Below, piece by piece: positions 1 through 64,000 of a stretch of DNA of 64,000 bases. The notes beneath the pieces are model-generated. The model made no database searches, was not told the origin of the DNA, and worked only from the letters and a program-made list of their open reading frames with translations. The position numbers were made by a program, and so were the translations under genes. Source of the DNA: Nitzschia sp. pyKryTriq1 (lineage: Eukaryota > Bacillariophyta > Bacillariophyceae > Bacillariales > Bacillariaceae); the NCBI GenBank assembly GCA_956465555.1, contig OY101123.1:1860001-1924000 (forward strand). Direction: 5' to 3'. The number at the start of each line of letters is the position of its first letter. Position 1 is the first letter of the stretch.

Positions 1-401
1 GTCACACGCCTACTGTACCACCACAGGGTATGCGGTACCTGCTGGTACGTACAGTTGTTGTCGAGTAAAATACCGCCAATATGTTGTAATGCAATAGAGC
101 TGGAACGTCGACCCCTTCGACTAAAAGTTCGACCCTTCGACCCATACGACTTGCTCTGTGCCATTGATTTTCTATTTTTCTACAGTAGGTTCGACAAAAC
201 ATCAGCTCCAGCAGCAGCACCAAACAATAACTCTCTCTAGAGTAGAGTAGAGTAGAGTAGTAGGGACCTATATACTGCTCGATGATGACGATGATGCAAT
301 AATAGCATTGTACATAGGATACGCACGACACAGCACTGCTCCCTCGGAAAAGCTAGCTAGCTAGTAGACTAGACTAGACTAGACTAGTTGTAATCTTCAC
401 C
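1..401. other. Upstream region of the AlkB fusion gene
   Basis: No gene is supported here. The stretch holds short direct repeats: several TTCGAC words near 108-200, an AGAGT/AGTAG run near 238-262, and a GACTA run near 365-387 just before the ATG at 402. These could be 5' flank or untranslated leader of the next gene; I see no recognisable core promoter element. Confidence 0.5.
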
Positions 402-2561
402 ATGGCGGCGGACGACAACGTCAAGGACGGCGACACTGACAACAACAACGACTCCCAAGACAACAAAAATAAATACTTGGTAGCGCTGGAAACGCCTTGC
501 GTCTATTTTGATCCCGAATTTCTCTCGGACGCGGACGCTTCGAAATTCTACCAAGAGTTGCTGCACGGAATCAAATGGGAAACCACGTCCAAGATTAATC
601 GGTGGGTCAGTTTACACCACGCCCGAGGAGAATTAGTGGAAGAAGCGTCGTATCAATATCGGGATGCTCCCGGCGCGGCCCATTTGGGTTTTACCGAGAC
701 GATTCAAAAGATCCAAGAGGCCGCGCAAGAGTGGTACTTTGCCCAAACGCAACAAAACGTCGAATTCAATGTCTGTTTGTTGAATTATTACGAAAATGGA
801 CAACAGCGGATTGGATGGCACTCGGATCGGGAAGAAATTGGTCGGTCGACACCCATCGCTTCGGTCAGTTTGGGAGCGACACGGCAGCTTCAAATTCGAA
901 ACAAGATATCCGGTCCTATGGATCGAGCCTCGTTGGACATGCCAAATGGATCCTTGGTTGTGATGGAAAATATTTGTCAACACGAGTACCTTCATTCTGT
1001 TCCGAAACAGCCGTCAGTGTCAGACGGCCGGATCAATCTGACGTTTCGATGCAAGTCGTTCACTACGGATGGAGAACTCGAACATGAGAAGCGGGATGAC
1101 TGGCTTGCGACCATGACAGAAGGTATTCAACCCGATGCCAAAGCGTGGACGTCGAAAGGTCTGTCGTCATCAATAATAGCCGACAATAAGAACAATACTC
1201 AAGAATCTGCTCATGTATTTGGGGACGGCGTCCCAACGGATGCCTTGGATCCAGACTACCCAACGATTTGTTTCTTGCTCAAAACCAATATAGGCACCGA
1301 GAGGTACTGTGGAGCGGAAATTCAAGAGCTGTTGGATGCTAATGATCGTCTGCGTGATAACTGGCGTGTGATTGCTCGCCCACTACTGATGGATGGAATG
1401 GTGGCCTGCTGTTGTCGACAAGAGGGTCCTTCTGCCGAAATGAAATCAGAACTTGCCGGAATTCTACTCGGCACCAAATCGGCCCACCACCTTCTGGACT
1501 ACCATACTGACTTTTTCATCGAAGAATGTTGTACCGAGGATGTTCCAACACCACAACTCGTCACTGCTGAAATGCTCTACGAGCATTTCAAAAAGCTTAT
1601 CGTCAACAAGGATGTCGTCATTTCGTCTATGGAACAGCTCGCGGACAGTGGAGGAGGGACCTTTCGTGCGACCTGTGATCGAATAGGAGGCCCTCATGCC
1701 TTTGTACGGACAGATGTCGAGAGAGAAATGGGTGGCTCGCTGGCGGAGTACTACCATACACGAAAAGTGAAACCCAAAATGGAAGATTACGATGTCTGTA
1801 TCTGGATTGAAATTGTCGGCTATCGCGTCATCGTTGGAACCCAAATCAATGTTTCCGACCTCAGTAAGGACCGACATTTTCTCAAGTTTCGTAACGCCGT
1901 CACGGTCAAAACCAACATTGCGTATGCCTTGGTGCGTTTGGGCAACATTCAGCCGGGTCACACGGTTTTGGATCCCTTTTGCGGAAGTGGCACTCTCCTA
2001 CTCGAGGCCTTGGAGGTGTTTCAGAAGAAAATATTTTGTATTGGGTTGGATGTTTCCAAACGAAGCGCTGCCGGTTCCCAAGAGAACGCACTGGCTGAGA
2101 ACTTTGGTTCCGATGTTTGTAAATTTGTTTGCTCAGACGCTCGAGGTCTCCGCCGTCACGTCGATGATGAATCGGTGGATGCAATCATCAGCAATCTTCC
2201 TTGGGGCGTCCAAACAGGACCCAAGAATAGCGTCACGGATTTGGGAACTCTTTATGAAATCTTCCTGAGGACGGCTTGGTATGTATTGAAACCTGGAGGT
2301 CGAATTGTGATGCTGGTCTTGCGAGGATTGCAAACAATGCGAATTGTCCGCAAGCTGAGCGGCCGCTACAAATTGTTGAGCGTCAATGTCGTCCGAACCA
2401 CGAATAATCTGCCAAGCATTCTAGTGGTGGAGAAGCTCGCGGCGGATGACGTCCGAGACAGTATCAAGGGACAACTGGCGTACATGAATCAATACGTGAC
2501 AGTGAGCCCTGAGATGTATCAGGCTATACACATGGAAGCCATTGATGAGGAGGAGAAATAA
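402..2561 (+). CDS. AlkB-like dioxygenase fused to a THUMP/RNA guanine methyltransferase
   Basis: Single uninterrupted frame of 719 residues from a CACC-ATG. Residues about 30-218 form an AlkB-type Fe(II)/2-oxoglutarate dioxygenase: GWHSD gives the HxD iron ligands (H140, D142), H198 the distal ligand, and RINLTFR (R210, R216) the 2-oxoglutarate arginine motif. Residues about 285-485 look like a divergent THUMP-type RNA-binding segment. Residues about 495-690 are a Rossmann methyltransferase with the SAM loop DPFCGSGTLL (524-533) and the catalytic NLPWG motif (598-602), the form used by THUMPD3/Trm14-type tRNA N2-guanine methylases. AlkB enzymes reverse or create oxidised N-alkyl marks on nucleic acids; the methylase half adds methyl to guanine, most likely in tRNA. 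All key residues of both enzymes are visible, so both may be active. The substrate is inferred. No signal peptide; nuclear or cytosolic action is likely. Confidence 0.88.
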   Translation: MAADDNVKDGDTDNNNDSQDNKNKYLVALETPCVYFDPEFLSDADASKFYQELLHGIKWETTSKINRWVSLHHARGELVEEASYQYRDAPGAAHLGFTETIQKIQEAAQEWYFAQTQQNVEFNVCLLNYYENGQQRIGWHSDREEIGRSTPIASVSLGATRQLQIRNKISGPMDRASLDMPNGSLVVMENICQHEYLHSVPKQPSVSDGRINLTFRCKSFTTDGELEHEKRDDWLATMTEGIQPDAKAWTSKGLSSSIIADNKNNTQESAHVFGDGVPTDALDPDYPTICFLLKTNIGTERYCGAEIQELLDANDRLRDNWRVIARPLLMDGMVACCCRQEGPSAEMKSELAGILLGTKSAHHLLDYHTDFFIEECCTEDVPTPQLVTAEMLYEHFKKLIVNKDVVISSMEQLADSGGGTFRATCDRIGGPHAFVRTDVEREMGGSLAEYYHTRKVKPKMEDYDVCIWIEIVGYRVIVGTQINVSDLSKDRHFLKFRNAVTVKTNIAYALVRLGNIQPGHTVLDPFCGSGTLLLEALEVFQKKIFCIGLDVSKRSAAGSQENALAENFGSDVCKFVCSDARGLRRHVDDESVDAIISNLPWGVQTGPKNSVTDLGTLYEIFLRTAWYVLKPGGRIVMLVLRGLQTMRIVRKLSGRYKLLSVNVVRTTNNLPSILVVEKLAADDVRDSIKGQLAYMNQYVTVSPEMYQAIHMEAIDEEEK

Positions 2562-2935
2562 TTCTGCAAGGCTATTGTTTCTCTGTTACCGTAGTCTCTG
2601 CCGGTACCATCACCGGTTCCGCCGTAAGAGAAGTTATTGACCACGCGACGGATTGACACCCCTGAGGTAGAAATTAGAATGGACATAAAAGCAAGTCATC
2701 GCTCTAGTATTCGATTATGAGAGAGAGAGAGAGAACACGCGGATATCCTGGTAGCAACGCGTTCACCTGAAATTGCGGATTTTCTACGAGAATCATGATA
2801 CTTAAAAGGCACTTCTGAATGTAAAGCATACTATTGTACCATTAAGCGTTCATTGCACGAATACAACAACGATTCAACTAGCATGCATCAGTAATATATA
2901 TAGCAAGCAACATATGGGGCAAATCAGGAAGACCT
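2562..2935. other. Intergenic region between convergent genes, with GA microsatellite
   Basis: Shared 3' flank of two convergent genes. It contains a (GA)n tract near 2718-2734. I see no gene or structured RNA. Confidence 0.5.
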
Positions 2936-4031
2936 TCACTGCTGCTGCTGCTGGGGTTTCTTTGGCATGTGGCGGTAGGGGTGGGCAATGAGATGCTCGA
3001 TGGCTTCCAACAGCAGGGCTTCTGATTCTTCAGTGGGTGGTAGCTGTTGGAAGTATGATGGCAGAGAGAACGGTATGACTACTTGCCCATCATCATGCTG
3101 AAATATTGCTGGAATGAGCATGTTGTTCTTTGGGTCTTGGTATCCTCCGGCGGTCATGGACGAATCGGCAGAATCGTCGAGATACTTGTTGGCCGCAATC
3201 GCAAATTCCAACAAGGAGCAGCCGCTAGCATCGCTTTCGCTCCTGCTGGTGCCGGAGACCGAGGACGGGATATTGTTGACGACGGGTGCTGTCGTCTTTG
3301 CTTTTTGCCACCCCTCGCGTGTCGTTTCATTACTAGGACTCCTAGTAGTGCTACTAGTACTCGGGCAGTGCCCCGTACCTTTCACCTTTTCCCTCACCAT
3401 ACGTGTGCACAAGGCAGGCATGCCTCGGATCATGAGAGGGTGGCAATAAGATCCAATGTCTTCTTCCCTCGACTGAGATTCCTTGATCATTCGTCGGAAT
3501 CCGTAGATGGACAGCTGTCGGGAAAAGCTGCGGTACTTTGGAGATTTTGGGTAGTATCGAGGTATAATTTGCGTTTCGAACTCGTGTTTCAAATGAACCT
3601 TGAAGCCATTGCCATGGGGAAGCCAGGACACGATATGCTCGTTTCCCTCGAGAGAGGCATCTTCAAGGAGCTGGTGTAGTTCGAAAGGGAACTTAAACTG
3701 CAGTCAAGGGGGGGGGGGGGGGGCAAAAGAAAGGGCGAGGAAGAAGATCGGATTAGCCCCACGAATGAAGAAGGTACTAGAAGCATCACCAATGCAGCAG
3801 TAGCAGAAAGACTCCGCATCGGTGTTTAGAAACAAGGGAAACGCGGCGTACCTTCAAAGTTTCTTTGTTCATCATAGTGCATGTCTGGTATGATGATCGA
3901 GCAGCCGCCGGGATCACCAGCATTTTGGAACGCCGCTGGTGGTCGTCTTCTTCTTCTGTCTCGGCAAAGTGTGTATTTCTTTGATGGAGCTCTTGCTCAT
4001 CTGTGTTTTGTTGGTGGGCTTTCATAGTCAA
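2936..4031 (-). CDS. Heat-shock-factor-type DNA-binding protein, two exons
   Basis: Exon 1 is 4031-3852 (60 codons), intron 3851-3698 (GTACGC donor, TGCAG acceptor, phase 0), exon 2 3697-2936, giving 313 residues. Exon 2 opens with FKFPFELHQLL and continues through IVSWLPHGNGFKVH and a YRSFSRQLSIYGFRR segment, which together are the wing-helix signature of HSF DNA-binding domains. A further 170 residues carry Ser/Thr stretches and a Gln-rich C-terminal end; I see no clear hydrophobic-repeat trimerisation coil, so this is one of the short HSF-like regulators that diatoms have in large numbers. It probably acts in the nucleus as a transcription factor. The intron carries a run of about 14 G. 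A partial broken copy lies downstream at 5006-5342. The start at 4031 is the first ATG, but 4025 is also possible. Confidence 0.82.
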
Positions 4032-5005
4032 CGTTTGTTTTGCTTTTGGTGGGTCCTTTGCAGACTTCAGAATTGTGAGCGGTACGTGATGTAGTTACAA
4101 ATTTTACAGTGTTCGGAATGTGGATCGATAGAAGAAGAAGTACGAGTACGTACACGATTGTACAGTGTTCGGAATGTTGATCGGTTATCTAGTAGTACCA
4201 ATTCTCACCTACAGGTATGTCACCCGCGGAGTGATGACGCCGGTACTGGGGCGCATAAGTACTGAGTACTGTACGATTTAACGAGCGAGTACGTACTGTG
4301 GACAAAAAAAATGCGCTTTTGGATCTTGCTTTTAGACCAACGTTAATTTGTGTCTTAATTAAAATGTTGTGTTCGGAATGCGGATCGAGACAAGAAGCAT
4401 ATTTTAACAGGTACGAGGGTAAGTACCCCAGCGAAACGTACAGTGTACTGGCTGTTTCTGGTGGGAACACAAAGAATGTTCGCAACACAAAGAACGTTCG
4501 CTTGAAACTGAAACAACGTCATGATGTTCTTTAATTGGTAAGTTGCTGTTCCATCCAGTGAGGGTTCTTGTTTCGTCGAACAACAACGTTCAGTACGTCG
4601 ATTAGGGATAATTATTTTCTTCCCATCTGGTCCCAAGAGCTTGTTCTCTGTTTCATGTTCGAATTATCCGAGCGAGGTTCCACCAGAGATAGTTGGTCTC
4701 TCTCTACTACAAGTAGAGGAGAGCGGTGAGGCGGTAGCAGAGATGGATAAACAAGAAGAACAATCGCATCACCCAAACAGCTGGCCTGGTCGGTGGCCAG
4801 TTAGTGGAACGAAGAAGGAGACATCATCCAATCCCTAAATAAAAACCCGTCTTCGGAATATCATAGGGACGAACATACCGGTACTAATAGCCTGATGAAT
4901 CAACAATTCTCAATTGTTCTCGTTCCCGAATGCCCTCTTCCTCAAAACTATTCTACTGAACCCTCTACCCATCACCGCTGGCGTATGTACGGTACAAGTA
5001 CAATG
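4032..5005. other. Intergenic region upstream of the HSF-type gene
   Basis: No coding region is supported. A motif TTGTACAGTGTTCGGAATGT-like occurs near 4107, 4163 and 4368 in diverged form (core GTGTTCGGAATG followed by TGGATCG/TTGATCGG/CGGATCG), so three related words precede the HSF gene start. They could be regulatory or the debris of a repeat. Short GTAC-containing words are also common here. Confidence 0.45.
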
Positions 5006-5342
5006 TCGTCGAGATACTTGTTGGCCGCAATCGCAAATTCCAACAAGGAGCAGCCGCTAGCATCGCTTTCGCTCCTGCTGGTGCCGGAGACCGAGGACAG
5101 GATATTGTTGATGACGGGTGCTGTCGTCTTTGCCACTTGCCACCCCTCGCGTTTCGTTTCATTACTAGGACTCCTAGTAGTGCTACTAGTACTCGGGCAG
5201 TGCCCCGTACCTTTCACCTTTTCCCTCACCATACGTGTGCACAAGGCAGGCATGCCTCGGATCATGAGAGGGTGGCAATAAGATCCAATGACTTCTTCCC
5301 TCTACTAATGAACCTTGAAGCCATTGCTATGGGGAAGCCAAG
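5006..5342 (-). pseudogene. Partial broken copy of the adjacent HSF-type gene
   Basis: Nearly identical to 3174-3627 of the HSF gene, starting at TCGTCGAGATAC and ending at GGGGAAGCC. About 118 bp equivalent to 3475-3592 are missing; these encode the core recognition segment (the SFSRQL..YGFRR part) of the DNA-binding domain. The copy has neither the first exon nor the 3' end of the parent. It therefore cannot encode an HSF domain and is best read as a recent duplication fragment. High identity over roughly 290 bp in both arms argues for a young event. Confidence 0.8.
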
Positions 5343-6092
5343 GTCAACTGATTCTGAGCCACACCTACTACCCAATGGCAGGTTGAATGTTTTGGCCGAG
5401 GCATAACCAAACAATTCTAGGAGCTACAACAATGTTGAGTCGTCCTCTCGACCGCCTGTTAAAATACTGGTTCCGTCCAGTCGCCTGTTTTGTTCATGTC
5501 GGGCCATCCGTCATCCGCCTGTTGTTGTGAAGTACTGGTGCCGTCCAATCGCCTGTTTTGATGTCGTGCCATCCTGGCATCCCTGTTGATCCACCTTGTA
5601 GTTGGTGGTTTGCCGTCCTAACTTGTTTACCCCGGCTCTACTCACTCAAATGAGAATGATTTTTAGCGCGCGGGACGACAATGAACAAGTGAGCCAAAAA
5701 TAATTTTTAAGCCCCATGGATCGTTCGACTACTTTGATTAGTCACGAGGCAGTCTTTCTTCCGTTCCGTCATCGCCGCGTCGCGCTCGCGTCGTTCGCAT
5801 GCAAAGAATGATGACGTCAACTCGTGACCCCGACTGCACTGCACTGCACTGCACTGCACTGCACTGCACACTGCACCGCACTCAGGGATGAAAATATGCA
5901 CTGACTGCGTTGCCTGCTCATTTTGCGAATGGATGCAGACGATGACGTCTGTCATGAGGAATTAAGTCTCGCACCTGCTGTCTCTTCAACAACTTCTCTG
6001 ATTTCCTCCCTGCGCCTTGGAAACAACAACAACATAATAATAATAATAAAAGGAAGACCTATTAGATCGTCTTGCTTTTCCAAAAGGTTATC
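5343..6092. other. Intergenic region upstream of the CLC gene
   Basis: No gene supported. It holds a repeated phrase of about 30 bases (CGCCTGTT..GTACTGGTGCCGTCC type) near 5450-5560, the pentamer tract noted separately, and an A/T-rich AATAATAATAAA run at 6032-6050 shortly before the CLC ATG. Confidence 0.45.
5833..5876. repeat. (ACTGC)n pentanucleotide microsatellite
   Basis: About seven to eight tandem ACTGC units, decaying at the right edge into ACACTGCACC. It lies about 220 bp upstream of the CLC gene start. Confidence 0.9.
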
Positions 6093-8024
6093 ATGCGATC
6101 ATCGGTCGCTACCAGTTGTTTATCCGAAACATCGAGAACACGGCTCCTCTTTCTTCTGGTGTCGGTGGGCGGAGTGATATTGCTTCTTGCACAGAATTCT
6201 GACGGTTTCTTTATGCAGTCGTCGTCGTCATCGTCGTCGTCTCCTCGGCAACGGAAGGTTTCCGGGCGTTCGATGGCTGCCAAAAAGTTCTCGTCAAGAA
6301 CCACCTCCTTGTATTTGAATGGAGATGGCGACGAGAATGCAAATGAAGGTGATGATTCCCCTTTGTTCTTCCTCAAGCCTGAGCAAACGCAGCAGCAGCA
6401 GCAGGACGGCCTGCTAGCAGCAGTCTCGCCGGTCGATCAACCACAGCAACAAGTAATAGTAGTGCCACCCATTCCCAGTTATGCAGTGCAGTACGATGCG
6501 ACATATATCTTTTTTGCATCCGCTGTGGTCGGAATTCTTTCAGGATTTTCGATTGCCGTTTTTAAAATATCCATTGAAAGTTTAAGAGAAGTGATGTATG
6601 GATCATCGTTTGGGGAACATTTTCCAGTCGCACTCATTCCAGCCCTTGGTGGTATCGGTGTCTCTTTACTTGCCATGTTTGGAGAATTTTCTCCTGGATT
6701 ACGAGGTACTGCCCAAGAAATCGATGCCGTGTCCTTGAATACTGCGACCGATGAGCGATTTACCAAGGCGTCCCGATTTCTTCGAAAGCCTCTTGCCGCT
6801 GTGGTCACGCTGGGGACTGGAAACTCGCTGGGTCCGGAGGGGCCCAGTGTGGAGATTGGAATGGCTGTCAGTCGAATTTGCATGCCGTCCTCCGTAGTGA
6901 GAAATGAAACGGATGCCGAAACTGTGGCTCGGATCCAACGCAATCGCTTGTTGCTGTCGGCCGGTGCGGCTGCCGGTGTATCGGCAGGATTCAATGCTCC
7001 ATTGGCGGGAGTCTTTTTCTCGTTGGAAATTCTGCAACAATCCTTGCCCCCATTAAAGCCATTGACACCATTGTCCTCGACTTCGACAGGAGGAGGAGGG
7101 GGAGGAAGCGAAGATATGGAAGGCAACACAGACGAAAATAGTAGATGGTTCCAGCAGGTCAAAGATGATTATCTCTCGACGGGAACTGGATCGATCACGG
7201 CCGTTCTTCTTGCTTCCGTTCTTTCCGCTTTGGTATCACAAGTCTATCTCGGTGACTCTCTGGCACTGAGTGTGCCATCCTACGAATTGAACACTCCATT
7301 GGTGGAGCTACCCATGTATCTGCTACTAGGAGCGACCACCGGAGTGGTAGCTGGGATTTTTACATTTGCGGCCCAGCTCTCCAAAGCATTTTTTGATGGT
7401 ACCGCGGGGCCCGATGTCGTTCGAGGAGCCATGACGCTGCTTCCCAAATGGACCAAACCTATTATTGGTGGTTTGATTTGTGGTTTCGTTGGACTGATAT
7501 ATCCTCAAATTCTCTTTTTTGGATACGAAACACTCAACACGCTACTGGGTAGTAATTCCTTGACAACGGACGTAGTATTGACCTTGCTCGCGGTCAAGAT
7601 CTTCACGACAGCCATTGCTGCCGGAAGTGGATTGGTGGGAGGTACCTTTGCTCCATCATTGTTCTTGGGAGGAATGGTAGGAGCTTCCTTCCATGACATT
7701 ATTGCTAAAATGTTTCTAGTGGCCCAGGATAGTCCCTTTGAATTGGCCGATGTGCAAGCCTACGCCATTGTAGGAGCCGCTGGAGTCTTGGCGGCACTCT
7801 TCAAAGCCCCTTTGACGGCCAGTTTATTATTGTTCGAGTTGACTCGAGATTATGAAGTCTTATTGCCAGCATTGGCCAGTGCGGGAGTTGGAAGTGTCAT
7901 TGGAGACATCGTCGAAAGGGCACTGGAAGAAACGCGGCGCGACCGGGATGCCGTATCGTGGGGAGATCTCAGCGACTTTGACGATGAAGCCGAAGAATCA
8001 TCCTCATCGAACAAACGATCCTAG
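6093..8024 (+). CDS. CLC-family chloride channel or Cl-/H+ exchanger, plastid-type
   Basis: 643 residues from the first ATG at 6093. An N-terminal hydrophobic segment (about 15-34) followed by NSDG-FFMQ and a Ser-rich stretch resembles a diatom signal-plus-transit presequence with Phe at the cleavage site, so plastid envelope or thylakoid placement is possible but not certain. The membrane domain carries LGPEGPSVEIG with the gating glutamate (E249), FNAPLAGVFFSLE, and GGTFAPSLFLGG (about 516-527), all CLC ion-pathway landmarks. The first canonical motif GSGIPE is replaced by RGTAQE, as happens in divergent plant CLC-e-like proteins. There are no CBS domains; the chain ends in a short acidic Ser-rich tail. 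It moves chloride or another anion across a membrane. Retention of the gating glutamate fits either a gated channel or an exchanger. An insert of about 45 residues, rich in Gly and Ser, sits mid-domain. Confidence 0.88.
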   Translation: MRSSVATSCLSETSRTRLLFLLVSVGGVILLLAQNSDGFFMQSSSSSSSSPRQRKVSGRSMAAKKFSSRTTSLYLNGDGDENANEGDDSPLFFLKPEQTQQQQQDGLLAAVSPVDQPQQQVIVVPPIPSYAVQYDATYIFFASAVVGILSGFSIAVFKISIESLREVMYGSSFGEHFPVALIPALGGIGVSLLAMFGEFSPGLRGTAQEIDAVSLNTATDERFTKASRFLRKPLAAVVTLGTGNSLGPEGPSVEIGMAVSRICMPSSVVRNETDAETVARIQRNRLLLSAGAAAGVSAGFNAPLAGVFFSLEILQQSLPPLKPLTPLSSTSTGGGGGGSEDMEGNTDENSRWFQQVKDDYLSTGTGSITAVLLASVLSALVSQVYLGDSLALSVPSYELNTPLVELPMYLLLGATTGVVAGIFTFAAQLSKAFFDGTAGPDVVRGAMTLLPKWTKPIIGGLICGFVGLIYPQILFFGYETLNTLLGSNSLTTDVVLTLLAVKIFTTAIAAGSGLVGGTFAPSLFLGGMVGASFHDIIAKMFLVAQDSPFELADVQAYAIVGAAGVLAALFKAPLTASLLLFELTRDYEVLLPALASAGVGSVIGDIVERALEETRRDRDAVSWGDLSDFDDEAEESSSSNKRS

Positions 8025-8261
8025 CTAATACACTAGCTACTAGCTCTCCTACTACAATATTGTTATGATGATCTCAAGTAAAGTAGCAGTATGTACAACA
8101 ACCCGTTTCTGAAAGCAATGTTATAAACAGAACATCCGAGCTGTAGAGTAGGAAGTTAGTCAAATCTAGTAGTCATTGAGATTATTGAAGTCTACGAGTA
8201 TGGTACGTCCAGATTCCATCTCTAGACTAGCTACTAGTTTGCACTACCGAGGGATCGATCA

Positions 8262-10475
8262 CTACCAATCTGGAAGCGGAATCTGATCCCATAGTTCTTG
8301 TATGTAGCAAAGTTGTTCCGCTGCATGACGTTGCTCCCCCGTAAGTTCGTTCCAGTTTTGGCTTTCCGTCTCGTCAGGTTGAAGTCTGGAATTTTGGCTT
8401 GTCCAAGTTGCCCTTGTCCAACCCAAAGTCTCGTAAAAGCCAACAATCTGACGCTGAGTGAGTTCATCCCAGCTACTGGCACGGTAGTGATTGATCCAGC
8501 AGTCGTAAGAGTTGGTGGTAAAACCAAGCTGACCAAGTATAGATTGGTATTCGGGAGAGAATCGAACAGACACGCGGCTGTAGGACACGTCTTCCAATGG
8601 ATTCCGACCCGGATGATCCCAAGATTGTTCGTCGTAGCCCAGTTGAAGGGCCAAGTTACGAGTGGTGGTATCGAGATCTTGCCATGGCTGGAATCGAAAG
8701 TCTGGGTAAATGATATCCCCGAGGATTGTAGGTGGCGGGCTTGCTTCGGACAATGGCTTGCTGGAAGGCCGAGCACTTGGAGACGTTGGCACTTCGGTCG
8801 GCTCCAACGTCGAAGGGAGTGGAGTTGGCTTAGCTGAAGGTCTTGGTGATGGCTCCGGAGTGGCAATGCCGGAAGAAGGAGCTTCCGTGGGATGTTCCGT
8901 CGGAGGCTCCGAACGGAAGTGAGACGGAACATAGGTCGGATAGGCCGTAGGGTTTTGGGAGCTAGCCACGGTCGGAGGGCTCGTAGCCCTTCGCAATGAA
9001 GGAGCGCTGGAAGGTGGAAAGGATGGAACACTGCTAGGTGTGCCACCTGGCATGCTGCTTGGAGCACCGCTTGGTTCATCGCTGGGCGAGGTGCTGGGGC
9101 TCTTGGTGGGAATGGGAGATGGAACCGGTAGTTCTTGCATGATTGCTGCTGGCTGGTTTGTGACTTCCAAATACGGGCGATCAAGTCCAAATGGAGGAAG
9201 AGTCGAGACAGCAGGTCTAAGAGTTGGCATTGGAGTGGGAAGTGGCTGTGGATTCCTGGGATTTGGTGTCGGGGGTTCTTCGGGGAGCGACGTTGGTCGT
9301 GGAGTCGGTTTTGTAGGATTTGGAATGTAAGGACCAGTGGGATACTTTGTGAGTTTTTTTGTCGGATTGGGAGTTGGCAGTGGTGTTGGTCGCTGCGACG
9401 GTCGTGAGGTTGGTCGCTTCGAAGGTGGACGCGTAGGAACTGGAATGTGGTAATAGGAAGGAGTGTCGCGCTGTGCGAGCGTTGACTCGGTTGTAAGTGA
9501 TACTGGCCGCTGTGTTGGTGGTGGTGGTGGTGGGGCTGGGTTTGGTCGCGGCGTTGGTCTCTTCGAAGGTGAAAGAGTGGGCTCGGGAGTATAAGAGGTA
9601 GAGGGGAGTTTGGTAGTTGAAAAAATCGGTCTTGGGGTTGGCGTTCGGGCTGGCTCCTGAATGGGATGAGAAGTAGGAGCAGGCGGTTGTGTAATCGCAA
9701 CGGCAGGCGGTGTTGGTCCTGGAGCTATGGGTAAAGTCATAGTGGTGTTGACGTCAAGAAGGTCGGAAGAAGTAGGTTCCGCGGTTGGTCCATTACCTTC
9801 AAACCAAGGAAATGGTGGATCGTCAGACAGTGTTGGCGTCGGAGAAGGCATCAAGACACCCGCGTCCACCGGTCTGCTATTCGAACTTGTAGTGGGCGGG
9901 AAGCCCAGCGATGGCGGACCAACGCTCTCCATGGACTGGCTCTGCTGGGAAGTATTGTGTCCACGAAGTGCGACGAGCCCGAACACCAAGGCAATAATCC
10001 CCCCAACCAAGAGCGGTCCACATATTAGGGCCAAGAAGTAAATCCTCCCTCGCGAGCTTCCTTCCGAGGTCGAAATTGCGGTTGTATCTTCATCCTCGCC
10101 CAACTCATCATTGAACATACTCCTAGCCGAAAGAAAAACGTGCCCTGTGGGAGGCGAATGAGGCGCCGTCGTATTTTGCTTTCTCGGGGAAGAGGCATGA
10201 TGGGTAACAGCTTCAAATATACGTCGAGGCGAAAGCGGGATGATATGCGCATTCACATCCCTCCCAGTAAAAGTGTCCTCTCCAAGTGTACTCATATCCG
10301 ACAGAGGGACGGCAGTCACCATTTGAGGGGGCATCGCATCGTCCAAGGCATTGGCTAGAACTGGCTCTAAATCGTAGGCTCGACGCCGCGGTGGAGAATT
10401 TTCGGGATTCATCATGGTACTGCTGCTGCAAAGTTTGTGAAAAGATGTACCTTTTGTTTGTTCTGCATTTTCCAA
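8262..10475 (-). CDS. Membrane-anchored protein with Pro/Thr stalk and C-terminal W-repeat domain
   Basis: 737 residues, single exon. Residues 1-143 are a Ser/Pro-rich cytosolic part; 144-170 is one transmembrane helix ending in RG; 190-575 is a long Pro/Thr/Ser stalk of PTPRP-, PSKRP- and PSSAPS-like units; 585-737 is a folded Trp-rich domain. In that domain I see four related units of the form W-x2-L-(about 6)-A-x2-LGY-x4-W: PWQDL..LGYDEQSW, a weaker central one containing LGF, SWDEL..LGWTRATW, and NWNEL..LCYIQELWD. I infer a type II-like or single-pass surface protein with the stalk and W-repeat domain outside. Function is unknown to me. A clear paralogue with the same order of parts is at 61763-63808. 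A second ATG 60 bases downstream (MMNPENS) could be the true start. Confidence 0.75.
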   Translation of the reverse strand: MENAEQTKGTSFHKLCSSSTMMNPENSPPRRRAYDLEPVLANALDDAMPPQMVTAVPLSDMSTLGEDTFTGRDVNAHIIPLSPRRIFEAVTHHASSPRKQNTTAPHSPPTGHVFLSARSMFNDELGEDEDTTAISTSEGSSRGRIYFLALICGPLLVGGIIALVFGLVALRGHNTSQQSQSMESVGPPSLGFPPTTSSNSRPVDAGVLMPSPTPTLSDDPPFPWFEGNGPTAEPTSSDLLDVNTTMTLPIAPGPTPPAVAITQPPAPTSHPIQEPARTPTPRPIFSTTKLPSTSYTPEPTLSPSKRPTPRPNPAPPPPPPTQRPVSLTTESTLAQRDTPSYYHIPVPTRPPSKRPTSRPSQRPTPLPTPNPTKKLTKYPTGPYIPNPTKPTPRPTSLPEEPPTPNPRNPQPLPTPMPTLRPAVSTLPPFGLDRPYLEVTNQPAAIMQELPVPSPIPTKSPSTSPSDEPSGAPSSMPGGTPSSVPSFPPSSAPSLRRATSPPTVASSQNPTAYPTYVPSHFRSEPPTEHPTEAPSSGIATPEPSPRPSAKPTPLPSTLEPTEVPTSPSARPSSKPLSEASPPPTILGDIIYPDFRFQPWQDLDTTTRNLALQLGYDEQSWDHPGRNPLEDVSYSRVSVRFSPEYQSILGQLGFTTNSYDCWINHYRASSWDELTQRQIVGFYETLGWTRATWTSQNSRLQPDETESQNWNELTGEQRHAAEQLCYIQELWDQIPLPDW

Positions 10476-11199
10476 TCATGCCAAGAGCCAAGATCCAGCG
10501 TTTGTTTCGTTTCTTCGCCAAGATCCGACGAGTATCATAAAAATGAGGGTGGTTTCGACTCGTGCTTCCTCGCCATCGGATGGCACATGCAAATTCGATC
10601 CAATCAGTCGGCCAAGCCAAGACTTCGTGTACTTTAGAAACCAGGGTATAGCAACGTCCGCCAGCGCTGTCGAAATCCTGGGTCGTAGGTCTTTCGACCG
10701 CGGCGACATCGTAGATGCATGAGGCTTGGACGAGCCATAGAAATCATGTCATGCCTCCATTTCAGACCAACAAAATGCTCTTCTTCGATGGCCGATGTCA
10801 AAACAAGACAAAACATATCGATGCCATGGTTGGCTCCGTTGTGATCCTTCGATGAACGCTCGATGTGCATGTCGTCGTTGTTCACGACGACTGCGTTATA
10901 CATAGTGTTGGTTGTGGCGGGAAAACGCAGCCGGCGCGAGGAGCACATGGAAATACGGACGATGCACGGACCTAAATAAGGGATTCCGACCCGATCGTCG
11001 GAAGGAAGTCTGCAGGACGAATGAAATGTCCATCAAATCCGACCTCTTCGAGGTGAAACCGCGGTCCCGGCAACGAACAAAGATGATGATGATGATTCAT
11101 TCTACATTCCAGGAGGCATCTTCAAATCCAATCCAATTTAAAGTGTGTTACATCGTTTTACTATCGGCTTTTTTCTTTCGGCTGAATGAATGATCATGC
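10476..11199. other. Intergenic region, nothing recognised
   Basis: Between the W-repeat gene and the 3' end of the Kir gene. I find no supported gene, RNA or repeat. It is partly G+C-rich with scattered short frames on both strands that show no family features. Confidence 0.4.
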
Positions 11200-12843
11200 C
11201 TATACTATCTTTGTTCGTGAAAGTTTGGGTGTTGTTGATGGAGTAGCTGCCGGAGGGATGATTTCATGGAATCTATCTAAATCGACAGCAATCTTACCAT
11301 CCCTGTGTGACATACACGGCGCATACCGACCATGAAAAACAATGTCATCCAACTTGTACGATTGTAGAGCCTGGAATGTACCAGAGACCATTGGCTCGAT
11401 ACCCTCCAAGACGACCATGATCTCTTTATCCTCCAGGCATTTTCGGAGCTCCTCTTCCGAGGGCTCAAACTTCTGCGTATGTGTCGGCTTGATACGATCC
11501 TCGTCTTGATGTGATCCTGCAATGGGTATGTTATCAGCCTTTTCCAATAATCTTGAGTAATCAATGTGCTTCTTTAGGTTTTCAAACGTCCCATAGGTTT
11601 CCCCACAAATAGGACATGGAATGCCCCCGCTGTTTTCTACCATTCGATCCACTTCTCGCAGAGCCAAGCCATTCCTCTGTACGACGTTGAGACTGTCTTT
11701 CAGATGAGCTGGCGCCAGAGGAGAGTAGACATCGATGTGATGGGAAACGGTAGCCGGTACGCTGGTGAATAAAAAGGACCCCAGTTCATCATCCGGCTGC
11801 AACAGCCTCATAGTATGAAGCAAATGAGGCTGCAGTTCAATTTGCTGCTCGTACATTTTCCAGGATAACGCATACATTCGGACATGCGCTTCAACCACGG
11901 GTTGAGCCGCATCCAAGTCGTAGACGCGGACATGGAACAGCCATTTACCACTGCGATACTCAATGACTGCCTTGTTGGCAAAGAGCACCTGGTGGCCCCG
12001 TTGCTCCGCTCTTGCCAATCGTGCAAAGAAAAAGGCGAACAAAAATGCATTGAACAACATGCTGAATACCATTTGAAAATAAATGGTCAATTGGAGGCTT
12101 GGGCAATTCTCAAAGAAAGCATCTCTCCCACCGGGCAAACCGTACCCCACCGTTGTGCAGGTTTCGAGGGAAAACGCCACGGCACCGCCGAAATCAATGG
12201 GGTCGCCCTCAGTCCCCAACCCACAGTCTTCATCCGGTCGCATCCGGTCCACAGATTCATATATCTTGGCAAATATCAGTATCAGCAGCGTCCAAAGCGA
12301 AATCAGACAGCTCACGGAAATCCAAGTCCTCCAACGCAAGATAGCATGAAAAAAGTCATACCGATAGGTCAGATTCCATTCCAAACTACGATTGGCAATC
12401 TGTAGTGTATTGGCAGACTGAAAGTTGGGCAAGTTTCGTTGGACCAGCCGCGCCGGAATGGTGCTTTCGCTATTAGTGTTGACGTCACCCAGATCCCCAG
12501 ACCCTGTCCGAAATAAAAGACTCATGGATCCTCTCGTCGAGCCCCGTCGGTGTCGCGACACCAATGATCGAATGGATCCGCCGCCGCCGCCTCCTCCACC
12601 TCCGCCTATTTGACCGCCTTTACGAAACCCATCCAGAAAGGTCGTAGGGGGTGAAGTGTTGGCTTCTACGGAAGACAATAAATGAGTGCGATCGGATGGT
12701 GGTGGCAGCGGAGGTGGTGCAGGTGGAACGTCGCCACCCCAGCTGAGTGTCCGTTTATGTTTTTGTGGACGATAGGAGGTCGGCGGCCGTGGGCTCATCG
12801 GAGGCCGGTTGGCTCCTCCTCCTCGTGCTTCTGCTTCGGACAT
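11200..12843 (-). CDS. Inward-rectifier (Kir) potassium channel with inserted zinc-knuckle-like segment
   Basis: 547 residues from the ATG at 12843. A disordered Pro/Gly-rich N-terminus (1-150) precedes TM1 (about 171-193), a pore loop with the selectivity filter TTVGYG (230-235), and TM2 (about 251-274). The remainder is the Kir cytoplasmic beta-sandwich: FANKAVIEYRSGKW, YSPLAP, VVLEGIEPMVSGTFQALQSY and a terminal DLDRFHEI follow the family order. Between YSPLAPAHLKD and VVLEGI lies an insert of about 85 residues holding CPIC (C410, C413), then H426 twelve residues later, with a basic/acidic tail; this is the first half of a C2H2 finger but the second histidine is not at the usual spacing. 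The channel passes K+ across a membrane and sets resting potential; the insert may add metal or partner sensing. No PIP2 site can be assigned with confidence. Confidence 0.87.
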   Translation of the reverse strand: MSEAEARGGGANRPPMSPRPPTSYRPQKHKRTLSWGGDVPPAPPPLPPPSDRTHLLSSVEANTSPPTTFLDGFRKGGQIGGGGGGGGGGSIRSLVSRHRRGSTRGSMSLLFRTGSGDLGDVNTNSESTIPARLVQRNLPNFQSANTLQIANRSLEWNLTYRYDFFHAILRWRTWISVSCLISLWTLLILIFAKIYESVDRMRPDEDCGLGTEGDPIDFGGAVAFSLETCTTVGYGLPGGRDAFFENCPSLQLTIYFQMVFSMLFNAFLFAFFFARLARAEQRGHQVLFANKAVIEYRSGKWLFHVRVYDLDAAQPVVEAHVRMYALSWKMYEQQIELQPHLLHTMRLLQPDDELGSFLFTSVPATVSHHIDVYSPLAPAHLKDSLNVVQRNGLALREVDRMVENSGGIPCPICGETYGTFENLKKHIDYSRLLEKADNIPIAGSHQDEDRIKPTHTQKFEPSEEELRKCLEDKEIMVVLEGIEPMVSGTFQALQSYKLDDIVFHGRYAPCMSHRDGKIAVDLDRFHEIIPPAATPSTTPKLSRTKIV

Positions 12844-13438
12844 ATTTTCGGAACTACTACTAGTAGGCTGATGACAATGACAATGACAATGAGCAATGAA
12901 CAATGGATAACAAGCTCTTTTACAAGTACTCGTACATTAGTTGATGATGATTCATTACGTAATATTTATGCGAACGTAGAATGAATGAGTGCGTACGAAG
13001 GACGTACTCACACGTGTCATTTGTTTGGTCATTATTTCTTTATTGTCATTATTTGGGCCCAATTGTGGATTGTGGTTATTATTATTTGGAGAGATTTCCG
13101 ACCAGTCTGACCACCAATGTGCAACTGGTTTATAATAATAGTACCGAACTGCGGTAGTAGCTCTCTACATACTCTACCGCGGTACCGGTAATAATAAATG
13201 AGAGAGAGAGAGACGCTAGCAAAAATCGATGCGATGAAGCAATGACGCCGTCTGTATCATTCATTCCTTATATTCTGCTTCCTCTTTCTAGTAGAGCTAC
13301 TACTCTAGTAGAGATACATTCGACCTCTCTCTCTCTACTATAGTACTAGGCTCGTAGACTGGACTAGTAGACTATACTCTCGTAGTTGTTTCAACTCTTA
13401 CTACTACTAGTACTAACATCTATCATGTATGTATGTAT
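12844..13438. other. Intergenic region rich in CTAG/GTAC palindromes
   Basis: Upstream of the Kir gene and downstream of the RNDQ gene. It contains TACCGGTA near 13187, a (GA)n tract near 13200-13211, CTCTCTCT near 13327, and many TAGTAG/CTAGTA words. No gene is supported. Confidence 0.5.
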
Positions 13439-15673
13439 TTATTTATTTCCTCCCGCCATGCCCTTGAGGGCTTCGTCCCACATATCCATTTGATTCCTGG
13501 CATTGACGATAGTAGTGGCTGGCGCTTCATCGTTCTCCGATGAAGATGCTGCCGATGCATCTGATGCTGCTACTGATGCTTGCTCTTCCTCCGCCACCAC
13601 CACCACCTTTGGGCGGGTGTTGTTGTCGTCGTCGAACAAAGAGGAGGAGGAGGATTTGCTGTATCGTGTCGATGGTCTGGGAGGTGGCATTCCCGTGACA
13701 ACCCCTTGTCCTTCCAAACTCATGCGGTAGGAATATTCTCCAGTGGTCATGATTCGAACTTGATCGTTTCGTACGGCACCACCAGCACCAGCACGAAAGG
13801 ATGCTGATGATGATGATGATGGCATTCCTGTGACAGTACCTTCTCCTTCTCGAGGAGGAGGAGAAGGAGGAGGGGTCCTCCTATTAGTAGGGTAATTATT
13901 TGGAAGAAACGAAGAAGAAGGTTCCGTCATTGCAAAGAATGATGATAGTGGCATTCCTGTGACGGTACCTTCTCCTTCTCGAGGAGGAGGAGAAGGAGGA
14001 GTCCTCCTACCGGTAGTACCGGTACTGGAAGCAGATCGTGATCGTGGTGGCCGGGCATTGGGAAGAAACGAAGAAGGTTCCGTCGTTGTGCCAGTACCCC
14101 CAGTACCCCCAGTAGTAGTACCAGCAGTCGAATAGTACCGGACCGGTTCCACCGGTGTTTGGGGCATGGTCGCAGCCACTTGATCGAAATAGCGAACGGG
14201 ATTATTGTTGGATGTATAACCACGTGGCAATTCCGAAGTCGTCGTCATAATACCCACTTGATCATTCGGAAGAACGACAGAACTACTACTGCTTGTGGGT
14301 GATGAAGCGGCTGCTGCTGCTGGTGCGGCTGGTGAAGTAGGGATGACTCCAGTCACTGTACCCTGACGTTCGAGGGGCACGTTCGTGGACGTCGCTGGTG
14401 AGGTGTTCATGACATTGTGTTGATCGTTACGGAGAGTGTAAGAAGTGGACGTTTTCGGTGGTGGTGTTGTTGTTGTTGTTGTGGCTCTTTTTTGTTTCAT
14501 TTTTTGATCATCATCATTGAGAATGGATCGTCGTGACGACTCGTCATCATACTTGGGGTCATAATATTGGGGCCGCCGTGGTTCGGAGGATAATGTCTTC
14601 ATCATCATCAGGCCCAATTTCCATTGATCATTTCGAATCGACCGTGACGATCGAGACACGGTATCTCGATTCCTGGCAATGGCAATGGATGGAATGGACG
14701 ATGAAGCAAGGGGTACGGCTTCTTTGCGAATCTTATTGCTGGCTTCCATTTTCATTTGATCGTTCCGGATCGCACGAGAATTGCGAGATACGGCATCTCT
14801 CGGGCGTTGCTGCTGCTGCTGTTGCTGTTGTGCTGTTAATGGCAGTTTGGCCTTGGTATTATTCTCCCACATGTCATACTGGTCCATCACTGGATCATCC
14901 ATGAAGTACGCCTTGTCAATCACAAAGGGCGATGACGAAGATGATGAAGTGGAGGTGGAGGAGGAGACAGAAGATGGTCCTTCTTCTTCTTCCTTCTTGG
15001 TAGTTGTTTCAGTGTTGTTGGGTTCGCGTGGTGCTCTCGAAGAAGAAGAAGAAGTTGGTGGTGGAACGTAGTTGGCTTCCCAACCTTTGGCTGTCGTTGT
15101 TGCTGTTTCTGCTGTTGTTGTACTTTTTCTTCTTGGAATGAATTGTGCCTGGACCGTTGTTTCCGGAGTAATGGGCTGTTTGGATCCCATGAATTGGTTT
15201 TGATCGTTTCGTACGGTTCGGCTGTTGGGCGAGGCACGAGGTCGAGGACCGGTAGGGGTTTCATCGTAATATTCCTCATAGGGTACCATGTGATACACCG
15301 CCATTTGCAATGGTGGTGCCATCATCATGCTTCTTCTTCTTCTGTTTCTACTATTAGTATTAGTATTAGTAATAGACGCAATGTTGTTGTTAATGTTGTT
15401 GTTGGCAGTGGTCCAGGCGTAACAGTAGACACTCGATCCATCACCATTCTTCTTCGAGAGAAAACACGACAACAACAACCACATCATCATCGTTTTCATC
15501 ATCACTCCAACCACCACCACAGGATGATGATGAAACGTCGCTACTACTGGTAGCGTCTTCATGATGCGTCTGGCGTTTTTGGTTGTTGTTGTTGTTGAAA
15601 TAATAATAATAATAATAATAATACAACTGTAGCTACCGGTAGCTGCTGTGATCATCATCATCATCATCATCAT
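13439..15673 (-). CDS. Low-complexity secretory protein with dispersed RNDQ motifs
   Basis: 744 residues if read from the first ATG of an ATG-microsatellite; the true start may be M38 or M59. A hydrophobic stretch around 62-72 followed by VYCYA-WTT resembles a signal peptide with an aromatic residue after the cut, a form accepted in diatom plastid presequences. The rest is predicted disordered: poly-Ser, poly-Thr, poly-Gln and Pro-rich linkers. Within it a short motif recurs: (S/A)RxxRNDQ at 151-158, 299-306, 343-350, 411-418 and 631-638, with weaker forms at 385-390, 468-472 and 497-498. A second motif, GxVTG(M/V), occurs at 438, 569, 612 and 657, and two MDxxDMW-like sites lie at 263-269 and 729-732. 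This sticker-and-linker pattern suggests a scaffold with repeated binding sites. I do not recognise the family. Confidence 0.65.
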   Translation of the reverse strand: MMMMMMMITAATGSYSCIIIIIIIISTTTTTKNARRIMKTLPVVATFHHHPVVVVGVMMKTMMMWLLLSCFLSKKNGDGSSVYCYAWTTANNNINNNIASITNTNTNSRNRRRRSMMMAPPLQMAVYHMVPYEEYYDETPTGPRPRASPNSRTVRNDQNQFMGSKQPITPETTVQAQFIPRRKSTTTAETATTTAKGWEANYVPPPTSSSSSRAPREPNNTETTTKKEEEEGPSSVSSSTSTSSSSSSPFVIDKAYFMDDPVMDQYDMWENNTKAKLPLTAQQQQQQQQRPRDAVSRNSRAIRNDQMKMEASNKIRKEAVPLASSSIPSIAIARNRDTVSRSSRSIRNDQWKLGLMMMKTLSSEPRRPQYYDPKYDDESSRRSILNDDDQKMKQKRATTTTTTPPPKTSTSYTLRNDQHNVMNTSPATSTNVPLERQGTVTGVIPTSPAAPAAAAASSPTSSSSSVVLPNDQVGIMTTTSELPRGYTSNNNPVRYFDQVAATMPQTPVEPVRYYSTAGTTTGGTGGTGTTTEPSSFLPNARPPRSRSASSTGTTGRRTPPSPPPREGEGTVTGMPLSSFFAMTEPSSSFLPNNYPTNRRTPPPSPPPREGEGTVTGMPSSSSSASFRAGAGGAVRNDQVRIMTTGEYSYRMSLEGQGVVTGMPPPRPSTRYSKSSSSSLFDDDNNTRPKVVVVAEEEQASVAASDASAASSSENDEAPATTIVNARNQMDMWDEALKGMAGGNK

Positions 15674-15908
15674 CTGATCTCTCCTCTCTCATAATTCGTA
15701 CCTGCCGTACGTGTATGGTTATTTTTTTTGAAAGTGCGACGGTGCAGCTGTTTATTTCGAAACACAAACACTCACGTCATCGCTCTATCGAATGTGCGCG
15801 CGGTCGCGTATGCATGCATTCAGAATACTAGAGGAGACCGCGAAGATGCGCGTGGAACACTTTTAGGGGTCCGAGTTTCGAGGGCCCCCGAAAACCAGAA
15901 TTGTTCTT

Positions 15909-16457
15909 TTAGTCAAATATGTCAAACCTTTTAGTCAGATGTATCAAATCATCAAAAGACCATCGATCGATCAGGCGCACGGGCGATCGGATTGGCATTT
16001 GGTGTATCTGAGCGCCGGGGATACAGCAGTGGCCGAACAAGCACACCCCACCGCGTGATTTTACTATGATTTCACTATGGGTAGCTGCCGGTAGTAGATC
16101 CACATTAACCTCAACATAAATGTCCTTACGAGGCTTTAAACAACTCTTAGTAGCTGTTCTAATGATATAGCATTGCGAAAGAACACTTATTTTAGATTTG
16201 TGATGGCCATGGTCGGCACCATGGCGATGGCGGAGAGCAACAAGGGATGCTCCCGGATCAGCCCTCTCTTGCTCTTGCACGTACTGGGACCACAGATCCT
16301 CAAATTCGCGACGCAATTTATTCACGAGAGACCCCTCGTTCTGCTCCGGGGCCGGAGCCTCCGGAGCCTGCTGCTGTTTCTGCTTCCGCTTCGGGGCCAG
16401 AGCCGGTACTTGAGCCGGAGCCCTCTTCTTCTGTTTCTGCTTTCGCGTCCGACCCAT
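15909..16457 (-). CDS. Hypothetical basic protein
   Basis: 182 residues from an ATG. The first 45 residues are Lys/Gln/Ala/Pro-rich and strongly basic (KQKQKKRAP, PKRKQKQQQ), then comes a short helical segment (LRREFEDLWSQYVQEQE), then a less biased stretch with His and Cys. I recognise no domain. The flanking DNA has repeated ACCGGTCCTAATG words at about 16485 and 16621, suggesting repeat-derived surroundings, so this could be a remnant rather than a gene. Low confidence. Confidence 0.3.
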   Translation of the reverse strand: MGRTRKQKQKKRAPAQVPALAPKRKQKQQQAPEAPAPEQNEGSLVNKLRREFEDLWSQYVQEQERADPGASLVALRHRHGADHGHHKSKISVLSQCYIIRTATKSCLKPRKDIYVEVNVDLLPAATHSEIIVKSRGGVCLFGHCCIPGAQIHQMPIRSPVRLIDRWSFDDLIHLTKRFDIFD

Positions 16458-17704
16458 TGTTTTACTACTAATTTGTAATACGCACCGGTCCTAATGGCTC
16501 GCTGGTGATTGTGAATTAGAGTGAGGAGGCGACCGCTGCTCCACCATCTGTAGGTTGTAGCGTGCTATCCACGCTTATTCTACGTACATAGTTGGTTTTG
16601 TGAAAAAGAGTGGTCTGGCACCGGTCCTAATGATACAGTAAGAAAAGGACCGGTGCTTGAACAAGTACATAATTTGACGGAATCGATGGACAAGGAGTGG
16701 AATTCAGCTAGGAGCTTAAACAAAAAAGGCGTGGCATATGGCCTGGGTAGTGTAGTTGAGATTGAGGTTGTTGTTGTGGTTTTGGTTGTGGTGGTGCGGT
16801 TGAATCCAATCTGGGTGGCTACTGGGCCTTGGTCGTTTTGGGCCATCTTCGAGCCCATTTGGGTGGATATGGACGAGCGGTCCTCGTTTGGAGGCTCAAA
16901 AACGGTGTTAATTTGTGTCCCGGGTGAATCACGTTTTATTTTGTTGCTGGCGTGTCAGAGTCGCTTAGGACATAGAATCGTTAAGTAATTTTAGAGATTG
17001 GACTTGCCTATTCTATCGATTGGATATGTATGGGGTGCAACGATATGCCCGGAGCCCAAAAGACGAGGCAGACTGTAAAAGGGGAGTTCAAATTATTGGG
17101 GGGAAGCCAGGTTTGACAACATCTCCCGGAGTCCGCAAAAGGCATATCCTTAGGCGCCATAGCTGGGGTCGAACAAATCAAAACTTTGAACCAGTCTCTT
17201 TCTTAACTTCGTACGTACTGTAGCAGAGCGTGAGAAATACGCGGGACATGATAAACGGTATAAATAATTTGAATTTTCTAAAATGTGCCAGAAGAAAATC
17301 ATCGGCGAAGAGGCCTAAGTAATTTTTGGTCGTCCACGCCGGGCGATCCCAACGGGCCCAACGGGAAAAACAACAAACAACAACGTAGAAGCAAATCCGA
17401 TTTGAAAAACTTGCCATTAAGTAAAATTGGCATAGATCTCCAGGGATAATCGCAGGAAGAGCTTAGAAGAGTACAGGCATTTTTACGCGTGCGTACGTAC
17501 AGTACTGCAGTACTAAGCTTCGCCCTTCGCCCTCTCAAGCTCTATCTTCGGGAGTGAAAAAGTTACAGAAGTTACAGAAAAATCTCACACCATCATCTCA
17601 TTATTATACCGACCGCCGGGTCATCGAGAAACATAATATTTGTTGTTCCCATAGATCGCTTTCTCATCCCTTCACAATTCATATTGTAACAGACGAACTG
17701 CACC
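16458..17704. other. Repeat-derived region upstream of the first Fasciclin gene
   Basis: Two copies of CACCGGTCCTAATG lie at about 16483 and 16619. From about 17250 on, the sequence matches the DNA upstream of the second Fasciclin gene (from about 59590), including a conserved block near 17300-17370. The intervening frames, for example 16653-16988, have no family features and I do not call them genes. Confidence 0.5.
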
Positions 17705-18825
17705 ATGACCCTTTTCTCCTCTCTCGCCTTCCTCCTCTTCTTGAGCTCCACGGCGACCTTGGTATCGTCCAATCCCATTGTCAGCACCATTGCCGAGTTC
17801 ATATCTGGACCATTGGAGGATTCAAGATTGGCGTATCTCAAGAACCTCGCAGGTCTGGCTGATCCTGTATTTCTTGACAATCTTGGCAACGCGACAAAGG
17901 ACTTCACTGTATTCGCACCCTTGAACCCGTTGTTTGACGCGGTTGCATCGATGAATGGCTACCAAGCGAATCGGACCGCTTTCTACCACGTGATCGAGGG
18001 ACAGGAAATTCTGCGCTCCAAGTTTGTGACGCAAAGTTATTGCCCCATGCTCTACGGTGTGGCTTTGGATTTTGTCGTCGTTTCCATCTTCAGTCCGCCT
18101 AAGATCAGTATTAGTTTCGGTGGTGGGCGCACGGCCAAGTTGTCAAACGACTGGCTCCAAGCTTCAAATGGACGTATCTACTTCGTTGATAAGGTGTTGG
18201 AACCTATTGAAAGTCCATGCTGGACGACCGGAGAATTTTTGTCACAGTGCTGCAACCGAACTGCCACTCCTGTTCAAATTATGCAACCCCCAACCACGCC
18301 CCCAACCAGCAAACCTACCAGCCAACCTACCAACAAACCTACGAGCCAACCTACCAGCACATTCCCTACCAAATCTCCGACCAGTTCTATTGGGCTTAGC
18401 GCCTTGGTCTCTACCGATACTGACCCTCCTACCGACCAACCTACCAAGGAACCCACCGACCAACCTACCAGGGAACCCACCGACCAACCTACTACCAAGG
18501 AACCCACCGACCAACCTACTGAGGAACCCACCAAACCCCCGAAGGAAAAGAAGATCAAGAGGAGGAAGCTTTAAAAAGATGAAGAGGAAACTCTGACGAA
18601 GTTGCCGGTATATTTTGTAAAAGATAGTACCTTTCTCTGAAATCGTTGTCGTAGACTATGTACTTGTAGAGGACTACCAGCAGTATTCGTAGCTGTGTCA
18701 ATCGCTCCATGCATGCATCCGAACGTATACTCGAGTTCGCATGGTTCTATTCTCGAATATCGGTACAAGTACTGTACTCGTACGAGTAGACCTACCGGTA
18801 CCAGTACATACGTTGTTCAGAATTA
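17250..18825 (+). repeat. Segmental duplication, copy A (Fasciclin gene with both flanks)
   Basis: Aligns by eye with 59590-61072: the upstream block (AAATAATTTGAATTTT, ATCATCGGCGAAG, GGTCGTCCACGCCGGGCG), the whole Fasciclin coding region, and the 3' flank (GATAGTAC.TTTCTC.GAAATC; CTCGAGTTCGCATGG; ACGTTGTTCAGAAT). Copy A ends six bases from the stop codon of the lipoxygenase fusion gene on the other strand. Copies have diverged by substitutions and small indels. Confidence 0.8.
17705..18574 (+). CDS. Secreted Fasciclin (FAS1) domain protein with PT-repeat tail, copy 1
   Basis: 289 residues. Residues 1-22 are a signal peptide (LAFLLFLSSTATLVSS). Residues about 25-170 form one FAS1 domain: FTVFAPLNPLFDAV (67-80) is the H1 box, YHVIEG contains the central YH, and NGRIYFVDKVLEPI (155-168) is the H2 box. 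A Cys cluster follows (CWTTGEFLSQCC), then about 90 residues of PTxxPT units (PTSKPTSQPTNKPT type, later DQPTKEPT), and a basic end KIKRRKL. FAS1 domains mediate cell adhesion and matrix contacts, so this is probably an extracellular or wall-associated adhesion protein. N-glycosylation sites are visible (NAT, NRT). The paralogue at 60095-60901 has the same parts but a shorter tail. Confidence 0.88.
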   Translation: MTLFSSLAFLLFLSSTATLVSSNPIVSTIAEFISGPLEDSRLAYLKNLAGLADPVFLDNLGNATKDFTVFAPLNPLFDAVASMNGYQANRTAFYHVIEGQEILRSKFVTQSYCPMLYGVALDFVVVSIFSPPKISISFGGGRTAKLSNDWLQASNGRIYFVDKVLEPIESPCWTTGEFLSQCCNRTATPVQIMQPPTTPPTSKPTSQPTNKPTSQPTSTFPTKSPTSSIGLSALVSTDTDPPTDQPTKEPTDQPTREPTDQPTTKEPTDQPTEEPTKPPKEKKIKRRKL

Positions 18826-18830
18826 GTAGA

Positions 18831-21800
18831 CTACACAGAGACACTACTTTCCATGAGTACTGGATTGAAGGCTTGCATTGGAAAGCGTCGTCGTCCTCCT
18901 CCTGGTGGTGGCGTGTGAGAAGAAGAAGGAAGACCGGCGTCACCACTGTTCTTGCAGTTGTTTTCGTTGCGTTTGTCAATGGCATCCGACAAGACGCGAA
19001 GTTTTTCTTGAAAGCGTTCCATAGCCACCACGGCATCATCGGCAAATCGATTGCTACGGACCAGCAAGTGATCCCAATTTCCCATGAGACGAGGCATTCT
19101 CAAACCAGTAGAAGAACTAAAAGCAACAAGAGGAGGAGCAGGAAAGAAACAATGGTGAGATGTCCTCGATGATGATGATGATGATGCTGGTCGAGTGTTT
19201 CTTGTTGCCACCAATAGCAATACAGAATGTAGTTTTAGATGTACTAGATGTACTTACACCAAGGTGCAGTTGAGTTGATAGATTTGAATCGAATCAATCT
19301 CCTTGTTGCGACGAATGGTAGTACCACAAATCTTGGGATTCGCAAAGTAGTCAGAAATTTGACCCACTAGTTCGTGCATTCCCGTCACATTGCAAATGAG
19401 AGAGCTCAATACATTCCTGTTTTTGTATGCATGCATGCATGCATGTATAGTTGTGAGAAATGAGGCGTTCCAACAAGGAAGCATAGTAAAGACAAGAACT
19501 CTGGTAGAACTTACACCACATCGTCAAACTCCAAGAGATCTTGGCTTTGAACCAGATCCAATTCACTCGCCAGTCCTTCCAAGAACGCCTGTAGATCCCG
19601 GTCGTTATTCATGTTCCTTTGCAATCGACGCTTTTCGATGTCGCTATTATTAGAACCACCGCCGGCGGTTGACGAGCCATAAATGACACACAAAAAGTCA
19701 TGCACCAATTCCGTCACTGCATCGGCAAAGGCCACCAAGTCTTGATTCGCTGGATAATCAGCCACATCCCTCATGCTCTCGGGAATGTAATCCTTGAAGT
19801 TCTTCTTGAAATTGTTCTTGGTAGCGTACAAAAGTTCTTGGAGATCATCTTCCTCAAACGCCCAGTTGCGGTTGATGACACCCTTACGCATAGTCAAAGT
19901 ACGATACGCCTTATTGTTGATACCGATGGTGCGGTAGGTGAAGATCTTGAGAAAGGCTCGAAGAGGGTGGTTGATGGGGAGATGAGTTCTCGATGCCGAG
20001 ACCAAAGAGTTGGCGGCTACCATGTGGACGTTGACCAAATGGTCAGAGACAGTCACCAAGGCCAAGGCGCTCACTCGCCAGGCCCACATGGCATGGCGCC
20101 ATTTGTCGTACTCGTCCTTTTCAAAGTTTTCATCAGGTTTCTCTCCCTTCATGACCGCGACAAGCTTGAAAGGGCACTTGTGGTACTCTCCATCACAACA
20201 TGTGTAGACGCCAATGAGATTGTACTCGGCATCAAAGTAGGCCGCTGCACCGTATCGTTGGTATCCCCGACGGACGCGGTACGTGCCGAGATCGCACGTA
20301 TCGTTGACATAAACCGTACGGATACGGTCTTGACACTTTTGATACGCCAGACTGTCCTTGGGAAGACTTTCGAGTTTTTGAGTATGGAGACAGCACAGAC
20401 CCGAAAAGGCCAACTGCGAAACCAACTCTGCCACATCCTGGACACTACTATAGTTGGTATTGGGCGGTGGAAAGTTGGAGCTGAACCATTGCATCCTCCA
20501 CGCGACAGCTTCCTCGACGTTTTGCCACTCTCCTTCGTCATCTGTAATGGGAGCCATGGAGAGCACCTTGGAAGTCAAGTCATCCTTCATCATGTCAAAA
20601 ACTGGAACATCCTCGTCTAATAACATACAGAAGAGTAGAAATGCGTGCATGGTGAGCAAATCGCATCACTGGCAGAAGGAGGGAAGTCTTGCTGCCATCG
20701 AACATGGTATTTTCTTTGAGCATCGTGCATAAATTATACGTACCATAGACTGGGATGTTGCGATCTCCTGCCGCAGCAATCATCAGCGAACCAATCTTTC
20801 GCCCATTGGTATCCAATGGATGTTTGACTTCCGATGCATGAGGGAAGTACTTGTTGTTACTGGCGTAAGTTATTTGACCCATCTTCAGGACGAATCTCAT
20901 GAACCAGGTTTCCTTTCGTTGGATCTCGTCAATGCGTGCGGGGGGCACTGACGCAATGTCCTCGTTCGGGGTGGGGCAATAACGGTCTACCAAAAATTCA
21001 ATAATATCCATAGCATTCCCATATCCGGGGCATCTTCGTGGTGGAGTGTCAAAGTCGCCTTTATCGCCGGCACGGACAATGTCGTTGTGGTTTCCATTGA
21101 ACGTCATCATTTTTCCAAGAACGGTTGGATCTCGGTCGAAATTCAGGACTTCCGCATCGGGTCCAAAGACGCTCACTGTATCAACCAAAAAGGGGAATGA
21201 GTCATACATCGACCTTTTGTCCTGTCAGCTACTACATTCTGATTGACTTACCGTCTCGGTTTGCATTCTGTATGGAGCAATGAAGCGAGGTACCATCAGG
21301 AACTGAAATGCGCTTGTTGAAGATAGTAACATGGCTACGACCATCTGCCAGTTTGAAGTTGTAGGCCATAAAATTGACCAACGGGACGCATCGTTCCAAT
21401 CGCGCCATTTCCAGGATAAACTTTTTTGGATCCGCCTTGTATATGGGGACCAACTTGGGATCTTCGTAGAGCTTCTCCACAATATCGCCTAGCAAAAAGG
21501 CAGGTGCAGCCCCTCCTGCAATGACAAACTTGTAGACCAGGAAACGAACCACCTCGGGTGGGGACCATGCATCCCAGTTGTTTTCCTCTGCCATTGCTAG
21601 CGTTCTTTGTAGAGACGGAGCGTCCAAGTATCGAAGGAATGCCCGACGAATAAGGTCTGAAAGCAACATCATCAACAACAAAACAATATTTGAGAACTCG
21701 GTCGTTCATCATTCAATCGTCGATTCATTCAATCCAATCAAACAAACCAATCGGTTGTTTGATTCTTGCTTACCATAATCTTGAATGCCTTGAAACTCCA

Positions 21801-23784
21801 AAATACCACCAAACCAGATTTTGTTGATCCAGTCGGACATGAACGGAAAGGCATTGGTCAGAAGGTTGTAGTATCGCTTGCGTTCATGCTCAGTGAATTC
21901 TCCGTCCGTCAACAAATGAAAGAGCGTCGATCCGAACGAAATCTCGATGAGTTTCTTGTCTACCATCGTCCCATCCGCATTGGCAAAGGGCAAGATGGCA
22001 TCCAATCGCTTTCGGACGAGCGGTTTCGTTTCCAGTTTGTCATTCACTTCTGCGAGCCAGCAACGCACCAACTGTCGGCCTTCAGTGATGATGGACTTTT
22101 CAATTTCCGTTCGAGGTAATGTAGTGAGATTGTTCTGGGACCAGTCGAATTGAGCCGTACTGATCGACCACGCCAAAGAAAGACCCGACTTTCGCTGGTC
22201 GGGATTCTCAATAATGGCCTTGACGTCCTTGTAGGTGCCGAATCCTAAACCTTGACCCATGGGAAAGACGGGGCCAAATTCTTCCATCAAAAATGCCACG
22301 TACGGAGAAAAATCATTCTTGAAGGGTAGAGTGAATTCGTACATGACAAATGCTTCCAGAAACTTGCGAAGCCACCAACCGATTGTGAGATTGAAGAGAA
22401 AGTTGGATTGATTCTTGAAGCATTGGAGTCGGAGATGAGACGACACAATCAATACCGCCTTGGGTGGAAATAGCTTGCCATCCACAGTCTCAAAGGGAGT
22501 GTACAAGGCACCTTGGATTTCCTTACCCCATAGCAGCTTCCAGGATCGTCGAAGACAAAAGAAGACGGCCGAGAAGGGATAGCACACAAAGGTAACATAG
22601 GCGAGGTACGCCACCAGCATGAACGCGAATCGCACCACCCCCAAAGCGACAAAAAAGACCAAAAATGGAATATTCAAGGGCGATGGGATGGATTGGATCC
22701 AACCGTTGACAGCCCCGGCACCTCTTGGAATCGGATCGAGTAGATATTCGAGTTCTCGCTTGTAGCCATTTCGGTTGGTGGCAAGTCTCCTCGGTACATC
22801 ATGGACCAAAGGACTGTTAAAGAGCGTCGCTCTCAAAATCAGATATATGGGAATTATGGAGAGTCCTTGAAGTGTCCCAAGCACGACCACACACATCAGC
22901 AACCGGTACGGCATGCGCCGAGAGCTGACACGAGAATAAAAGTCTTTCATCATGGCAAAGCCCAAGGCCAGATCGAGGGCAAAGATATGAGTAAAAGTCA
23001 TGACGACCATTTCGGGTTGGCTAAAGATCTTCTCTCCGATCAAGGTCGTATTGAAGGTTTTGTAGATTTCGGGATCGAGCAATTTCGTAGCTTGTGCGTG
23101 GATGCTAATGACAAAATAGACCAGCGAGTAGATCAAGGTAGGCATCAACAAGATGGGATTTCCTTGTTTCGCTTCACTTGAAAAGAGCAAATCAGCGACA
23201 AAGGCAAGTAAGGTAGCCATGGCGAACCAGACCTCGCTCTCGAGGGGATAATCCCAATTGACCTTGTCGGAATTCCACCAATCGGCCGGCTTGCGAAAAA
23301 TCCAGGCAAAGTCGACGTCCTTCAAAACATTCTGGAAGAACTGCTGCTTGTTTTTCACGAGATCATTCTCCTTGAGGTAATAATAAAGCGAAGTGCTAGT
23401 ATTCTTGATGATATCTTCCATTTCGTGAAGTGGTGCTCCCAGAATCTTGAACATTCCGAGACCCACAAAGTACAGGATACCGAAGAGTGCCATGGTCTGC
23501 AAGAGCTGCGTGATAAAGCTGGGCGGATTGGCATAGTAGCGGCGTGCTGGTTGATCATCATCGGATGCTGCTGCTGCTGCTGCTGCTGCTGCCTTCGGTC
23601 CCGAGGCCCCCCTTCGCGAGGACCCGTCCGGATGATGGTAAGGGCACGAATCGGCCGCAGCCGAGTGGTGGTCGGTAGATTCATACGATGTTACCGTCAA
23701 CAAATCGTCGTCACGGTGGTGGTCCGCCCTGCGATGTTGCTGGATTCCTCCTCCATGATGCGGACTGCTTGGGATGCAACCCAT
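18831..23784 (-). CDS. Membrane domain + cytochrome P450 + lipoxygenase fusion
   Basis: Six exons: 23784-21774, 21656-21252, 21175-20744, 20616-19515, 19416-19258, 19116-18831. Every junction is GT..AG and keeps frame, giving 1464 residues. Residues about 90-410 hold five to seven membrane helices; FTHIFALDLALGFAMMKDFY and flanks resemble the ABA4/DUF4281 fold (tentative). Residues about 440-905 are P450-like: helix K ExxR is EMAR (753-756), the haem loop is PPRRCPGYG with thiolate C854, and the helix I centre AGGAAPA (717-723) lacks the usual acid-Thr pair. Residues about 920-1464 are a lipoxygenase catalytic domain: iron ligands H1142 and H1147 (HxxxxH), HPLRAFLKIF after them, third ligand H1331 in TGMHELVG, and a C-terminal SSVSV whose last carboxylate is the expected fifth ligand. 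No PLAT domain. Predicted role: membrane-bound oxylipin synthase; product unknown. Confidence 0.87.
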
Positions 23785-24386
23785 TATGTCGATGATGAGT
23801 AGGAAGAGCCTACTGTACTATCAACGGCAAAGATAACATCAACTCGACAGATGAGGGTGTCTCGATATCTTCAAAGTGAGAAACAAGAGATGATGATTCT
23901 TCCTTGGAGGTCGATGAATTATTATTCCCTCTCTGTGCACGGTTTCGAGCCTGGAGACGAGAAAGATACCGACGGTTGCGGTGTCCGCCAGCCGAGTTTT
24001 GGTAATTATGGGTCGGACGATTCTCATTATGCAAATCTTCAAGTATGTATGTTGGAATGGAATCTCAACGGAAGCGTTTTTGAAACTAGTGTACAAGTAC
24101 ATCGTCACAACCTCTCATTTTTCTTCTCCGCGCGCCCAGAATACAAGTACCGGTAAGCATTCGCTTCGCACACAGGAAAGCGCGCATGCCGCGGTACACA
24201 ACAGATCCTTATTGCACAAGATTCCGCGATCTTCCTCCGCGCAGCATGAATACAGTATAATAGAGTGATTCGTTCTTATTGCCATGTTTGGCCACCGAAG
24301 TACTGTATTCAGCTGACACTCCCGGTAGCAGCAGCAGCAGCAGCAGCAGCAGCATACTAAATATTTCATGAGGATACCACGGGGAT
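23785..24386. other. Divergent promoter region with CAG repeat
   Basis: Separates the P450-lipoxygenase gene (-) from the NSUN2-like gene (+), so it likely carries both promoters. It contains TACCGGTA near 24149 and about ten GCA/CAG triplets at 24327-24353. No gene is supported within it. Confidence 0.5.
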
Positions 24387-27300
24387 ATGATCTCTAGTAA
24401 TAGAAGCGTTATTGTCACCAATAAGAAGCTTATTGCTGCTGGTGGATTATTGTTTTGTGGCGGCGGGTGGTGTTTCCTCCGTTCTCTGCTTTGGCTTCAT
24501 ATTATCGCCTTCCACGGCGCGGTCGCCATGTCGTCCACATCACGCAGGATCCAATGTACTCTTTGTCAACAAGAAGATCATCATCTATGCTTTGAGTCAC
24601 GGAATCTTCTCTTTGATCACTTGCGACACGAACATGGATATGAACGACAAAGCGGCCGCCAACATCAGGACGACGACGACAATGAAGGTTTGACCAGCCG
24701 AGATCGAACAGCAGCCTCCATTGCGGCTCGATCCACGTACAAGAATCCACATCATGACGCCTATTATCGACTTCAGTGTCAACAAAAACAGGCGGGAATT
24801 ATGACTTTGGAGGAGTGGGAACTAACACAAGAATATTTTCGAAAACCCTTGACCATGGCTTTTCGAATATCCTCCTCCTCGACTATTAGTAGTGATCATG
24901 CTGCTGGTGGTGGTGGTGGTGGTGGTGGTGGCCCTCGCCGAGAGTATTGGAAATGGTTGGAGAAAGAGGCGGGAGATTATTTAGTGCAAAGTCCCTATAT
25001 TTCCTCCTGTCGCATGGCACGGATACCTCTTCGAGAATGGTCAACGACCGCACAACAAGCCTTGAGCGATGCCCAAGAACTGGGAGTTATCAATCGACAG
25101 GAGTTATGCAGTATGATTCCACCCCTTCTTCTCTTATCGAATTGGAACATCAGCAATAAGCAGGCAGCACCAGGACAGAAGACGAGGAATCCCAGGACTG
25201 TTTTGGATCTTTGCGCAGCACCAGGCTCCAAAACGCTTCAGTTGTTGGATTTAGTGGCTAGCAAAAGCGAGGAAGACGACGGCGGCAATGGCTCCAGCAG
25301 CAAGAAGAAGCGACCACCCTTTCAGGGAATGGTGATTGCCAACGATGCCAATCGATCTCGCTTGTTGACAGTCGCCCGACGAGCCCGCATTCTAGGTCAA
25401 GCATCTAATGGTAGTAGTTCCTCCAAGACCAGCTTGGTTCTCAATTCCAGCGATGGACGTCACTTTCCAGCCTTGAGAAAATGGGCGGGATACAAACTCA
25501 AATTCGATCATGTCCTGGCAGATGTTCCTTGTTCGGGAGATGGGACTTTGCGGAAATCGTCCAGCAAGGAATGGAAGCAATGGAATGTCAAACAACATTT
25601 GACGTTACACAAATTGCAAGTTGGATTGCTGCTACGGAGCTTGGAATTGGTCAAAAAGGGAGGGCGTGTGGTATATTCGACATGTTCTTTGGACCCAATT
25701 GAGAATGAAGCCGTCGTTGCCAGTGCCATTCTCAAAATGGGTGGGCCCGGTGTCTATCGGATAATCAAGCCTCCTGAATACTTACAAATAACAGAAGGAT
25801 CTTCTTTGTGTTCTTCTTCTTCTTTGGAACCTTTTGTCTATACATCTGGAGCATCCTCCTGGGTGGTTCCTCATCCCCAATTTGATGCCTACGAAAACCC
25901 TACGGTCTACAATCACTACGAGCAAGTTCCCAAGAAACTTGCCAAAAGAGATATTCTTCCATCCATGTTTCCTCCCAGCAACCAGCAGCATGAGAACAAT
26001 ATTATGATGAAGGATATGCTATCGAACTGTTGCCGAATCTTACCGCAACATTTGGACTCGGGCGGTTTCTTTTGTGCCATTATCGAACGCGTCCCACCCG
26101 AATATTTTGCCGTGTGTTGTCCCAGTCAACGAGAGAGTAATAATACGTGTTCCGCTACCGAAGACGACTACGACGCCAGCCACCACCACCATGGTCGTAT
26201 CTATCATCTTGTAGCCAACGATGATGATGATGATGATCACGCTAGAATGCCGAATACCACCAGCATTAGCCAAACCAAGCAAATGCGAATCATGCTACGA
26301 GCGGATACTGCAGGAAACAAGACCAACGAGGAGGATAGTATGGATTACTATTTTGAAGGACTTCCTACTCTGGAGGCGGCCCAACAATGGTTACGACAGC
26401 ATTCCGCTTTTGTTCCCGGGAAAAGCGAGTCTGCCGTGGACTTTCCTTCAATCTCACTACCACTTCTGTCCCAGCCTCCCAAACAATGGTATTCCAAGGA
26501 GAAGTTCGACAAAAAGTCGGACGATAACACCCGCACGAACCAAGAAAGACCCATGACTACTTCTCCGCTTTATACTCCTCTCGTTTCGCCACCTCATCCC
26601 GACTTGGTGACAGAATTTGTCGATTTCTTTGGATTGTCCACAACGGCACAAGAGGCACAGCTGAAAGCCGTCCATCGGTTTCCTGTCGAACAACTGGTTG
26701 CGATAGGAGGAGGCGAGCAAGCCTCACAAGTGACGACGAATCGAATGGGAATGACTACTGATGAGAGCAGCAGCAACAACAACACCAACAACAACACCAA
26801 CGACATTTCCAAGACCGACAACCACGACACTCCGCGGAAGAGATCAAAGTATCTTCAACTGACGCTAGTCTCTGAGGAAATACGAAGCTTGTTTACGGGT
26901 GGGGCTAGATTCAATCCGATGGAATTAGGCTTGGCCCTCTGTCGAGTACCAGTAGGGAGCATTAATACAGCCCCATCGATGGGCCAAGACGAAAATGATT
27001 CGATGTTGAGTCGCACTGAGAAAAGTGGTCGATATGGTTTGTTGGATGAAGCGGCCGAGTTTTTGGGACCGTGTGCGACCAAACGGCTCCTTCCTTTGTC
27101 GTTGGATGACGGAGTCGAATTGCTGAGAAGTGGGAGGCTGGACTGTATCGGCAGTCGATTCCAGGAAATCTTTTCCAAAATGCCAGCTCCTGGTGCCATT
27201 ATTGCCGTTTGCCCCATCTCCAAAACCGAGAAGACCGAGCATGGTGATGCCTCTCATACTCCTGCTGTGATCTATTTATCGTGCGTCCTGCAAGAGGCTG

Positions 27301-27392
27301 GCGCCGACTCGATTCGGTTGCTGACAGAAAGACGAAGCGCCGATGCTTGGCTTGGGTTGCTATCCAAATCTCAGTCCAAGACCTTGGATTGA
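24387..27392 (+). CDS. Trm4/NSUN2-like RNA 5-methylcytosine methyltransferase with N-terminal zinc finger
   Basis: 1001 residues from the first ATG; M48 (24528) is an alternative start that removes a hydrophobic leader. A single C2H2-like finger (CTLC at 57-60, then HLRHEH at 78-83) precedes the enzyme. The methyltransferase core shows VLDLCAAPGSKT (272-283) for SAM, DVPCSGDGTLRK with C382, and STCSLDPIENEAVV with catalytic C433. The PCSGDGT(L/M)RK form and the following KQW..LHKLQ segment match the Trm4/NSUN2 branch, which methylates cytosine-5 of tRNA. The C-terminal third (about 690-1000) is divergent, with poly-Asn/Ser linkers and a region resembling the NSUN2 C-terminal domain (ELGLALCRVP). 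Likely nuclear. The zinc finger is not part of human NSUN2 as I know it. Converges with the oxygenase gene 77 bp away. Confidence 0.88.
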   Translation: MISSNRSVIVTNKKLIAAGGLLFCGGGWCFLRSLLWLHIIAFHGAVAMSSTSRRIQCTLCQQEDHHLCFESRNLLFDHLRHEHGYERQSGRQHQDDDDNEGLTSRDRTAASIAARSTYKNPHHDAYYRLQCQQKQAGIMTLEEWELTQEYFRKPLTMAFRISSSSTISSDHAAGGGGGGGGGPRREYWKWLEKEAGDYLVQSPYISSCRMARIPLREWSTTAQQALSDAQELGVINRQELCSMIPPLLLLSNWNISNKQAAPGQKTRNPRTVLDLCAAPGSKTLQLLDLVASKSEEDDGGNGSSSKKKRPPFQGMVIANDANRSRLLTVARRARILGQASNGSSSSKTSLVLNSSDGRHFPALRKWAGYKLKFDHVLADVPCSGDGTLRKSSSKEWKQWNVKQHLTLHKLQVGLLLRSLELVKKGGRVVYSTCSLDPIENEAVVASAILKMGGPGVYRIIKPPEYLQITEGSSLCSSSSLEPFVYTSGASSWVVPHPQFDAYENPTVYNHYEQVPKKLAKRDILPSMFPPSNQQHENNIMMKDMLSNCCRILPQHLDSGGFFCAIIERVPPEYFAVCCPSQRESNNTCSATEDDYDASHHHHGRIYHLVANDDDDDDHARMPNTTSISQTKQMRIMLRADTAGNKTNEEDSMDYYFEGLPTLEAAQQWLRQHSAFVPGKSESAVDFPSISLPLLSQPPKQWYSKEKFDKKSDDNTRTNQERPMTTSPLYTPLVSPPHPDLVTEFVDFFGLSTTAQEAQLKAVHRFPVEQLVAIGGGEQASQVTTNRMGMTTDESSSNNNTNNNTNDISKTDNHDTPRKRSKYLQLTLVSEEIRSLFTGGARFNPMELGLALCRVPVGSINTAPSMGQDENDSMLSRTEKSGRYGLLDEAAEFLGPCATKRLLPLSLDDGVELLRSGRLDCIGSRFQEIFSKMPAPGAIIAVCPISKTEKTEHGDASHTPAVIYLSCVLQEAGADSIRLLTERRSADAWLGLLSKSQSKTLD

Positions 27393-27469
27393 AAATCACT
27401 GGGCCCATTCTGATCGTCTTGTATTACATGGCAAAGTCAACCAGAGCATTCTCTATGCGTATCAATTCG

Positions 27470-28696
27470 TCATGAAACGTGGAGCGTTTCAGGTTCTTCT
27501 TCCAGACGAAACCAGTTGGTGGCGATCCACTTGATGTCACTCGCAGGGAGTCCACAATGAAAACTTTTCCAACGGATCATTCTTCGGCACCTATTGAACT
27601 CCTCATCTTGTTCAATCTCATAGTTGTAAAAGATGACGGCATCGCCAGGCTCGATGCGAACGACACGAGGTGGCGACTTGGGAAGGTCGTCGTCATCGTC
27701 GTCATCTACACAAGTCGGCATTGCATCGTGGGGACCAACTATACAGAGTCCGTCGCGACCAGGCTCCTTGCCTTTGAGCGCGTTTGCAGGATCCTTCAAC
27801 GAGGTTGGCAAATCTTCAATGCCCGCCCCCACGAAGGGAAACCAGGTTCTGGCGACCCCATTCAAGTAGGTAAGGACAGTCACAATGCGGTCCTGACCAT
27901 CATGATGCAAGTCGAACCTTCCGTTTGGCTGATATTGCACAATCTGAAGATTTTCGGGGACGACGGATTCCCTCGATGAGTCATGATGCCCCAAACATAG
28001 GTCCGCTGCCAGTCTCGTCAGAATGTCGGCAATCTCTCCCGCCGACGAAGAATCCGAGTTTGCTTTACCGCAGCTAGTACCGGTAGTAGTGGAGTCATCC
28101 TCGCCAGGAGGTGCCAACCAAGTAACGCTGGATCCAATTCGTCGTTGGTGCGTTTCTCCTCCCCCGTTTTCACGGGAATCTTGTGCTTTTGCCGCCTCGA
28201 GTCCCTGATCAATGGCAGCTTGAATGAGACTTTGACAAGCGTCGTATGGTACAAAGTTGCGCAAGATAAAAATGGGGGGATCCTCCGACACCTTTTGGAT
28301 TTCAATTGGATGAAAGGGAATCCAATTCTCGCCAATGGCGAGTTCTTTTAAATGAGGTGGCGGGTCCACACCGCGTTCTTCTCGGGCCGACGGATTAGTC
28401 TTGTCCTCACGGCCCCGAGGAGCAGTAAATGACTGTTTGGCTCTATTTCCAGAGCTTTTAGTTGGCTCCAGATCCACAGTGGCTCGTGATTGTAAATTTT
28501 GAAGGTGCATGGAAAGCCTCTTTAGCCCGGCCTTGCTAGTAGGACGCCATCGCGACGACGATGCTGGAACTTGAAAGGCATCGGCAACGAGCAGAAGCCA
28601 GGACGAATACCATACCAGTACTACCCATAATAATAAAGAAGATCGTAAGGGATCACCATGACTGTCGAACGGTTTCATAATTTGAAGGATGATCAT
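27470..28696 (-). CDS. Prolyl-4-hydroxylase-like 2-oxoglutarate oxygenase with plastid presequence
   Basis: 408 residues from the first ATG (28696); M7 of that frame (28678) is equally plausible. A signal peptide (LLLWVVLVWYSSWLLLVADA) ends in ADAFQVP, which fits the diatom ASAFAP motif with Phe just after the cut and so suggests import into the plastid. The catalytic region is a P4Hc double-stranded beta helix: NGRFDLHHDGQDR gives the HxD iron pair (about 264-266), GDAVIFYN follows, and SFHCGLP..KWIATNWFR supplies the distal His (about 380) and the Lys for 2-oxoglutarate. A disordered acidic insert (poly-Asp) splits the domain. It hydroxylates a prolyl or other side chain; the substrate is unknown. 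The 3' end lies 77 bp from the 3' end of the NSUN2-like gene. Confidence 0.86.
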   Translation of the reverse strand: MIILQIMKPFDSHGDPLRSSLLLWVVLVWYSSWLLLVADAFQVPASSSRWRPTSKAGLKRLSMHLQNLQSRATVDLEPTKSSGNRAKQSFTAPRGREDKTNPSAREERGVDPPPHLKELAIGENWIPFHPIEIQKVSEDPPIFILRNFVPYDACQSLIQAAIDQGLEAAKAQDSRENGGGETHQRRIGSSVTWLAPPGEDDSTTTGTSCGKANSDSSSAGEIADILTRLAADLCLGHHDSSRESVVPENLQIVQYQPNGRFDLHHDGQDRIVTVLTYLNGVARTWFPFVGAGIEDLPTSLKDPANALKGKEPGRDGLCIVGPHDAMPTCVDDDDDDDLPKSPPRVVRIEPGDAVIFYNYEIEQDEEFNRCRRMIRWKSFHCGLPASDIKWIATNWFRLEEEPETLHVS

Positions 28697-29825
28697 GTCT
28701 AAACTTGATGACACGGCAAACCACGCACTGGTGTGAAGAGGAAGAATGATGCCTGATATCCGCTTCGTCCTCGTCCTCGACTACTGCTGCTGCTGCTGGA
28801 CATCAACCAAAGTGTCTACAAGTGTGGTACTTGAATTTCAAAATGAATCGTCGGCAACTGGTACATTTGCATCGTCCTCGTGCCCCACTGTAAGAAAAGA
28901 AAATGATGATATCGGGGAAAAAGAGGCTCTTCGAAATTCCATTTTCAGCCCGCAGCAGTATTATATTTCGGAGGTTCCACGAGCCTCCGGGTTCCACTTT
29001 TAAATAGCACACCCGCCTATTTCGAAGAAGCTTTTTTCTCAGGTTTCATCAACAAGGATAACTTCGAACAAAATCAACTTGCTATTATCCAAGCCCGACT
29101 TTAGACCAGGGTTGGGAGGTGTATTCTCATCACCCATTTGTAATCGTTAACGTTAATAGAAAGATAGTCGAAGTACTGTAGAGGTTGTCTATTGGCAGTG
29201 ATAATAAAAGATCGTAGCTGCATTTTTCTTTTTTACACATCGGATGCAATTCCGCTGCTCTCGTAGCATTTGAATGAGTTCCTATTACGAGAACAAACAT
29301 TCCAAATGGCGCGGAGTCTGAGGTCCAGCCGTCGACAGTCATTTTTGCGGTCGAATCGGTCATTAATGACCATCCAAAATCCGGCGGGTTTTGATAATCC
29401 GGCGGGTTTTGATCGGCCGTAGCTTGCGGTCCACGAGCTGATTCTTTTTCTTCTCCCGGTATGGGATGATGACATACAATAAACATACACACATACATAC
29501 ATACATATATACATACATGGTTCTGTTCGCAGGGACTCTATTTGTTAAAACTTGCTCGTAGCGTGTTGCGGGCTGCCTATGCTGAAAACGATGTCGTGTT
29601 GCTCTGCCCGAGGAGATCAGATAGTAGTAATACGTAGGAGGTTCCCCCGCCCCTTTTCTTATTTCGTTCTGGGCACGAAGGATGCACCCATAGCTTTTGA
29701 AACTTTCAGTAAGACTCTGCTGCTGCCGGGGACGAAAAGAGCAACCAGGTATAGTCTAGTCTAGTCGGGCCGTCCCCCGGAGAGGGGTCGACGAGTGGTC
29801 TTGAACCGGCCGGAGGTGCTGGCGG
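28697..29825. other. Intergenic region, short repeats only
   Basis: No gene supported. Notable items are a perfect tandem pair of AATCCGGCGGGTTTTGAT at about 29377-29413, a CATA/CATACATA tract at 29489-29516, and a TAGTCTAGTCTAG run near 29752. Confidence 0.5.
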
Positions 29826-30707
29826 CTATGACTGGTCGACGCCACTCTCATTAGGAGTAGGAGTTTCAGTGGAGAAGATTGCCATGGTTTTTCGAAACAG
29901 ATGTTTCATAGACTCTTCAATGACAGAAAGTAAAGCATTCTCCATACTTTTGGAGATGATAGATTTTAGCGTCTCACCCTCCCAACCAAACTCGGCGACG
30001 CGAACTTCTGAATTGTTGTACAGAGTCTGATCCCATTTTTCCAGATCAAAATTGACTTCGAGTTCACCGTCGTTCACCTTTGATTTCAAGACCTGTCTCA
30101 GTTCCCGCAACCATCCTTTGTGCGTCACCACCGCGACAGACTCTTCCGTAACTTTGGCGAATACACCTTCCAGAAATTCTTTGACTCTGGCTCGAACCGC
30201 AGCGTTATCCTCTCCCTTTGGAACTTCCGGTCTCTCGGTTCCAATTCTTTTCAGATCGGAAAAGTCCACATGTGGAAATTGCTGTTCCAACTCTGCCACG
30301 GAAAGTCGCTCGTCGGCCGAAAACCCAGTTCGCTTCTCTCGTAGTGCCTCCAGGGCGACAAATTTTGGTTTAATATTATTTTCGCTTTCTTCTTGTTCTT
30401 CTTCTTGTTCTTGTTGATGTGACGAAAATAGTTCTGTCGCTGTCATGAGAGCCCGCCGAAGAGGAGATACTAAAACCAGTTTGGGTGGAGCATATTTGGA
30501 GCCACCCATTTTGTTGAGCAGGCCCAAATCGGCGGATCGACGCTTCGCCTGTTGGATTCCTTCGGGCGACAAGCACGCATCTGTCAACGAGGCATCGTTC
30601 AATACAGACCGTCGCGCTCTTTCTTGCTCTTCCTTTAAACTCTTCTCCTCTGGCAATGGCTTCTTGGACGGCCTGCTTTTCCAATATATTATGTGCCGCC
30701 TCGGCGT
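29826..30707 (-). CDS. Histidine phosphatase (phosphoglycerate-mutase-like), 5' part lost in gap
   Basis: Read in one frame from the gap edge to a TAG at 29826. Visible family features are DACLSPEGIQQAKRRS, LVLVSPLRRALMTATELF (the SPLxRAxxTA signature), an alpha-helical central region with ERLSVAELEQQFPHVDF, and VAVVTHKGWLREL with the second catalytic His. The first catalytic RHG motif must lie inside the 200-base gap. Next to the gap a different frame reads AEAAHNILEKQAVQ, which looks like the AEHN segment that normally follows RHG; so there is either a base error near the gap edge or a short unresolved splice. The enzyme would dephosphorylate a small phosphate ester or act as a mutase; substrate unknown. 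Upstream exons probably lie at 30908 and beyond. Confidence 0.75.
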   Translation of the reverse strand, partial: TPRRHIIYWKSRPSKKPLPEEKSLKEEQERARRSVLNDASLTDACLSPEGIQQAKRRSADLGLLNKMGGSKYAPPKLVLVSPLRRALMTATELFSSHQQEQEEEQEESENNIKPKFVALEALREKRTGFSADERLSVAELEQQFPHVDFSDLKRIGTERPEVPKGEDNAAVRARVKEFLEGVFAKVTEESVAVVTHKGWLRELRQVLKSKVNDGELEVNFDLEKWDQTLYNNSEVRVAEFGWEGETLKSIISKSMENALLSVIEESMKHLFRKTMAIFSTETPTPNESGVDQS

Positions 30708-30907
30708 NNNNNNNNNNNNNNNNNNNNNNNNNNNNNNNNNNNNNNNNNNNNNNNNNNNNNNNNNNNNNNNNNNNNNNNNNNNNNNNNNNNNNNNNNNNNN
30801 NNNNNNNNNNNNNNNNNNNNNNNNNNNNNNNNNNNNNNNNNNNNNNNNNNNNNNNNNNNNNNNNNNNNNNNNNNNNNNNNNNNNNNNNNNNNNNNNNNNN
30901 NNNNNNN
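30708..30907. other. Assembly gap of 200 N
   Basis: Exactly 200 undetermined bases inside the histidine-phosphatase gene, immediately beside a minisatellite. The repeat next door is a likely cause of the assembly break, and the length may be nominal. Confidence 0.98.
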
Positions 30908-31049
30908 TGCTGCTGGACGGCAACTTGATTTCCGCGCGTGACCGTGTAAAAAAATTCTATAGGCTCATAACCTATTGAAATTCTTGCCGGCGACGCCCAT
31001 TTCAAGAAACCTTTCACGCGATAGCACGCGCGGAAATTTATTTTATGCC

Positions 31050-31550
31050 ATTATTTCACTCGATAGCGCTAGTAATAGACATTATTTCATACAATATCAC
31101 GCGATAGCGCTAGTAATAGTTTCATACAATATCACGCGATAGCGCTAGTAATAGACATTATTTCATACAATATCACGCGATAGCGCTAGTAATAGACATT
31201 ATTTCATACAATATCACGCAATAGCGCTAGTAATAGACATTATTCCATACAATATCACGCGATAGCGCTAGTAATGGACATTATTCCGTACAATATCACG
31301 CGATAGCGCTAGTAATAGACATTATTTCATACAATATCACACGATAGCGCTAGTAATGGACATTATTCCATACAATATCACGCGATAGCGCTAGTAATAG
31401 ACATTTGTTTCATACAATATCACACGATAGCGCTAGTAATGGACATTATTCCATACAATATCACGCGATAGCGCTAGTAATAGACAATTGTTTCATACAA
31501 TATCACGCGATAGCGCTAGTAATAGACATTATTTCTTACAATATCACACG
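31050..31550. repeat. 41-bp minisatellite, about 12 copies
   Basis: The unit reads about ATTATTTCATACAATATCAC followed by GCGATAGCGCTAGTAATAGAC. About twelve copies, with a shortened one near 31110-31150 and single-base variants (CGCGATAG, CACGATAG, CGCAATAG; AATAG or AATGG). It lies between a candidate first exon (31558-31763) and the gap, so it probably sits in an intron of the histidine-phosphatase gene. Confidence 0.93.
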
Positions 31551-31557
31551 CACTTAC

Positions 31558-31763
31558 CAGATTTGTTGAATGGCCGCTTGCAGGCCCCATTCAAACATTT
31601 CTGGCAAACCATTTTCCGTCGCTTGGGAGGTGGCATCATCCGCATCATCATTACTGGTGGGGGCAGTGATGAGAAATGAGAACCCGCCCTCACGCATCGC
31701 GTCATCATCACCCACCTTCAAAACTACGCAGTAATACTGAGTGTCAAATTCAAAATGCTTCAT
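31558..31763 (-). CDS. Candidate first exon of the histidine-phosphatase gene
   Basis: ATG at 31763 opens 68 codons (MKHFEFDTQYY..EMFEWGLQAAIQQI) ending at a perfect GTAAGT donor after 31558. The next exon would begin after the minisatellite, near or inside the gap; candidate CAG acceptors lie at about 30909-30914. No domain is visible in this exon. Linking it to the phosphatase is an inference from strand, spacing and the donor site. The divergent MYND gene starts 180 bp away. Confidence 0.4.
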
Positions 31764-31942
31764 AGGCGCGCGGCGCCACTCTCTTAGGTCTTTTGGGTAC
31801 CTGGTACCCGTCGGGAAGACTCAACTTCATGCTCCTTTGTACCAGGTCTACACAAATCAGCGTAGCCTGTCCTATTTTTGTCCTGTGTGTGATTCAAGGA
31901 TAAAAAAAACCCGTATTGTTTCGCGTCGAAGCGGCGTTTACA

Positions 31943-32701
31943 ATGGGATTAATGTACTGGGATGAAGGGCAGCGGACCGAAGCGGCCGAACAGTACCGAT
32001 CCGCGATTTGGTTGGGGAAGGAAAAGGCAACGGAGAAGGAACGAAAGAAAAAAGTGGTTTCCGTCAATGGTCCGAATGCTAGTATAGCACAACCTTTTCA
32101 AAATGTCGGTACATTGATTGATGGAACAGTCGCTCAAGTGGAAACGAACTTGGCGCGTTTGGAGGATCGATCGATTCCAGGCGAGGGCCCCTTCCTCTCT
32201 TCTTCATTCTCATCTCAAAATGCTGGCATTCCCGCCACGGTCAAACGGTCGGATGGAACGACAATGCCGCAAAAGGTACGCCATAGTAAGATCCCAGTGG
32301 GGCCTCTTCCGTTGGGAATTACCAAGGAAGAAATGGGATTGCTGTTAGCGGTAGGCGGGGGAGCCTGCGATCACTGCCAGAAGACCTTGCAAGAACTGGG
32401 GGTACATCACTTGCGAAGGTGTACAGCTTGTCAAAATGCTTTTTATTGCTCGGAGGATTGTCAAAGAAAGCAGTGGAAGGCCGGCCACAAACAAATGTGC
32501 CGCAAACCGGGAGAATACCAAGCGGGGGATTATGTGAGGTTGGATGGTTTAGTCAGCCGTCCAGAGCTGAATGACACTGTAGTACAAGTCGTTCAATTGC
32601 AAGACAATAATAATGAACGTGTTGAAGTCAAGATGTTGGGTGGGGAAAAGTCCATTTCTGTCGCACTGAGCAAACTACAGCATCTGAGGCCATTGAAGTA
32701 G
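31943..32701 (+). CDS. MYND zinc-finger protein
   Basis: 252 residues from the ATG at 31943; the same frame is open for nine more codons upstream without an ATG, so an earlier exon is possible. The start (GLMYWDEGQRTEAAEQYRSAI) looks like one TPR/Sel1-type helix pair. Residues about 140-190 are a MYND finger: CDHC, CTAC, YCSEDC, then HKQMC supply the two zinc sites in the family spacing. The C-terminal 60 residues (GDYVRLDGLVSRPELNDTVVQV..VALSKLQHL) look like a small beta-rich module of the kind that follows MYND in many algal proteins. MYND fingers bind proline-rich partners; the role here is unknown. Promoter probably shared with the exon starting at 31763. Confidence 0.78.
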   Translation: MGLMYWDEGQRTEAAEQYRSAIWLGKEKATEKERKKKVVSVNGPNASIAQPFQNVGTLIDGTVAQVETNLARLEDRSIPGEGPFLSSSFSSQNAGIPATVKRSDGTTMPQKVRHSKIPVGPLPLGITKEEMGLLLAVGGGACDHCQKTLQELGVHHLRRCTACQNAFYCSEDCQRKQWKAGHKQMCRKPGEYQAGDYVRLDGLVSRPELNDTVVQVVQLQDNNNERVEVKMLGGEKSISVALSKLQHLRPLK

Positions 32702-33482
32702 TCCTCCTCTGTAACACCGCCAAAAGAGAGTGCGTGGTTTGAAGAAATAATTTGGACGTACTGCAGAAATCGCCCACCTTCCTGCGAGGTAGTAGATACA
32801 ATGGGATCAATCAAGTGAATACAATACAATACAATACAATACAATACACATAGCATCATCATCATTCTTATATCTGAATTTTTCTTCATTGTGATATCGT
32901 AGCATAGTAAACTAGTAGCATGGTGTACTGAAGGACATTATTGATCTCCATAACATTATTTGTCTAATGCGGTATATACTCCACAATACCGGTAGCGAAG
33001 AAGATATCAATGTATCATCTGTGTAGTAGTACCTGCTGGTACTGTAGTTCTACCGGTAGTAGTAGCAGTTACCGGTAAGCTACTCTAGTAGAGAGTAGTA
33101 TGGCTAGATCATATTATCCGTTCCCGTTGTTGTTTCATTTCGCGTCGCGGAAGTTCCGTGGAAGTAGCCGGCCGGCGCGGAATCCAGCTTTGGAGTGACG
33201 GTGAAAAAAGTGGATCTTTTTTTGCGCGCGTTATTCTCCAAACATATTATTATTATTATACTACTGCAATATCATGACTGATGTGTGATGCAGACGCGCA
33301 GGCATCATAACACATCATAATTCCATCTTCGGACGACGACGACGACTCCTTGCATATTATATTACATTACACCTTTGCCGATGCACTCTACTACTAGTAG
33401 TAGACTAGAGAGTGGTAGATAGAGAAAACATCATCATCATCATCATCATCATCATCAATATCATCATCATCATTGTATTAGT
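32702..33482. other. Intergenic region with several microsatellites and palindromes
   Basis: Contains (AATAC)n at 32816-32848, TACCGGTA at about 32990, 33053 and 33071, (TAT)n near 33246, and (CAT)n at about 33429-33458 just upstream of the transporter ATG. No gene supported. Confidence 0.55.
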
Positions 33483-35297
33483 ATGTTTGAATCTCCTCGC
33501 CTTTCCACGTCCTTGCGAAGTATCCGGTTAGCTCGAGGAGGTGGCAGTGGCCGAGATCGATCCAACAGTGACGCGAGTGCGAGTGCGGCGCTGATGGTGG
33601 ACGATAGCAATGCCAATGACAATGATGTTGCTGATATTATCTTGAAACAGCTCGAGCAACAACAACAACAGCAACAGCAATATGGTTTGGTGGTGGCTGA
33701 CGACGACAATACTACTACTACTTCTATCACCCCGAAAGAGCTTCTGTTGGTGCACCACCACCCCCAGCAGCATGATCATCATGGCGGCGGATCCAAGAAC
33801 AAGAATCATCATTATAAATCTCAACAAGAACAAGAAGTCAATGAAGCTTGTGTCTTGTTTACGATTGTGGGCGTGGGATACTTGTTTCCCTTTTCGGCCT
33901 TGACGCAACCCATTGATTATTGGAATTTATTATTTCCCGATTTCAACATGGAATTTCCCTTGACGACCATTTACATGTGGACGAATTTGATCCTATTGGC
34001 CGTCTTGGTATTCTTTTATGGAGAAGGGGAACAAGGTAGTACACCTCATTTTACACGACGCATTGTAGGAGGATTTGTGGGACAACTGCTAGTGTTGGTG
34101 GCCGTTCCAACCTTTTATTTCTTTCATTGGGACGAGCATCCTGCCAATGTGATGGCCATTTTGGGATCGACGGCGGTTGCGGCGATTGTCACGGCCTTTA
34201 TTGATTCTTCCGTCATTGCCTTGGTGGCGCAATATCCACTCCGTGTGCAAGAATATTTTCAATTGGGAGTCGGTGTGTCAACCTTGATTGGGAGTATCTA
34301 TCGGGATGTGACCAAATTGGTCTTTCCTCCCAACGCGATCGTCGAAAGTTCCTTGCTGTATTTTTATACCGGAGCCGCAACCATTGGAGTTTGTATAGTA
34401 GCGTATTATCGGCTCCTACAACTGCCTCTTTCCCAACAATGCCTCGCCAAGGCCGAAGCGGTGGCAGAAGAAGAATTTCATCATCATCAACATCATCAAC
34501 ATCATCATCACCCACACCACCATCCTCCATCCGCGCCGACCGAAGTCTCTCCCTTGGTTCCAAAGACACCACCGTTTACTACTAGTTCTTCTTCTTCTTC
34601 TTCTTCTTCTTTTATGGAACCGGATCGATATCACGTCTTGCGCAAAATTTGGTTCAATGAATGCATGGTACTATTGCTCTTTTTATCTACCTTGGCCTTG
34701 TGGCCACCCTTGGTAACGGAAATTCCTGCCTACTACTACTACTACTACTACGGAGGAGGAGGGGCCATTAGTACTACTATAACTACTACTCAACAAGGTG
34801 GTGGTGCTGATGCTGCTGCTAGTAGTGGTTGGTGGCCACTGATTTTGTTGACGATATTTTCTTGTTCGGATTGTGTCGGACGATTGTTGGTACGATTTCG
34901 AATGGGTTGGAACAAGGATAATATTTGGATGGCCGTCGCCCTTCGATTTCTGGTCTTGTTTCCCTTGATTATTGGACAAGTCCAAGGATGGTGGTTGTTG
35001 TTCCTTTTTACTACTACTACTACTGATGATGATGCTACCGCTGCCGCTGTCGATGAACCCGACTACTACAACTACTTGTGGTTATTGGATGTCTGGTCGG
35101 CTCTATTGGTGGGACTGTTGGGAATGACCAATGGATATGTGGGAACACTTTGTATTGTACTGGTGAATGATTGTTTGGAAACAAGTCATGAACAAGCGAT
35201 AGCTGGGACCTTTACGAGTTTCTTTCTAAACAGTGGACTGGTATTGGGAGCCACGTTTGGATTGCTATTTGATACGCTCGTCTCCTCGAAGAAGTGA
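33483..35297 (+). CDS. Equilibrative nucleoside transporter (ENT/SLC29 family)
   Basis: 604 residues, single exon. After a disordered N-terminus of about 115 residues (poly-Gln, His-rich), membrane helices begin with VLFTIVGVGYLFPFSALTQPIDYW, the ENT TM1 signature, followed by TTIYMWTNLILLAVLVFFYG and further helices to a total of about eleven. A long His/Ser/Pro-rich cytosolic loop lies at about 330-380 between the N- and C-terminal halves, as is usual for ENTs. The last helix block (LVNDCLETSHEQAIAGTFTSFFLNSGLVLGATFG) matches TM10-11. ENTs move nucleosides or nucleobases across the plasma membrane or an organelle membrane. Repeat-rich insertions (poly-Tyr/Gly and poly-Thr) are placed in loops. 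Substrate not predictable from sequence. Confidence 0.84.
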   Translation: MFESPRLSTSLRSIRLARGGGSGRDRSNSDASASAALMVDDSNANDNDVADIILKQLEQQQQQQQQYGLVVADDDNTTTTSITPKELLLVHHHPQQHDHHGGGSKNKNHHYKSQQEQEVNEACVLFTIVGVGYLFPFSALTQPIDYWNLLFPDFNMEFPLTTIYMWTNLILLAVLVFFYGEGEQGSTPHFTRRIVGGFVGQLLVLVAVPTFYFFHWDEHPANVMAILGSTAVAAIVTAFIDSSVIALVAQYPLRVQEYFQLGVGVSTLIGSIYRDVTKLVFPPNAIVESSLLYFYTGAATIGVCIVAYYRLLQLPLSQQCLAKAEAVAEEEFHHHQHHQHHHHPHHHPPSAPTEVSPLVPKTPPFTTSSSSSSSSSFMEPDRYHVLRKIWFNECMVLLLFLSTLALWPPLVTEIPAYYYYYYYGGGGAISTTITTTQQGGGADAAASSGWWPLILLTIFSCSDCVGRLLVRFRMGWNKDNIWMAVALRFLVLFPLIIGQVQGWWLLFLFTTTTTDDDATAAAVDEPDYYNYLWLLDVWSALLVGLLGMTNGYVGTLCIVLVNDCLETSHEQAIAGTFTSFFLNSGLVLGATFGLLFDTLVSSKK

Positions 35298-35472
35298 CCG
35301 TTATTGTTGTTGCTGCTGCTGGCAGCAACGCAATTTTTGGTATGAAAGCGAGTGGTAGTACTAGTAGTAGTGTAGTGTACAGTACACACTTCTTGCTTTT
35401 TGTAGATTAAAATATTGTTTAGATAGAGGAAAAATGGACGACTGACTCCTCACTCATCCTGCCTCGATCGTG

Positions 35473-37046
35473 CTATCGACCAAAAGATGTCCGTCCTGTA
35501 CTACCAGTACCACCGGCGCCACCCCTCGAAGATGGACGACTTCCCGTACTTCCCACCCCATGAGTATTGGCATCGGCAAAGGCCGTGGCCGCATTGATAC
35601 CCGCCCGTGCCTTGTTCCATAATTTTCCAAAGGATTGGACGGCCATTTCAGGATTTTGAGTCGCCGTTTGGACCGCCTTTACCGTCTTGCCTACTAGTTG
35701 ATCCCATTGCGTCGGCGCCGGTGGTTCCGGTAGTGGTTCTCCTCGATTCGTCGCAATCCGACACGCGCGTTTATATTCGATTCGTTGCTTGGACGATTGA
35801 TGCAACGAGCGTACCGACGAGGCCGCCAATTCACTCGCTACCATACTCCCCACCATACTTCCGGCAGTGGTCAAAATACCCGCTCCACCAGCACCGCCTC
35901 CAGCGGCAGCTCCTCCTCCTCTAGCAGCTCCACGCGTGTTGGGAATAATGATGAGTCGGGATCGGAGGAGTCGAACTCCACGACTGCACCGATCCGGGAC
36001 CAGACGATCGACGTGGTTGAAGTTTCACGTCGACCAATCTCATCCATTATAAACGAATGGTCGGCAGAGACCAAGCGATCGTATGCAGATGTAGTTAAAA
36101 CAGAGAAAGCGGCTCTTGCCACTTTCTCTGTCAAATGAGTTTGTGAAAGTGGTTTTGTTTTAGCTTTGTTTACCACTAGTATACAAAGGTAGCATCGCCC
36201 GACCCAGTTTGTTTTAAGAACACTGGATATAGTCGCACCGATACATAGTTCCTCAACATTTGACAGAGAAAGGATGACCAGACGATCGACGTGGTTGAAG
36301 TTTCACGTCGACCAATCTCATCCATTATAAACGAATGGTCGGCAGAGACCAAGCGATCGTATGCAGATGTAGTTAAAACAGAGAAAGCGGCTCTTGCCAC
36401 TTTCTCTGTCAAATGAGTTTGTGAAAGTGGTTTTGTTTTAGCTTTGTTTACCACTAGTATACAAAGGTAGCATCGCCCGACCCAGTTTGTTTTAAGAACA
36501 CTGGATATAGTCGCACCGATACATAGTTCCTCAACAACGCGTTCCATGACTCGTCGCTCCATGAGCCAAATGACTTCCTACTAAACTTCCGACCAAACTT
36601 CCAATCATGGCCGCGGCCCCTACCGCTGCCGCCAAATCGGCCTCGGACATGCCCGCCACGGTTTCATCAAAGAAATCGCGATAATTTTCATACGCTTGAG
36701 GATCAAACTCGTCAAACTCTGCTGCCTCACCAGTAGTAGTAGATGATGAAGGTGTTGGATAATAAGAAGAAGACGAGGAGGCACCACCACCACCACCACC
36801 ATATCTCAATAATTCTTGTTGTTGATCGTATTCTCTTCGAGTCGTTTCATCTTTTAATACCTCATAGGCTCGTCCGAGTTCGACAAATTTCGCTTGTGCG
36901 GCGGCCATATTGTGAGGATTTTTATCGGGATGATGTTGCAAGGACAATTTCAAATACGCCTTGCGAATTTCCGACGAGGTTGCCGAGGGTGAGACTCCCA
37001 AAATCTCATAATAAGACAATATTGTTTTTTTCGAGGGAGGCATCAT
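35473..37046 (-). CDS. J-domain (DnaJ) co-chaperone gene interrupted by an LTR-type insertion
   Basis: The 5' part starts at ATG 37046 and encodes a J domain: [20 protein letters not shown], then HHPDKN with the HPD triad at residues 39-41, and YDQQQELL closing helix IV. A Gly/Ser linker and [22 protein letters not shown] follow. The 3' part (to the stop at 35473) continues with Gly/Ala-rich residues, [19 protein letters not shown] and a Gly/Ser-rich end. A 600-bp element plus its duplicated target (35937-36541) lies between them inside coding sequence; the host frame is in register on both flanks. J proteins stimulate Hsp70. The copy in this assembly is probably inactive or shortened after the J domain, unless the other allele lacks the insert. 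Confidence 0.8.
35937..36536. mobile_element. Solo-LTR-like insertion, probably LTR retrotransposon (copia-type suspected)
   Basis: 600 bp that begins TGTTGGGAATAA and ends CCTCAACA, so it has TG..CA ends with a short inverted repeat (TGTTG/CAACA). It is flanked by a perfect 5-bp target duplication ACGCG at 35932-35936 and 36537-36541. Internally, a block of about 278 bp is duplicated in tandem (35998 and 36276 starts). No coding domain is present, so it looks like an LTR left alone. An intact target duplication and near-identical internal copies suggest a recent event. Family assignment is inference. Confidence 0.8.
35998..36536. repeat. Tandem internal duplication within the LTR-like element
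   Basis: Two near-identical copies of about 260 bp start at 35998 and 36276, each beginning GACCAGACGATCGACGTGG and ending CATAGTTCCTCAACA, joined by a short spacer. This is unusual for an LTR and enlarges it. Confidence 0.9.
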
Positions 37047-37999
37047 GTTGTTGTGGGGTCGATGATGATAATGATAATGATAATGATTGCTGCTCGAGTC
37101 GTCAGTCAGTCGTATCGTCGTCGTGTCGTCGGAGTTTCAGGAGGAAATCAAACCACAAAATCGTCGGAAGAAAGCAGAGATGGTGATACTATGTTGTGGC
37201 GGTGCAGGTGTCTTATTGCTGCAGTATGATGCTTTTGTAGATCTCAAAGTATCGTACAAAGTACAAGTACGCATTAAAATGTTATTTTGTCATCCAAAAG
37301 ACCTGATGCTCGCTCGCATCTCCCCAACGCATCGTCACCATCATTGGCAACAATAATACAGTACTGTATTGCTACTCTACTAGTAGCTGTACCGTTACCG
37401 GTACCGCGGCGGTATTTCTCGTTCAACGTTCATCCACATACAATACTACAGTATTGTCTGTATGTACTGTACCTTACAGGCGCGCTGGCGCGTGGTGGTT
37501 TGAGTCTTGGTCCGGCCGGCTCGATGGATAATCGACCATTCACGGACAAAGCAATGTTCTGTAGGTTATGTCCGTCAAAGTTCGGAAACAGTGCGCATGG
37601 TGCGGGGAAATAATTATGATGCGTTGATGTGTCATCAACTAACTAACGCACGTCAAATAAATGATGGGAAGGAGGAGAATACAGAAATTGTACGTGGCGG
37701 GTACCCGTACATATTATGAATACCGTACTACAGTACGTGCTGCTGATGTACTGTAATGCATCAGATGCAGGAACCAGTATGTATTTCATTCATGCCTTCT
37801 TCATTCTTGTATGCTCGTCCGAGAGTTAGTAAACAGCGTCTACTAAATACCGGTACTCCTTGACTTCAAGTTCGCCATGTCTGCTGAAGAAGCCCAATAT
37901 GATTAAAAAGTTGTTGTTACTCTCCGCCACCAGGAGTACTACTACTACTACCGTAGTGAGTACTACTCGTAGACTGTGCATCGATCATACTCCGAGTAG

Positions 38000-38248
38000 A
38001 TAGGACGAAGGTAGTCGAAGAACAATGGAGAATCTCATTAATTAACCCCCGAGTACTAATATTTCCTTGCTTCAATGATCCAGCAAGCACAGCAATGATT
38101 ATTATATAGTAAGTACAAGAACAGTATCTGCTCAAATTAGGCCGGGAGAACAAAATGATAGGAGTATATTATCATTGCTTGTTCTCCACCATGATCATGC
38201 TCCTCGATCCATCAATACTGTATGCACAATAAGAAGGCAACGCTGCCT
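38000..38248. repeat. Diverged direct duplication, left copy
   Basis: Begins TAGGACGAAGGTAG and ends AGAAGGCAACGCTGCC. Its partner is 38550-38781. Both share GAGAATCTCATTAATT, TATCTGC, AGGCCG(G/T)GAGAAC and the terminal AAGGCAACGCTGCC in the same order, with indels between. Confidence 0.75.
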
Positions 38249-38549
38249 TCCGCCTTCGGTGGTACCTGCTTCTGGTATAGGCGGCGAGACAGGTTAGCGA
38301 GCAAATTCGTCGAAGTAAAAAGCTTCTATGCATACAGTAGGATATTTGGGGGCTGGGATGATGCGATATATTGCGAACCTCCTCCTTCCCATTTCGTACT
38401 AGTCTACTAAGTAACTGCTGCTCTGTCTTCTTCAAGAAGTTCTCTGTCGTTTGATGCAAGAAAAGGCCCCAATTTTGGAGAGCCAGCGATTCCTCAAGAA
38501 CAATTCTGGTTTGGTGGTAGTACTAGACGACTCATCCTTTGCTGTACGG

Positions 38550-38781
38550 TAGGACGAAAGTAGATAAGAGAACAACAACAACAGAGAATCTCATTAATTC
38601 TTCTCCGAGTAGTTTCTGATGCTGCAATCCAGCAACCACAACAATTATTAGTAAAGTACTATCTGCATAACAAATTACTAGGCCGTGAGAACAGCCTGGA
38701 AGCTCATAGCAATAGGAGCATATTGTTCTCCATGCTTCTTCTTCTTCAATCAATAAGCACAATGAGAAGGCAACGCTGCCA
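38550..38781. repeat. Diverged direct duplication, right copy
   Basis: Partner of 38000-38248, same order of conserved blocks. No frame is conserved through both copies in an obvious way, so these may be non-coding RNA, old gene fragments or repeat units. Confidence 0.75.
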
Positions 38782-39266
38782 TCTGCTACCTTCATTGACA
38801 CCAGGGTTCTCAACAACAAGGTTCGTGGGCAACAGATTCCCCGCATGCAGCGGGCAGATTCCACCAAATTTGTGAAAGGATGTCCCAAAAAGAAAAATTT
38901 CACTTCGTTGCATCATGTGGCCATCGTAAACAAATCTCATGGTCGACTTTTTTTTATCTGACTTCTATCCCACAACGTCTGCTTCTGTGTCGGTTCAAGA
39001 AAATTTGGATTGCCGCTAATATATCTTTCAGAACCCACCACAGGCCCAGAGAACCAACAAAAGATCTCAAGATGAGCTATGCTGGCTTCCCTCTCTGTTG
39101 GATTCGGTAGTGAAGCTACGGAGTTGCACGCCGCATTCCGAGTATCGATCGTCAGATGAGCTCAGTTTTTGCAATTTCTCGAAGGCGATTTCTATGGTCA
39201 CAATTCAGAGCATCCCAAAAATAGGAATCAACCTACTTTTCGTTGCCTCACAAGAACATCATCATC

Positions 39267-40748
39267 ATGAAGTTCTCTGCTCTTTCGCTCTTCACCGTGG
39301 CCGTCGTCCTCGCTCCTTCGCCATTTCATATGGCTGAAGCCAAGCTGACCACCCGCGGACGCAACCGCGGCGCAAGCGATGATGGGGAGGAGGCCCGTGG
39401 CTCCCGCCTTCTAGCCGATGCCAAGGGCAAGGGTAAAGGAGGCAAGCTTGGCTTCTGTGATAACTGTAAAACCCGCCTTCCTGGCTTCAACTTTTGGGGT
39501 CAGTCGTATCTTGAGGCAGACTTTTACAAGAAATTCTTCTCTTCCAAAACACAGTTTGGACTTTTTCCGGAGGCCTATATCAAAGCGGGCAAAAAACCCT
39601 TGTCGCCTGGTGACTTCATCAATGAATTTGGGGTTTGCTGGGGGTTTGTCACGGAGGATGAAAGTGCCACTTTCGGATGCTTGGTGCTCACCATTCTCTC
39701 CGAGCTCATTTTCGAAAGCCAGACTTTGTCATGCTTGTTGACGAGCTTGTCCAAGACATCCCGCGATACCTTGTGCTTTTTGGCTGACGTGATGGGTGTT
39801 CCGAACCCCGATGTTCTTGGAACCCCACTTAGCGACCCGATTCGCAAGCTGGCTGAAAATCCAGATGTCATCCGCGTCATGGAGCGACGTCAACTTAATC
39901 CATCATCGGCTGCTGGCTTTCAGCAAACCGGAGATGAGATGCTTGATTTCTTGACCATTGCTGCATCCCTGTCTGGTGATGGCGCTGGAAGAAAGCTTGA
40001 AGGGGATGGCGGTACCGGATCCCTTCTTGACATGTTTGGCATCACATCGGACGACATCATGGCGAAGCTCAGAGCCAAAATGGGATGTGCTACCAGTGAC
40101 TGTTCAGCAATGGAAGCGAAAATGAAAGCAATGACACCCCCTGCTCGTGATCGCGAACTCCAGCAAGGATTTGACATTCGCGGAATAATCGGTCGTGTTG
40201 CCGATTTTATTGACTTCATCGCCAAATCAGACCCAGCGTTCCGTATCGGTGTGGCCGTCTTGGATTACTTTTGGTTCGAAAAGTGCATCGATGCCTTTGA
40301 TTGCGACAGCGAGGCGTGCGAGGAATTCGCTCTCATCTCGTGTGGAGTTCTCTATTCGTTGGAGAAGACCGAAGACGCAATCATTTGCGAAGGTTCTAAA
40401 AATTGTGACATTGCCAAAGAGTGCACTGCGAACCAGAAGTTCGACACCGAGTACACCTCGCGTCGAATTGCCCGTGCTTTGCCCAGCACGATCGGTGGCA
40501 GCCAGTTTGATGGATTTTCCAACTTTTTGATTGCGGACGTCATCGCCCCTTGTGGTTGTGCTGACTCGTGTGCTGCCTTCTGCTGGTATCAGGAGAATTT
40601 CCACCAATGCGATGACTACAAGCGAGCTTTCCTATACGCTTTGGAAAGTGAGGGAGGAGATGCCGTGGTTGCCTCAGAAGCGCTTGAAGAGTTTTACAAC
40701 ATTGACCTGCCTTTCCTCCTGCTTGAGTTGTTTGGTATTAATGTGTAA
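39267..40748 (+). CDS. Secreted Cys-rich protein of unknown family
   Basis: 493 residues from the ATG at 39267. Residues 1-25 are a signal peptide (KFSALSLFTVAVVLAP..MAEA). The mature part has many cysteines, some in pairs (CDNC, CGCADSC, CDSEACEEF), predicted mostly helical with several short amphipathic stretches. Three short basic motifs, RGSRLLAD, GRKLEGD and DRELQQG, each precede a Cys-containing helical block and look like possible processing sites. I recognise no catalytic motif. It is most likely an extracellular or vacuolar protein stabilised by disulphides. No paralogue in this window. Confidence 0.72.
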   Translation: MKFSALSLFTVAVVLAPSPFHMAEAKLTTRGRNRGASDDGEEARGSRLLADAKGKGKGGKLGFCDNCKTRLPGFNFWGQSYLEADFYKKFFSSKTQFGLFPEAYIKAGKKPLSPGDFINEFGVCWGFVTEDESATFGCLVLTILSELIFESQTLSCLLTSLSKTSRDTLCFLADVMGVPNPDVLGTPLSDPIRKLAENPDVIRVMERRQLNPSSAAGFQQTGDEMLDFLTIAASLSGDGAGRKLEGDGGTGSLLDMFGITSDDIMAKLRAKMGCATSDCSAMEAKMKAMTPPARDRELQQGFDIRGIIGRVADFIDFIAKSDPAFRIGVAVLDYFWFEKCIDAFDCDSEACEEFALISCGVLYSLEKTEDAIICEGSKNCDIAKECTANQKFDTEYTSRRIARALPSTIGGSQFDGFSNFLIADVIAPCGCADSCAAFCWYQENFHQCDDYKRAFLYALESEGGDAVVASEALEEFYNIDLPFLLLELFGINV

Positions 40749-41729
40749 ATCGAGAAGCACGGCGACGAATCAGCCCAACAACCTCCGTGTATCTTGCTGC
40801 TGTCAGTTTCGATTGTTTGCCCGAGAGACGACGAAACTTTGGCACTACTACACCGTGCAAATTATATATATATATATATATATACATCATGCGATGACAT
40901 CAAATGTTACCAATAATAATATATGTTCAAGAAGAAAAAGAGAAAAAAATTCCCATCATCTCGGCTGATGGTGGAAGTGGGGAGGCGTGCCGCTGCAAGT
41001 TGAATATGTAATAATTTATAGAGACACGGTTCGCACCCAAATCATATTATCCTCGTCGTCTCCGCGCGCGGGCCCCTTGTCGCTCCTTGCTTATTGTTGC
41101 ACCAAGATCAAGAACGCCGCGATCCGCATGCAGGAGAATCATCATCGACCACACTCGTATCATCCATCGCCCCAAGAGACATGCGTTATGTTTCAACTAG
41201 TCTAATAATAATATCTTCTTTCACTCGCGATCGCATCGCATGTTATGATCTTGATCATCGTCGTCCACCGCGCAGATCTAATATATCTCGTACGGTACCG
41301 AGACCGGTACCAGGTATCGGGGGTCTACCGATACGTGGACGGTATGATACGGGGGTGAAACGCGACATTGATGGAGATTCTTCATCCCCCGCCCCCCGCC
41401 CCCCCCGTTCTGAAAAATGTATCGCGGGATAACCCCGCGCGCGCGCGAGATGTACATTTACCGGTAGGAACAAGAACGCAAAGACAATAAGACGAAAAAA
41501 AGGGGGGCGACAATGGCGAAATCCTTCTACAGTAGAAATAATACGTAATACGCGAATGAAGTATATTGTAATATACGCATATTTTTATGCACATAAAAAA
41601 TAATAATATCTCGCAGTCTCTCGCGCTCGATTGTCGCTCTCGAAAGGCAAAAGACGCGTGGGGACTCTACCGGTATTACAAGAAACAGATACAAAAAGAA
41701 TATTATGCGCCATCATCATCATCATCATC
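40749..41729. other. Intergenic region upstream of GCN2
   Basis: Contains an (AT)n tract at 40863-40883, CCCCCGCCCC near 41387-41406, GCGCGCGCGC near 41437, TACCGGTA near 41459 and 41668, and (CAT)n immediately before the GCN2 ATG. No gene supported. Confidence 0.5.
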
Positions 41730-44700
41730 ATGCCTCACAACAACAACAACAACAACAAGAATCATACTAGAAATAAATCTACAACAAGAGCAGCAGCAGC
41801 AGCAACTACAGGTCATCATCAGTCGGCGTTTGCAGTGTTGAACGATTTGAACGACGACGACTCTTCTTCTTCGTCTTCATCATCATCATCATTATCAACT
41901 TCCAACGGCAAGCCGCTCAAAGAGCGGCACACACCCGCCTCTACTCCTTCTTCCAGTTCTGCTCTAGTAGCAGCAGTGCCACCACATCATCCTCAACGCT
42001 CTCATCATCAACATCAACAACAACAGCAACAACAACAACAGCATCATCATCCCCATATTCCATCGTATGAAGATTTGTCGACCACACGTGCGGATGAAGA
42101 AACGGTCCTGAGTGCCGTATATGGATCTGATTTTACACGACAAACAGGTACCTGGGGATGTCCCAAATTACAAGTCCGAGTGAGACCTCCTCCTGATGAT
42201 AAGGGATCATCAGCATCATCATGTTGGTGTGACTTGACACTTTCGGTCCAATTGGGAAAACAATATCCGTACGTCGTTCCTACGATCGAACTATTAAATG
42301 TTCGTGGCTTGTCCTCCAACGTGGAACAAATGACGTTGTTGCAACAATTACAAGATCGTATGGTCGAATTGGCATCGACGGGGACCGTCATGGTGATGGA
42401 TTTGGTCCAAATAGCGGAAGATTATGTCTTGGAACATAATCAAGATCCGACCCTTTCGGCATGGGAACAAATGAAAGCACGACAAGCCAAAGAAGAAAAA
42501 GAACAAGAACATGCTGCTGCTGCTTCTGCTGCTGCGTTTTTAATACCATCACTACTAGAAGAACCATCATCGTCGATGATGAGCCAACAACAACAACAAC
42601 AACAATCACATCATCATCATCATCCACGAGCAGAAGAACGAACTATAAGTTCTTCTTCGTTAGCAGCACTATCACCATCGAAACAAAACGAGCATCCGCA
42701 GCAACTCTTGGCTGGTGCTGGCGGTGGTGTTTCAACTGATGTTCTTCAAAAAGAGCTGGCGAGACAACGGGAGGCGATCGATGCAGCCGCCGCCGCCAAA
42801 AATCAACAACGACATCGAAACAATCATCTAATGGATCCTACTACTGCTGCTCCTGCTGCTGCTGGAGAAGGATTGTTGTTGTCGGCCTATTACAATGAAC
42901 AAGACAATGGTGATGATGATGATGATGATTTTGATAATGATGATGACGATGATGATTTTGATGCTTTCTATAATGATGGCGACGAACAAGAAGAAGGCCG
43001 TAATCGAGCAGCAGCGGGTATTCCATCCACATCCGCATCCACAACCAGCATGAGTCGATATCGGACTGATTTTATCGAATTGGGTGTGTTGGGACGAGGT
43101 GGAGGGGGAGAAGTCGTCAAGGTCCGCAATCGATTGGATCGACGAATATGTGAGTTTTGGACTGAAATAAAGATGTGATGCGATGTGATGTGATGTGGTG
43201 TGAAGAAACAGAAGATGCGTGGAAGTATTCCTAATGGCTTCATTTTTCTTCTTCTTCTTCTTCTTCCTCATCTTCTACTTCTTCTTCTTTTCCATGATCA
43301 GACGCTATCAAAAAGATTATTTTGGAATCCGAACAGGGAAAATTTGCCAAGTTTGGAGCGATCCAAAATCGAAAACTACGCAGAGAAGTGACGACCATTT
43401 CGAGAATGACGCACAAGAACATTGTGCGATATTATCAGGGATGGGTAGAAGGAGCGGGGGTTGTTCAAGAAGAAGTGGCAGGAGTGATGATTCAAGAAGA
43501 AGAGGAGGATGCTGATGCTGATGCTGATGCTGATAATGACAATAACAATAATGCCAACGACCAAAATGACAACAATAAGGTGGATGCTGGAGATGTCTTG
43601 GCAACCGAAGATAGAGAGAGTGACGACGATGACGATGATGACGACGATAATGAGGGGAAAAGTTCTGGCTGGTGGACCAACTCTCCCAACGAACGGGATT
43701 TGCCGTTGGAAATGACACGAGCCAAAAAACACGATAATGATCATGAGTCGTCCAGCAGCTCTTCCGGAAATAGTTCCAATAATAGTTCCTCCAGCACGTC
43801 GTGGTCCGATTCCGAAGGGGTTGCAACTGCTGGTGATGCGAAAGCTACTGCTAATACGGATGATGGAGCCTTCTCGTCGTCGAAAAATTTCAAACGGACA
43901 GCTTCTTCTCTATCGGACTTTTTGGAAAATGAAAACGAGCACAACTTTGGGGTAAGTCAAATCGAACGCGCGGGTACGCGTTTCTTTTTTCATGCCCACA
44001 CATATAGTCGACCGAGCTCTAATGCATCAAGAAATGACTTTCTTTTATTATAGAGTCCTTTGCTTTCGGGCTTTGGTTTTGGAGATCAAACTTACGAAGG
44101 CATGGTCAATCGAACCAAAGCATCCAAGGCATCGACCGTGGAAGAAGAAGGAGAGTCCTTGTGGCAGGAGGATTCTTCGGTTAAGGTCGACCATGCGAAA
44201 TCCCAGAGCATTCTGTACATTCAGGTAAGGACTTGATGATTTTGAATTCGTAACGATGACTTTGGGTGTGATGGTTGTAACTCAACAACAATGCTTTCCT
44301 CCTGATGCGCGGCAGATGGAGTACTGTGCTACAACACTTCGTAAGTTGATCGACGATGGGTCTCTGGCAAAAATGGATTCCAACGAGATCTTTCGACTGG
44401 TTCGTCAAATCGTGGAAGCTCTGGTGTACATGCACAGTCGCAACATTATTCATCGGGATTTGGTAAGTAGTATACATGGATGATTTGATTCTGCATGCGT
44501 TTTTCTTCTCGGTCCCATTCTCAAAACAACACATCTCATGCCCCACAGAAACCCGGCAATATTTTCGTAGACTCGGAAGGGGATATTCGTCTGGGAGATT
44601 TCGGGCTAGCCACTCGCCGCCGAGAAAAACCAAAGATTACAGTCGACGAAGATTCGGCAGAAGTCTCCGCAATCTACGATGCCATTGAAGATATTAGCGG

Positions 44701-47700
44701 TCTGCTCGGCTCGGCACCCAATTCCGTTTCCCGAGTATCCCACTCTACCACTGGCGGAGAATCAATGACGGGTGGCGTCGGCACTACATTTTACAGAGCC
44801 CCCGAACAGGAGGGAGGGGCGTCAAGGTCCAAAGGAGATGGAGACTATAATATGCAGGCCGATATGTATTCGCTCGGTGTCATCTTGTTTGAAATGCTGT
44901 ATCCGCCCTTTGGTACTGTAAGTGAAATCGAACCATGTGGCCATTGACGCAACTAATCACTTGAACTCATTCTTCCACGGATGTGTTTGTTTTCTAGTAC
45001 ATGGAAAGGTCCGAAACGTTGAAGCGTCTGAGAGGTGAAGGCGAACATACATCTGCTACCGAGCAAGTTAAAAAGAAGCACACAGAGGAAGATACCTGGG
45101 CCCTTCGTCACGAACGATTTCCTCAATCATTTATAGAGAAAACTCCCGAGAATGCTCAGCGAATCATTTTATGGTGTCTGTCATCGAACCCTACCAAACG
45201 ACCAACAGCATCACAATTGCTGAAGGTAAGTCAAGGTGCTAACTCATTGTGGAACCATTGCAACAGAAATCTAATTATGCGCAGAGCGACCTATTGCCGA
45301 GGAAAATTGAGGTAGAGCAGCATTATCTGGAGGAAGCACTACAGCTACTAACTCATCCGCAATCGGAGGGTTACTTGCAGCTTTTGGATGCCCTCTTCAA
45401 ACGCCCTACAACCGACCTCGTGGAGTTGACTTACGACACGGATATCGCAGCGAAGGCGAATTGTATTGGGTCCGATCAAGGCGACAAGCGCGTATCGACT
45501 CCTAGCGAGGGCTTGATCAAGGCAATCCGCGATATACGAGCTGGAGCAATTGACGTATCTTCGTTCTTTGCCATGAATAATTCTTCTCTGATTGCCGCGA
45601 CAACGGCGCTTCGTCGATCACGGAACGCTGGGAACATTGGAAAGGGAGGAAAAGGTATCTTGAAACGATCGACCCAGCGAGCAGCCGGTGTTTTCGCCAT
45701 CTCGGCAGCTACGGCAGCAGCCGTTGAAGGGACGATTGATGGAGTCCACGGTGCTGATCCAAAAGTTGTTGAAGCCATTCGGAGCCGCTTGACGGGTATT
45801 TTTCAAGCGCATGGTGCTGTTCATCTTCGTAGTCCTCTTCTACGACCACGACCAAATTCAACTACGACTTCAAATGTCACAGGGCCCGCCGAAGTGATCA
45901 ATTCCAGAGGCAATGTACTACTTCTACCAGAGGACCTAACAGCTCCATTGTAAGTATTGTTCTATGAGTTTGTTTTGCTGGTAAAGATGTGCACTGTGAG
46001 TCTCACTTCATTTGTAGTGCACGAGCAGTGGGCCGTGGAGGCTCTGCGACAGCCAATATGAAGCGATTCGACATCGGTACCGTGTTTCACAAGTCTGTTG
46101 CTGGTGGACACCCGAAAGAAGCAGTCGAGGCAACATTTGATATCGTACAAGACGAAGCAAACATTCGCGGCCATCAGTTGGAAGCCGAGACTTTAGTGAC
46201 AGTTTGCCAAGTCATGTCTTCCTTTTCCTGTAGTAGCGACGGTACGTTCTTCTGCTATGCTTTTTTGGACCCTCTGTTCCTATCGTCTGACACATTTCTT
46301 TCTCGTCTTTAATAGTTGGCGTTTCGTTACCATTCGGCACTCGCCTACCAATGTGGTATCTGAGACTCACGCATACTCGACTTTCAGATTCGATTTTGGA
46401 CATATGCGGTGTGCCACAGAAAGAATCTTTGAGACGGCTTTGCTTGCGTCTCCTCACTCAGTTCACTGCCCCGCCGCCATCAAAGTTGTCCAGGTTTCTA
46501 CCATTAAGGAGAAAGCGATCGAACAGTCGATACGCGGAACACAGCCCAAAAGAACTACTCGCGACTTCTCTCAAAAATGCTTCCGACTCACATGGTCTCC
46601 CCCAGTCTGCCGCCCAGTCACTCCAGCGATTCATTTTAAATGGCTGCATGCCTCTACCAGTGGATGCTACTGAAGCCTTAGAAGCAATCAAGACTTCTCT
46701 GCTGAAACTGAGACAATCCGAAAGTGGCAATGCCGTCGATACACGACGCTTCAAACGATTCGAAGACGCAGGGAAAAGCTTGAAGCATCTCATCAATCTA
46801 GTTCAGCTGCTCGATTCGATAGGTGCTGGGCCTTTGTTAGGCTCCAAACCTTCAAATACGAATACATCTTTACTCAGTCGCCCCTTGTACATATCCCTCG
46901 ACCTTGGGCTTCGGCAGCGTCGAAATCATTATCACGGATATACGTTGTACCAATGTATTTCTTTGACAGATGCTTACTTCGACGACGTTGCGAATGGTGA
47001 CGATGTTATCGAAACGAATGAAACGATTCTCTCTTCTTCGGGTCCTGGATTGAAGATCGCAGAAGGAGGAAGATACGATGATCTCGTTCGTCGCTATCGT
47101 CCACCGGGAAATTTCGGAACTTCGCTTCTGAACCAGTACACAACGGCGCCTATACCAAAGGTAAGATCTCCAATCTCTCCACCGGCGTTCCCGGCACGTA
47201 TTCATCCCATCTTACGCATTTCATGATAGTGTGCAGGTGTACGGTTCGCAGTAGGCCGGCTCGTTCAACTGGTCTACGCCAGTGTCGCAGGCACTGGCGC
47301 CAGTGCCAGTGAGAACTGGTCCGCTTTGGATACCACAAAATTCTCGCTGGACAAGCAAGGGATGGATTTATTGCGTGCCAGTCTAGGCCATCCGCTGAAC
47401 TTTTTCAAATCGACTGTGCGTTGTATAGTTTCGGGTGTACACGGCCTCGATGCTGGAAGCTGCAACGAACGTTTTGTGGTTGCCAGTCGTCTGTGGGCCG
47501 AAGGAATGTAAGTACATGCATGGAATGCATTCACGTGGGATTCACGAGTCATGGCCTTCAGCCTCATTGCATTAACTTTGAACTTGCTGGACAACTTTCA
47601 GATCCGCGGAGTATTTGGCCCAGAGTGGTGTCATGGCGAGTCTTCTCAAACAACAGCGAGAAGAATCTCAAGGTGCCGGGACAAGTGTAAGTCTGGAATG

Positions 47701-48824
47701 TTGGACGTAAGACAACGAAAGAACGAAGCCACCGCTGATCCATTTGCTTCGCTCCTTAGGTTTGGTCCTTGGATGAGTTATGTGGAGTTTGCGCCATTCT
47801 AAAGGTGAGCACAAGCATGCGTCGTTGGTTGGGTGACTCTTCTTTGTGGGTGCTCGATTGAGTCATTCGTCACTGACAGATTTACTTGCTCGGTGAACCG
47901 TTATAGATTCCTTTTGTTGTGATTGTCCAATCTCATTTACTGAGAGACAAAGGCTGCGTGCGATTGCGGTATGTTTCGGCAGATGGCGGTGTTGATGCGT
48001 CCTCCGGTGCTGGATCAACCAACGAACGCTTTGTCGAATTGGAGAATCTCGGTTTGACTATCCGGGAACTTTCATTGGAATTTCTCACTTCCAATAGCGA
48101 CGAGTATCGCTCTGATCATCACCACCATCATCACGACTCCATGGATACATCATTGGCGATGACTCACCTTGCGAATCCAAGTAGCAGCGTCCGAGAGTCG
48201 ACTGGTCGAAGTGGTACCAGTTATTTGAAGCCATCCGTCGACTGCATCTTTGTCGATCACGACCAGTACTATGATGGCGATCGACCCGTCAGCAAGGCCG
48301 AAAACCCGAATTGGAAAGTGGTATTAAAAACAATGAAAGCGATCGGTCAAAAAGGCGAAGAGTTTGTCACCGGCCTCGTGGATCCTTCTACGGTGGATGC
48401 CGGTGAAACCTTGCCCATCTTTGCCGTGGCCGACATTTCCTTTTGGGCTCTTCGAGATTTTGGAACGTGTTTGATGAAGCGGGGCAAGCAGGAAAAGAGT
48501 GCAGTGGGTGCCTGCCGCCAAGTGACTGAAGACTATCCCAAATTCAAGCGTATTATCAAGACCCTTGGTTCTGCGATTGAAAGTTTCATGAAGCGCAATG
48601 GCTACTGGTCCTCCTCCAGTGCTTCCACAAGCAGCAGTATGAATAATCCACAGCAACAGCAACAACGCGGCGCTTTGTCCCACCGGGAAGCAGGTCATCG
48701 TCAAGTACTGGTCTCCATTCTACTCTACAGTCGGGCCGACGATCGATTTGACTTGATCGCCTTGGAAAGCGAAGCCAGGCAAGAAAGTTCCAACGAAACT
48801 TGGAGGAGCTCCCGACGAAAGTAG
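41730..48824 (+). CDS. GCN2: GCN2-type eIF2alpha kinase, 13 exons
   Basis: Exons: 41730-43149, 43302-43951, 44054-44224, 44316-44462, 44549-44917, 44998-45225, 45285-45949, 46018-46241, 46316-47160, 47230-47507, 47602-47686, 47760-47804, 47907-48824; all frames agree, 2014 residues. Residues about 118-234 are an RWD domain (the GCN1-binding part). The kinase has GRGGGGEVV, catalytic Lys in YAIKK (K477), an acidic insert of about 230 residues, HRDLKPGN (793-800, split by an intron), DFGLA (813-817) and a GTTFYRAPE activation segment. A HisRS-like domain follows (ARAVG..MKRFDIG; WYLRLTHTRLSD; AEGGRYDDLV), then a C-terminal region with GHPLNFF. GCN2 senses uncharged tRNA and phosphorylates eIF2alpha, slowing translation. 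It is larger than human GCN2 because of Asp/Gln/His-rich insertions. I see no pseudokinase domain before the kinase. Confidence 0.92.
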
Positions 48825-48970
48825 GGGAACTACTACTACGTATTCGAAATATATTAGCTAAAATGGTGCGATCAAAAATATAGTTCTTGTAGGGTACAAG
48901 TACAGTAATATGCCGTGCGTGACAGAGCAGTGAATGAAATGAATGACCAACCAATCAACCAAGCAATGAC

Positions 48971-49948
48971 TTATTCAGGAAAGGCTTGGGCCAAAAGGAA
49001 TTGGAACATGGAAAAGAAGGGCCGTTGATTATCTCTTTCACACATACAGTGAGATTCATCGCACGAACCACACATGTACTCGGTGGTGCAGTCCCGGCAG
49101 CGATCGCCAGCATCTCCACAGTTCTCGCAATACTCTCGCTTGGTATGTTCCTTGACTTCCAGGCAGCCCGTACATGTTTTCCAGCTTTTTTCGCATTGGA
49201 CACCATTGCCATCCATATATTGGAACACGTACCCCGGCCGCAAGTTCTCTAGATATTGAAAGGACTCTCCTTGATCCGTAGTCACGGCATATCTGCGTGC
49301 TTGCTGCACTTCGTCATCGAAAGTTGCGTCAGCTGGAGGCCTTCGAGCGCCATAAAAGATCTGATGATGCGGTATATTCAGTACCGTCATGATATTGTAC
49401 AGCACAGCGTACGGAGGGTAGGGAAGGAAACTCTCGATGACTCGTTCCACCAAGTCAAACTTGTGACGATCATCTTCGCGGTAAAAGTTGACGTAGTCTA
49501 GTTGCTCCAGTACCCCCGGGCTTACATCGTCTCCCATGTCCTTTTTTAGGAGTTCGATATCGTACCCTTCTTCTTCGTCAAAGTATTCGGCTAAAACACC
49601 GTCACGCGCCAGCTCTTGAATTTTGGGAAAACATTCTAGCTTGTACTTCCAACACAAAGTGGGAGGGTTCTCGCATTCCTCTAGCAGACTCCAGGGCGTC
49701 CCTTCCAGCTCCAAATATTCCCGTGCATAAACAAACGCCCAGTCCAATGATAGATTACAGCTACCATAGACGCCCACGACGCGTCCACGGTTCGATTCAT
49801 CGTCACGGAATTCCTTGTCGACTCCTGCCAGTCGAATGCGATCGAAGGCTGGCAGGAACGAGTAAATCTGGAGCATGAGACCTCCGTTTCCGCGAACCCG
49901 TTCCAACGCGGACGCTTGCTTCAATCGCTTCTTGGCTCGAGTCTCCAT
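48971..49948 (-). CDS. F-box-like protein with C-terminal Cys-rich zinc module, copy 1
   Basis: 325 residues from the ATG at 49948. Residues about 20-50 (LMLQIYSFLPAFDRIRLAGVDKEF) resemble an F-box helix pair. The middle is acidic and contains EGTPWSL, FDEEEGYD and LEQLDYVNFYR. The C-terminal 60 residues hold a regular Cys cluster: CTGC, YCENCG, CRDCTTEYMCGSCDESHCMC, enough for two or three zinc ions, like the cross-brace part of a B-box or RING relative. It may act as an adaptor of a ubiquitin ligase. Paralogue at 52263-53342 (same order of all parts), with pirin between them. The family is not one I can name. Confidence 0.72.
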   Translation of the reverse strand: METRAKKRLKQASALERVRGNGGLMLQIYSFLPAFDRIRLAGVDKEFRDDESNRGRVVGVYGSCNLSLDWAFVYAREYLELEGTPWSLLEECENPPTLCWKYKLECFPKIQELARDGVLAEYFDEEEGYDIELLKKDMGDDVSPGVLEQLDYVNFYREDDRHKFDLVERVIESFLPYPPYAVLYNIMTVLNIPHHQIFYGARRPPADATFDDEVQQARRYAVTTDQGESFQYLENLRPGYVFQYMDGNGVQCEKSWKTCTGCLEVKEHTKREYCENCGDAGDRCRDCTTEYMCGSCDESHCMCERDNQRPFFSMFQFLLAQAFPE

Positions 49949-50705
49949 GAAGTGGCGTTGCTGTTTCAAGTCTTCACTGCGAGATGTGTGTAATTGACAC
50001 AGTGCCCTGTATGTTGCATGTGCTGTTGGGTATTACTGTAGGATGCGGTAATAATAAGAATATGTCGGGCGTGTTTTGTGTGTCTTGCGGTGTCATGTGT
50101 CATTTTCATCTTTCATCACTATTATTTCGCGCCATATCGCATCGTCAAATATATCGCGGGCATACTAATAGAGACGCATGAAAAGAACAATCTTCACGCG
50201 ACGCCACCGTGTTCGGTTCGGTTTTTTCGTAGGAACTCGTAGACTTCGACGCATGTGATTTTTCGTACAAATTCAAGACGTGGAAAGTCCGACCAGTTCA
50301 TCAAGTCAAAGAAGTCGCCCAAGGGTCGTCTTCTCGTACTACCGACGAGTAGTATCTAAAAACTACTCTAGCTAGTAGAGTAGTAGGGTATAGTAGTATA
50401 GAGTACTTCGTACAGTATCGATGATTCTTCTACCGGTACTAGTTATTCCTTCCGAGAAGATCTTCTTGATGTAAATTATTATTATTTAGTAGTCCATATT
50501 TACTTACTGGACTTCTTGTTCATTATGAGCTTCCAGTTCTTGCTATTTATCCATGGCCTTCTCTGTGTACTCTATCAAAACCAAATCTCTACTACTAGTA
50601 GCTCGTCTTTGGACTGTCTGTGTTCCAAATGCTAAAATAAACACTGCATCGTAGATGAGCCCCCGCGACGGCGATCATGATAATTATTTTTTGATCTTCT
50701 TCCTT
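49949..50705. other. Intergenic region, palindromic words only
   Basis: Between the first F-box-like gene and the 3' end of pirin. It contains TACCGGTA near 50431 and CTAGCTAGTAGAGTAGTAGGG near 50366. No gene supported. Confidence 0.45.
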
Positions 50706-51797
50706 TTATGATCCAAAAGGTGCAAAGCTTCCACCTTCTGCTTTTCCCGCCTTGGACATTGCTTCCACTTTGGGTGCCAATGCCCTCGCTTCTTCGGCCG
50801 TCTGGGTAATAATGGCCCCATTGGCCACTAGTTTCTTGACCCAAGGTTCTTGGATACGCTCTCCCGAACATACCAGATATTCCACGCCGCCACTACTCTC
50901 AGCATCTGCCGTGACTTGAAGATAGCTCGCTCCTCCTTTGGTTTCATCATCGTCGGTATTATCTAGAACCAAAACGGTATTCACATTTTCCACACAGGAA
51001 GTAGAATCATCACCACCGTATGTTGCCTTGCCGTTCATGTGAATGACAAATCCTCCATGGGTAGGAACGATCGGAACATGATACGTCGTCCCGGCAAGTT
51101 GTGTGATATGAGCGACTGAGATCGGATGCGGTGTTTCAATTCCCGTTCCTTCCCCTACATGATAGATGGCTTGGCCTACGACCTTGCCAGATGAAGGGTC
51201 GGTACAATCCAAGGTCGGCAACTTCTCGCTGTATTGGATCCGCGGTGGTTTCAAACGATCGGCTTCGGACACACCGATCCACAATTGAAACAGCCGCATG
51301 TGCTGGGAAGGATCCTCTTCATTGTCAATCACGGATTTCTCATCGTGAAAGACGCCGCTGCCTGCATCCACCCAATACGACGCGGGGGCGGATAAGACAT
51401 GCTTCCGTTCGCCATGAAAAGAGTCCCAACTTTGCACTTTGCCGCCCAACAAAATAGTCACGACCGAATGGCCGCGATGAGGGTGGGGACCAAAGGGAGG
51501 CTTGTTGTGTTGGGTAACTGTGCCGCAATCCAATAAAATAAAGGGATCGACTTCGGGGAGGGCATGCTGGGTGCCGGCGCCATCGATATCGACCGTGCCG
51601 ATCAAGCGCGTAATCGCGGGGTTGGTGATGGTCGGAGCCACAACACGTGCAATAGTTCGACTAGCAGCGGCAGCAGCAGCAGGAATTGAAGGTGACGGTG
51701 ACATGGCTGTTACAAGAATAAATAATGTAGAATGGCAAAGGCAGGAAGCGATTGTATTAGCAAGGAGAAGGTTGTTCAAGAAAGCGAGTCTCGTCAT
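50706..51797 (-). CDS. Pirin-family cupin protein
   Basis: 363 residues. A hydrophobic N-terminus (about 4-31) could be a signal or targeting peptide; M32 is an alternative start. The core follows pirin: DPFILLDCG, GPHPHRGHSVVTILLGG with iron ligands H105 and H107, DSFHGERKHVLSAPASYWVDAGSGVFHDE with H151 and E153, then a second cupin half (GGFVIHMNGKATYG). Pirins are Fe(II) cupins that act as transcription cofactors or as quercetin dioxygenases; some are induced by stress. Location and substrate here are not determined. It sits between two paralogous F-box-like genes, all on the minus strand. Confidence 0.87.
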   Translation of the reverse strand: MTRLAFLNNLLLANTIASCLCHSTLFILVTAMSPSPSIPAAAAAASRTIARVVAPTITNPAITRLIGTVDIDGAGTQHALPEVDPFILLDCGTVTQHNKPPFGPHPHRGHSVVTILLGGKVQSWDSFHGERKHVLSAPASYWVDAGSGVFHDEKSVIDNEEDPSQHMRLFQLWIGVSEADRLKPPRIQYSEKLPTLDCTDPSSGKVVGQAIYHVGEGTGIETPHPISVAHITQLAGTTYHVPIVPTHGGFVIHMNGKATYGGDDSTSCVENVNTVLVLDNTDDDETKGGASYLQVTADAESSGGVEYLVCSGERIQEPWVKKLVANGAIITQTAEEARALAPKVEAMSKAGKAEGGSFAPFGS

Positions 51798-52262
51798 GTT
51801 TGGCTGGGTAATACGAGTAGTGGATAATATAGCATAATATCTTATTTAGTTGATTGATGCGTACGAATACTGCATATGCGAGAGTTGTGACCGGACCGAA
51901 AAAGGATATGATGACGTCAACAATCGCAATGACCGCGGAGCATAAGATTAGTCGGAGAGGTCCAAGCATTCTTATACTGTAGTGCGTGCGTCGTCGTGCC
52001 TTCCTGCTTCTCCCTTTCACTTTCGAAGACAATAGCTTCAGAAGCGGAAGCAGTACGAGTAGTACTAGACGAAGATACTATGGAAACAGTATAGAGCGTG
52101 TTCGGTGCATGATGAACTATGAGTTGGCTTATACTATACGAGTATTGTGGACGAGATTAACAATGGTCTATTCGACCATGAATCATCGTACGTCGAGGAT
52201 CACCATATATGCTACTCCTTCGTCCTTCCAGTCGCTGCTAAAATGTAGGCCTCGCGGTTGCG
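51798..52262. other. Intergenic region
   Basis: Nothing recognised beyond short palindromic words; it probably contains the pirin promoter (right of 51797) and the 3' flank of the second F-box-like gene. Confidence 0.4.
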
Positions 52263-53342
52263 TCATTCCTCGTCCTCGTCGGACCCAAATTGAAGGGCGA
52301 AAATGCTTGCCAGAACCATTGCCGTAGCCAAATAATGATCTTGTCGTCTACAAAGACAATGTGAGACTTCGCATTCCCCGCACATGAATTCAGTGGTGCA
52401 GTCGGGACAACGATCTCCACCATCGCCGCAATCCTCACAATATTCGCGCCGAGTGTTGTCTTTCACCACGCCGCAGTCGACACATCTTTTGAAGACCTTG
52501 TGGTCAAGCGCTCCATCAGCATCGCGAAAAATAAACATTCTCCCGGGCTTCAAATGTTCAAGAGAATCAAAGCTTTCGCCGCCATCCGTGGACAACGTGT
52601 AGCTGCAGCGTTTATCGTTTTCGGCCGGCTTGCGTGCCCGAAGAAAGGGCTCGATCACCCGATCCAAATCAACATCGATCAAGAGATCATATAGAGCACA
52701 GTATGGTGCAAACTCACCCAGAGCTTCGATTTTGGACTCCAAAGAATCCAATAGTTCGTCATCGTCCGAGCGATACCAGTTGACATAGTCCAGATGTTCC
52801 AATACGGCCTCGTCTACGGTTTCTCCAAGCATTTCGTCGGCCATCAGATAAGTATCGTAGCCTTCCTCTTCGTCAAAGTAATCCTCTAGAACACCATCCT
52901 CTGCCATTTCCTGAAGCGTATCATAGAGAGTTTCTCCAAAGGCTTTCTCCCAGCAACCCAACGGATAGTTCACGCACTCGTCCGACAAGCTCCAGGGCGT
53001 TCCTTCCATTTTGAGATACTCTCGCACTCGTTCGAATGCCTCGGAAATATCCAGATTATCATCCCCGTAGACCCCGACCATACGTCCTCGATAGTCATGA
53101 TCGCCATGGAATTCTTTGTCAACTCCGCCGAGTCGAATGCGATCCGTCACGGGCAGGAACGAGTAAATCTGAAGTAGGACATCCTTGTTTCCGCGGATTT
53201 GATCCAACGCCGCGGCGGCTTGCTCCTGCTCGGTCGGCTGCTCCTGCTCCTGTTCCTGCTGTTGCTTGAGTTTGTTCTTCTTCAGCTTGCATCGATTGTG
53301 CATCTTGATCAAAGAGCACTTGAATTGTTGGAATCCAATCAT
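52263..53342 (-). CDS. F-box-like protein with C-terminal Cys-rich zinc module, copy 2
   Basis: 359 residues from the first ATG (53342); a Gln/Glu-rich linker precedes the F-box-like pair (VLLQIYSFLPVTDRIRLGGVDKEF). The middle shares EGTPWSL, FDEEEGYD and LEHLDYVNWYR with copy 1, and the C-terminal cluster CVDCG, YCEDCG, CPDCTTEFMCGECEVSHCLC has identical cysteine spacing. Upstream, a frame at 53752-53462 ends in a CACG|GTGAGT donor and could be a 5' exon. Function inferred as for copy 1. The copies differ clearly in sequence, so the duplication is not very recent. Confidence 0.72.
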   Translation of the reverse strand: MIGFQQFKCSLIKMHNRCKLKKNKLKQQQEQEQEQPTEQEQAAAALDQIRGNKDVLLQIYSFLPVTDRIRLGGVDKEFHGDHDYRGRMVGVYGDDNLDISEAFERVREYLKMEGTPWSLSDECVNYPLGCWEKAFGETLYDTLQEMAEDGVLEDYFDEEEGYDTYLMADEMLGETVDEAVLEHLDYVNWYRSDDDELLDSLESKIEALGEFAPYCALYDLLIDVDLDRVIEPFLRARKPAENDKRCSYTLSTDGGESFDSLEHLKPGRMFIFRDADGALDHKVFKRCVDCGVVKDNTRREYCEDCGDGGDRCPDCTTEFMCGECEVSHCLCRRQDHYLATAMVLASIFALQFGSDEDEE

Positions 53343-54432
53343 CGTAAGGAGGAGTCGGTCGGTCAGTTTTTCGTGAGAATTCAAATTATGGTGAGAGCTG
53401 CTGCGGCGCAGTAGGCCCCTCTTTCTTTCGTTCGTTCGCTCGCTCGCTCGCTCGCTCACTCACCGTGGCATTTTTTCACACTGTCTTCACTATTCATTCC
53501 CGTTGTTGTTGTTGTTGTTGTTGCGGTTTTTCGTATTCCGGTTTTTGATGCCAACATCTCCGGCGTGCGCGCAGGATGAGACGAGGGACTTGGTAGGGTG
53601 TCTACATGCGTGAATCTTTGTACGGAACCAACATGATTTTCAGTCGAATAGGTCCAGCCAACCGCCGACCGAACCGCCAACCCAAACCGACTGCCTCGCC
53701 TTGACGACCCATCATCCATTGTCATCATTATTGTTTTATTCAACATCATCATGGTGTTTCTTCATCGAACCATTACTTTCGTTCATCCCAATCCACAATT
53801 TCGGAAGGTTACAAACATCAATTCATTGATCGCCACTAGAGAGGTACTTGACCTGACCTCCTGCATCCAATAGAATGCGCTCGCGCTGCTCTGCAAATTT
53901 GGATAAAACAAAAGAACCACGAGGCGAGTCTCGCTTCCTTTTGCTTTTCCCGCCACTATTATTTTCGACCACAGCGCGCTCGCGCATGTTTGTCAATAAG
54001 ATTTTTCGGAGCTCGAGATTCTGATCTTCTACCGGTACAGTACAGGTACTAGCGCGAGGTCTGAAACCTCTCTTTACGAGCGCGCCGAGCCGACAAGAAC
54101 GGGATGATGCACTTTTTTCATGATCGATGACACAACAACGCATCATGAGCGAAAGAAGACCAACATCAACAGAAAAGAAGGAAACGAACCAACCATATGC
54201 ATATGTGATGATGATGCCATGGCGAAATCCTTTCGTGACACCACCCTCATCATCATGCACGCATGATAATGTACTCTTCGTGCATGTCTGTGTCGATGAC
54301 ATTTTCATTACCAAAAGATGATGAAAAACAACAAGCAAGAGAAGAAACAGCAACTTAGCGAAATCAGCAAGACCAAGACCAACAGCCTACCATCGAGGAC
54401 GAGAAGACGACGAAACGATCCCTACCAACATC
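53343..54432. other. Region with uncertain small minus-strand coding segments
   Basis: Two minus-strand frames are possible but unproven: 53752-53462, ending at a GTGAGT site ahead of a (GAGC)n tract, perhaps the 5' exon of the F-box-like gene; and 54044-53823, reading DQNLELRKILL..ILLDAGGQVKYLSSGDQ after a CGGTAG acceptor, which looks like a conserved C-terminal tail of an unknown small protein. (CGCT)n lies at 53438-53461 and GTT repeats near 53505. TACCGGTA occurs near 54033. Confidence 0.3.
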
Positions 54433-56055
54433 ATGACAAACGACTCACTGGTAATACCACATCAGCATGAGCCACCATCACTTGTGCATGAGACCCAACA
54501 TGATGAAGAAGAACAGCTTGAGCAAGTCCTCGATGAGCTGCTGCTGTCGTCTGATTGTACAATTTCCTATATGCGGGCTCTCACGGCCCCGCCGATTGAT
54601 CCTCCATCACTCATCGAATTGAAGCAAGAATTGCTCCGACCTTGGAATGTTTGCCTCCCTATCGATACCTCTGACACCATAACTTGCCAGTACTGGAGCA
54701 CCCAAGAACGAACCAATTTGTTTGGAGAAATGTTTGAGTGGAATGATGATATCATTCGTACTACAACGAGCAGGGGTGGAGCGGTGGTGAAACTACAACC
54801 CTATTTCAATCTTTCTGCAAGCAACCGCAGCAGCAGCAGTACAAGTACTACCTTCACATTGACTCCGCCGATTTGGAAAGAAGTCGCACTTTGTATGCAG
54901 CAATTGCTGTTTCGTCGGGTCGGATGTCGACACAGTGGAACCTATGCTTCGCTCACATGTTTTGGGCAATGCATATTCCTTGCCACGGGGCCAGGATATA
55001 TCGAAGAGGAAATTTGGAGCTTACACGTGAATCCGGTCTATTACTTCTTGCGATGTCACTACGATTCGGCTACACAAGAACTTATCTTTGGATATCATCA
55101 TTGTACTACTACGTCTTCTTCCCCCCCAGGAGAAAAAAAGGATCCTCGAAAAACATTTTTCCGATTAGTCACAATACCTTTGCGGATAAATGTCGACTGG
55201 AGATTGAAAACGTGCCAGATCCTGACCAACATGGCACGAATTCTCAATAGTCTCATTGATTTTGGAATTCCATTGACGTGCCAACCTCAAAAACGAAGCA
55301 TCCAAGGCGACTCTATTCAAAAGATGTACACAAGTGATACGATTGGAGGAATTCCTGGGGCCACAGTCGAAAACATGCTGGAAATGTACCGTACATTGAG
55401 AACCCATGCCGTCCCACACACGGACCAGCTCCTCGGTGTCGAAGGAAGAACGAAACGATGCAAGGACGAGGACACTTCTAATAAGACTTGTATTACCATA
55501 TGTCGCTTTGGACCCATTGGACGGAGCTATCCACCGATGAATATAAATGAGTTGCTGGATGCTCTCGTTTGTGTCGCAGAAGCGTTGGTGGGACTTCACA
55601 GATTGGGCTGGATGCACCGAGACATTCGATGGGCCAATGTCTTTCACGCCTTTCTTCAAAATGACGACAACACCAGAAACCAAAAACGAGCGTTTTCGAA
55701 TGAATGGGTATTGTTTGACTTTGAATTTGCGGCCAAAGGCCCCCAACAACCTTCGTTTGACAAATACACCTTGACCACAAGCAATCATGCTCCCGAAATG
55801 TTTACGACCAAGGCCGAGTTCCATACGGCGGCGGTCGACATATGGGCTCTTGGATATTTGATTCAAACGGCAAATGTCGATATACCCAAGTCACATCATG
55901 CCATGGATCTAGAGGGTCTGAGAAAGATGTGCATGAATGATGATGATCCCAACGCCAGACCCAATGCGATTCAATGCTTGGAAATTTTGAGAGCGTTACG
56001 AACTGAACAGGCGTATGAAATTTCGAAAGAAAAGACCACCACACTCCTCCACTAA
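54433..56055 (+). CDS. Atypical protein-kinase-like protein with HRDIRWAN and DFE motifs
   Basis: 540 residues, single exon. The C-terminal half is kinase-like: ELLDALVCVAEALVGLHRLGWMHRDIRWANVF contains catalytic-loop H395-R396-D397 and N402, with Arg399-Trp400 where eukaryotic kinases have Lys-Pro; WVLFDFEFA has DFE (429-431) instead of DFG; then HAPEM and VDIWALGYLI match the APE and helix F segments. The N-terminal half (about 140-260) is rich in Cys and aromatic residues with no motif I can name. The HRDIRWxN plus DFE form recalls FunK1-like and crinkler-associated kinases. I see no clear Gly loop, so activity is uncertain. Possible soluble regulator. Confidence 0.65.
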   Translation: MTNDSLVIPHQHEPPSLVHETQHDEEEQLEQVLDELLLSSDCTISYMRALTAPPIDPPSLIELKQELLRPWNVCLPIDTSDTITCQYWSTQERTNLFGEMFEWNDDIIRTTTSRGGAVVKLQPYFNLSASNRSSSSTSTTFTLTPPIWKEVALCMQQLLFRRVGCRHSGTYASLTCFGQCIFLATGPGYIEEEIWSLHVNPVYYFLRCHYDSATQELIFGYHHCTTTSSSPPGEKKDPRKTFFRLVTIPLRINVDWRLKTCQILTNMARILNSLIDFGIPLTCQPQKRSIQGDSIQKMYTSDTIGGIPGATVENMLEMYRTLRTHAVPHTDQLLGVEGRTKRCKDEDTSNKTCITICRFGPIGRSYPPMNINELLDALVCVAEALVGLHRLGWMHRDIRWANVFHAFLQNDDNTRNQKRAFSNEWVLFDFEFAAKGPQQPSFDKYTLTTSNHAPEMFTTKAEFHTAAVDIWALGYLIQTANVDIPKSHHAMDLEGLRKMCMNDDDPNARPNAIQCLEILRALRTEQAYEISKEKTTTLLH

Positions 56056-57965
56056 TGCCAAGTAGTAGTTGGATGATACTTCTGTATCACCAATATCTCA
56101 TGTGACGCCTCTCTCTCGACACAAGTGAGATTCCCTTTTTGTCTGTCGACCGTCAAGAAGGAGGCGCGTTCTGAACAAATTAGCAGACGACGCAGTCTAT
56201 CACTTTTCGCTCACAGTTTCTTCTGGAACAGGCGAGGCCAGCATGCGACAACAAAGAATTCTTCAATAGACACTAGTACCAATAAGAATTGCGTGACTGT
56301 ATCAGTGTGACGTAGATACATACATACATACATACATACATGATTGAGACGGGCCGGTTGGGCGATGTCTACGACGATGAAACAGTTCATGCTCCGAAGA
56401 AGAAAGCAATATAGCAGCAATATGTATATCTTTTTTATCGTGCCCCCCCCCCGCGTGCGTGATTGCGCGGTGATGCGAACAAAATCACACAAAGATAACG
56501 GCGCGATTGCAGGAGTCAATTATTTTTTCTCCTACAATTTTTAAAGTGGAGAATCGCTAGGGTAATTTATCTTAGGCGCCTGCGCTATTAAAACATTGTC
56601 TCCGCGGTACTCAACGTACGTAGAACCGCCGTAGAACAGCCGCTCAACCAACCTCTCTCTACGAGACCAACGATATCGCACCGATGACCACAGCGGTAGG
56701 ATATCCGATACATGTTTTTCCGATTGGCGAATCAGTGCGCATCATGTCCAATTACTCCACCGATATAAACACCCAACCGGACAGATCACAAACCTTCGAC
56801 GTCTACACATCTACCTAACCAACATCAACCCCAGAATCAAATACACCAGCACCATAACCAACCAAACCAGAATCAAAATCAAAGAGATGGGTTCTAACCA
56901 GACCCGAATACCCCGCGACGCTCCAGGAGAGCGCTGCTAGGGCCGGGTTGAGGACGAAACACATCCTCTGCCGGTAATAAATAGAATTCAATTTTTTTTT
57001 CAATTAAATCGCCGAATTTTGGTCTAAAAATTGCGCGAAAAGTACGGGTATTTCAACACCAAAACTTGCAAAATCGGCAACGACAACGACATCATTCATT
57101 CCTTCATTCCTTCCTTCCTTCCTCAAATTTATCTTTTCTCATTCGCCAATGTGAGCTCGACCAATAATTAGAGAAGCGCACCCCCGAATTCCTTTTCCTT
57201 ATTCTACTGCGAAAACGAATCTACAGCCCACCGCCGAGCGAAAGCGAAGAATTCATTCCGGTAAGGAGCACAAAAATCTAAGATTGATAGAATAATGAGT
57301 GGTCATAGAAGTCATTGTCGAGGCAGGCTGGCGCTTTACTGTATATACATATCCGGGACTATTTATTTTAGATAAGGGGGTTTCCACCTCGTAACTTGCC
57401 CACCATACCTGTACCTTCAGACTCTGACTTACCCCTGACAGCTACTTCTCACTTCTCGTTCGTGACTGGAAGTTTGCGTATCTTTCCATAAATCTAAATT
57501 TTGGAATGTTTCATTTTGTTCCTGCGGCTTCCAAATGGATCGATTTCTTAATACTCTTGAAAGCACGACAATTGCCCCACAATGTTGATAAATGAAAAGG
57601 GCATTATTATTTTTGCTTCTCTCTAGGCACTTTTCCGGTCGGTGCCCGTACTGTACCTGGTACTAACTGGTACACAAACTGCTGACCGGATACTAATTAG
57701 CACAGTGCAGTACTGGGTACTGCAAGCGGAACTAACTCCATGATCAGCAAAAGCAACGAACGCGCACCGACCGATGATAACAAAAAAGCAAGGCGCAGCG
57801 CCCAGCTAGCGTCGCGTGGCAAACAACAAAACCACCGCGGCAATACTTGCAACGACGTGCTCCTTGCGCACATCATTCATTTCTCTGAAAGACAGCATAC
57901 TGTAGTACAGCAGAGTGAGTGTGACACTCCCCACTAACCGCCTTGGAACTTTCAACACAAGATCA
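56056..57965. other. Long intergenic region with microsatellites
   Basis: About 1.9 kb without a supported gene. It has (CATA)n at 56319-56340, a run of nine C at about 56443-56451, (TTCC)n near 57102-57122, and GTACTG words near 57650-57720. Short frames here have no family features. Confidence 0.5.
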
Positions 57966-58532
57966 ATGAAGAAACGAGCAGTTACGTTTGCATCCGAACC
58001 ACACATTGTGGAAAACAATGATGGTATTACCGACGAAGAAGAGGCCCTGCTGTTTTATTCACGCGCCGAACTCGGTGCGATCGTCGCGTACTGCAAGTCT
58101 GTCATTACCGGCCAGACCAAGGATGAGTGCACTCGGGGCTTGGAACTCATGAATAACAACAACAATTCTTCTGCTCAACAAACTCAACTACTACAACGAA
58201 ATCATCACAAGGTCATAGTCCGTCAGATTATCAAGGAGCAGAATCGTCAGCGACAGCAACTTTGTGTTGTCAACCCAGAGGAACTCGCCCAGGTGGCTCA
58301 AGAACTGAGTGCTCACCGCCAAAAGCTAGCGCTCGCTCGTGGCAAACAAGATGCCAAGGCGGCCAAGGAGGGGGTATGGGAACGGATCAAGAATGCTGGA
58401 ACGAGACGATCGTCCGGCTTTAAGAACAACAACAACAACAAGGCGATGATGACAGAACTCCGAAAGGAGGAACGCCGAGCGCAACGAGCTATCCGAACAA
58501 GGTCTGGTGAAGGAACGACTCCTCGGACTTGA
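57966..58532 (+). CDS. Diatom 'CTRGLE' protein of unknown function
   Basis: 188 residues from the ATG at 57966. The start KKRAVTFASEP contains an RVxF-like site (K/R-x-V-x-F) of the kind that docks protein phosphatase 1, often seen at the head of diatom proteins of this type. A central motif FYSRAELGAIVAYCK..CTRGLELM follows (the YSRxEL...CxRGLE pattern), then a poly-Asn linker, a Gln/Arg-rich helix (VIVRQIIKEQNRQRQQL) and a basic coiled-coil-like C-terminus. I recognise the pattern as a recurrent uncharacterised family in diatoms but cannot assign a function. The frame continues upstream to a GTG at 57915 without an ATG. Confidence 0.68.
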   Translation: MKKRAVTFASEPHIVENNDGITDEEEALLFYSRAELGAIVAYCKSVITGQTKDECTRGLELMNNNNNSSAQQTQLLQRNHHKVIVRQIIKEQNRQRQQLCVVNPEELAQVAQELSAHRQKLALARGKQDAKAAKEGVWERIKNAGTRRSSGFKNNNNNKAMMTELRKEERRAQRAIRTRSGEGTTPRT

Positions 58533-58733
58533 CAATGAAGCTACGTAGTACGAATACAACTTGGAGACTTCCGACACATTTCCGTAATTATATGCAAACA
58601 GTTTTGTAATCTATTAAGAAATCCAATATCCCTCACTATTATGTTTTCTTTCAGAGGAGTATACTTTTGATGAACCATTACGTAATATCATCTGTCTCTC
58701 ATCCTTCATTCTAAAAGGTCTACAAGTACTGTA

Positions 58734-59001
58734 CCGGTATAGCAGCATGCCGTTTCAGTCACGGCCGAGTCGGTCAGTCAGTCTATTGGACCATGCTGGG
58801 TCGGACGACGAGACGGAGATCTGCGATTTTTAATTTCGTGCTGGTGTTGCATTGCTGCTGGTTCCTAGTAAAAAGAGCAGCAAGCACCGCAAGTACTGTA
58901 GCCCAACAGTCTACTAGCCGCAAGATTCATGCGAAGGAATGTAGAGACCAGCATCAGAGTCGCCATCATGTTCTTCTTGATCATCACTGGATTCAGGAGG
59001 A
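58734..59001 (+). repeat. 267-bp direct repeat, left copy
   Basis: Nearly identical to 59170-59436 (starts CCGGTATAGCAGCATGCCG, ends ACTGGATTCAGGAGGA). Copies are 436 bp apart with 168 bp between. Each contains the same short frame (MLGRTTRRRSAIFNF..), which has no family features. Confidence 0.9.
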
Positions 59002-59169
59002 GGGGACTTCGATCGGAAGAGTCAAACAACGAGCGAAGTACAGACGGTCCTAATTCGATTAAGGACGATCCACTGGAGAAGGCGAAAGGTCTATCAATTA
59101 ACGACGTTGAACCGCCAACCTTAAGTACAGTGAAATACATTCGCGCACTCGCATGAAAGTTGATTGGTC

Positions 59170-59436
59170 CGGTATAGCAGCATGCCGTTTCAGTCACGGC
59201 CCAGTCGGTCAGTCAGTCTATTGGACCATGCTGGGTCGGACGACGAGACGGAGATCTGCGATTTTTAATTTCGTGCTGGTGTTGCATTGCTGCTGGTTCC
59301 TAGTAAAAAGAGCAGCAAGCACCGCAAGTACTGTAGCCCAACAGTCTACTAGCCGCAAGATTCATGCGAAGGAATGTAGAGACCAGCATCAGAGTTGCCA
59401 TCATGTTCTTCTTGATCATCACTGGATTCAGGAGGA
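59170..59436 (+). repeat. 267-bp direct repeat, right copy
   Basis: Partner of 58734-59001; only a few substitutions and one indel differ, so the duplication is recent. Its end is followed by the start of the Fasciclin segmental duplication about 150 bp further on. Confidence 0.9.
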
Positions 59437-59589
59437 ATATTTGAATTCAAAGAGCAAATAATGACGGACTGATTTTTGTATTTTGCTCCGACAGATTTGC
59501 ACCAATGAATTATCCGTCTGTTTTTGTCTGTCTGCCAACTGAAAACCCGACTGCAAAACGCAAACTGAAATTGTATATTTGGCTTTGCT

Positions 59590-61072
59590 CGGACAGACTA
59601 ATAAATGGGATAAATAATTTGAATTTTTTTAAATGTGCCAGGAGAAAATCATCGGCGAAGTGGCTTAAGTATTCTTTGGTCGTCCACGCCGGGCGATCCC
59701 AACGGGCCCAACGGGAACGACAACGTAGAAGCAAATCCGATTTGAAAAACTTTCCTTAAGTAAATTGGCATAGATCACCAGGGATAATCGCGCGAAGAGC
59801 TTACCAGGAGTGTCTACTCCCGTACAGGTATTTACACGTACTGTACATACGTACAGGTATTGTACAGTACCATGAAGCTTCGCCCTTCCCGTCCTGCCCT
59901 CTCAACAGCTCTGTTGGGGAGTGCGAAAGCCAGAGTGGTGAAAAAGTTCCAGAAGTTGCAGAAAAATCTCAAACGTCATCTCATACCGACCGCCGGGTCA
60001 TCGAGAAACACAAGAGAAACACAAATATTTGTTGTTCCCATTGATCTTTCTCGCATCCCTTCATAATTCATATTGTTGTTACAGAAGAACTGCCATGACC
60101 CTTTTCTCTCTTGCTCTCCTCCTCTTCTTGAGTTCCACGGCGACTTTGGTATCGTCAGCTCCCCTTCCCACCATTGCCGATCTCATATCTGGACCATCGC
60201 CGGATTCAAGATTGGCGTATTTCAAGAAGCTCGTAAACGCGACTGATCCTGGACTCCTTGCCATTCTTGCCGATACGTCAAAGAATTTCACTGTGCTCGC
60301 ACCCTTGAACAACATGGAATACGAGCTTCTTTCGATGGATAGCTACCAGGCGAATCGGACCGCTTTCTACCACGTGATCGAGGGACAGAAGATTAAGCGC
60401 TCCCAGTTTGTGACGCAAAGTTATTGCCCCATGCTCTACGGTGTGGCTTTGGATGTTGTCACCTGGACTATCAAGACCACCAAGATTATCGAGGTCAGTT
60501 ACGGCGGCGGGCGTAGAGCCAAAATGCAATCATACTTCAAAGAAGCTTCAAACGGAATGATCCACTGGGTCGATAGTACGTTGAAACCTATTGAAAGTCC
60601 ATGCTGGACGACCGGAGAATTTTTGTCACAGTGCTGCAACCGGACTGCCACTCCTGTTCAAATTATGCAACCCCCAACCACGCCCCCAACCAGCAAACCT
60701 ACCAACAAACCTACCAACAAACCTACCAGCCAACCTACCAACAAACCTACCAACAAACCTACCAGCAAACCTACCAGTTCTATTGGGCTTATCTCCTTGG
60801 TCTCTACCGATACTGACCCTCCTACCGACCAACCTACCAAGGAACCCACCGACCAACCTACTGAGGCACCCACGAAGATGATTAAGAAGAGGAAGCTGTA
60901 AAAAAAGGAGAAGGGGATCTTATTTTTAAATAATAAGATAGTACTTTTCTCCGAAATCTTTGTACTGTACTCGTATCATACCAAAGGCTGATCGCTCCAT
61001 TCCATGCATTCGAACGTGTCTCGAGTTCGCATGGTTCGTACGAGTACATACCGTGTACGTTGTTCAGAATAA
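59590..61072 (+). repeat. Segmental duplication, copy B (Fasciclin gene with both flanks)
   Basis: Matches 17250-18825 in upstream, coding and downstream parts (see that entry). Copy B lies beside the second W-repeat gene, whereas copy A lies about 7 kb from the first one. Confidence 0.8.
60095..60901 (+). CDS. Secreted Fasciclin (FAS1) domain protein with PT-repeat tail, copy 2
   Basis: 268 residues from the ATG at 60095, which matches the start of copy 1; the same frame runs 22 codons further upstream to a weaker start at 60029. Signal peptide (LALLLFLSSTATLVSS), FAS1 domain with FTVLAPLNNMEYEL as H1 box, YHVIEG, and NGMIHWVDSTLKPI as H2 box. The Cys block (CWTTGEFLSQCC) is identical to copy 1. 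The PT tail is shorter (PTNKPTNKPTSQPT units) and ends KMIKKRKL. Copy 2 differs from copy 1 mainly in the centre of the FAS1 domain (TWTIKTTKIIEVSYGG against VVSIFSPPKISISFGG), which could alter adhesion specificity. Probable extracellular adhesion protein. Confidence 0.87.
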   Translation: MTLFSLALLLFLSSTATLVSSAPLPTIADLISGPSPDSRLAYFKKLVNATDPGLLAILADTSKNFTVLAPLNNMEYELLSMDSYQANRTAFYHVIEGQKIKRSQFVTQSYCPMLYGVALDVVTWTIKTTKIIEVSYGGGRRAKMQSYFKEASNGMIHWVDSTLKPIESPCWTTGEFLSQCCNRTATPVQIMQPPTTPPTSKPTNKPTNKPTSQPTNKPTNKPTSKPTSSIGLISLVSTDTDPPTDQPTKEPTDQPTEAPTKMIKKRKL

Positions 61073-61762
61073 AAGTACCCCCTGCGTGGTGGGTTGTACG
61101 TATGTATTGTTGGGCAGGGGTCCATAGCACAGAGCTGCGCTGTGGACCCCTGCTGTTGTTGGGGTGCGTACCGGTCCTTGTACTGTACAAAGCAAGATGG
61201 TGTGTGCGTCTTTCATTTTAGTATGTGTTCCGGTGGTGGTATTCTTGATTGATGATGATGATTCCAGATTGTGTGCACGTAATGGTATGAGGATGGCACT
61301 GCTACTAGAGTTACTACAACTATACTACTATTCCTCTCTACTCTATAGTAAAGCAGCGAGGAGGAGAAAGTACACTGTCTCATTTAATTACTACTACCTT
61401 GGCGGTCAAGAGCACCAATGACGAATCTCATCTCTCTTGCTTGCGACTCGTTTCACCCATACGGGATCATCAGAAGTAGAGAGAGTTTTGTGCTTCTTCT
61501 ACTCTAGAGATACCCGCCCGTCTTCGGTTTTCATCTGCCAAGATCCAATTACTCCGGCCAAGTACGTAATCTGACAGTACTAAGTCTTACTTTTTTAAGT
61601 TATTCTTGTTAGTTCCTGGAAACTATAAATGGGTAGTCTTACCGGTAGCAGATGAAGAAACCCGACGGGGCATCTACCCCTCTCAAGTAGTAGCCGGCGA
61701 GCAGCATCATCTGCTAGTACTACCGGTAGAGGGTCGCTACTCTACTCTCATACTAGTATCGG
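60902..61762. other. Intergenic region with strong hairpin and palindromes
   Basis: Holds the 3' flank of the duplication (to 61072), the hairpin at 61114-61153, TACCGGTA near 61640 and 61719, and CTAGTA words. No gene supported. Confidence 0.5.
61114..61153. other. Hairpin with 17-bp arms
   Basis: GCAGGGGTCCATAGCAC (61114-61130), loop AGAGCT (61131-61136), then GCGCTGTGGACCCCTGC (61137-61153). The arms pair at 15 of 17 positions, and the two mismatches can form G:T-type pairs on one strand. No flanking gene explains it. Confidence 0.85.
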
Positions 61763-63808
61763 CTACCAATCGGGAATGCCGATGATGTCCCAGAGCTCGC
61801 GTGTATAACATAAGATGCGAGCCGCGTCTTGTTCCGTCGACGTCAGGTCTTCCCAGAATTGGTTCTCGGAAGCGGGATAGGTCGATTCGTCCGAACTGGA
61901 CCAGGAGGCTTCGGTCCATCCCAAAGTTCCCCAAGCATAGCGTACGTGCCAACCAAAATTGAGGCTGGTATCATCCACATCATTGTGGGGAAGCACGCTC
62001 AATTCGTCCCAATCCATATCCAAGTAGTGGTTGAGCCAACAATCCCACATACCAGAAGTTTCAAAGCCCAAAGTTTTGAGAGAAAAGGCTAGGTAGGGAT
62101 CATCCCCCTGCATAATGTTGCGATACGACATTTGTTCAATGTCGGCCGCTCCTGGAAAATTCCAGGTAGTCTCATTGTAGCCAAGGCCGGACATGACTGT
62201 GGATTGCCCCAGATTATCAGACTTGCGCATCAAAGACTCCCAAGTAACAAACCTAAAGTCCGGATAAGGTGGTAGCGCCGACAGAGGAAATAGGGCATCC
62301 TGTTGTACAGTCGGGGAATCCGTAACAGCGGTTGGGGCATCCGTAACAGCGGTCGGGGGATCCGTAACAGCGGTGGGGGTTTCAGTCACAGCAGCGACCG
62401 GTGACTGGGTGGGAGCCAGTGATGTTGGTGCCTCTGTCGACGAAATGGTCGGGAGTACCAATTGTTTTTGGGTGGGACTGGACGTAGTAGGATTACGAGT
62501 TGGTGAAATGGTCGATAGATCCATGGCAATGGTCACGGGAGCAGGGTTGGGAGGACTGGTAGGGTCGGCAGTCGGACTGGATGTTTTGATCGGCTTTGGA
62601 TGATTATTATTGGGTCTCGTGTTGGGGGCACTGGTGGGAGATAGACTTGGAAAATAAGTCGTTGTGCCGGTGACAGTAGTTGGTGATACGATAGGCGGCG
62701 TCGTAGCTTGTGTACTATCGGAAGGGCTGATGTTGGGACTAGTATTCGGGACGATGAAGTTGTTGGAACCACTGAGAGACGATGATGGATTTGTCGGATT
62801 GTTGTTGTTGTCATCCTGTCCTCTCACTTGAAGTAGCATGAAAATGAGTACAGCGACCGACCCAAGAAGAACTGGCCCCATGATCAGGGCTACGAGATAT
62901 ATCATAGTCCGTCGTCTTTTACGTCGTATTTCCACATCCTCAGGATTCGTAGTCGTCGCTGTCGACGACTTGTGATGGTGCCCACTTTCTTGGGATGTGT
63001 CTTCGGTGGCGACTTGAAGGATCTGCAACATCATCTTTTTATCATCGTTGCTGCTGCTGCTACCTGACGTCAGGCCACCGGATGATTTCTCCCGGCGTGG
63101 TAACTGCTGCTGCTGCCAGGTGTTAATTTGCCCAGGATCCATAATGGGAAGACCAGTATCCGGATCGGCAATGATTAGATCGGAAGGGAGTGGTGGACGA
63201 CCATCAAAAGTGCTTCCTCCCAGTGTTTCACCCAGACTGCTTATCTCCTCACTTTCCATTCCCGAATCATAGTGATTGTCCCCCGACTCGTGGTCATGGT
63301 AGTCTTCAATACTGCTGACTGCTAGTACCTCCTCCGGTTGTTCCTGTTCCTGTTCCTGTTGGTGCTGTTTTCCCATGAGAAGAAGCGAGGGATTCAGCAT
63401 CATATTGTACATATTGTAGGAAGTGCTATCGGCCGGAGGAGCTTGTGGCCGGCGCTCGTGCTGCTCGATATCCTCGAAGCCGTAGGTGTCTTCATCGTCT
63501 TCGCCCATTTTGGTTGGTCTTCTACTGTGAGGCGGGTAATAGGATGTTTGAGGGGGTCCAGCACTACTAGTCTTCTTCGTCTGTTGTTGTTGTTGTTGTT
63601 GTTGTTGTTTTTGTTGTCGAGGAGGAAGATATTGCATATCGTACGACTGCTGTTCCAGATCATCTACGCCGTCGCGGTTCGCTGTAGTCTTCGTGGTGCT
63701 GGTTGTTTTACTACTAGCCACCCCGCCCGCAGCAGGAGCGACCCCGCCGCTGCCTCTCGACACTTCCTTCATAGTCAAAACAACGCGTTGCGTCGCTCGT
63801 GCTTCCAT
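61763..63808 (-). CDS. Membrane-anchored protein with Pro/Thr stalk and C-terminal W-repeat domain, paralogue
   Basis: 681 residues, single exon. Residues 1-300 are cytosolic, Gln/Ser-rich and acidic; about 302-327 is one transmembrane helix (MIYLVALIMGPVLLGSVAVL..) closely like that of the gene at 8262-10475, also ending in RG. A Thr/Pro/Ser stalk (NTSPNISPSDSTQATTPP; TPTAVTDPPTAVTDAP repeats) reaches about 520. The C-terminal domain has the same W-repeats: TWESL..LGYNETTW, LGFETSGMWDCWLNHY, LGWTEASW, FWEDL..LCYTRELWDIIGIPDW. The shared LNHY/INHY and terminal PDW confirm the paralogy. Likely surface protein; function unknown. The stalk differs fully between the two paralogues while the W-domain is conserved, so the domain is the functional part. 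Confidence 0.75.
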   Translation of the reverse strand: MEARATQRVVLTMKEVSRGSGGVAPAAGGVASSKTTSTTKTTANRDGVDDLEQQSYDMQYLPPRQQKQQQQQQQQQTKKTSSAGPPQTSYYPPHSRRPTKMGEDDEDTYGFEDIEQHERRPQAPPADSTSYNMYNMMLNPSLLLMGKQHQQEQEQEQPEEVLAVSSIEDYHDHESGDNHYDSGMESEEISSLGETLGGSTFDGRPPLPSDLIIADPDTGLPIMDPGQINTWQQQQLPRREKSSGGLTSGSSSSNDDKKMMLQILQVATEDTSQESGHHHKSSTATTTNPEDVEIRRKRRRTMIYLVALIMGPVLLGSVAVLIFMLLQVRGQDDNNNNPTNPSSSLSGSNNFIVPNTSPNISPSDSTQATTPPIVSPTTVTGTTTYFPSLSPTSAPNTRPNNNHPKPIKTSSPTADPTSPPNPAPVTIAMDLSTISPTRNPTTSSPTQKQLVLPTISSTEAPTSLAPTQSPVAAVTETPTAVTDPPTAVTDAPTAVTDSPTVQQDALFPLSALPPYPDFRFVTWESLMRKSDNLGQSTVMSGLGYNETTWNFPGAADIEQMSYRNIMQGDDPYLAFSLKTLGFETSGMWDCWLNHYLDMDWDELSVLPHNDVDDTSLNFGWHVRYAWGTLGWTEASWSSSDESTYPASENQFWEDLTSTEQDAARILCYTRELWDIIGIPDW

Positions 63809-64000
63809 TTATTATTCGTTTTATCTATGATACTACTGACCTATTCGCAGCGGTTTTTATGAGAAAACACACATTACACACACACGATCGATCGGCGGTT
63901 TTCCTCATGGTGGTCGGAAGCTACATTCGAACACATAAGCAACGACGCTGTTCATGCTATGACAGAAAGAGGAAAGTTCTTTGAAATCCCGGATGGGTAA
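63809..64000. other. Window edge, upstream of the W-repeat paralogue
   Basis: Presumed promoter region; contains ACACACAC and GATCGATCG words near 63875-63894. No gene supported. Confidence 0.4.

What the first reader, a model, noticed from the sequence alone, without database searches (positions are those of the whole stretch)
18831..23784. Single gene joining a polytopic membrane domain, a cytochrome P450 and a lipoxygenase
Seen: six exons with matching phases encode 1464 residues. The P450 part has ExxR (EMAR 753-756) and a PRRCPG haem loop (C854), and its helix I reads AGGAAPA without the acid-Thr pair that activates O2. The lipoxygenase part has H1142/H1147, H1331 and a C-terminal SSVSV, so all iron ligands except the variable fourth are present; the usual Asn position after H1331 is Gly1335. 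Known: P450s lacking that Thr (CYP74 allene oxide synthases and hydroperoxide lyases, CYP5/CYP8) rearrange fatty-acid peroxides; other lineages fuse peroxide-using haem enzymes to dioxygenases (coral AOS-LOX, fungal Ppo). Inference: this chain makes a hydroperoxide and converts it in place, which would supply the poorly known lyase or isomerase step of diatom oxylipin and aldehyde synthesis. The P450-first, LOX-last order with a membrane anchor is one I do not know as described.
Basis: partly seen in the sequence, partly recalled or inferred. Interest (0 to 1): 0.95.

Follow-up and report, generated by a model that had tools for sequence, protein, structure and literature searches.

The report
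Diatom membrane-anchored P450–lipoxygenase fusion enzyme
A diatom gene encodes one protein that joins a membrane anchor, a cytochrome P450 and a lipoxygenase, and it probably makes a fatty-acid peroxide and converts it on the spot, which would supply an enzyme step that diatom oxylipin chemistry still lacks.

The parts
18831..23784 (-). whole gene, six exons, 1464-aa protein
   Evidence: homologs over the full length
21774..23784 (-). exon 1 (residues 1-670): N-terminus MGCIPS, membrane domain, N-terminal half of P450
23767..23784 (-). MGCIPS start, candidate N-myristoylation/palmitoylation signal (consensus recalled)
   Evidence: MGCIP at or near the start of 11 of 20 rows; P0003 has MGNTP; the other 8 ORFs or gene models begin elsewhere and may not hold the true start
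22561..23493 (-). polytopic membrane domain, residues about 98-408, seven hydrophobic peaks (the last two overlap)
   Evidence: helices in the AF2 model of P0001
22888..23220 (-). ABA4-like stretch (PF14108), residues 189-299
   Evidence: E 4.6e-4, under cut-off; 16 of 26 relatives at E<=0.1
20937..22464 (-). P450 domain, residues about 441-885, over exons 1-3
21499..21519 (-). helix I AGGAAPA (717-723), no acid-Thr pair
21400..21411 (-). ExxR (EMAR 753-756)
21030..21032 (-). haem-ligand Cys854 in PRRCPG
18831..20934 (-). lipoxygenase domain, residues about 886-1464, exons 3-6
20024..20041 (-). iron ligands H1142 and H1147 (HxxxxH)
19374..19376 (-). iron ligand H1331 (HELVGQ); Gly1335 at +4, Gln1336 at +5
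18834..18836 (-). C-terminal Val1464, carboxylate iron ligand

Best explanation
A membrane-tethered bifunctional oxylipin synthase. The C-terminal non-haem iron lipoxygenase oxygenates a polyunsaturated fatty acid (EPA or a C16 acid: inference) to a hydroperoxide. The P450 domain in front of it takes that hydroperoxide as its only oxidant: the haem-thiolate cleaves the O-O bond without O2 activation or a reductase, and the radical rearranges to an epoxyalcohol or is cleaved to an aldehyde plus oxo-acid. The N-terminal acylation motif and the polytopic ABA4-like domain hold the pair at a membrane where fatty acids are released. Shown here: one conserved reading frame, P450 and lipoxygenase identity, haem and iron ligands, absence of the acid-Thr pair, LOX/P450 gene neighbours in bacteria. 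Inferred: substrate transfer, chemistry, product, membrane orientation. I favour epoxyalcohol synthase over lyase, from diatom product lists only.
Against: Pfam sees no P450 in the window protein, in P0001-P0003 or in 6 of 7 members of A10; none of the 31 PF00067 matches of the own genome falls on this gene. Narrower queries were weak: the P0003 piece alone hit ribosomal S19 (E 0.06) and P450s (0.065) about equally, and profile A1 had a capsid protein first (0.0059) and P450s at 0.86. Helix I is not the CYP74 motif. The AF2 model of membrane part plus P450 is poor (pTM 0.34); its Foldseek matches are P450s but none at E<=0.001 (best 0.06), so haem pocket and channel were not tested. LOX His+4 is Gly. 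No transcript, protein or activity data. Three of 11 close Myxococcota LOX copies have no P450 in the fetched stretch (L007, L037, and L043, which starts at a contig end). PMC10864609 itself concludes that a catalase-like haem protein does the step in diatoms.
Confidence: 0.7

Rival explanations
1. The P450 uses the LOX hydroperoxide as oxidant for another molecule (peroxygenase), or is a reductase-dependent monooxygenase that hydroxylates or epoxidises the LOX product.
For: Sequence evidence for a haem-thiolate fold; the genome has other P450s, 31 PF00067 matches counted by exon pieces.
Against: Acid-Thr pair absent in all 9 rows that cover it; no reductase domain found in the chain; bacterial neighbours carry the CYP74-type helix I.
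Confidence: 0.12
2. The P450 part is a scaffold without activity, and the LOX alone makes hydroperoxides or also isomerises them, as PMC10864609 says was proposed for diatoms.
For: Unusual haem loop (Pro at Cys-4, where the recalled consensus has Gly) and no Pfam match.
Against: Haem Cys, ExxR and helix I conserved down to a 32%-identical relative; the P450 is the best-conserved domain.
Confidence: 0.08
3. The substrate is not a fatty acid: with an ABA4-like domain (plant ABA4 is linked to neoxanthin formation, recalled) the chain works on carotenoids or apocarotenoids.
For: ABA4-like match in 16 of 26 members at E<=0.1; precomputed PF14108 for P0016 and P0027.
Against: Every match listed individually by my scans is under cut-off; a Myxococcota LOX ORF overlaps a phospholipase ORF, which points to fatty acids.
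Confidence: 0.07
4. Two separate genes joined by a wrong gene model.
For: One N. inconspicua copy is annotated as two consecutive gene models, P0005 and P0028; no transcripts were available here.
Against: P0001 and P0002 are annotated as single proteins; P0052 has both domains in one uninterrupted frame; P0030 and P0040 run from the haem loop into the LOX in one frame; the Asterionellopsis LOX of PMC10968607 begins 231 residues before P0050.
Confidence: 0.03

Closest known systems
Coral allene oxide synthase-lipoxygenase and hydroperoxide lyase-lipoxygenase (AOS-LOX, HPL-LOX)
   Same: LOX at the C-terminus makes the hydroperoxide that the other domain converts (abstract start of PMC5617202, listings; coral 3dy5 is a fold match)
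   Different: haem domain there is catalase-related, here P450; membrane domain in front here
Fungal dioxygenase-CYP fusions (Ppo, DOX-AOS, DOX-EAS)
   Same: dioxygenase fused to a P450 (abstract start of PMC13049297, listing)
   Different: oxygenase there is a haem dioxygenase in front of the P450 (recalled); here a non-haem iron LOX follows it
CYP74 clan (AOS, HPL, DES, EAS), incl. brown algal CYP5164
   Same: P450s of the LOX pathway that need neither O2 nor a redox partner (PMC10813956, passages)
   Different: no FNAxGG helix I (motif recalled); longer haem-loop insertion (recalled comparison); fused to LOX
Asterionellopsis glacialis hypothetical LOX CAD8595700.1, group 4b of PMC10968607
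   Same: same LOX: 20 of 21 residue positions checked from the paper match P0050 at an offset of 231 (one of them set the offset)
   Different: treated there as a LOX; the word P450 does not occur in the main text
Myxococcota LOX beside a CYP74-like P450 (L008, L038, L040, L042, L044, L025)
   Same: nearest free-standing LOX clade found, P450 next door
   Different: separate genes; P450 not shown to be the same subfamily (hhalign probability 44%)

Membership tests
Cytochrome P450 superfamily | haem-ligand Cys with CxG and Arg at Cys-2 | tested here: met
   window C854 and P0001, P0002, P0003, P0024, P0025, P0026, P0030, P0040, P0052; the gene model P0005 breaks off before it
Cytochrome P450 superfamily | ExxR | tested here: met
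Cytochrome P450 superfamily | Pfam PF00067 above cut-off | tested here: inconclusive
   window protein: no match; P0052: 26.8 against 22.8
Cytochrome P450 superfamily | profile or fold match to solved P450s | tested here: met
   best E 1.3e-4 (but weak); fold matches of the poor model: 48 of 50 rows named P450 or CYP, the other 2 are PbdA (a P450 by recall), all E>=0.06
CYP74 clan | no acid-Thr pair in helix I | tested here: met
   window protein plus P0001, P0002, P0003, P0019, P0024, P0025, P0026, P0052
CYP74 clan | FNAxGG-type helix I (motif recalled) | tested here: not met
   IAGGAAPA type here; FNATGG or close forms in the bacterial neighbours
CYP74 clan | hydroperoxide rearrangement without O2 or reductase | not testable with these tools
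   needs assay
Lipoxygenase (PF00305) | HxxxxH, third His, C-terminal carboxylate | tested here: met
   HxxxxH in 26 of 27 relatives (the gene model P0028 lacks the stretch), third His in the 6 relatives that reach it; window protein
Lipoxygenase (PF00305) | fourth side-chain ligand (Asn/His/Ser) at His+4 | tested here: not met
   Gly at +4, Gln at +5; position varies among diatom LOXs (PMC10968607)
Lipoxygenase (PF00305) | Pfam cut-off 23.6 bits | tested here: inconclusive
   window protein 15.2; above cut-off in P0050, P0051, P0052 and two Myxococcota relatives
Lipoxygenase (PF00305) | fold | tested here: met
Coral AOS-LOX | catalase-related haem domain | tested here: not met
   haem domain matches P450 profiles; Pfam lists no catalase match
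Fungal DOX-CYP (Ppo) | haem dioxygenase as oxygenase domain | tested here: not met
   oxygenase is LOX
ABA4-like (PF14108) | Pfam cut-off 27 bits | tested here: inconclusive
   best 25.6 bits among members listed individually; 16 of 26 members at E<=0.1; precomputed annotation for P0016 and P0027

The most novel reading that the evidence does not exclude
A three-step factory in one membrane protein: LOX makes the hydroperoxide, the P450 turns it into an epoxide or allene oxide, and the ABA4-like membrane domain is itself catalytic and isomerises that product; the chain arose when a bacterial-type LOX/P450 gene pair was fused in an algal ancestor, and it is this diatom's only lipoxygenase and so the source of its LOX oxylipins.
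Probability: 0.12. Interest if true: 0.95.

Novelty: new variant of a known kind. Interest (0 to 1): 0.83.

Why it matters
Diatom oxylipins (epoxyalcohols, polyunsaturated aldehydes) act on grazers, yet the conversions after lipoxygenase are described as largely unknown (PMC7401250, passages), and PMC10864609 (section 5) states that CYP74-like enzymes are lost in diatoms. A conserved P450–LOX fusion gives a concrete gene to express and knock out. It would be a third kind, beside the coral and fungal ones, of peroxide-maker/peroxide-converter fusion, with a possible bacterial gene-pair ancestor. It may have been missed because Pfam does not see the P450 here and gene models or exon-wise ORFs split the chain (inference).

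Tried and rejected
PF00305 over the own genome found nothing, not even this gene, so it cannot show absence; P0001, a Myxococcota LOX and a bacterial LOX of another type as queries each found only this locus. That suggests, but does not prove, that no other LOX is present; no PaLOX-type query was run. NCBIfam: no match. Viral contigs: no relative. A mixed alignment (A4) was misaligned because P450-only and LOX-only fragments do not overlap; dropped. AF2 of membrane part plus P450: pTM 0.34, unusable for the active site. A 1712-aa frame with a C-terminal LOX in G225 looked like a bacterial fusion; Pfam matches only the LOX and the rest reads to my eye as a chance GC-rich frame; not counted as a fusion. 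BLASTP of the bacterial P450 to P0052 gave nothing significant, to P0001 E 0.012 in the region after ExxR. The PF00067 genome search of five Myxococcota genomes found 0-2 places each but missed all five P450s beside close-clade LOXs, so P450 rarity could not be used as a measured background. In alignments A1 and A3 I left out P0002 (near-copy of P0001), in A2 P0002 and P0003 (truncated at intron 3). Paper searches: P450-lipoxygenase and five like terms, 0 papers; lipoxygenase + CYP74 + proteobacteria + gene cluster + hydroperoxide, 0; lipoxygenase + diatom + cytochrome P450 + fusion, 15 listed, none by its title or abstract start about such a fusion, two of them opened. 'Not reported' rests in an open-licence library only. 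PMC10968607 dismisses a N. inconspicua protein annotated as LOX; I do not know which protein that is. Papers seen: PMC10864609 (passages, section 5), PMC10968607 (abstract, outline, passages, Results parts 1-2 of 3, Discussion section 13), PMC10813956, PMC5712309, PMC7401250, PMC11857744 (passages only); PMC5617202 and PMC13049297 only as search listings.
Full report
GENE. The gene lies on the minus strand, 23784 to 18831. Six exons with GT..AG introns give 1464 residues; of four donor combinations tried only one is open. In the 40.65 Mb, 20-contig assembly a homologous protein finds this locus only.

CONSERVATION. The protein search returned three hits: N. inconspicua P0001 (1419 aa) and P0002 (1334 aa), both spanning residues 1-1464, and P0003, a metagenome ORF that reads into intron 3. 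Searches with the P450 and LOX parts gave 23 and 25 hits. Most are single exons called as ORFs: 17 of 19 exon-1-type ORFs stop at residue 670-674 and 21 of 21 LOX ORFs P0029-P0049 (one of them the window's own) at 1317-1320. Seven contig lengths recur in P450-type and LOX-type hits, which I read as the same contigs. The source organisms of the metagenome hits are not named. A third N. inconspicua copy is annotated as two consecutive genes (P0005, P0028). P0050 (Asterionellopsis glacialis) starts in the P450-LOX linker; residue numbers printed in PMC10968607 for CAD8595700.1 fit it with an offset of 231 in 20 of 21 positions checked, one of which set the offset. So the full record has 231 more residues in front, about the length of the P450 part of P0052; I did not see those residues.

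P450. Pfam does not match the window protein nor P0001-P0003, and none of the 31 PF00067 matches of the own genome falls on it. P0052, 32% identical over residues 667-1463, has PF00067 and PF00305 above cut-off in one frame. Its origin is unknown to me; that its frame starts near the place of intron 1 suggests a eukaryote. A first single-sequence query and a three-row profile were weak. A seven-row profile of the C-terminal half, with P0052, matches 29 PDB sequences at E<=10, of which 28 are P450s (23 so named, 3 P450nor named as nitric oxide reductase, 2 by recall) and one a capsid protein at E 0.013; the best two are 1.3e-4 and 5.2e-4, and 12 of the 28 are variants of P450nor. Helix I is IAxGAAPA or close to it; E-x-x-R, NANRD and R-x-CPG are constant in the rows that cover them. 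The acid and Thr of the O2-activating pair are absent in all nine such rows. Structure prediction of this part failed; the fold matches of that poor model are P450s at poor E-values.

LIPOXYGENASE. Pfam matches 24 of 26 members at E<=0.1; the model of the N. inconspicua domain (pTM 0.75) matches only LOX structures among the 50 listed rows. HxxxxH is present in 26 of 27 relatives (P0028's gene model lacks the stretch), and the third His in all six that reach it. The fourth ligand position is Gly with Gln next to it. PMC10968607 models Gln as ligand in the Asterionellopsis protein; the bacterial close clade has T, V or A there, so a water ligand is as likely (judgement).

MEMBRANE PART. Seven hydrophobic peaks between residues 98 and 408; ABA4-like similarity is under cut-off in every member that my scans list individually, though precomputed annotation names it for P0016 and P0027. 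MGCIP stands at or near the start of 11 of the 20 rows listed, P0003 has MGNTP, and eight ORFs or gene models begin elsewhere. The following stretch of about 70 residues varies. This fits N-acylation (consensus recalled).

BACTERIAL CONTEXT. A scan of prokaryote genomes gave two Myxococcota MAGs (labelled Deltaproteobacteria in their records; phylum) with free-standing LOX, 28% identical over query residues 13-549 and 31% over 126-549. In a sample of 377 genomes of that phylum 29 had a LOX match at E<=1e-8. Eleven copies in nine genomes form the close clade; one further partial copy, G114:C10, is not counted. I fetched 17 regions, which with L007 and L008 cover 20 of the 39 places listed. A CYP74-like P450 ORF lies within 50 bp of, or overlaps, the close LOX in 6 of 11, at 1.3 kb in one, at 5.4 kb in one, and is not seen in three, one of which starts at a contig end. 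Some of these P450s are split or truncated in the MAGs (L040, L044, L025, L039). Of 8 more distant LOX regions fetched, 3 (L046, L047, L051) have a P450-type ORF beside a LOX; the one in L047 has no Pfam match and was picked by motif and similarity to P0052 (E 0.006). In L047 that ORF precedes the LOX on the same strand with 12 bases between them, the order of the diatom chain. The LOX tree puts the six sequences of the fused family (two of them, P0050 and P0051, seen as LOX only) in one clade, sister to the Myxococcota clade (98/94; midpoint root, uneven letter composition, so direction of transfer is not shown). Neighbourhood is inherited, so the copies are not independent.

FUNCTION. A LOX fused to, or next to, a P450 that lacks the O2-activating pair is best read as peroxide maker plus peroxide converter. 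Product type cannot be read from the sequence. Diatoms make epoxyalcohols and the enzyme is undemonstrated (PMC10864609, section 5, which itself favours a catalase-like haem protein), hence my preference for epoxyalcohol synthase, at perhaps 45%, lyase 35%, allene oxide or other 20% (judgement).

NOVELTY. The kind (fused peroxide maker and converter) is known from corals and fungi. The P450-LOX pairing with a membrane domain I found nowhere in the searches named; the LOX part alone is in PMC10968607 as a hypothetical LOX group.

Noticed in passing
L008:3892-6318 (-) and 6215-7909 (+): Myxococcota MAG: alpha/beta hydrolase fused to a CYP74-like P450, divergent to a LOX; hydroperoxide, epoxide and hydrolysis steps may be clustered.
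   Followed up: partly
L007:7854-10993 (+): LOX ORF overlaps a patatin-like phospholipase ORF, a possible fatty-acid release plus oxygenation unit.
   Followed up: partly
L047:5536-11169: Three LOX-like ORFs in a row with a P450-like ORF among them.
   Followed up: no
window 17705-18574 (+): Fasciclin-domain protein with PT-rich tail, tandem repeat 18431-18532.
   Followed up: no
window 24384-27392 (+): RsmB/F-type RNA methyltransferase, neighbour of the fusion gene.
   Followed up: no
window 31056-31547: 41-bp unit repeated 12 times, 90% matches, in a low-GC stretch.
   Followed up: no
window 35998-36536: 278-bp unit, 1.9 copies at 100% matches: recent duplication or assembly effect.
   Followed up: no
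window 29826-30956 (-): ORF with a run of X, so undetermined or withheld bases lie in it.
   Followed up: no
P0003 (metagenome relative): Extra stretch in the membrane part that resembles a duplication of the segment in front of the ABA4-like part (seen by eye in the alignment).
   Followed up: no
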